The translations under genes and the position numbers were made by a program. A stretch of DNA of 27,590 bases from a virus: the IMG/VR virus record IMGVR_UViG_3300032134_000015, positions 1 through 27,590 of that record; one strand, written 5' to 3'. This document shows, one piece after another, positions 1 to 27,590 of the stretch (position 1 is the stretch's first letter; each line of letters opens with the position of its first letter). Under the pieces are notes generated by a model. It ran no database searches. It saw only the letters and a list, made by a program, of their open reading frames with translations, and was not told the origin of the DNA.

Positions 1-1
1 T

Positions 2-943
2 CTTAGCAAGCATACGTGTGCGTTCATATAACGCTTTGAGCCTATCGGCTGTGTTATTGAACTTACCTGCCATACTTAGTTTATCCACTTGATCTAATAC
101 AACGACATCAGGCTTAGATTTCTTGGCACGAGCTATGATGGTGTCGATATCCATTTCGCCTATCTGACGTACCTTAAGATTAGGATATGCTGCTACCCAT
201 TCAGGATTATCTATCCCTTGCTGGATGACTTCTCCGATGTCGTCATCTGTCTCACCTGTAACTGCCCTACGTATATTGAGCATGATCTTACGACCAGGCT
301 CTTCATTAGCATAGTATTCTACCTTATGCTCAGATAAATACCCAGCAATCATGTAGGCTACGAATGAGGACTTGCCTAACTCAGGTCGCCCGAATACAAC
401 AGCCAGATTACCCCTAGTAAGACCACCAATATGCTTACGTAACTTAGTAATGTTAAAGGGAAAATTCCCAGCTAAGGTGTACTGTTCCGCAAGGTTTTCC
501 AGTAAGGGGCTGACAAGTTCAGTGTCTTCTTCCTCTTCAATTGGCATACGATTAAGTATTTCAATAACCCCTTCGTGGCTATCCTCATTCTTCTCAATTA
601 TTTGCGCTAAGGCATTAAGCGCATCTAACCGCTGCTTCTTACGTGCAAGGCTAAAGATAAACTTAGACGTAACATCTAAGTCTACTTCATTTGCATCTCG
701 TATCCTTTCCATGATCTCAGCTAATAAGGCTTTTTTAGCTGTAGTGGATACCTTCTTCCCCATCAAACATTCTTCTACTATATCTACATCTAAATCACCC
801 TCTAGCTCAGAATGTAGCTCAACAATAACTGCCGCTACATCTTCTAAATCCTCGGAGAATGCATAGGGATTAAAGATTCCCCCCACCTCAGAGAATACCT
901 CCTTATCCAATACGGATTTAAGGAGGCGTGTTTCAATGCTCAT
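2..943 (-). CDS. Replicative DNA helicase, DnaB/RecA-like (3' end beyond window)
   Basis: A continuous minus-strand frame opens at ATG 943 and is still open at the left edge (314 codons visible). Residues 1-140 are an alpha-helical N-terminal region. Residue 160 onward is a RecA-like helicase core: Walker A GRPELGKS at about 185-192, ANEEP at about 212-216 (the acidic motif after Walker A in DnaB-type helicases), and Walker B PDVVVLDQVD at about 278-287. This fits a hexameric helicase that unwinds the phage replication fork. The start overlaps the 3' end of the primase gene by 11 bases, as expected for translational coupling of the two replisome partners. The helicase lacks a fused primase, unlike T7 gp4. 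The C-terminal motifs are not visible, so RecA-like kinases of similar fold cannot be fully excluded. Confidence 0.93.
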   Translation of the reverse strand, partial: MSIETRLLKSVLDKEVFSEVGGIFNPYAFSEDLEDVAAVIVELHSELEGDLDVDIVEECLMGKKVSTTAKKALLAEIMERIRDANEVDLDVTSKFIFSLARKKQRLDALNALAQIIEKNEDSHEGVIEILNRMPIEEEEDTELVSPLLENLAEQYTLAGNFPFNITKLRKHIGGLTRGNLAVVFGRPELGKSSFVAYMIAGYLSEHKVEYYANEEPGRKIMLNIRRAVTGETDDDIGEVIQQGIDNPEWVAAYPNLKVRQIGEMDIDTIIARAKKSKPDVVVLDQVDKLSMAGKFNNTADRLKALYERTRMLAK

Positions 944-1709
944 CTAATATCTCCTTCACATCTTCGGGTCTATAGTACTTCAAGTCATCAGGTATTAGTA
1001 TAGCACGGGCATAAACGAAAGGCAAGAGCCTTGCAGCCATAGCTACCCCTTTACTGTATGCATCAGGGTCTAAGGCTATTATAACCTTATCTACTTTCAT
1101 TAGGTCAACCATATCACTAGCTGATAACTCAGTACCAAGTAAAGCAAGGGAACTATAGCTGTAGGAGGCCACACAAGCAGATGGAATATCTTCGGTGACA
1201 ACGACAGTATTTAATTGTCCTTTATTGGGTAGCCAACAACCCCTATCACTGTTACCATAACGATACCACTTAGGATACCCGCCAGATAAACTCCTACCAA
1301 TTGCATCTACAGTTACTCCTTTTCTGTCTATCAGAAATACAGCACGATCCTGCTTTGGGTCATATCTCAACTTTATCCTTCCTTGAGTATATGCCTGTAA
1401 CGTGTGCATGTTTTGGAAATATTTGAACACATGCTCTTTCTGCTCAATGGCTGTGAAATAGTCTGGTACTTCAAACTGTGTCTCATACTTTACAGGCTTC
1501 AGTAGCGATTGCAGCACTTCTGATACCGTGCGAATTAAAGATTCCTTTCCTTTTTCCTTGCACGATGCTTTGAAGCAGAACCATGCTACTTCCCCAAGTT
1601 TTCGAGATACAGATAGACTGCTGCTACCCCCGCAACTAGGGCAGTCACCTCTATAAGAGTCATTTCCATTGAGAAGTTCCTTTGCTTCCTTACTCGTCAA
1701 TACAGACAT
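933..1709 (-). CDS. DNA primase, zinc ribbon plus TOPRIM
   Basis: This 258-aa protein has a Cys4 zinc ribbon near the N-terminus: CPSC at about residues 23-26 and CFKASC at about 45-50. This kind of element recognises the primer start site in T7-like primases. The C-terminal half holds a TOPRIM fold: the conserved Glu in VVTEDIPSA (about 173), LLGTEL (about 191-196), and the metal-binding IIALDPDAYSKG with Asp at about 214 and 216. It should make RNA primers for the neighbouring helicase, into whose start it runs by 11 bases. The frame extends upstream to 1751, but I chose ATG 1709 because the zinc ribbon follows at normal distance and AAGGA lies about 11 bases before it. The start overlaps the preceding small gene by 20 bases. 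Confidence 0.92.
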   Translation of the reverse strand: MSVLTSKEAKELLNGNDSYRGDCPSCGGSSSLSVSRKLGEVAWFCFKASCKEKGKESLIRTVSEVLQSLLKPVKYETQFEVPDYFTAIEQKEHVFKYFQNMHTLQAYTQGRIKLRYDPKQDRAVFLIDRKGVTVDAIGRSLSGGYPKWYRYGNSDRGCWLPNKGQLNTVVVTEDIPSACVASYSYSSLALLGTELSASDMVDLMKVDKVIIALDPDAYSKGVAMAARLLPFVYARAILIPDDLKYYRPEDVKEILDEH

Positions 1710-1851
1710 CGCACAGGATATCCTTAATAGCTTCTTGTGGCGTGAAACCAAGGCAAGCTAATTGCATCATAGCTGTACTGCTATCAATATGACCAAGCGA
1801 TAGCTCCTCTAATATCTGCTCAATATCATTACTCCAATGATCCTTACACAT
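1690..1851 (-). CDS. Small acidic helical protein, unknown (53 aa)
   Basis: The product is a 53-aa protein rich in acidic residues. Residues 8-45 look like two or three short helices, with a GHIDSSTAMMQLACLGFTPQ segment that resembles a UBA-like or SHOCT-like helical hairpin; no family is certain. The frame is open to 1914. ATG 1851 is preferred because it overlaps the stop of the upstream gene by 8 bases and has an AAGG about 9 bases upstream. The 3' end overlaps the primase start by 20 bases, so it sits in the replication operon between two coupled genes. A role as a replisome accessory is only positional inference. Confidence 0.62.
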   Translation of the reverse strand: MCKDHWSNDIEQILEELSLGHIDSSTAMMQLACLGFTPQEAIKDILCDVCIDE

Positions 1852-2026
1852 TTTTATTGCCTTTTTTACTGATACTACTGACATACTGCTTAACAAGTTC
1901 GTTTGCAATAGCATGGTAATTTTCCTCTACAAAAAGCTGTTTGTCTTCCTCGCATAACCCCATCATATCAGCATCATACTCAAGGATTGCGCGTGTGTCT
2001 ATGTCGATATCTGAAAATCTACCCAT
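1844..2026 (-). CDS. Small acidic protein, unknown (60 aa)
   Basis: A 60-aa product with an Asp/Glu-rich N-terminal two thirds and a Lys-rich tail (SSISKKGNKNV). No recognisable domain is present. It starts two bases after the stop of the 26-aa membrane peptide gene and is preceded by AAGGAT at about 8 bases, a good ribosome binding site. It overlaps the next gene by 8 bases. It is part of the primase-helicase operon. Function unknown. Confidence 0.7.
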   Translation of the reverse strand: MGRFSDIDIDTRAILEYDADMMGLCEEDKQLFVEENYHAIANELVKQYVSSISKKGNKNV

Positions 2027-2027
2027 T

Positions 2028-2108
2028 TTATTTATCCTTCCAAGACATAGCCCACCATAGGAAAGCTATACCTATGGCAGGAATTACAAGTAACACTATC
2101 CAACTCAT
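2028..2108 (-). CDS. 26-aa single-helix membrane peptide
   Basis: A very short gene that automatic callers would miss. The ATG overlaps the TGA of the upstream gene (ATGA), and GAGGGAAG precedes it by about 4-9 bases. The product starts MSWIVLLVIPAIGIAFLWWA and ends MSWKDK: one hydrophobic helix of about 19 residues with aromatic interface residues and a charged C-terminus. The next gene begins two bases after its stop, so the spacing on both sides is that of a real operon member. It is probably an inner-membrane peptide. A function (membrane anchoring, lysis timing, exclusion) cannot be assigned from sequence. Confidence 0.65.
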   Translation of the reverse strand: MSWIVLLVIPAIGIAFLWWAMSWKDK

Positions 2109-2326
2109 GCTTCCCTCTCATCCATCTGCTGATCTTTCCATTGATCATATGCCCAATCAGCATACGCATCAGCCCGATCAGTCCATAACTCAGTGGCTCT
2201 GTCGCATATAGCCTCCCATGAGGGTTCCCAATTTTCGTCTAAACCCCCGTCAGCAAAGTAATCCTGAACAAGAGACTCCTCTGCCTCTTCGATATAATCT
2301 TCAGGTGAGCTACTTAATCTATGCAT
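2105..2326 (-). CDS. Acidic, Trp-rich small protein, unknown (73 aa)
   Basis: A 73-aa acidic protein with repeated Trp/Asp/Glu patterns (ENWEPSWEA, ELWTDRADAYADWAYDQW). It is probably all-helical, and no family is recognised. The ATG overlaps the stop of the DUF932 gene by 8 bases and has GGAATTGG upstream. The stop overlaps the start of the 26-aa membrane peptide (ATGA). The strongly negative surface would suit DNA mimicry or a protein-protein contact, but this is only inference. Confidence 0.72.
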   Translation of the reverse strand: MHRLSSSPEDYIEEAEESLVQDYFADGGLDENWEPSWEAICDRATELWTDRADAYADWAYDQWKDQQMDEREA

Positions 2327-3188
2327 CTACCAATTCCTTCCACTCCTTAGAATTAAGCATGGTGGCTACCTTAGTAGCATTACGTTCTTGGGTAACAAGT
2401 TTCGTACCCCCACGAGAAGGCTCAGTATGCGTAGCCCATGCAGTAGCTACGTTATAAGCATTCCAAGCATTGGCCCCCATGTCTGACACTGATCGTTGAA
2501 AGTCTGCCAATAGGGATGTAAGCAGTTTTTCGTTAGTTTTAATACGATTTCGGTAAGGGTAAGATGCAATGGTATTACCAAAGAGATGCTCCGCATCATC
2601 ATACCCTACATGCTGCTGCATCCATTCTTTGTATGTAACCTCGCTATCGTAAAAGGCTCGCACTCCGTTTTTTAGCTTAATAACTTCCTTTTCAATGCTA
2701 ATATTTGTTGTATGCTTACGGCTACTCTTATAGGTATGCTCACCTGTATAGCAACCATTATTACACCACCACCTATTCGCTAGTGATGTGATGCTATGAG
2801 GTGCGGATTGATCATAACTACTGCCAACATTAACTCCATAACTATGGATATCCCCCACTCGCGGTTCAATGATTTCAGTACGGAAGCTGAGGTATGCACT
2901 CCACCTACCACTGCTGTTAATGTCTGAGTGTTTGATATCAACATTAGCTAGATCAAGGGTAGCCTCTTCGCAAGTATCAATCATAGCTTGCCATGAGGTT
3001 GCGTAAGGCACTATCTGGTAACGATCAGATACAAACTTGTAGATAAGCCCATCATGCTTACGATGTACGGCATAAACTTTTGGTCCTACTTTAAACCCTG
3101 GCCCCACCACGTCACTAGCCTTTATTAATTCAACCTCAAAGTTCAGGTGTTCGGGCAGTTCTAAGTTGTTCATTCCGTCTAACGGCAT
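2319..3188 (-). CDS. DUF932 (phage/plasmid-like) protein
   Basis: A 289-aa protein resembling the DUF932 / phage-plasmid-like protein family (TIGR03299 type). It has an N-terminal domain with the pattern ...GPKVYAVHRKHDGLIYKFVSDRYQIVP, a central segment SLANRWWCNNGCYTGEHTYK, and a helical C-terminus. The family is common in phages and plasmids and has no settled biochemical role; here it lies in the replication operon. The frame continues 30 bases upstream, but ATG 3188 has a textbook AAAGGAG seven bases before it, so that start is preferred. The start region overlaps the small basic gene 3136-3291 in another frame. The final residues overlap the next gene by 8 bases. Confidence 0.82.
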   Translation of the reverse strand: MPLDGMNNLELPEHLNFEVELIKASDVVGPGFKVGPKVYAVHRKHDGLIYKFVSDRYQIVPYATSWQAMIDTCEEATLDLANVDIKHSDINSSGRWSAYLSFRTEIIEPRVGDIHSYGVNVGSSYDQSAPHSITSLANRWWCNNGCYTGEHTYKSSRKHTTNISIEKEVIKLKNGVRAFYDSEVTYKEWMQQHVGYDDAEHLFGNTIASYPYRNRIKTNEKLLTSLLADFQRSVSDMGANAWNAYNVATAWATHTEPSRGGTKLVTQERNATKVATMLNSKEWKELVDA

Positions 3189-3291
3189 TAGTTTTCTCCT
3201 TTCGTGTATATTTAACACGAGACTTCACAACCCTCTTTCTATACTTAGGGGTGCGTAAGTCTCGTGCTATGGGGTTATGTTTCTTAGGCAT
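3136..3291 (-). CDS. Small very basic protein, RDLRTPKYRKRVVK type (51 aa)
   Basis: A 51-aa highly basic product beginning MPKKHNPIARDLRTPKYRKR. Short proteins with a NP(I/V)A..L(R/K).PK(Y/F)..(R/K)VV core are widespread in phages and proteobacteria; I recognise the pattern but not a function. The C-terminal third overlaps the start of the DUF932 gene in a different frame. The ribosome binding site is weak, so translation is probably coupled to the upstream ORF, whose stop overlaps this ATG. A 10-bp inverted repeat (3216-3225 with 3257-3266) lies inside the gene. Confidence 0.6.
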   Translation of the reverse strand: MPKKHNPIARDLRTPKYRKRVVKSRVKYTRKEKTNAVRRNEQLRTARTPEL

Positions 3292-3358
3292 CTGTATTTA
3301 CCGTGTATTGCCGCTTCCAAATATTCCGATAGCGGATAAAACGTGCATCATTCTGCAT
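3284..3358 (-). CDS. 24-aa basic peptide ORF
   Basis: This short ORF is chained to both neighbours: its ATG lies inside the end of the 46-aa gene (11-base overlap), and its TAA overlaps the next ATG by 8 bases. The product begins MQNDARFIRYRNIWKRQY, aromatic and basic, with protein-like composition. The GGAGG upstream is only one base from this ATG, which is too close. The same GGAGG is ideally spaced for an alternative ORF starting at 3351 (17 aa, ending 3298). One of the two is probably translated; I favour this frame for its composition and double overlap. Confidence 0.42.
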   Translation of the reverse strand: MQNDARFIRYRNIWKRQYTVNTDA

Positions 3359-3488
3359 TCCTCCAAGCGTTATAGTATTCAATACATTTAGCGGTTAATT
3401 TTTCAGCCTCGGCCAAATCTTTTTCTGCCAGGGCGGCTTCCTTATACCGATAGGACATTTCCCACAATACGTCTTTTTTCATGCTCAT
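3348..3488 (-). CDS. 46-aa helical protein, unknown
   Basis: The first gene after the promoter at 3535-3563. ATG 3488 is preceded by GGAG at 8 bases. The product is a charged amphipathic helix: residues 10-36 alternate Glu/Lys with Ala/Leu (KEAALAEKDLAEAEKLTAK), which would suit a short coiled coil. No family is recognised. It opens the operon that continues through DUF932 to primase and helicase. Confidence 0.65.
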   Translation of the reverse strand: MSMKKDVLWEMSYRYKEAALAEKDLAEAEKLTAKCIEYYNAWRNAE

Positions 3489-3534
3489 TTTTAAATCTCC
3501 AAAAAAAGGGCAGGGCTTTCCTTATTGTCCTTAT

Positions 3535-3563
3535 ATAATAGCATATATAAGGGCGTATGTCAA
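3535..3563 (-). promoter_or_regulatory. Sigma-70 promoter for the replication operon
   Basis: On the minus strand: -35 TTGACA (3563-3558), 17-base spacer, -10 TATTAT (3540-3535), then ATAAGGACAATAAGG. The -35 (extended as TTGACATACG) and the initially transcribed ATAAGGACAAT match the promoter at 5976-6004. It lies between the stop of the MerR-like gene and the 46-aa gene, correctly placed to drive 3488 leftward to the helicase. Confidence 0.88.
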
Positions 3564-3579
3564 TTTATTGTAGATGCCC

Positions 3580-4056
3580 TCATCCTTCACAAGCCAGAGC
3601 TAGTTCCATCTCTTCAAAATAGTGGTCGTCAATCCATTCAATTGCAGGAAGAATTTTTTCCAAGACCCCTACTGGAAGATTATACTTAGATAATTCCCAT
3701 AGAAGAGCGGCAGTTACGATCCCTGCTAAACTGTATTGCCGGTGCCGTCCCTTCCCTGAATGTCGATCCCCTACGGTCTCGATCAATTTTTCATTGGTCC
3801 AGTGACGTATCCGACGAGCAACTAAGTCAACCTCATCCGGGCGAGAAGCTAGTCTCTGACTAAGTTCCCGGAGGCTCATAAAGGGGGTCGTGGCATGTGC
3901 GGCGATGTTTTTCATGTTCAAGATGATGACACTCGGTTCCTCCAATCGTTGTTGCACTTCAATCTCGGTCTTCAAACTTTTGCAGATGTAATCTCCTGAC
4001 GCTTGGTCATAACTGACGGTTATCCACCAAGGAACTTTTCCTTCCATTGTAATCAT
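3580..4056 (-). CDS. MerR-like helix-turn-helix protein (158 aa)
   Basis: Residues 60-136 look like a MerR-type winged helix: MSLRELSQRL, then VARRIRHWTNEKLIETVGD, a basic wing GKGRHRQYSLAGIV, and LPVGVLEKI. It is therefore a DNA-binding regulator. The N-terminal 55 residues (MITMEGKVPWWITVSYDQAS...) are not recognised and sit where classical MerR proteins have no domain. The frame is open to a GTG at 4128 with GGAGG ten bases before it. I chose ATG 4056 because it overlaps the upstream stop as ATGA. The gene ends just before the replication promoter (3535-3563). Base composition is more GC-rich than the flanking phage genes, which suggests separate acquisition. The target is unknown. Confidence 0.72.
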   Translation of the reverse strand: MITMEGKVPWWITVSYDQASGDYICKSLKTEIEVQQRLEEPSVIILNMKNIAAHATTPFMSLRELSQRLASRPDEVDLVARRIRHWTNEKLIETVGDRHSGKGRHRQYSLAGIVTAALLWELSKYNLPVGVLEKILPAIEWIDDHYFEEMELALACEG

Positions 4057-4247
4057 CCAAATACCCGCCCATCCATAAGCCGATACCACTTCTCGGATGC
4101 CATAATCTTGTCGTAATCTGTCATCCACAAGGAAGTTTCCTCCCTCGCCTCTTGCGTGTATTCTACCCCAAATTGGTAACGGGTAGTAGGAGAATAGTCG
4201 TCAAAGCGTATGATTTCTGCGGTTCTCCGCTTGCGTACTCTAGTCAT
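4053..4247 (-). CDS. Small protein coupled to MerR-like gene (64 aa)
   Basis: A 64-aa protein with a basic N-terminus (MTRVRKRRTAEIIRF) and a more acidic, aromatic remainder. It is not recognised. The ribosome binding site AAAGGAG is seven bases before ATG 4247. The stop overlaps the MerR-like ATG by four bases, so the two are translated together and may act together. It shares the higher GC content of its partner. Confidence 0.68.
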   Translation of the reverse strand: MTRVRKRRTAEIIRFDDYSPTTRYQFGVEYTQEAREETSLWMTDYDKIMASEKWYRLMDGRVFG

Positions 4248-4292
4248 AGTAACTCCTTTCTTTCCTTGTTTTTAACCTTAACGTGTACGTTT

Positions 4293-4487
4293 TTATTGGA
4301 ATGCTTTTCCTTTGTATTTATTTAGAAGTATGCCCCACTTAGCATTTGCAATCCTAAGTTCAACAGGTTTCATCCCCGGATCATACTCAGCCCCAATAGC
4401 AAATAGTTCAGGGTGCTTCTCAAATGCCTCCTCTAACTTTTTTGGTCCTAATGACCCTATATGTGTTAGCTTGTGGTATTTAGACAT
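4293..4487 (-). CDS. Small Lys-rich protein, unknown (64 aa)
   Basis: A 64-aa product with a plausible folded pattern (KLEEAFEKHPELFAIGAEYD, then ELRIANAKWGILLNKYKGK). No family is recognised. The upstream sequence lacks a clear Shine-Dalgarno (only GAGCC about 12 bases before the ATG), so translation may be weak or coupled. It lies in the same direction and operon as its neighbours, 39 bases after the 42-aa membrane gene. Confidence 0.6.
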   Translation of the reverse strand: MSKYHKLTHIGSLGPKKLEEAFEKHPELFAIGAEYDPGMKPVELRIANAKWGILLNKYKGKAFQ

Positions 4488-4526
4488 AGCTGGGCTGGCT
4501 CAATTCTGATACCGCCCACACTAATG

Positions 4527-4655
4527 TTAGAACATAATACATGCTATATACCCCGCACCAAACATGAAGGATAAAGCTATAACATCCTTGAGCATGGATA
4601 TACGTCCCTTATGACGTATTTTCTCTGCCCTGTTTCTGATTTTATATGGCCTCAT
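4527..4655 (-). CDS. 42-aa membrane peptide with basic N-terminus
   Basis: A short gene starting three bases after the stop of its upstream neighbour, with GGGGA nine bases before the ATG. The product has a strongly basic first 20 residues (MRPYKIRNRAEKIRHKGRIS) followed by one hydrophobic helix from about residue 22 to the end (LKDVIALSFMFGAGYIACIM). The positive-inside rule predicts a cytoplasmic basic tail and a C-terminal inner-membrane anchor. No family is recognised. Confidence 0.66.
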   Translation of the reverse strand: MRPYKIRNRAEKIRHKGRISMLKDVIALSFMFGAGYIACIMF

Positions 4656-4658
4656 TGG

Positions 4659-4949
4659 TCAATCCCCTTTCCATACTTCTTTTGGGTTTAAAATAGAAGC
4701 GTCTAATAGAGCAGCCACAAAACGCAATGCCCCTTCATAATCGCCCCAGCCATTAGTAGGGTGCATAATCTCAAGTCGCTCCTTATTTTCTACCATGTGC
4801 TTATATAGCCCCCACAGTACGGGTATTGCCTCTTCTCCTGTCATACCGTAATGGGTACGGATTCCCTTCGTGTAACGATCATACCACATAGGAGCAACAT
4901 TATATGTATAATTGAAATCAATAGACCCAATATTCATACTATAGCTCAT
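4659..4949 (-). CDS. Conserved phage-type protein, NGWGDYEGAL motif (96 aa)
   Basis: A 96-aa protein with the segments IDFNYTYNVAPMWYD, GMTGEEAIPVLWGLYKHM and NGWGDYEGALRFVAALL. I recognise this layout (aromatic N-terminal strand, GMtG..A..vL helix, NGWGDY.GA..F...L helix) from short proteins found in many phages and bacteria, but I know no function for it. ATG 4949 overlaps the upstream TGA (ATGA) and has AAGGAG eight bases before it, which decides the start over an in-frame ATG at 4979. Confidence 0.74.
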   Translation of the reverse strand: MSYSMNIGSIDFNYTYNVAPMWYDRYTKGIRTHYGMTGEEAIPVLWGLYKHMVENKERLEIMHPTNGWGDYEGALRFVAALLDASILNPKEVWKGD

Positions 4950-5194
4950 TGGTTTGCTCCTTCTGGCATGGGCATCCAATGGGATACCTCTCCTGTGAAT
5001 TCATCATGGCAACAGCCACACCCTGCACAAGCAAGCCACCAGTCCTTGTGGCTCTCGTCATAGAAGTTGTCCCGTGAGGAAGCCTCCTTAACCATCCAAG
5101 GTTGCGGCTCCCCTTTAAATACATACCGGCACGTAACAAGCACCGGCATGTTTTCGGGAGGTAACTGTTTCTTTGCATCAATCCATTCGGTCAT
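4946..5194 (-). CDS. DUF551-like protein (82 aa)
   Basis: It begins MTEWIDAKKQLPPENMPVLV and ends VSHWMPMPEGANQ, the hallmark start (W....LP.....VLV) and end (.HWMP.P) of the DUF551 family of small phage and bacterial proteins. The centre carries an unusual Cys-rich CAGCGCCHDE that could bind a metal. A perfect AAAGGAGG precedes ATG 5194, which also overlaps the upstream stop (ATGA). The family's biochemical role is unknown. Confidence 0.8.
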   Translation of the reverse strand: MTEWIDAKKQLPPENMPVLVTCRYVFKGEPQPWMVKEASSRDNFYDESHKDWWLACAGCGCCHDEFTGEVSHWMPMPEGANQ

Positions 5195-5385
5195 TTTGTT
5201 CCTCCTTTGACACATAACTTCCGCACCACCATGTGGATGTTACGGAAGCGCTCATACTGCTCAGTCCCCTTACCCCCGTCATCCAATCCATACTCTCGCA
5301 GTTCCTCAGCCATACCAGTTGCACTGGCATCCAGTAGCTCGCGCCACATCAAATGCTTCATGTATCTTCCACTATCTTCACTCAT
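5191..5385 (-). CDS. Small protein, unknown (64 aa); full-length copy of a duplicated leader
   Basis: A 64-aa product starting MSEDSGRYMKHLMWRELLD, with an acidic, Gly-rich middle and a basic C-terminus. No family is recognised. AAGGAG lies eight bases before the ATG, and the stop overlaps the DUF551 start by four bases. Its first 14 codons are almost the same as those of the 15-codon ORF at 5471-5518, so this gene start was duplicated in tandem. Confidence 0.68.
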   Translation of the reverse strand: MSEDSGRYMKHLMWRELLDASATGMAEELREYGLDDGGKGTEQYERFRNIHMVVRKLCVKGGTK

Positions 5386-5415
5386 TTGTTCTCTCCTTGT
5401 TTACCTACGCCCTGA

Positions 5416-5440
5416 CCCCGGCCAGCTTTCGCTTCCGGGG
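5416..5440 (-). other. Stem-loop with GAAA tetraloop
   Basis: Read on the minus strand, CCCCGG, A, AGC, GAAA, GCT, GG, CCGGGG forms a two-part stem capped by a GNRA-type GAAA loop. No T-tract follows, so it is not a simple intrinsic terminator. It lies between the truncated leader ORF and the gene at 5385. Possible roles are mRNA processing or stabilisation. Confidence 0.5.
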
Positions 5441-5470
5441 GTGGGCGCGTTGAGCGCAATGGGGTTGGGG

Positions 5471-5518
5471 TTAATAATTCATCAAATGGCTCATCCATCT
5501 TCCACTATCTTCATTCAT
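5471..5518 (-). pseudogene. Truncated duplicate of the 5191-5385 gene start (15 codons)
   Basis: ATG 5518 overlaps the upstream TGA (ATGA), with AAAGGAT about eight bases before it. It encodes MNEDSGRWMSHLMNY then stop. The full gene at 5385 starts MSEDSGRYMKHLMWRELL. The DNA of the first 40 bases is nearly identical. This looks like a remnant of tandem duplication in which the first copy was cut short. It may still be translated as a leader peptide. Confidence 0.6.
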
Positions 5519-5703
5519 TTATTAAATCCTTTCACAAACTTGGAAGGCCGACCAGCGACTTCCCATATAGTTACCTCAACATGACCCCGTTTAACCCTGT
5601 CATCAAAGACAAGTAACGCCTCTTCCATGCTGGTAGCGGTAAAATTAGGGCTGGCTTCATCGTTAGTGATGAACCCATCAACAGAAAACAATGCGTCAGT
5701 CAG
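5515..5703 (-). CDS. Small protein, unknown; start uncertain (62 aa from CTG)
   Basis: The conserved-looking part runs LFSVDGFITNDEASPNF, MEEALLVFDDRV, EVTIWEVAGRPSKFVKG: an alpha/beta small protein with no recognised family. There is no ATG near the expected start. A CTG at 5703 overlaps the upstream TGA as CTGA and has GGAGG six bases before it, mirroring the ATGA couplings elsewhere in this operon. Alternatives are TTG 5691 or GTG 5769. The last has AGGAGG only three bases upstream and would overlap the previous gene by 70 bases. The stop overlaps the next ATG by four bases. Confidence 0.58.
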   Translation of the reverse strand: MTDALFSVDGFITNDEASPNFTATSMEEALLVFDDRVKRGHVEVTIWEVAGRPSKFVKGFNK

Positions 5704-5945
5704 TAGTAGCCTCCAACATACATGAGGATATCCATCACCTCTATATCGTGAGGGTGCTCGTATTTCCACAACCCTCCTGAGTTGCGATAGTTGTCGGCCT
5801 CATCTTCTGACAAACTATGAAGCCTTACGTAGTGCATCCCGCCGTAGTCTTGGTATTGTACCGAGATTTCCCTGTAGTGATCTAGGGAATGTTTAATGAA
5901 GTCAGCGATACGCTTAACCTCAGTGTCTCTAGTTACGTCCAACAT
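5700..5945 (-). CDS. First gene after promoter, unknown (81 aa)
   Basis: An 81-aa product starting MLDVTRDTEVKRIADFIKHS, with a helical first half, then YGGMHYVRLHSLSEDEADNYR and a Tyr-rich C-terminus. It is not recognised. The open frame extends to 6035, but the promoter at 5976-6004 places the transcript start near 5969. Of the ATGs downstream, 5945 has GGGAG nine bases upstream, so it is chosen. It opens a run of small overlapping genes. Confidence 0.72.
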   Translation of the reverse strand: MLDVTRDTEVKRIADFIKHSLDHYREISVQYQDYGGMHYVRLHSLSEDEADNYRNSGGLWKYEHPHDIEVMDILMYVGGYY

Positions 5946-5975
5946 TTGCTTAACTCCCTCTCTCATTGTCCTTAT

Positions 5976-6004
5976 AGTATAGCAAACATATGCACGTATG
6001 TCAA
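5976..6004 (-). promoter_or_regulatory. Sigma-70 promoter for the small-gene operon
   Basis: On the minus strand: TTGACA (6004-5999), 17-base spacer, TATACT (5981-5976), followed by ATAAGGACAATGAG. It shares TTGACATACG and ATAAGGACAAT with the promoter at 3535-3563. It lies between the repeat region and the gene starting at 5945. Confidence 0.9.
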
Positions 6005-6020
6005 GTCCGTTGCGCCTGTC

Positions 6021-6262
6021 CTGATACCGGCTCATACTTTCGCACGTCCGCCGCTCCTCACCCCCGCCCCTGATACCGGAAGGAAGTCGAGCGCAGCGGA
6101 TACTACACTATATCTTAAAGACGAGCGAAGCGAGACATTACTAATGGAATTGAGCGAAGCGAAAGGTATAACTACATGCGAAGCATGACACTATACCGAG
6201 CGAAGCGAGGGAATTTTTGTATAAGGTTATGATACCGGACACCCCCCCTGTTCTGATACCGG
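6021..6262. repeat. Array: four TGATACCGG repeats flanking four GCGAAGC mini-hairpins
   Basis: TGATACCGG occurs at 6022-6030, 6071-6079, 6230-6238 and 6254-6262 (three are preceded by C). Between the two pairs, GCGAAGC occurs at 6125-6131, 6154-6160, 6178-6184 and 6200-6206, three of them inside GAGCGAAGCGA, with a GCGCAGC variant at 6091-6097. The copy at 6178 extends to a 5-bp stem (CATGC GAA GCATG). d(GCGAAGC) is known as an exceptionally stable DNA mini-hairpin. The stretch 5946-6337 has no gene. It may be a replication or packaging signal, a repressor-binding region, or repeats left by transfer. I cannot choose among these from sequence. Confidence 0.7.
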
Positions 6263-6288
6263 ATTGTGATATCGTCAGAAATCCAGAC

Positions 6289-6321
6289 AAAAAAATTCCC
6301 CGGTGCCGAAACACCGGGGAA
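6289..6321 (-). terminator. Intrinsic terminator
   Basis: On the minus strand a perfect 10-bp stem TTCCCCGGTG / CACCGGGGAA with a 6-base loop is followed by seven T. It lies 17 bases after the stop of the 6338-6568 gene and ends the transcript that begins at the 7545-7573 and 8230-8258 promoters. Confidence 0.93.
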
Positions 6322-6337
6322 AGGTTAGGAGAGATTA

Positions 6338-6568
6338 TCAATCTTTAATTAATGGTGTGGGGTTTTGTTTTAGCTCATGTAGTAGGCTATTCATCAAGCC
6401 TATTCTTTTGCGGTAATGCTCCACCATTTCAGGGTAGGCGGTTTCAATTTCAAAATAATCCGCCATGGCTTTCTCGATTTTAATAGCGATATTTTTCTCG
6501 AAGCGCCCATCGCATCCTCCGCCGAAACATTTCTTGAAATAGGGAAACGCATTTTCCATCCAAGACAT
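6338..6568 (-). CDS. Small protein with CFGGGC motif, unknown (76 aa)
   Basis: A 76-aa mostly helical protein with a Cys pair (KKCFGGGCDGRF, residues 13-24) that might bind metal or form a disulfide. The rest is amphipathic helix (IAIKIEKAMADYFEIETAYP, MVEHYRKRIGLMNSLLHELK). AGAGG precedes ATG 6568 by about nine bases. It is the last gene before the intrinsic terminator, co-transcribed with the 282-aa gene. Not recognised. Confidence 0.74.
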   Translation of the reverse strand: MSWMENAFPYFKKCFGGGCDGRFEKNIAIKIEKAMADYFEIETAYPEMVEHYRKRIGLMNSLLHELKQNPTPLIKD

Positions 6569-6589
6569 TTTATATTCCTCTCAAGGTTT

Positions 6590-6644
6590 AGTTGATACAC
6601 TAGAGCCGCCGGGCATTCTGTCCAGCGGCTCAGGCTTATCAACT
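6590..6644 (-). other. Two-tier stem-loop between early genes
   Basis: The outer arms AGTTGATA (6590-6597) and TATCAACT (6637-6644) pair over 8 bp; the inner arms GAGCCGC (6603-6609) and GCGGCTC (6625-6631) pair over 7 bp. It begins at the stop codon of the 282-aa gene and ends shortly before the ribosome binding site of the next gene. No T-tract follows. This would be a strong RNA structure, perhaps an RNase III site or a differential-expression element. Confidence 0.62.
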
Positions 6645-7491
6645 AAGCGGCTACTGCGTCTAGTACGACGGCCTTGACTTTTGAGAGAAGCGATTTCACG
6701 TAATCGATTGCCTTGTCATGGTTATTGGCAAGTCCTTGAGTATGGGCAACGTTGGCAATTTCGATTGCCGCGAGCACAGCCTCAAGTTCCGGTTTGGTCA
6801 ATGTGGAAAGGTCCGCAACGTTTCCGGTAGTGCGCCCGGTGATAAGGTCACGCAGGTTCATGATCCCGGAAAAGCTATCAGGATTTTGAGCCGCCGTCGC
6901 ATCTCCTGATTGGCGATTGTCTGGACCTTTAACCGTAGCCAACCCAGCTTTTACCATTTGGTTTTGAAACTGGCCTTGACGGACCGGCTCAAAATCTAAA
7001 GCTTTCGGATTTTTCTCAGGCGTGTTATCCGCCTTTGGATCAATAACTCCGCCGTCTTCGTCACGGTAAACAAACGTAGAATTCAAAGCGTTATTGTGCG
7101 CCTCAAGCTGTCCATCATCGGCGAGACGGTATTTATCCGAATGATACGCAAGCAACGCCGCCTGAATGCCCAATTTCGTACGATTCATGAGTGTACGATA
7201 TCCGACCGCCTTGGCGTCCGGTTTCACATATCCAGCCGCCGTGAACATGGTGGCGCGGACACTATCCAACATGATCGGCATTCCATTAACTGCCATTTCT
7301 TCGATCACTGGCAAGGCAACCAGCGCAAAAGCTTTCACGTCAGCGGCCTCTGTCTTTTCGGATGCCACCGAATGTTTGTGGATGTTTTTGAATGTCCGCT
7401 TGATTGCGGCTGCATTGGCTGGAATGAACACCACTTCCTCAATGGTTTCCACTGCGTTTTTGATGCCTGACTTTTTGAGAGTATTTGTCAT
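6643..7491 (-). CDS. Unknown 282-aa early protein, distinct codon use
   Basis: A 282-aa soluble, mostly helical protein with no signal peptide or membrane segment. The N-terminal 130 residues look folded. Residues 150-190 are Pro/Asn/Gln-rich and probably disordered (PKADNTPEKNPKALDFEPVR, NRQSGDATAAQNPDS). The C-terminus is an Ala-rich helix bundle (LEAVLAAIEIANVAHTQ, KSLLSKVKAVVLDAVAA). No family is recognised. AAGGA is ten bases before ATG 7491, and two promoters lie upstream. Third positions are clearly more GC-rich than in the neighbouring genes (many GCG, GCC, ACG, GTG codons), resembling the capsid gene. This suggests either high expression with host-adapted codons or recent acquisition. 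The first-gene position suggests an abundant early product. Confidence 0.8.
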   Translation of the reverse strand: MTNTLKKSGIKNAVETIEEVVFIPANAAAIKRTFKNIHKHSVASEKTEAADVKAFALVALPVIEEMAVNGMPIMLDSVRATMFTAAGYVKPDAKAVGYRTLMNRTKLGIQAALLAYHSDKYRLADDGQLEAHNNALNSTFVYRDEDGGVIDPKADNTPEKNPKALDFEPVRQGQFQNQMVKAGLATVKGPDNRQSGDATAAQNPDSFSGIMNLRDLITGRTTGNVADLSTLTKPELEAVLAAIEIANVAHTQGLANNHDKAIDYVKSLLSKVKAVVLDAVAA

Positions 7492-7544
7492 TGTTTTGAG
7501 TCCTTCTAATCTGGCGAACCGTTGTGGCCGCCTTCCGTACGATT

Positions 7545-7573
7545 ATAATCGCATTTTCAGCACTATATGTCAA
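7545..7573 (-). promoter_or_regulatory. Sigma-70-like promoter upstream of the 282-aa gene
   Basis: On the minus strand: TTGACA (7573-7568), 17-base spacer ending TGC (extended -10 type), GATTAT (7550-7545). A perfect TATAAT in the overlapping palindrome GATTATAATC would give a 20-base spacer. The upstream GGACTTGACATA is shared with the 5976-6004 promoter. Confidence 0.72.
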
Positions 7574-8229
7574 GTCCTAACTATAGGTTTATCGTCCGTG
7601 CCGGCACCTCATACATAGGAATATGAGCCATGTAATTATTGCATACCTAGTACTTGTTGCGAATTACTCTTAACTTCAATAGTGCCTAGAATGGCCTAGA
7701 ATGGCCGCAGGTTTGCAGGTTCAAATTAGATAGTACGGGTTAGGCCGAGGTATGCGCTTGTCAGCGGCGTTTATATGCCAGCCTATAGCTATTCACATAT
7801 TTATTGTGTTAATTGATTTTAAGGTCAATTCACATATGTTTGGTGTAGTATTACAGACCTGTCGGCATATGGTTGCGGGCCTATCAATCGGGCGGGCTTT
7901 GGGCATGGCGGGCATGGCTGCATCGCCTAGTATCATGCGGGATACACGCACTTTCTCTATGGTTATTCATGATCCTTTGGATACTCTCAGGGTTAACCAT
8001 ACTTTTTCTATGGGTATTAAATGGTCCCTATAACCACAATTTAGGTAGGGCTATGGGGGGGTTTTACTTCTATGGTCCTAATGAGAGAGGTAACCTAAGA
8101 ATTTCTACAATAAATTATGGATTTGAGAAAAGGTAGCCTTAAGAGTGGTTGCCCTTCGGCACACTTGCCAAGCCTCTATGTTCCCCCCTAACCCCCAAGG
8201 GGGTAATGGACCTCCCGGCCCATATATCT
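7574..8229. other. Mostly non-coding divergent control region
   Basis: About 650 bases without a convincing gene. It holds a 10-base palindrome GTGCCGGCAC at about 7598-7607, a tandem CCTAGAATGG pair at about 7685-7704, two ATTCACATAT copies (near 7790 and 7830), a CCCCCAAGGGGG hairpin near 8190-8203 and one weak plus-strand ORF (7969-8136). It is the leader of the transcript from the 8230-8258 promoter. No tRNA was found. Confidence 0.45.
7969..8136 (+). CDS. Possible 55-aa membrane protein (weak)
   Basis: This ORF encodes MILWILSGLTILFLWVLNG followed by a soluble tail (GFYFYGPNERGNLRISTINY...). One N-terminal hydrophobic helix and a sensible tail make it protein-like. Against it, there is no Shine-Dalgarno, no plus-strand promoter in front, and it opposes the minus transcript from 8230. 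It could be a small membrane gene at the edge of the late block, or chance. Confidence 0.3.
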   Translation: MILWILSGLTILFLWVLNGPYNHNLGRAMGGFYFYGPNERGNLRISTINYGFEKR

Positions 8230-8258
8230 ATTATACACCCAAATTAGCACTTTGTCAA
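8230..8258 (-). promoter_or_regulatory. Consensus sigma-70 promoter, leftward
   Basis: On the minus strand: TTGACA (8258-8253), 17 bases, TATAAT (8235-8230), a perfect match to consensus. It is preceded by TTTTAC, identical to the sequence before the opposite promoter at 8316-8344, so the two form a divergent pair. It reads toward the 282-aa gene through about 730 bases of leader. Confidence 0.87.
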
Positions 8259-8315
8259 GTAAAATCGTACAAAACAACTAATTTTATTTTTTTTACTAAA
8301 ATATGCATTTTTTAC

Positions 8316-8344
8316 TTGACAACCCCTCTGATTTGCAGTATAAT
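8316..8344 (+). promoter_or_regulatory. Consensus sigma-70 promoter for the rightward operon
   Basis: TTGACA (8316-8321), 17 bases, TATAAT (8339-8344), a perfect consensus, preceded by A/T-rich tracts (TTTTTTAC) that could act as an UP element. It is the only clear plus-strand promoter in the window and is placed 60 bases before the Hsp20 gene. It may drive the whole structural block. Confidence 0.92.
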
Positions 8345-8356
8345 GGTATTAGGGTT

Positions 8357-8379
8357 GTAGTTGTCCGTATGGAGACTAC
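8357..8379 (+). promoter_or_regulatory. 5' UTR hairpin ahead of hsp20
   Basis: GTAGT, TG, TCC, loop GTAT, GGA, G, ACTAC: a short imperfect stem in the roughly 55-base leader between the transcript start and the AAAGGAG of the Hsp20 gene. Leaders of bacterial ibpA genes are known RNA thermometers (ROSE type). I see no clear pairing to the Shine-Dalgarno here, so that role is open. Confidence 0.35.
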
Positions 8380-8406
8380 CTCATTAGCTAGGATCAAAGG
8401 AGATAT

Positions 8407-8799
8407 ATGATGACTAGGATTAAGATTCCGAATATTCTTGTAGATGGTTATATGTGGGGTGATATGCTCACCAACCTTACAAGAGAGAAGTTCCCACATA
8501 TGGATATGACTAAACTTGAAGAAGGTGAGTACGAAGTACACGTTTCCTTAGCAGGGTATAAGAAAGAAGATATCTCTGTATCCTTAGAGGGTAATATCCT
8601 GGATATTAAAGGAGACTGGAAGACAGATGCCGTAGAGTACCTTATGCATGGAATTGCTAAGAGGAAGTTTCACAGACAGCTACCCTTACACGAACATATT
8701 AAAGTTACTGGGGTAAGTATGGACAACGGCATCCTCACCATTAAATTAAGCCGGGAAGTACCCGAAGATAAGAAACCTACAACATTTGAGATTGAATGA
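8407..8799 (+). CDS. Small heat-shock protein, IbpA/Hsp20 family
   Basis: A 130-aa protein with an alpha-crystallin domain: EYEVHVSLAGYKKEDISVSL, ILDIKGDWK, then YLMHGIAKRKFHRQLPL, which parallels the IbpA pattern YL..GIA.R.F.R.F.L, then GILTIKLSREVPEDKKP and a C-terminal FEIE like the I-x-I anchoring tail. Such holdases keep unfolding proteins soluble; phage copies probably help virion protein folding or protect late in infection. It is the first gene after the rightward promoter, with AAAGGAG ahead of tandem ATGs at 8407 and 8410; either could be used. Phage-borne Hsp20 genes are known in aquatic phages. Confidence 0.92.
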   Translation: MMTRIKIPNILVDGYMWGDMLTNLTREKFPHMDMTKLEEGEYEVHVSLAGYKKEDISVSLEGNILDIKGDWKTDAVEYLMHGIAKRKFHRQLPLHEHIKVTGVSMDNGILTIKLSREVPEDKKPTTFEIE

Positions 8800-8800
8800 C

Positions 8801-9181
8801 ATGAAAGGTAAAGGCTACGGGAAAAATCAGAAACAAAAGCACCTGCCGGTTCTTATGTCTGGTCGTAAGTATTCAAACTCATCCGAGCCTCGCGGCGTTA
8901 TGCTCGATCCTGTAGGGGTTGGAAGGGGAAGCTACGCGTATATTCGCCAGCCCGCAAAGGCAGATGCAGATTCTCGTTCTAAGCTCCGTAAAGCTGAGGC
9001 TGGGGCTAAGACCGATGCCTCTCGCCGTAAATGGTTTGGTGGTGGCAAAGGTCATTCTGGCTTCGGGAACATGGGACGGAGTGATGCGGCGATGTCTGAT
9101 GGTCGTAAATCTGTTTCCCGTGCCCGCTACGAAGTGGATAAGGTCCAACGCTATCGTCAACGGATTGGGAAGAAACCGTAA
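8801..9181 (+). CDS. Basic Gly/Arg-rich protein, unknown (126 aa)
   Basis: A 126-aa strongly basic product (MKGKGYGKNQKQKHLPVLMS...; RARYEVDKVQRYRQRIGKKP at the end) with Gly-rich stretches. It is probably partly disordered and nucleic-acid binding. ATG 8801 lies one base after the Hsp20 stop. A TTG at 8786 is possible but would overlap Hsp20. No family is recognised. Confidence 0.72.
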   Translation: MKGKGYGKNQKQKHLPVLMSGRKYSNSSEPRGVMLDPVGVGRGSYAYIRQPAKADADSRSKLRKAEAGAKTDASRRKWFGGGKGHSGFGNMGRSDAAMSDGRKSVSRARYEVDKVQRYRQRIGKKP

Positions 9182-9252
9182 AGGATTTTTCATTCTTTGT
9201 AAAGCATAAGCCTAACCCTAAAAAAAAGTAGGAGAGGAAGGGAGTAAAGCAC

Positions 9253-9639
9253 ATGAGATCACTTAAAACTATACTGCTCGTAGGTCTTTTAATCTCCCTT
9301 CCTTTCTTTCCTCTTAATGCTACACCACTAGCGCCAGGTAACTTAGTACCTCTACGTGGATACTGTAACCTCGAAGCTGTAGATGCTATCATAGAACAAG
9401 CCAAGAAGTCCGGTAAGCGAGGTGAGGCTATGGTAGCATATCAGATTAGCCAGAAGAATTGCCATAAGGCCGTTGATGCCCCTTTCCTTGCAATTGTCTT
9501 AGAAATGACTAAGACATTCATAGATGTGTATAAATCTAAATTTGAAATTTGGAAGGTTAAGGTAATAAGTTTCACGCCCAGTATTGACGTATACATAATG
9601 AACCGGGAAGTAAAAGAGATTCCAGGAAAAGACACGTAA
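9253..9639 (+). CDS. Secreted/periplasmic protein with signal peptide (128 aa)
   Basis: An N-terminal Sec signal: positive MRSLKT, hydrophobic ILLVGLLISLPFFP, cleavage probably after LNA (residue 23). The mature part of about 105 residues has two cysteines (about 38 and 70) that could form one disulfide in the periplasm, and otherwise alpha/beta character. AGGAAGGGAG precedes the ATG. No family is recognised. A secreted small protein next to a membrane peptide gene could serve lysis or exclusion, but nothing in the sequence proves this. Confidence 0.75.
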   Translation: MRSLKTILLVGLLISLPFFPLNATPLAPGNLVPLRGYCNLEAVDAIIEQAKKSGKRGEAMVAYQISQKNCHKAVDAPFLAIVLEMTKTFIDVYKSKFEIWKVKVISFTPSIDVYIMNREVKEIPGKDT

Positions 9640-9693
9640 CCGAAGTACTATATAAAGCTACTTGTATCCTCGAAGAAGAGGGGGTTGAAAGGG

Positions 9694-9792
9694 ATGAGCC
9701 TGAACTTAACTCAGTGGTTGATAGCACTGTTGCCTATAGGATGCTTAATATGGATCGTACTCCAGTACACTCTTATACCACCGAAGACGTAG
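9694..9792 (+). CDS. 32-aa membrane peptide
   Basis: A short ORF with AGGGGG about nine bases before the ATG. The product begins MSLNLTQWLIALLPIGCLIW and continues IVLQYTLIPPKT: one hydrophobic helix covering residues 8-27 with a single Cys and a basic tail. It lies between the secreted-protein gene and the basic 85-aa gene in the same direction. The size suits a small holin-like or accessory membrane peptide, but the function is unknown. Confidence 0.5.
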   Translation: MSLNLTQWLIALLPIGCLIWIVLQYTLIPPKT

Positions 9793-9824
9793 TAACTACG
9801 TAGAAGGTTTATTGGAGAGCTAAT

Positions 9825-10082
9825 ATGGCTAATAAAGGTGAGTATAAAAAGAATGCCTCTAAGGAAACTGTCCGTCAAAGGAAGAAGAATCAGAAGGCGA
9901 AGCATAAGCGGAAACGGGTTGAATCAGCCAAAGCACGTAGAAAAGCTGGAATTAAACCCAAGAAAGGAAACCAAGGTAATCCTGCTAAACGACCTGAAGC
10001 AGACCACAAGACAGGAAAGGTTGTGAGTCATAAACAGAACCGTAGCCAGGATAACAACAAGAATCATAAGAGGAAGAAGTGA
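9825..10082 (+). CDS. Very basic small protein (85 aa)
   Basis: An 85-aa product in which nearly half the residues are Lys, Arg or Asn (KKNQKAKHKRKRVESAKARR, ending NNKNHKRKK). It is surely disordered alone and binds nucleic acid or acidic protein. GGAG lies before ATG 9825. No hydrophobic core or known domain is present. A plausible role is DNA condensation in the head or RNA binding; this is inferred from charge only. Confidence 0.74.
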   Translation: MANKGEYKKNASKETVRQRKKNQKAKHKRKRVESAKARRKAGIKPKKGNQGNPAKRPEADHKTGKVVSHKQNRSQDNNKNHKRKK

Positions 10083-10291
10083 TGCACGACAATGCTGGTA
10101 TCGCAGGTGATGACTTCATTGCTAAGCGTAAAGTGGCTACGCAACTTCGGGATGGGCTTGAAGCTCGTGGGTTGCCTCGTAGTCTTTCTACTCCTCTATC
10201 CATTAGGGGTGCTTTGGGAAAGCCTAAAGCGGACCTTAATGGTAAGTTTAGGGGTAACACCACAAAAGGGTATCTCAAGTCACAGGTTTAA
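10082..10291 (+). CDS. Small protein, unknown (69 aa)
   Basis: A 69-aa product (MHDNAGIAGDDFIAKRKVAT..., ending NTTKGYLKSQV) with moderate basic charge. ATG 10082 overlaps the last base of the previous stop, and GAGGAAG lies upstream. The second half overlaps an alternative frame that would give the following acyltransferase-like protein an N-terminal membrane helix. I take this frame as coding because of the tight coupling. Confidence 0.62.
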   Translation: MHDNAGIAGDDFIAKRKVATQLRDGLEARGLPRSLSTPLSIRGALGKPKADLNGKFRGNTTKGYLKSQV

Positions 10292-10685
10292 AGTACTAGG
10301 ACAAGTACTATGGTTAATGAGCATCCAACCAAGGTATAAAGAATGGCCTCTACGAAGACTACACCCCTCTATAAAGCATTCAATTATTGCCGGGAACTAC
10401 TCTCTCGAATTAAACAGAAAGGGCGATCCTACCTCGTGTATCTTATGGGGCTTCGTAAGTAAAAAGGAACTAGCTGCTTACAAAACCACTAAGTGGGTAG
10501 ATTATCAGACAGCAGAAATAGGTAGAGAATTAATAATAACGCACTGTATATCGGATAATTTAATACCCTTCTTCCGTAAGACAATGAAACATATAGCAAA
10601 ACAAAACCCGGATATTAAAATAGGATGGGGTATCCGAGGATTTAAGAACAACAAGATTTGTAAGATCATCCTACCAAGAGGTTAA
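10239..10685 (+). CDS. HlyC-like (RTX toxin acyltransferase fold) protein, catalytic residues lost
   Basis: Residues 17-82 follow the HlyC toxin-activating lysine-acyltransferase pattern: FKVLGQVLWLMSIQPRYKEWP parallels HlyC VLGHVSWLWASSPLHRNWP, then GNYSLEL...DPTSCILWGFVS parallels NQYVLL...YPVAYCSWANLS. HlyC catalytic His23 corresponds to Tyr33 here and Asp92 to Thr101, so acyl transfer is unlikely. The C-terminus ends GWGIRGFKNNKICKIILPRG. The start is uncertain: the homology needs a start before 10290, and ATG 10239 is the nearest, overlapping the previous gene by 53 bases. Upstream ATG 10092 or 10152 would add a hydrophobic helix (LVGCLVVFLLLYPLGVL). Phage genomes do carry proteins annotated this way. 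The role is unknown. Confidence 0.68.
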   Translation: MVSLGVTPQKGISSHRFKVLGQVLWLMSIQPRYKEWPLRRLHPSIKHSIIAGNYSLELNRKGDPTSCILWGFVSKKELAAYKTTKWVDYQTAEIGRELIITHCISDNLIPFFRKTMKHIAKQNPDIKIGWGIRGFKNNKICKIILPRG

Positions 10686-10688
10686 TAT

Positions 10689-10838
10689 GTGTCCAGGTTC
10701 AGGTTCATGCGACAGACGCTAGACAAGATTTGCCAGAGGCACCCGGCATCTAATTATGTGTATGGTCTTCGCGGATTTAAGAACAATAAGGTGTGCCGTT
10801 TACCGGTAAGGAGGATGGCGTATGCCCGGAGCATCTAG
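10689..10838 (+). pseudogene. In-frame duplicated C-terminal fragment of the HlyC-like gene
   Basis: Directly after the TAA at 10683-10685, the same frame continues: FRFMRQTLDKICQRHPASN, then YVYGLRGFKNNKVCRLPVRR. This parallels the end of the preceding gene (FFRKTMKHIAKQNPDIKIG, then WGIRGFKNNKICKIILPRG). It looks like the tail of a second copy. A GTG at 10689 or ATG at 10707 could start a 49- or 43-aa product, but no good ribosome binding site is seen. It overlaps the next gene start by 17 bases. Confidence 0.6.
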
Positions 10839-11472
10839 TGACCCTGACGCACCAGACGACGGATCAGCCGATAGCGGCGGAGTTTCTACTGGCCCTAGTA
10901 GCGGAGGTCATCCAGGATTAAGTGAAGATAATGTCTCTACAGGTATGGCTAGTTCCGGTTTTAGTGGAGCAGTTGGAGGCACCTCACCTGGAGGAGCTAC
11001 AGATAATGAATCTATGGACCCTGCTAGTATGGCAGAGGTTGAAAATGCCCTAAGCGATCTCAGTGTAGATTTAACTGAACAAGGTTTATTTTCAGGGTTT
11101 GTTGGCCTTGCGACTTCGATAATGAATCTTCCTATGGGACTTGGCTACCTTGCTAGTCTTGCGGTAGAACCTGAACATGATGCACTATTTGGATATAGTA
11201 AGGATACTATAGGGACACTTGGACCAGGAGGTTATGTAAGTAATCCTACAAATATGAATAATGCATTAGCATCTCTAGGAGAACCACCTGGAACTAATAC
11301 TAACACGGACGAAGATGGCGGGGATGCACATAAACCACTAGCTAATGTTACTTCGGCAAAAAGACGGATTAATAACAGTCAAGAGTTACTTGTGGCGGAA
11401 GCTGATGAAGGAACAGATAGAAAGATTAGACGACGACATAGTTCACTCGCCCGAGGATTCAGATTCCGATGA
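10822..11472 (+). CDS. Gly/Ser/Asp-rich protein with a hydrophobic core (216 aa)
   Basis: AAGGAGG lies eight bases before ATG 10822. Residues 1-70 are disordered (SDPDAPDDGSADSGGVSTGP and similar). Residues 90-115 are hydrophobic and could cross or insert in a membrane (LFSGFVGLATSIMNLPMGLG). The C-terminus is basic (RKIRRRHSSLARGFRFR) and overlaps the next gene by four bases. No family is recognised. The position before the terminase genes suggests a virion or packaging accessory. The disordered-hydrophobic-basic layout resembles some ejected proteins, but this is inference. Confidence 0.7.
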   Translation: MPGASSDPDAPDDGSADSGGVSTGPSSGGHPGLSEDNVSTGMASSGFSGAVGGTSPGGATDNESMDPASMAEVENALSDLSVDLTEQGLFSGFVGLATSIMNLPMGLGYLASLAVEPEHDALFGYSKDTIGTLGPGGYVSNPTNMNNALASLGEPPGTNTNTDEDGGDAHKPLANVTSAKRRINNSQELLVAEADEGTDRKIRRRHSSLARGFRFR

Positions 11473-11945
11473 CAGAAGCTAAACAGCCAGGATTACGCAG
11501 ACCCTCTAAAGGACTATTCCAAGAGTTTAATGCTAATGGAGAATACTCCCTAGCTAAATGGAAAGACGAATTTATTTCTATTGCTGACCCTACTGAATAT
11601 GAAGCAGCCTTACTTCTAGCTGGCTCATGGGATGAATGGCAACGTATTAAAAGGGAATGGCCTGAGTTCCGTGATAGCATTCTTATTGATTGGCTGGCTG
11701 AAGTAGAGATCAAACTACGCTCTGAAGCGGTACGGCAGATATGTATGCAAGCTACTGATCCTAAAGGTACAGCAGCAGCTAAATGGATTGCAGAAGGTAA
11801 ATATAACCCGCGTAAAGCTGGTAAGCCTAGTAAGGCAGAAATTGAAAAACAGGCTAAAATTCAAGCCCGTGTAGATAACGAAGTAGATGATGACATTGCT
11901 CGTGTTATGAATACACAGGGCTTAAAACTCGTTGAGGTAAAATAG
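11469..11945 (+). CDS. Probable terminase small subunit (158 aa)
   Basis: The C-terminal half has the pattern GTAAAKWIAEGKY..RKAGKPSKAEIEKQAKI.........DDDIARVM. I know this from small-terminase/DNA-packaging proteins of podoviruses (AAAKWLAE...KR.AGRPSK.EIE....I). The N-terminal half is helical with many aromatic residues (YSLAKWKDEFISIADPTEYE, WDEWQRIKREWPEF). It would recognise the packaging site and hand DNA to the large subunit encoded one gene downstream. It overlaps the previous gene by four bases. No clear helix-turn-helix is visible, so the assignment rests on the C-terminal pattern and position. Confidence 0.65.
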   Translation: MTEAKQPGLRRPSKGLFQEFNANGEYSLAKWKDEFISIADPTEYEAALLLAGSWDEWQRIKREWPEFRDSILIDWLAEVEIKLRSEAVRQICMQATDPKGTAAAKWIAEGKYNPRKAGKPSKAEIEKQAKIQARVDNEVDDDIARVMNTQGLKLVEVK

Positions 11946-13160
11946 ATGGCACACAAGGTTGGTCATAAGAAAAACGTTCGTAAGCCTGGAGAATCAGCCT
12001 TCACGTACAAAGGATCAAAAACTTTTGCAAAAATAATGAATAGAACTACGCAATCTCGTAGGGCTAGACAGATTAGTAGCGCAGTTGTACCTAAGCCTAA
12101 GATTAGTAAGGCGAGTTCAGTGCGTGAACCTGGGACTAAGGCAGTAGGCAAAGCTACTACACCAGCTAAGATTACAGGTAACACCTACACGCCTAAACCA
12201 CGTAAGAACCAGAAAAATGTAAGGGCTGTTATTAGTAAAACTCCAAAGCCTGTTAAAAAGCAGGTTCATCCGAAGCCTTCCATCCGACCTAGCTCTAAAT
12301 CCTCTAGTGTCCGCCCTCCTGTGGAGAAGGTATCTAAGCCTATCACCAAAGCTAAAGGCACCTCTCCTTCTAATATTGAGCAAGTAAGTGTGTCTAAGCA
12401 TACTCCTAAGCCTAGTAAGAAATACAAAGGAGTTTCCCCTTCTGGTATTGAGCAAGTAAGTGTGTCTAAGTATATCCCACCTAAAAGCTCTGGAAATAAA
12501 CAACATCAAGCGGAAGATATTGCACAAGTACCCACAGGACAAAAAGAGCGTGACCCTGCGAAGGTTGCGAAGTCAATATACCGAGCATTTTTCCCGACCT
12601 TCAGGCCCGAAAAGAAAAGCAAGATCACAACTAGTAAGCCAAAGACTACTACTGCTAATATGTATGCAAAGACACCTGGAGATCAACATCCTCCTGCCGC
12701 ATCTAATAGAGGGAAGATACCTCCTAGCACCTTAGCAGGGCGTAAAATAAAAGGTAAAACAGGAGTTGATAGTAAGCATACTGGAATATTAGACTCAGCA
12801 TCTAAAATGGAAGCTAAGAGAAATGCCAAACCCGCACCTAGAGATAAAAATACTCCAAATAAAATAGTAAATACACCGAAGATAAACTCTCGTGTAATGG
12901 ATACTAGTGAAGACCCGAATGCTGTACCACCGCCCCTCAACACACCGACCAACCCTCCCAAACGAACCCAAGACATTGACCGTATGAATATGGAGTCTAA
13001 GCGAGAAGCTCAACCAGCCGCAGCTAAACCTAAATCTCTTGAAGACAGGTTTGGTCAAGCAGTGTCTAATTTCTTTAGGCTACCTCATAGCTTTGAAAGT
13101 GGTGTCAAGGGAACGTCCTCTTACAAGACTAAACACTTCAAGCCTAAGAAGAAGAAATAA
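11946..13160 (+). CDS. 404-aa basic, disordered Lys/Pro/Ser-rich protein
   Basis: The start immediately follows the small-terminase stop. The whole product is low-complexity: Lys, Pro, Ser and Thr dominate, with blocks such as KTPKPVKKQVHPKPSIRP and KPNSR-like repeats. Two adjacent repeats, KGTSPSNIEQVSVSKH and KGVSPSGIEQVSVSKY, are spaced 24 residues apart and share 25 identical bases (12374-12398 and 12446-12470). No folded domain is evident except perhaps the last 50 residues (SLEDRFGQAVSNFFRLPHSF). It ends in KTKHFKPKKKK. It may be a DNA-binding or head-internal protein. The family is unknown. Confidence 0.75.
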   Translation: MAHKVGHKKNVRKPGESAFTYKGSKTFAKIMNRTTQSRRARQISSAVVPKPKISKASSVREPGTKAVGKATTPAKITGNTYTPKPRKNQKNVRAVISKTPKPVKKQVHPKPSIRPSSKSSSVRPPVEKVSKPITKAKGTSPSNIEQVSVSKHTPKPSKKYKGVSPSGIEQVSVSKYIPPKSSGNKQHQAEDIAQVPTGQKERDPAKVAKSIYRAFFPTFRPEKKSKITTSKPKTTTANMYAKTPGDQHPPAASNRGKIPPSTLAGRKIKGKTGVDSKHTGILDSASKMEAKRNAKPAPRDKNTPNKIVNTPKINSRVMDTSEDPNAVPPPLNTPTNPPKRTQDIDRMNMESKREAQPAAAKPKSLEDRFGQAVSNFFRLPHSFESGVKGTSSYKTKHFKPKKKK

Positions 13161-13163
13161 AGT

Positions 13164-14741
13164 ATGGATTGGGTTGACGCTGATAAGCTGTACTCTGGTA
13201 GTGGGCTAAGTAAAGTCCAGAAAGACCTTCGTGCTGCTGCAGTAAACACCTTTGAGGCATTTATCCGCCTTGTAGCCCCTTATCAATTAATGGCACACTG
13301 TCATATAGAAATGACTAAGTGGGCACAACATCATAGCAATGAAAATCTACTGCTACTCTGGCCTCGTGATCATGGTAAAAGTAGATACTCTGCATTCTAC
13401 GCAGCTTGGGAGGTTGTTCGTGATCCTGCAACTACCATCATCTATGCTTCTGCTACTGCTGAAAAAGCAGAGGAACAATTACGATTTATTAAATCCATCC
13501 TCGACAGCAAGATTGTGGCAAGATACTTCCCAGGACTTATATTACCCGAAGAAGGACGTAGAGAAGCCTGGAATAAAACCTTTATCGTAGTTGACCACCC
13601 TTATCGTAAGTCAGAAGGTGTTGTTGATAGTACGATAATGACTTGTGGACTAGAAAAGACTATTACTGGTAAGCACTGCAAGAAGCTAATCTTGGATGAT
13701 GTTGTTGTCCCTGAAAACAATACCGAGATAGGACGTAGGGATGTTAATTCATGGGTAGCACAAGCCTGTTCCATTATGAGTGCTGAAAGTTCTATGCTCG
13801 TAGTAGGTACTCGTTACCACCCTAAAGACGCTTACCAGCTTATGATGGATATGGCATACGATGACCCAGAAGAAGATGAGAACGGTGAAGTAACAACTAC
13901 TGAAACTCCTATGTTCCAAGTTATGATGGACAATGTAGAGGAAGATGGCGAATTCCTCTGGCCCCGACAGCAAAGGAAAGACGGTAAATACTTTGGCTTC
14001 AATGCCACGGTCCTGGCTAAGAAAAAGGCTGTATATGAAAGCCTTGGAGAGATCACCCAATTCTACGCCCAGTACTACAACGATCCAAACGATAAGTCAA
14101 CGGCTCCTATTAGTAGAGACTTATTTAAGTACTACAAGAAAGAAGAAGTAGAATATGTGGCTGGGTTATGGACTATCGCGGGAAGACCCGTTTGGATGTA
14201 CGCAGCAGTTGACATGGCGGCAAGTACTAAAGATTCTGCCGACTACACTGTTATTACTGTTGGAGCTATTGATGATGAAGGCAACCGTTATGTGGTTGAC
14301 ATTGATAGGTTCAAATCCACGAAGACATCCGAGATACTGGCTCGTTTGCGACATGCGTATGAACGCTATATGTTTAAGAAATTGCGAATTGAAGCCGTGT
14401 CAGGCTTTAGACTCGTTGCACAAGATTTGGCAGATAGACTGACGGAGATGGGTATACGCATCCCTATTGATTTGTATATACCCCCTAACACCGAAGGCAA
14501 GTTTGCCAGGGTTAACGGCATATTAGAACCTCTCTACCAAAGTGGTGCTATTTACCACTACCGAGGTGGTAACTGCCAGGTATTAGAAGATGAGCTAGTA
14601 TCCGTAAACCCGCTCCATGATGACACAAAGGATGCATGGGCTATGTGTGTAGACCTTATGGTTAAACCAATTCAAAGACAGCAGCAATCTAATCAAAATG
14701 TTGTTAAGTTTCATAAACGCTTCGGAGGCATTGCAGCCTAA
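13164..14741 (+). CDS. Terminase large subunit
   Basis: A 525-aa ATPase-nuclease that pumps DNA into the prohead. ATPase: Walker A WPRDHGKS at 66-73, Walker B LILDDVV at 175-181, coupling motif SMLVVGTRYHPKD at 210-222. RNase H-like nuclease: Asp350 in AAVDMAAS, Glu410 in RIEAVSG, and the Asp486/487/490 cluster in HDDTKDAW, giving the usual three acidic metal ligands. Length and order fit podovirus terminases. The stop shares its last base with the portal ATG. The Shine-Dalgarno is weak (AAGAAGAAATAAAGT), so the gene may be translated at modest level, as is usual for terminases. Confidence 0.96.
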   Translation: MDWVDADKLYSGSGLSKVQKDLRAAAVNTFEAFIRLVAPYQLMAHCHIEMTKWAQHHSNENLLLLWPRDHGKSRYSAFYAAWEVVRDPATTIIYASATAEKAEEQLRFIKSILDSKIVARYFPGLILPEEGRREAWNKTFIVVDHPYRKSEGVVDSTIMTCGLEKTITGKHCKKLILDDVVVPENNTEIGRRDVNSWVAQACSIMSAESSMLVVGTRYHPKDAYQLMMDMAYDDPEEDENGEVTTTETPMFQVMMDNVEEDGEFLWPRQQRKDGKYFGFNATVLAKKKAVYESLGEITQFYAQYYNDPNDKSTAPISRDLFKYYKKEEVEYVAGLWTIAGRPVWMYAAVDMAASTKDSADYTVITVGAIDDEGNRYVVDIDRFKSTKTSEILARLRHAYERYMFKKLRIEAVSGFRLVAQDLADRLTEMGIRIPIDLYIPPNTEGKFARVNGILEPLYQSGAIYHYRGGNCQVLEDELVSVNPLHDDTKDAWAMCVDLMVKPIQRQQQSNQNVVKFHKRFGGIAA

Positions 14742-16591
14742 TGAGTAAAGCTAGTAGTAGCGGGCACACACTGTCTGTAGAAGACGTTAATGATGTTGCT
14801 GTACGCATCTCTGAAATGTGGATGCGATACAATACAGAGCGCCGTAACGCATTGTCTCTTAATGAAGAGGCCCGTAGATTTGTCTACGCTACTGATATTG
14901 ATAGCACCTCTGCTGCTGACCTCCCGCATAAGAATAGAACCCACCAACCTAAGCTGACACAGATTGCTGACACACTTAAAAGTCAATACTTTGAAGCATC
15001 ACTATCTATGCCACAATTCTTTAAGTTCCCTGCTCCCAAAAAAGTAACACCTGGAGTAGCTAGAGCTATGGAAAAATGGCTTATGGTAAAATTAGAACAA
15101 CGTAAGTTTCGTGAGACAGTAGGCCGTGAGCTTGTGGGAGATTTTGTAGATTACGGTAATTGCTTTGTATGCGTTGACTACATTATTGAACGAGATAATA
15201 ATGGTGAAGTAATCTATAAAGGGCCAGATTGGAAACGTATCTCCCCTATGGATACAGTGTTTAATCCTAGAGAAAAGTTCCATAGAAGTGCTAAGATTGA
15301 ACGATGCCAATTCCATGTAGCGGACGTTAAAGACTTCCCTAATAAATACCCTAATGCAGGATTTAAGAAAGGTGTTATTGATAAGGCCATAGGTACACGC
15401 CACCCGGAAGGTATTGATGATTGGATTGAAGTAATCAAGAACCGTGGCATCAATATGGACGGCTACGGTGGATTTGACCAATATTTTAAACAAGACCTTG
15501 CTGAAATCCTGATCTATCGTGGTGATGTATTTAACCCCGCTACAGGGGCCATCCAACGTAATCGTGTTGTGTATGTTATGGATAAAGTGCATGTTATCCG
15601 TAATGAGCCTTCACGATCTCCTGCAGGATTTAGTGGCATCCACCATGCAGGATGGCGACTGCGCCCTGATAACTCGTGGGCACAAGGACCACTAGACAAC
15701 CTAGTAGGTATGCAGCACAGGATCGATCATCTTGAAAACCTTAAAGCTGATGTGTTTGATGTTATTGCACAACCAGTGTTGTTTATTAAAGGCGATGATG
15801 TCCAAACACCCTCAGAAGGCTACCGACCAGGGGCTGAATATTTCGGTGGGGTAGATAGCGATGTCCGTGTAATCGTGCCTGATGCAACAGCTTTAAATGC
15901 AGACACACAAATAAATAACTACCATCGTATGATGGAGGAAATGGCAGGTGCTCCCCCTGAAACACGAGGTATCCGTACTCCTGGCGAGAAAACTGCGTTT
16001 GAAGTTAGTAAGTTAGACCAAAATGCTACCATGATGTTCGTAGATAAAGCTCGTTTGTTTGAGCGTATGATTGAGAATATGCTTAAAGAGACTTTTGAAT
16101 TAATGCTTATGAACTTTGACATTGAAGACTATGTTGAAATTTTTGGTGAGGATGCAGAATCAGAAGGATTACAATCCCTATCACAACAAAGCTCCTTATC
16201 AAGGGGTGAATTTGTCGCTATCGGTGCCCGCCATTGGACACGTAGAAATCGTGAGTCTCTTGAAATGAAAGAATTTATGAGTGGGCCTATGCAAGACCCG
16301 AAAGTAAGGGCGCATGTTAGTGGTGTCAAGCTAGCTAATTTTTGGGAACGTAAATTAAATATTGAAGACGAAGGGATTGTCGAAGAGTATGCAGGAATTA
16401 AAGAAGATGTCCACCTTCAAGCAATCGCTCAAGAAGAAGCTAAAGCACTCCAAGGAGAGCAAGAAGGCGACCCCATCGGAGTCGGTGACGCTACCGGCAC
16501 TGGTGTTGAGACTTTTGCCGAAGAAGGGGGACAGGGAAACAGTAATCAGCCAAGCCCACAGCAGCCCGCAACTGCTGGACTTCCTGTATAA
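14741..16591 (+). CDS. Portal (head-tail connector) protein
   Basis: A 616-aa protein directly after TerL, starting within its stop. The pattern is that of podovirus portals: an N-terminal helical wing (VAVRISEMWMRYNTERRNAL), a long mixed alpha/beta middle with WKRISPMDTVFNPREK and FQFHVADV-like segments, the stem/crown part (TRGIRTPGEKTAFEVSKLDQ, then MFVDKARLFERMIENMLKET), and a Gln/Pro-rich disordered end. It forms the dodecameric ring at the packaging vertex, docking terminase and later the tail. The C-terminal tail overlaps the start of the next small gene in another frame. Confidence 0.93.
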   Translation: MSKASSSGHTLSVEDVNDVAVRISEMWMRYNTERRNALSLNEEARRFVYATDIDSTSAADLPHKNRTHQPKLTQIADTLKSQYFEASLSMPQFFKFPAPKKVTPGVARAMEKWLMVKLEQRKFRETVGRELVGDFVDYGNCFVCVDYIIERDNNGEVIYKGPDWKRISPMDTVFNPREKFHRSAKIERCQFHVADVKDFPNKYPNAGFKKGVIDKAIGTRHPEGIDDWIEVIKNRGINMDGYGGFDQYFKQDLAEILIYRGDVFNPATGAIQRNRVVYVMDKVHVIRNEPSRSPAGFSGIHHAGWRLRPDNSWAQGPLDNLVGMQHRIDHLENLKADVFDVIAQPVLFIKGDDVQTPSEGYRPGAEYFGGVDSDVRVIVPDATALNADTQINNYHRMMEEMAGAPPETRGIRTPGEKTAFEVSKLDQNATMMFVDKARLFERMIENMLKETFELMLMNFDIEDYVEIFGEDAESEGLQSLSQQSSLSRGEFVAIGARHWTRRNRESLEMKEFMSGPMQDPKVRAHVSGVKLANFWERKLNIEDEGIVEEYAGIKEDVHLQAIAQEEAKALQGEQEGDPIGVGDATGTGVETFAEEGGQGNSNQPSPQQPATAGLPV

Positions 16592-16712
16592 CTTACTACT
16601 TGATGACTATGCAGACGGCCTACTGGAATCCTCTAACAAAGTAGATTCTATAGGCAAGGCTAAGGAAGCCAAACGTATTTTTGAAATTTTGAAAGGACTA
16701 GAAAATGACTGA
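16485..16712 (+). CDS. Small protein between portal and scaffold (about 75 aa)
   Basis: The frame ends LLDFLYNLLLDDYADGLLES...IGKAKEAKRIFEILKGLEND, a sensible two-helix protein, and the DNA 16592-16704 is otherwise unexplained. No ATG is available. GTG 16485 with GGAG three bases before it is my best start; GTG 16503 and TTG 16515 are alternatives. It overlaps the disordered portal tail by 107 bases and the scaffold start by eight. A small helical protein at this place could be a head-assembly accessory. No family is recognised. Confidence 0.55.
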   Translation: MTLPALVLRLLPKKGDRETVISQAHSSPQLLDFLYNLLLDDYADGLLESSNKVDSIGKAKEAKRIFEILKGLEND

Positions 16713-17481
16713 AGCAGCGTTGACCGACGCTCTTGAAACCGTCGAAGTACCGGAAGCTAGTTACCAACCAGCCCCGGAAGATAGCCCCAAGTCAGAACCA
16801 GCTTATATAGATACCCTAGTAGGTGATGGTAAGAAGTACTCCTCTACTGACGAACTGGCTAAAGCATACCATCATGCGAGCTTGCATATTGAAGAATTAA
16901 AAGGTGATTTGCAAGAATTCAAAGGTGGTAAAGAGGCTCTAAATGAGCTTTTAGACGAAATTCGTAATTCCAAACCGGAAGAGAGCAACGATACCCCGGC
17001 CCCACCACAAGCCCCGGTTGAGACTCAAATTCAAACGGAAGATGTAGCGAAGATCGTGAATGATCAATTTATGCAGCGAGAAGCTACAGCAAAGGCGGAA
17101 GCCAATGTAGCCACATCTATGAATAAATTGGTCGAGGTATACGGCTCTGAGATGCAAGTCAAAGCTGCCGTTACCAAGGCTGTAGGTTCCGACGAAAGCG
17201 TTAAGAACATTATTGATAATCTTAGCCGATCTAACCCGGAAACTACAGTTAAATTCATCACCGGGATTGTTCCTACTTCCGAAATGGATGTTAGTAATAC
17301 CCCGGCTGTCAATAACTCTTCTGGAGAACCTCAACCGTTTGAAGGACAGTTAACTTGGGCTAAATGTCGAGAGGTCAAAAAGGATAACCCTCGCATTTAT
17401 AAGAGTGCTGCATTCCGTAAGCAAATTGAAGTGGCTGCTGCCGAAGCTGCGGAAAAGGGTGTTGACTTCTTTGCAACTTAA
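16705..17481 (+). CDS. Capsid assembly scaffolding protein
   Basis: A 258-aa acidic, helical, Ala/Glu/Lys-rich protein just before the capsid gene, as scaffolds are in T7-like phages. The N-terminus is acidic and Pro-rich (PEASYQPAPEDSPKSEPAY). Residues 50-145 are predicted coiled coil with a Pro-rich break (about 92-107). The C-terminus is a basic/Ala helix (YKSAAFRKQIEVAAAEAAEK), the usual capsid-binding element. AAAGGA precedes the ATG. It guides prohead assembly and leaves before or during packaging. Confidence 0.86.
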   Translation: MTEAALTDALETVEVPEASYQPAPEDSPKSEPAYIDTLVGDGKKYSSTDELAKAYHHASLHIEELKGDLQEFKGGKEALNELLDEIRNSKPEESNDTPAPPQAPVETQIQTEDVAKIVNDQFMQREATAKAEANVATSMNKLVEVYGSEMQVKAAVTKAVGSDESVKNIIDNLSRSNPETTVKFITGIVPTSEMDVSNTPAVNNSSGEPQPFEGQLTWAKCREVKKDNPRIYKSAAFRKQIEVAAAEAAEKGVDFFAT

Positions 17482-17497
17482 CTAAGGAGGAATCAAG

Positions 17498-18430
17498 ATG
17501 GCTCTTGATACATCAAATAACTCCTCATTGATCCGTACTAATGTATGGGCTAATGAAGTTAAAGATGTTCTGCAAGAGGAGCTTATGATGGATTCTCATG
17601 TCCGTTGGATTACTGAGTTTCCTGATGGCGACACGCTGAACATCCCTACCCTGTCAGAAATGACGGTTCGTAACTACTCCGAAGGTGCCCAGGTCACGCT
17701 TGACGACCCGACCACGGGTAACTTCACCTTGACGATTGACAAGTACTATCAGTCGGGCTTCAAAATTCCCGAGAAGTTCCGCCATGATAGCTTCTATGTC
17801 AGCGTTGCCGAAAGCAACTTCGTACAGAAGTTAACCCGTGCCCTTCTTGAACAGAAGGAATCGGATATCGCTAACCTGCAGACGGATCAGACTGCTTCTA
17901 ACCCGAACACCATCAATAGCGTTGACCACCGCTATGTTGCTACGGGCACGAATGAAGTCATGACTCTGGCTGATATCCAGAAAGCTAAGTTGGCTTTGGA
18001 TAAAGCAAAGGTTATGCGAGGCAACCGCCGTGCGTTTGTTGACCCGTCCGTGACATATCAGTTGCAACAGATCAGCAATGTCATCCAGCAGGACGTATAC
18101 GGGTCTAACGCCCATGTCAGAGAAGGCATGAACGGTACGGCCTATGTTGGTCGCTTTGCTGGCTTCGATCTTTTCGAATCACTGTTCCTTGATAGCGGTG
18201 TTACGGAAACGATCACGGCAACTGCTCCTTCTGCGGGTTCGGCAACTGGTACAAGCGCCTTTGTCAATATGTTCCTTGGTGAAGAAGCCTTCATTGGTGC
18301 CATGCGAGCCATGCCTGACATGGATGCTTGGTACGATAACAACACCCGTTCAGACGTTTACCACGTTACGATGCGGTACGGCATTAAGCTGTTCCGCCCG
18401 GAATCGTTGGTTTGCGTTCTGAGCGAATAG
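17498..18430 (+). CDS. Major capsid protein, HK97 fold
   Basis: A 310-aa protein after the scaffold with a strong TAAGGAGGAA site. Features of an HK97-fold coat are an N-terminal helix region (SSLIRTNVWANEVKDVLQEE), an E-loop/strand segment (TLNIPTLSEMTVRNYSEGAQ), a spine helix region (ADIQKAKLALDKAKVMRGNR) and RAFVDPSVTYQLQ with a P-domain pattern. The C-terminus has VTMRYGIKLFRPESLVCVL, as in T7-like coats. Codons are markedly GC-ending (ACG, CCG, AAC, TTC), unlike the terminase and tail genes, consistent with very high expression. No cleavage site is obvious. Confidence 0.9.
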   Translation: MALDTSNNSSLIRTNVWANEVKDVLQEELMMDSHVRWITEFPDGDTLNIPTLSEMTVRNYSEGAQVTLDDPTTGNFTLTIDKYYQSGFKIPEKFRHDSFYVSVAESNFVQKLTRALLEQKESDIANLQTDQTASNPNTINSVDHRYVATGTNEVMTLADIQKAKLALDKAKVMRGNRRAFVDPSVTYQLQQISNVIQQDVYGSNAHVREGMNGTAYVGRFAGFDLFESLFLDSGVTETITATAPSAGSATGTSAFVNMFLGEEAFIGAMRAMPDMDAWYDNNTRSDVYHVTMRYGIKLFRPESLVCVLSE

Positions 18431-18442
18431 GGAGGATATGAC

Positions 18443-18964
18443 ATGACGCAAGCTCGTACTCCCGCTGGTTCTGCCGCAGGTGCAGGTGCCGGTGAATACC
18501 TTGTAGATGCCACCCAAATTCCCACCGCAATTACGTGGGAAGATCAGGTGGGCTACACCAACCGCATGAAAGATGGTATGGCTGTGTATCTTAAAGATGC
18601 ATCCACCTCTGCTGACTTCGTGTGGACTATTGTGGCTGAAGATAATGGCCGCATCTCTGAACTCAAGTATGCTAACGGTGCAGTCGCTATGGACGGCTCC
18701 GTTGGATGGGAACTCCAGTTCCTTAACTTGAGCAACTCTAGTGATGTCCTTGGTTACTTTGGTATTGGTTCCGGTACGGAAGCCGCCAAAGGAACTGATA
18801 ACGACACTGCTGTTGCTGCTAATGGTGCTGCAGAGATTCTCTGCACGGAAGCCAGTGGCCGCTTCAACAAAGGCGACGTTATCAAGTGCATCGCTGACCG
18901 TGACGGCACGACTGGTGTTGGGCAGTTCCAACTCGTCTTGTCTTACGAGAACGAAGGCCGCTAG
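18443..18964 (+). CDS. Probable head decoration/structural protein (173 aa)
   Basis: It lies 12 bases after the capsid gene, with GGGAGGATATGAC ahead of the ATG. The N-terminus is flexible (MTQARTPAGSAAGAGAGEYL); the rest is beta-rich with Ser/Gly/Ala/Thr. It shares the GC-ending codon use of the capsid gene, suggesting equal abundance. A stem-loop follows its stop. It is probably a capsid-bound decoration protein. No family is recognised, so the role is inferred from position, composition and codon bias. Confidence 0.68.
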   Translation: MTQARTPAGSAAGAGAGEYLVDATQIPTAITWEDQVGYTNRMKDGMAVYLKDASTSADFVWTIVAEDNGRISELKYANGAVAMDGSVGWELQFLNLSNSSDVLGYFGIGSGTEAAKGTDNDTAVAANGAAEILCTEASGRFNKGDVIKCIADRDGTTGVGQFQLVLSYENEGR

Positions 18965-18977
18965 GACTAGGATTGTT

Positions 18978-19001
18978 GGGGAGGGGTTTTGGCTCCTCCC
19001 C
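18978..19001 (+). other. Stem-loop after capsid genes
   Basis: GGGGAGG (18978-18984) pairs with CCTCCCC (18995-19001) across a ten-base loop. The following bases are ACTATCTCTTAT, without a proper T-tract, so it may be a leaky terminator or an mRNA-stabilising hairpin that lowers downstream expression relative to the capsid. Confidence 0.6.
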
Positions 19002-19024
19002 ACTATCTCTTATAGGAGACACAA

Positions 19025-19489
19025 ATGGCAACCGCCCACTCTACACTAACCGGATCGGACTTGCATGAGCCTAAAGGGGCGGCTGCTGCAAATGCCGATG
19101 AGATTTACATCGCTAATGGGTCAGGGAGTGGTTCCTGGACTGCTGCTGATAATAACATTTACCTCATACTAGAACTAGATAACATAAGTACTGCAAGCTC
19201 CACATGGCTACCTTCCCCTTGTACAGGTACTGTTTCTAGTATCCAAACAATTATTCATGGAGCTATCACCTCTGCTGATGCTATAGTCACGGCAGAGATC
19301 AATGGAACCCTTATCACAGGTAGCTCGATTACTATAGCACAGTCTGGTAGTGCTGCCGGTGATGTGGATAGCTCTACTCCTTCCGCTGCTAACACACTAG
19401 CTATTGGTAATAAAATAGAAATTATTACAAACGGAGGTTCTACCAATGCTGTCCGTATGACTGCTGTTCTTACTGTTACCCCCACCTAA
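19025..19489 (+). CDS. Beta-rich virion protein, HEPKG motif (154 aa)
   Basis: It starts MATAHSTLTGSDLHEPKGAA, then ANADEIYIANGSGSGSW. I know this N-terminal LTG.DLHEPKG...A....Y.A.G.GSG.W motif from phage head-fibre or decoration proteins and fibre-linked modules. The remainder is Ser/Thr/Ala/Gly/Ile-rich beta structure (TLITGSSITIAQSGSAAGDV). TATAGGAG precedes the ATG. It sits between the capsid genes and the tail genes. It is probably exposed on the virion surface. Confidence 0.72.
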   Translation: MATAHSTLTGSDLHEPKGAAAANADEIYIANGSGSGSWTAADNNIYLILELDNISTASSTWLPSPCTGTVSSIQTIIHGAITSADAIVTAEINGTLITGSSITIAQSGSAAGDVDSSTPSAANTLAIGNKIEIITNGGSTNAVRMTAVLTVTPT

Positions 19490-19499
19490 GAGGTAAGCT

Positions 19500-20249
19500 A
19501 TGAAGCTCACTCTTCTTGAAATCGTACAAGACATGCTTACTGCTACAGACTCAGAAAACGTGAATAACGTTGGTGAGACTGAGGATGCAGGTATGTGTGT
19601 CAATATTGCTAATCGGGAATTTGAGCGTCTTATCTCTAAGTTCCGGTGGAGACATACACGGACGTTTGGCAAGCTAGACACTACAAGCAATAAGCATGAA
19701 ATGACTATCCCTACTACTGCTGTTTCCTTAACTCCTGACACAATGTACTACTCAGGTGATAGGGTGTACTGGATGGACCCGGATAGGTTCCTTGCCTACA
19801 CTATCTCACGTAATACTTCTGAAAGTAATATCTCTGAAGTAGCTAATGTTAAAGTATTCACTGACCGTAACCCCCAATACTTCACTAGCTTTAATGATGC
19901 CACTATTACTTTTGACTCCTACCCCAATGCATCAGGACTTACTTCAGACGACACAGATGTAATTCTGTACGATAGCCCTACTAGCCGCCTAACTTCTGAC
20001 GGTGAGTATTTTGATCTACCCCCACAAGTATTCCCGGCATTAGTACAAAGATGTATTTATAGGGCTATGCTCGAAATTAAAGGTGACACACAAGGGGCAC
20101 AAGTTGCTAAACGAGATGCTGATAACACAATAGCAGCCCTCTCACGTAATGCAAGACTAGTAGACCAACCTGACGATAGACGTAAACATATCGTTCCTCG
20201 ACGCTCTATGAGGAACACTTTTAATAGGACTGAAAGGATACTTCCATAA
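19500..20249 (+). CDS. Tail tubular protein A (gp11-like)
   Basis: A 249-aa protein with the usual start (MKLTLLEIVQDMLTATDSEN), then NIANREFERLISKFRWRHTR, the conserved Arg/Trp-rich adaptor segment, and a C-terminal helical part ending RRSMRNTFNRTERILP. In T7, gp11 forms the adaptor ring under the portal that carries the nozzle. It is followed at once by a 72-aa gene and then the gp12-like gene. AAGAGGTAAGCT lies before ATG 19500. Its last base is the first base of the next ATG. Confidence 0.9.
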   Translation: MKLTLLEIVQDMLTATDSENVNNVGETEDAGMCVNIANREFERLISKFRWRHTRTFGKLDTTSNKHEMTIPTTAVSLTPDTMYYSGDRVYWMDPDRFLAYTISRNTSESNISEVANVKVFTDRNPQYFTSFNDATITFDSYPNASGLTSDDTDVILYDSPTSRLTSDGEYFDLPPQVFPALVQRCIYRAMLEIKGDTQGAQVAKRDADNTIAALSRNARLVDQPDDRRKHIVPRRSMRNTFNRTERILP

Positions 20250-20467
20250 TGCAAAAGGTGGATTTGACCGAATTCCCCAACGGCTCTGGCTGGCATGTAG
20301 TTCACGACCCTAACAATATGTGCTACAAGATTACGTCAGAAAAAGGACAAACTAAAAACGCAATATTCACGCAGAGAAGCTTTGCTGAAAAAGCCTTATA
20401 CGACTATCTCAAGAAAGTATCTGCACCGCCTAAGAAGGTTGGTCGCCCCAAAAAGACTGAGGTATAA
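20249..20467 (+). CDS. Small basic protein with C-terminal GRPKK (72 aa)
   Basis: A 72-aa product placed between tail tubular A and B, overlapping both by one base. It reads GWHVVHDPNNMCYKITSEKG, then a Lys-rich end APPKKVGRPKKTEV. GRPKK resembles an AT-hook core, so DNA-minor-groove contact is possible, but the motif is short. No family is recognised. It is probably a virion or assembly accessory, given the tight coupling. Confidence 0.7.
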   Translation: MQKVDLTEFPNGSGWHVVHDPNNMCYKITSEKGQTKNAIFTQRSFAEKALYDYLKKVSAPPKKVGRPKKTEV

Positions 20468-22761
20468 TGTCAACACGCAAGCTCCAATTACCTGTAGCTG
20501 GTTTTACTGACGGCCTTAATACGGAAGCCTCTGTGCTTAACGTGCTACCTTCTGAATTCATGGACGGTACTATTAACGTAGAGCTATTCCAGAATGGGTC
20601 CGTCCGTAGGCGTAGGGGTGTAGACTTCTTAGGGGCTTCTGACGCAGGAGGCTTCCTACAAACAATACGTACAGGAGTCATAGCTACAGAATTAAAACAA
20701 GAATCTCCTGCTGGTAAGTACGTGCAGCTTACTGCTCCTAATGGTAATATCGTTGAGAAAATTGTCGTAGACCTTAATAATGAGTTTTGGGTTTTTGACG
20801 TAACCAGCGACGGTCTTACAAACATCGACACTCCTTCCCAAACTATTAGCCGTACAGTAGATGGTGTTGTACATGCTGACGATCAGCAAAAGTTTGTCAA
20901 CATGCAATTCTCTCAGTCTGGTAAGCGACTGTTCTTTGCAGGTAAGCACTCACACCCAGGCTACCTACAAGTGTCCTCAAATAATGATAGTCTTGAAGTA
21001 GTATACTTAAATGTCATTATTCGTGATCCTGATGCCACCACTACAAATGCAATAGTACAGCATAATTCTAAATGGTATGACTGTATCTTTACTCATACTT
21101 CTGCTGCAGCTAATGAGCCAGGGGTAGGTGCTGATTGGGAGCAATACTGGATACTAAATGATGGAGCTATCCCAGGAAGCACTCCTTCTTGGGGGACAAG
21201 TACCTCGTACACCTCTACTATGATTATCCGATACAATAAGAATATATCTGTAACCGCTACCGACACCTTCCCCACTACCGTAGACTTTTTTGCTGGTAGT
21301 GCATGGTTAGGAGGCGATCCTAAATACCCTAACTTTGTTTATTTCTCCCAAGCTGTTGTTAATGATGGTGACTTGGAAAAGTTCCATCAGTTTGCTGACC
21401 CTTTCGACAGCACTGACTCTGCTATTGTGGCTGATGATGGAGGGGTTGTAGCTATACAAGGTGCGGGGTTAGTGGAAAGGATTCTTACTTTAGGGTCTGC
21501 CATCTACATAGGGTCTAATACGGGTATATGGCAAATAACTGGCCCAAACAGTCAGTTCAAGGCTACTGATTTTGTAGTATATAATGTATTAGGTGATGGT
21601 ATTGACGGACCAGAATGTATGGTCGCTGTCGATGACGAGTTTCTTGTATTTGGGCAAAATACTATCTGGCGATCCACTATCCAGAATAGCTTTTCCCTAA
21701 CTAATACAGGCCAAGCTACTTTTCGATCTATCTCAGAAAATAGAATTGAAACTCTTTACACAGCAGTACCTCAAGCATCTAAGTCTTCTGCTAGGGCAGT
21801 ATATAACCCTTCTGAACGTAGGGTTTATTTTTTCTATAACAAGACTCAAACTGATTTTGATAAGTCCTACGGAGGGCTATCACAACCTGGATACTCCAAG
21901 GATGTCCTTGTCTTGGACACTAGATTTCAAGATGATATTCTACCTACTGAACAACAACAGAAACTACGTAGAACAGTAAAAGGCGCGTTCTTTGAATATT
22001 CATTTAACGACGGAGCCAACAGTGAGCTTCCATACATAGCTTGTCCTATTGTAGCCCCTGACGTACCCCCTATTGATGAACCAGTTACTATTTCGGGTGA
22101 TACAGTTGTCGAGAGTACGGGTGACCCCGTTGTAGCTGCTGGCGATGCTGACCCGAAAGATGTACTTCTGGTTCTAGCTATGAGGCGCTCTGAAGCAGGT
22201 GCTAATGCTACTATCGAAGCTGCTTTTGGTTCTCTGAATACTACTAATGTTAAAGATTGGGCTTCGGATACTACGTATGCTATCTCCTATGATAGCCCTG
22301 TATATAGCGGCATCCAGACAGGCGGCGATGCACTTCATAATAAAAACCTTACATATATCTACTTAGTATTTAAAAGGTCAGAGTCAGGAACTCTGGATTC
22401 AAACAGTATTGATCTAACCCCAGGCGGATGCTTTATGGCTACTGCATGGGATTATGCTACAGATGATGCTGCTCCTGGTCACTCCACATTCTTTAATGAT
22501 GTGGAGGACGCAAGTGGCAACGATGTTGTGGATGCTAATAACAAATTAGTATATAGCCGTAATCCTATGAGAGAGGTGTACTTCCCTGCGAGGTACACCA
22601 ACTCCTTAGCAGGATCAGGAGATACTGACTATAGCCATGTCCACTACAAGCATAGAGTACGCGGTAGGGGTAAGGTTATGCAAATCCTATTCCTTAATGA
22701 CGGGGATAAAGATTACCACCTAATAGGATGGACACAGCAGTTTCATGGTAAACCCGATTAA
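20467..22761 (+). CDS. Tail tubular protein B (gp12-like nozzle)
   Basis: A 764-aa protein with the gp12-type start: GFTDGLNTEASVLNVLPSEF, then GSVRRRRGVDFL. Later segments IGSNTGIWQITGP and MVAVDDEFLVFGQNTIW are propeller-like repeats, as in podovirus nozzle proteins, and the C-terminal part is beta-rich. It forms the hexameric tail nozzle below the adaptor ring. The start overlaps the 72-aa gene by one base; the 3' end overlaps the next gene by 17 bases. Confidence 0.92.
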   Translation: MSTRKLQLPVAGFTDGLNTEASVLNVLPSEFMDGTINVELFQNGSVRRRRGVDFLGASDAGGFLQTIRTGVIATELKQESPAGKYVQLTAPNGNIVEKIVVDLNNEFWVFDVTSDGLTNIDTPSQTISRTVDGVVHADDQQKFVNMQFSQSGKRLFFAGKHSHPGYLQVSSNNDSLEVVYLNVIIRDPDATTTNAIVQHNSKWYDCIFTHTSAAANEPGVGADWEQYWILNDGAIPGSTPSWGTSTSYTSTMIIRYNKNISVTATDTFPTTVDFFAGSAWLGGDPKYPNFVYFSQAVVNDGDLEKFHQFADPFDSTDSAIVADDGGVVAIQGAGLVERILTLGSAIYIGSNTGIWQITGPNSQFKATDFVVYNVLGDGIDGPECMVAVDDEFLVFGQNTIWRSTIQNSFSLTNTGQATFRSISENRIETLYTAVPQASKSSARAVYNPSERRVYFFYNKTQTDFDKSYGGLSQPGYSKDVLVLDTRFQDDILPTEQQQKLRRTVKGAFFEYSFNDGANSELPYIACPIVAPDVPPIDEPVTISGDTVVESTGDPVVAAGDADPKDVLLVLAMRRSEAGANATIEAAFGSLNTTNVKDWASDTTYAISYDSPVYSGIQTGGDALHNKNLTYIYLVFKRSESGTLDSNSIDLTPGGCFMATAWDYATDDAAPGHSTFFNDVEDASGNDVVDANNKLVYSRNPMREVYFPARYTNSLAGSGDTDYSHVHYKHRVRGRGKVMQILFLNDGDKDYHLIGWTQQFHGKPD

Positions 22762-23080
22762 CGTGTTCCCAAACGGAATACACTTTCAGACGTATATTGT
22801 GGAAACTGATGAAGAAATTATAGGTGTTATAAAGGCAGATTGCTATGAGGATTTCTTAATGGTACATCCACGTATGTATAAAGTGAAGAAAAGTACTGTG
22901 AAGACGTTTCGGGACGAGTTCCATAGAGTAATTAAACATCTCAAAAAGACTCTTTACTACGACCACTTCTACGCAGATACTAAAAACTATAGACTGGCAA
23001 ACTTCCTTACCTACAATAAGATAAAAGAAATAGGCAAGGGTAGAGAGGGTGTACTTTTTGAGTACGAGATAGTAATATGA
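22745..23080 (+). CDS. gp13-like virion protein, GNAT-like fold (111 aa)
   Basis: A 111-aa protein in the position of T7 gp13 (internal virion protein A). The C-terminal two thirds (VHPRMYKVKKSTVKTFRDEF..., DHFYADTKNYRLANFLTYN, then GREGVLFEYEIVI) resemble the gp13/acetyltransferase-like pattern of a helix, a strand, R.A.FL...G and a final strand. Acetyl-CoA-binding residues are not apparent. T7 gp13 is needed for internal core assembly. The ATG lies inside the tail tubular B gene; the stop overlaps the next ATG as ATGA. The Shine-Dalgarno is weak. Confidence 0.6.
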   Translation: MVNPINVFPNGIHFQTYIVETDEEIIGVIKADCYEDFLMVHPRMYKVKKSTVKTFRDEFHRVIKHLKKTLYYDHFYADTKNYRLANFLTYNKIKEIGKGREGVLFEYEIVI

Positions 23081-23544
23081 GTGATGGTTTAAAACTTCTA
23101 GTTGCCTCTTTTGCGCTTACTGCTGCTTCTACGTATGTGACGTACCAAAGTGAAAAGAAAAAAGAAAAGCGAATCAAACAGCAACTTGAGATAAAACGAG
23201 AACTAGCTAGAGATGATCTATTAGCTACTAAGGCTATAGCTGACGATAAACTTCGTATTGATGCTCGTAAGCGTATTGCTAATATAACTAGAATGTTTGC
23301 CCACAGGAATACACAGAGTAATACTCAAATGGCGGTCACCGGAGTAACTAGTAACCTTGAAGGCTCTTTAGAGCGTAATCAGGAATCTGTAAATCGGCAG
23401 ATTGCCATGACTGATGCTAATATAGACTTAAATAGGGCTGAACTTGAAACCCCTGGATTAGCTACTACCCTTGGAGCAGGTGCGGCAGACTTAGGTGCCA
23501 GTGTATTTGCTGCTAAGGCTAGTGGCAAAAGAATATCATTATGA
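23077..23544 (+). CDS. Internal virion protein B-like (gp14-like, 155 aa)
   Basis: The N-terminus has a hydrophobic helix (LKLLVASFALTAASTYVTY), then a long charged coiled coil (SEKKKEKRIKQQLEIKRELA, ARDDLLATKAIADDKLRI), then Asn/Gln/Thr-rich helix and a Gly/Ala end (TTLGAGAADLGASVFAAKAS). Size, layout and gene order match T7 gp14, which is ejected and inserts in the outer membrane to start the DNA-translocation channel. ATGA overlap with the previous gene. Confidence 0.76.
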   Translation: MSDGLKLLVASFALTAASTYVTYQSEKKKEKRIKQQLEIKRELARDDLLATKAIADDKLRIDARKRIANITRMFAHRNTQSNTQMAVTGVTSNLEGSLERNQESVNRQIAMTDANIDLNRAELETPGLATTLGAGAADLGASVFAAKASGKRISL

Positions 23545-23557
23545 TCGGAGCGTTAAC

Positions 23558-24997
23558 ATGGTAGCTGGTGGCATAAAACAATTAGGCGACGGCCCCACTA
23601 AGTTTAGGGAGGAACAGTTTCGTTCTAATGCTCCCACTAACAGCGGGCAAGCTGCGGCTGAAGCGTTAATAACTCAGATAGGAAAGCTGACCACGTACGC
23701 TATTGATTCTGATAAAGCTAATGCTCATGCATCAGGTGTATTCGCACTAAAAAATGAAAGGGAAGGATGGGTAGCATCTGGAGTACTTCCTAGAGAACGA
23801 AAGATTAAAGAACAACAATGGATAAAAAACAATTCGGAGAAATATAGCCCTTCCGAACTTCTTAAGATTGTCAATGAAGCAAAAGCTATAGAAACTAAAA
23901 CAGTAAGGGATTCCCAGGGAAACCTCCGTCTTACTGACCTAAGAGGCAACTTTATGGATGACCCCCAAGGTGATCCTCCTGATGCTGTGGATTTAGAGAT
24001 ACTTGAATCATTCACCCAGTTTGACGAAATTAACAAGCAAGCACCTACAGTAGTTCAATCCTGGCTAGCCTTTGTTACCCCTGAAATCACTAAGATGCCT
24101 CTACAACAGCAACAAGAAGCTCAAGCTATATCTAAAGATATGACATTCAAAGCCAATAATATCTTTAAGACTGCTATAAGGATGGCACGAAACCCTCACT
24201 CCCCTATAGGCTCTATAGAATCTGACACTGCGGCTGCTGAACAACGCTTTAGTGAGATTAAATTTCAGTATGATTCATTTGTAGCTGGTCTAACTGGCCC
24301 CTACTTCATGAAACACATAGGAAAAGAACTAACTATTGACGCAGGAGAGAAGGTTCTGATGTCACTGAATCAGGATTTGCGTAATACTCTTGGGCGTAAC
24401 AATCTTCATACTGCAATAGGTGACCCTACTGGTACTAAACTCCAACAGATGATGGAAGACGGGAGAACTAGAGTATCTGCTATCTCGTCAGCCATTATGG
24501 ATAAAGGTGAACTAGGTACAAGAGTTAAAGCAGCTAGTATGCAAGCTACAGTATCTAACGTGCGGATACAGCTAAGAGAGAATAGGGCTGTTATGAACCT
24601 AACAGATGAGGAGTTTGAAATGGCTTCTCAATCTAAATACGTACGGCATGCTGTTCAAATGGCAGGACTTTTAGGAGGAAGGGGTGACCCTCTTGGCGCT
24701 TATGCAGCCAGCCTAGTAGCCAACATGGTTGGCAAAGGTAATAGAGAACACTGGCTGTCTAAAAGCGAAAAACTAGCTAAAGGAAATAATCCTAAATATT
24801 TTTCTGATCTTAATGCCTTACGTACTGCGCCTATCCACCCTGACGACCTAGATGCCCACATCTCTAACTTAACTAGGGGGCTTGAATCTATGCTTAAGAA
24901 ATACCCCGAAGAAAACCAACAAGAACGTATACGTGAAAACTTTAATAAAGTTATTAAGAGATTCGAGACAGCTAATAAGCAGTGGAAGGAGCAGTAA
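23558..24997 (+). CDS. Internal virion protein C-like (gp15-like, 479 aa)
   Basis: A 479-aa soluble helical protein in the gp15 position. ATG 23558 has CGGAG eight bases upstream and follows the gp14-like stop by 13 bases, so it is preferred to the longer frame from 23495, which overlaps gp14. Segments include MVAGGIKQLGDGPTKFREEQ and long helices through the centre; there is no signal or membrane segment. T7 gp15 forms the periplasmic part of the ejection channel with gp16. The protein is shorter than T7 gp15 (747 aa). Confidence 0.76.
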   Translation: MVAGGIKQLGDGPTKFREEQFRSNAPTNSGQAAAEALITQIGKLTTYAIDSDKANAHASGVFALKNEREGWVASGVLPRERKIKEQQWIKNNSEKYSPSELLKIVNEAKAIETKTVRDSQGNLRLTDLRGNFMDDPQGDPPDAVDLEILESFTQFDEINKQAPTVVQSWLAFVTPEITKMPLQQQQEAQAISKDMTFKANNIFKTAIRMARNPHSPIGSIESDTAAAEQRFSEIKFQYDSFVAGLTGPYFMKHIGKELTIDAGEKVLMSLNQDLRNTLGRNNLHTAIGDPTGTKLQQMMEDGRTRVSAISSAIMDKGELGTRVKAASMQATVSNVRIQLRENRAVMNLTDEEFEMASQSKYVRHAVQMAGLLGGRGDPLGAYAASLVANMVGKGNREHWLSKSEKLAKGNNPKYFSDLNALRTAPIHPDDLDAHISNLTRGLESMLKKYPEENQQERIRENFNKVIKRFETANKQWKEQ

Positions 24998-25002
24998 TTC
25001 TA

Positions 25003-27590
25003 ATGGCAGAGTCATCTGTATTAGAGCAACCTCAAGTACAAGAACCTGCCCTCCCTGAGTTGGAGGAGGAGCCTCTTGATATGAGCATACTCCCTCCTAT
25101 GCCAGAAGAGGAGCCTGTTGAAGAGATTACCATTCCCCCTCATAATCGTGAGTTGGAATATACCCTGTCTAATATGGCTAAGACGGGTGATTATGATACT
25201 TTGCAGAGTATGTCTATAGCGCAAGAACAACACAAACTTTCTAGTGCTGTTATAGGTGCGTTACATTCATCTGCTATTAGTAAACAGGATGCTCGTTCTA
25301 TAGTGGAGGAGATGGCTACTCGTTCCCGCCCCAGGAAATCAAATGGGGAAGCTATAACGGATAACATTATACCTGGTGCCCATCCTGACATCCGTAAAGC
25401 TATGTCCGACTCTATCGACGTTGACCATGCTAACAGAATTACCATCAACCATCAAAATAAAAGTCTTAATTTAGGAGAAGGTAGGGCTGCTCGTAATGAT
25501 CATAGCCCTGTTGCCCTAGAAGCAGCACAATACCTTAGTGTCAAGAACAGAGAAGCTGCACGTAGGCTTAAAGAGTTTGATGAAGGCAATTTCTCTCTAG
25601 AAAATATAATTGAGTTTGTCAACCCCATAGGAGGGGAAGACCCTGAAGGCATGGATATTGATATCTGGCAGACAGGTAAAGACCTACTTTCAGGCGAGTT
25701 TAATTACGAAGACTTTAACACAAAGATGGAGTCTAACTACGGCGAAGACTGGGAATGGCGTATGAGTGGCTTCCTCGCTAAGGAAGGTATGATTGACGTA
25801 GGCATTCTACTTTTAGCCATGTCTCCTCTTAGTCCTATTGCCTTTGCCTTGAAAGCAAGTAGCTCTGCCCTTAAAGCCAGGGCTGTTGCTGGCATCGCTA
25901 GGTCTGCTGTTGTGGGTGTAGCAGGTGGTGCAGCCCAAGCAGTACAGAATGTTACTGTAGATCGTGAAGCTAATCTTGGTACAGAAATAGCCCTACGCAC
26001 AGGAGGGGCTTTAGCTGGTGAGGTGGTGTTTGGTGTAGCTCGCGCAGGTATCCACGCACTTAGAGCACCAAAAGCACGGGCGGCTGCTAAAGAAGCTGCT
26101 GAGTTAGCTGAAACCAAAGTTCTTGAAAGAGCGCAGTATGAAGATGCTGTTAAGACCTTACCTGACACACTGACCCCTCTTGCTGCTACACAGAGGGCTA
26201 GTCTCGTGGAATCAGTACAAGGATTCAATAAACTAGCTCACGATACCTCTGCTAAGTTCCTAGACCTTAAAGAAGCAGAAGACTCTGTTTTGGTTGGCCT
26301 TGCTAATGTTCTCGGCAAGGATGTTAATGAACTAGCTAATATGGAATTTGATGTGGCTTTTACCTGGGCTAATAAACTGTCTCGTGATATTGTTGAAGAA
26401 AGTGCTTCCCAATTCAAAAACCAAACTGAACTTAGTCGTTTTCTTAGTTACGATCTTATGGCCCTCACCCCAGGTAAATACGAAACATTTACCGATAAGG
26501 TATCCCTATTCTTGACGGATAAGGGTGTTGCTATGCGGGAGTTTGAAGAAGGTATTATCAAGAGTAATGACAACCTTCTTAACTCTATGATGCAGTTTGG
26601 TGGTGTTGCTGAGAGTGCTAACTTTGCAGGGCAAGCTGCTGCTAATCTTACAGACTCTCGTAACTTTTCAAGTAAGATTGCTTCAGGGCTAGGCATGCTC
26701 TATAGAGACGCTACTAAAGGATTGTCTGTTAAAGAAAAGAAGCTGCTGTCTAACATCCTAAGTGAAGGCTCTGCCGATACTACTGTATACGACTTTGATT
26801 CTTTTGTACCTAAGTTAGATGTACCGGAAGGGTCATACACCCCTGCTATCCGCGAAGCTTACACCAAGGTTAGGTTTACCTTGGATGCTGCACATGCAGT
26901 ATTGGACGAAGGCCGTGTTGCTGCGCTTAAAGGTAGGGTCATTCCTTACCGTAAAGGCTACGTAGAAAAGATGTCTAAACCTTCTAAGAAGAAGGGTTAT
27001 GTGTGGGTACGTGAGTTTGATAACGAGACTATGGCCCCTACTGAAAAGGCTGCATTTGAAATACCTGAATCTACTTTCAAAGCCAAGGTAGACCAGCTTA
27101 CTACACTAGTTCCTTATCGTAACGGACATATTCCTCGTGTGTATGACACTAAGAAGCACTACGTAGGTGTTGCAGGTAAAGAAGGAGTTAGTGTTGAGGC
27201 TTCTTTCTCAAGTCGGTATGAAGCTGAAGTATGGATGAAGGAGCGCCAAGCCCTTATCAATAATGACTCAGATAAGGTATTCAAGATAACAGATAATATC
27301 GACACAGGTGCAGGTGGGTTTACTGCTAGTCGTAGTACTATGGATTTACTGTCCACATTAGGAGAAGGCGCACAAAAGAGCGTAGCTGCTGCCCTTGAAG
27401 AAAGTGGCATAAACTCTGCTACTGTAAAACTTATGCTCCGTAGACTGGATACCGTGAATCCTGCCAAGGACTTTGGCAATAAACGTACTCAACTAGGTAT
27501 TGCTTCAAATAAAAAACTACAAGACTTAAGACTAAAATATCATAGTACAAAAAGCAGTGAAGCGCGTAAAGCTATTGAGAAGGATATTGA
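25003..27590 (+). CDS. Large internal virion/ejection protein, gp16 position (3' end beyond window)
   Basis: The frame opens at ATG 25003 (AAGGAG twelve bases upstream, rather far) and runs off the right edge with 862 codons and no stop. The start is acidic and Pro-rich (LEEEPLDMSILPPMPEEEP). Around residues 263-312 there is a hydrophobic stretch (MIDVGILLLAMSPLSPIAFA, then VVGVAGGAAQAVQ) able to enter a membrane; the rest is helical. Order and size match the T7 gp16 class, ejected into the cell envelope to move DNA. No transglycosylase motif is seen in the visible N-terminal part, unlike T7 gp16; it may lie further on or be absent. Confidence 0.78.
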   Translation, partial: MAESSVLEQPQVQEPALPELEEEPLDMSILPPMPEEEPVEEITIPPHNRELEYTLSNMAKTGDYDTLQSMSIAQEQHKLSSAVIGALHSSAISKQDARSIVEEMATRSRPRKSNGEAITDNIIPGAHPDIRKAMSDSIDVDHANRITINHQNKSLNLGEGRAARNDHSPVALEAAQYLSVKNREAARRLKEFDEGNFSLENIIEFVNPIGGEDPEGMDIDIWQTGKDLLSGEFNYEDFNTKMESNYGEDWEWRMSGFLAKEGMIDVGILLLAMSPLSPIAFALKASSSALKARAVAGIARSAVVGVAGGAAQAVQNVTVDREANLGTEIALRTGGALAGEVVFGVARAGIHALRAPKARAAAKEAAELAETKVLERAQYEDAVKTLPDTLTPLAATQRASLVESVQGFNKLAHDTSAKFLDLKEAEDSVLVGLANVLGKDVNELANMEFDVAFTWANKLSRDIVEESASQFKNQTELSRFLSYDLMALTPGKYETFTDKVSLFLTDKGVAMREFEEGIIKSNDNLLNSMMQFGGVAESANFAGQAAANLTDSRNFSSKIASGLGMLYRDATKGLSVKEKKLLSNILSEGSADTTVYDFDSFVPKLDVPEGSYTPAIREAYTKVRFTLDAAHAVLDEGRVAALKGRVIPYRKGYVEKMSKPSKKKGYVWVREFDNETMAPTEKAAFEIPESTFKAKVDQLTTLVPYRNGHIPRVYDTKKHYVGVAGKEGVSVEASFSSRYEAEVWMKERQALINNDSDKVFKITDNIDTGAGGFTASRSTMDLLSTLGEGAQKSVAAALEESGINSATVKLMLRRLDTVNPAKDFGNKRTQLGIASNKKLQDLRLKYHSTKSSEARKAIEKDI

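Follow-up and report, generated by a model that had tools for sequence, protein, structure and literature searches.

The non-coding DNA at 6022-6262 of the window, as we call the whole stretch of 27,590 nucleotides of viral DNA analyzed here, holds four copies of a nine-base box, TGATACCGG, and the two inner copies enclose a cassette of mini-hairpin units. We propose, at a probability of roughly 40%, that the boxes are putative protein sites controlling an early promoter and that the hairpins are a DNA-level accessory to them. The boxes lie at 6022-6030, 6071-6079, 6230-6238 and 6254-6262, all on the + strand; these are the only exact copies in the record, where 0.14 are expected, and none of 100 shuffles reached four or more. 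Their start-to-start distances (49, 159 and 24) are irregular and lack helical phasing. One-mismatch boxes occur at 4507-4515 (TGATACCGC, +), standing singly 19 bases upstream of the start of the leftward ORF 4293-4487, and at 1521 (TGATACCGT, +). The first-pass annotation had described two boxes on each side enclosing four GCGAAGC and one GCGCAGC, an arrangement that the coordinates bear out with every element on the + strand; it had placed the end of the region correctly at 6262 and its start one base early, at 6021.

Box 2 forms the left edge and box 3 the right edge of the cassette, with five GCG[A/C]AGC units between them, all on the + strand and separated by AT-rich spacers. Unit 1 (CGAGCGCAGCGGA, 6088-6100, with GCGCAGC at 6091) has a GCA loop, and its pairing is limited to the 2-bp GC stem. 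Unit 2 (CGAGCGAAGCGAG, 6122-6134, GCGAAGC at 6125) combines a C-G closing pair, tandem G.A, a GC stem and a GAA loop, the G.A module being deduced from covariation at other loci, and unit 5 (6197-6209, GCGAAGC at 6200) has the same sequence. Unit 3 (TGAGCGAAGCGAA, 6151-6163, GCGAAGC at 6154) has a T-A closing pair, while unit 4 (CATGCGAAGCATG, 6175-6187, GCGAAGC at 6178) is nested in GGTATA...TATACC at 6165-6197 and has a 5-bp stem, the exception among outer stems of 1-2 bp. Taken by itself, GCGAAGC is no rarity across the record, with 6 copies against 2.2 expected. The 150-base interval 6080-6229, nevertheless, holds 5 of the 12 GCG(N)1-2AGC sites on the + strand of the record and none of the 7 on the - strand (binomial P 4e-9), and exact GAGCGAAGCGA is confined to the array spacer within the record. 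Both the box count and this clustering agree with the earlier claim that the layout exceeds chance; the accompanying expectation that copies would be uncommon elsewhere in the genome held for the boxes and, for GCGAAGC, only in that the array is clustered.

DNA hairpins whose GNA or GNNA loop is carried by two or more G-C pairs show exceptional stability (Hirao and co-workers; PMC4686876), and the isolated d(GCGAAGC) heptamer has a reported Tm of 78 C (PMC4686876). This published chemistry agrees with the unusual stability that the first-pass annotation had ascribed to the sequence. The GC stem and GNA loop of these mini-hairpins are also found in the window, and the GNNA loop in its relative L121. 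The chemistry, however, concerns short oligonucleotides, whereas the window units are arrayed, mostly GA/GA-extended and bracketed by boxes that resemble protein sites. Energy models found nothing unusual in the + strand fold, and these models under-score the tandem G.A and GNA bonuses.

The array lies, as the first-pass annotation had stated, between a terminator and a promoter. The leftward genes upstream end in a strong intrinsic terminator at 6321-6296 on the - strand (11-bp stem and T run), and a leftward sigma70-type promoter, TTGACA-17-TATACT, at 6004-5976 on the - strand with 11 of 12 matches; box 1 sits 17 bases upstream of its -35. Downstream of this promoter is a small leftward gene (5700-5945, -, ATG at 5945) with no Pfam or PHROG match. 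The small ORFs 5889-6188 (+) and 6141-6341 (-) overlap the region mechanically, and neither fits the promoter and terminator. As both flanking genes run leftward, the hairpin-forming + strand is their antisense, or template, strand. As RNA, the transcribed strand has an unremarkable fold (z -1.3), and the array region has no Rfam match, which, together with its position between terminator and promoter and its antisense orientation, points to DNA rather than RNA as the level of action.

The record is a fragment of an incomplete viral genome, with a rightward block of TerL, portal, capsid and tail genes and a leftward block of primase and other early genes. TerL is 44.7% identical to that of Vibrio phage ICP2, in an alignment that covers 97% of its length; podoviruses of Lentibacter and Roseobacter follow closely, and the early and late blocks are opposed as in Zobellviridae. 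Judged from TerL and block layout, the record appears to come from a podovirus related to Zobellviridae; among annotated phages no DNA-level match was found. Klebsiella phage Klyazma, Lentibacter phage ICBM1 and Vibrio phage ICP2 share the TerL homology and opposed blocks with the window phage, but they lack the boxed array: GAGCGNAGCGA is absent from them, and TGATACCG occurs only as isolated, scattered copies. A gene for an Hsp20-type small heat shock protein (8407-8799) at the head of the rightward block is kept in relatives. The 282-aa protein at 6643-7491 retrieved no additional relatives when used as a query, and its structure model was too poor for use.

A TerL search yielded the relatives L121, L122 and L124 at 83-86%, with contigs up to 89% identical. 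TGATACCG is kept in L124 (two copies), L121 (three) and L122 (one), always on the + strand and in early-block or junction spacers, although every statement on conservation is limited to these three box-bearing contigs besides the window, two of which are cut near the region. L124 spans the whole region and has the same order of terminator, box, box and promoter as the window, with no hairpins between the boxes. Its box at 3390 is flanked by CTCATA...GCAC, like box 1, and its box at 3454 by ATT and then AAAAATTCC, like box 4, which is also followed by ATT; its leftward promoter lies at 3355-3327, 34 bases separating box and -35 against 17 in the window. In L121, boxes at 1, 131 and 149 bracket TGTGCGTAAGCACA, CTGCGAAGCAG and GCGTAAGC, mini-hairpins with GNNA and GNA loops whose sequence is unrelated to the window but which share its GC-G(N)NA-GC rule and its strand. 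Three of the seven + strand sites of this kind in L121 fall inside the boxes (P 3e-5), and a GC stem on a G-N-A or G-N-N-A loop, with a C-G loop-closing pair, is found in 5/5 window units and 3/3 L121 units, all on the + strand. The single box of L122 lies upstream of the first leftward gene there, and the part covered contains no hairpins; L130, which covers the junction only, has no box. The retention of boxes alongside the loss or replacement of hairpins argues that the boxes are conserved and the hairpins an exchangeable cassette, and L122 indicates that neither box number nor hairpins are essential. Conservation in relatives, which the first-pass annotation had made a test of its reading, was found for the boxes (L124, L121 and L122) and not for the hairpins, which are absent from L124 and the covered part of L122 and replaced in L121.

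The L121 contig starts exactly at a TGATACCG box, as would be expected if strains differ to the left of the box or if a DNA end lies there. Pairs of TGATACCGG were also considered as a widespread viral signal and rejected: 131 of the 153 pairs listed are spaced by a multiple of 3, as Asp-Thr-Gly coding repeats would be, and a tighter viral scan left L121 as the only convincing non-coding pair.

A similar array was found in L172 and L273, related phages with about 76% DNA identity to each other; tblastn of both against the window proteins gave no match, and L273 encodes a large terminase assigned to the same PHROG and has opposed blocks. In the early block of both (reverse complement, 6985-7170 in L172 and 6520-6830 in L273), a terminator is followed by two GATACCAGTGC boxes and a GCGAAGC array with long paired stems. 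L273 has a third GATACCAGTGC box after the array, and other direct repeats and a small gene come next in both phages. From the sequences, these phages apparently represent a second case, independent of the window and alike in layout. The GATACC core common to the window and L172/L273 may be due to chance; a general link between GATACC and hairpin arrays was discarded, as no enrichment was found (13 arrays against 11.2 expected). One L172 unit, AGTTGCGAAGCAAC, is identical to the P1 promoter hairpin of phage N4.

Beyond these phages, paired GAGCGAAGCGA arrays were found in at least 119 viral and at least 117 cellular stretches, from unrelated viruses and many bacterial and archaeal phyla. The closing pair is Watson-Crick at 83% of 238 viral sites (44% when shuffled) and 69% of 205 cellular sites (29% when shuffled), and the second outer position is paired at 67% of viral (31% shuffled) and 50% of cellular sites (29% shuffled). 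The closing pair of GAGCGNAGCGA varies among C-G, T-A and G-C, and a pyrimidine 5' with a purine 3' is dominant in viral and leading in cellular sites. Tandem sheared G.A pairs prefer a closing pair with a 5' pyrimidine and a 3' purine, a preference that this bias fits. The variants GCGTAGC, GCGCAGC and GCGGAGC pair alike, unlike the few controls with a TTC or AAA loop. Going by the covariation of its outer arms at viral and cellular loci, the unit GAGCGNAGCGA at large appears to be a genuine hairpin, with closing pairs of the kind that suits tandem G.A on a GNA loop.

In single genomes, paired GAGCGAAGCGA arrays can be dispersed in dozens, with spacers that vary: there are 64 pattern matches in the Mycolicibacterium hodleri genome G002 (locus L286) and 76 in the Oligoflexales genome G004 (locus L317). 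The idea that GCGAAGC hairpins are universally common was dropped, as GAGCGAAGCGA occurred 0 times in 1.46 Mb of viral loci that had been picked without regard to the motif; within one phylum, 2 of 299 genomes (one being the centre genome) had paired units and the dinucleotide-matched control had 0. A preference for the sense strand, as for an RNA, was likewise rejected for the other arrays: among the matches listed, viral intergenic arrays (loci L159-L277) were antisense 31 times and sense 12, and in cellular intergenic arrays (loci L278-L394) the GA strand was antisense to co-directional neighbors 7 times and sense 11. A search of the open-access literature for the 11-mer found no paper about such an element by title or abstract. 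In individual papers it appears in a viral terminal repeat (PMC10342651), in a primer or not as an element. The first of these is the terminal inverted repeat of Methanosarcina spherical virus, which contains GGTGAGCGAAGCGAATCC (PMC10342651). As in the window, the 11-base module lies in a viral non-coding element; unlike the window, it stands at the genome end of a linear archaeal virus and without box repeats.

Of the functions suggested by the first-pass annotation, an operator array is the best supported: the window, L124 and L122 all have boxes on the upstream side of leftward genes or promoters. Repeated short sites by a promoter, conserved in relatives, are found in the window and L124, and the L122 box and the box at 4507 are likewise upstream of leftward genes. 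The TGATACCG(G) boxes most likely bind a phage or host DNA-binding protein that would control the leftward promoter 6004-5976, with boxes 2 and 3 enclosing a mini-hairpin cassette that, as the comparison of relatives shows, is exchangeable. The + strand, template for leftward transcription, can fold the units into a GC stem and GNA loop, mostly with tandem G.A, as supported by covariation elsewhere, and the opposite strand cannot form the same fold. The cassette probably acts at the DNA level, being extruded under negative supercoiling or when single-stranded, and the extruded hairpins may alter the form of the region or make it accessible to the box-binding protein or to RNA polymerase. Several observations weigh against this control-region reading. 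Box binding is something we infer, and no candidate regulator was identified; a possible binder is a leftward 182-aa protein (3580-4128) that looks winged-helix/HTH-like by eye (RHWTNEKLI...GKGRHRQYSLAG); it matched nothing in Pfam, PHROG or PDB, and its structure model was poor. In addition, the spacing of the boxes lacks phasing, their distance to the promoter is not constant, the energy models show no unusual + strand fold, the main leftward promoter of L121 and L122 is hundreds of bases upstream of their boxes, and L122 manages with one box and no hairpins.

The main rival, which we regard as rather unlikely, is a dispensable repeat cassette that arises by template switching or slippage, inserts or expands in spacers and has no function here, so that only the boxes, or nothing, matter. 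Such a cassette would account for paired GAGCGAAGCGA arrays in unrelated viruses and many bacterial and archaeal phyla, with dozens in G002 and G004, for the absence of the array in L124 and its replacement in L121, and for box copies that flank it like an insertion between direct repeats. However, GAGCGAAGCGA is not dispersed in the record in the manner of REP-like elements, being found in one spacer only, and the recurrence of strand and box bracketing in L121, with a similar layout in L172/L273, is unexpected for random insertion. It is hardly credible that the hairpins are promoters of the N4 type, in which a virion RNA polymerase would recognize them on the template strand and transcribe the leftward early genes. 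The early promoters used by that polymerase do carry a GAA-loop hairpin on the early-gene template strand, as the window does for its leftward genes, and unit 4 shares the 5-bp stem and GAA loop of the P1 hairpin AGTTGCGAAGCAAC (P1 promoter, GTTGCGAAGCAAC; PMC12633501). Unit 4 is, nevertheless, the only one of five with an N4-type stem of 5-7 bp and 3-base loop on the template strand, most stems being too short, and a host-type promoter adjoins the array. No matching polymerase was found either, as no virion RNA polymerase gene was seen within the incomplete 27,590-base record and the large virion protein ORF 24982-27588, truncated where the record stops, matched no PHROG and gives no sign of a polymerase.

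The two other suggestions of the first-pass annotation, a replication origin and a packaging or concatemer signal, are not supported. In Klyazma and ICBM1, terminal repeats lie where the early and late blocks diverge (711 bases in Klyazma; PMC9960094). The corresponding junction of the window is 7492-8409, 1.2-2.1 kb from the array, which lies inside the early block and two genes away. At the junction, a different, non-coding 23-base element, GAATTTCTACAATAAATTATGGA (8099-8121), is conserved with few changes in 7/7 covering contigs, the window included and also those without boxes, and back-to-back perfect sigma70 promoters lie by it in the window (- 8258-8230 and + 8316-8344), L121 and L122. 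If there is a replication or packaging start in this area, GAATTTCTACAATAAATTATGGA would be a better candidate for it than the array, and it may equally be the true control site. We consider it unlikely that the array is a replication start or a site of primer or primosome assembly, with an initiator on the boxes and a primase or helicase loader recognizing the + strand hairpins. DNA-level hairpins with AT-rich spacers would suit that role, the array is in the early block with the primase gene downstream, and from one side of the boxes to the other the GC3 skew of the coding strand drops, both in the window and in L124. This change is not significant, however (P 0.19 and 0.08, respectively), the uneven box spacing is unlike that of iterons, the hairpins are missing from L124, and the element conserved at the junction is GAATTTCTACAATAAATTATGGA. 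A packaging site, concatemer junction or terminal repeat edge seems very unlikely: the terminal repeats of Zobellviridae at the block divergence, 1.2-2.1 kb away, and the L121 contig that begins with a box would speak for it, but the array lies off the junction, and both the L124 contig and the window read straight through it.

Taken more broadly, GAGCGNAGCGA could be a general ssDNA recognition element of viruses, bacteria and archaea, which in this phage family would be carried in early control regions as a cassette open to exchange, with protein-binding boxes on either side, a generalization that we hold to be doubtful. Chemically, d(GCGAAGC) is well known, but to our knowledge few natural roles have been established for it, the N4 promoters being the clear case. 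The array of the window is a cluster found in nature, with defined borders and a conserved partner motif, and since the hairpins are missing or replaced in relatives, their role is directly testable. That GAGCGNAGCGA covaries across unrelated genomes suggests the recurrence in nature of a defined DNA fold rather than of sequence alone.
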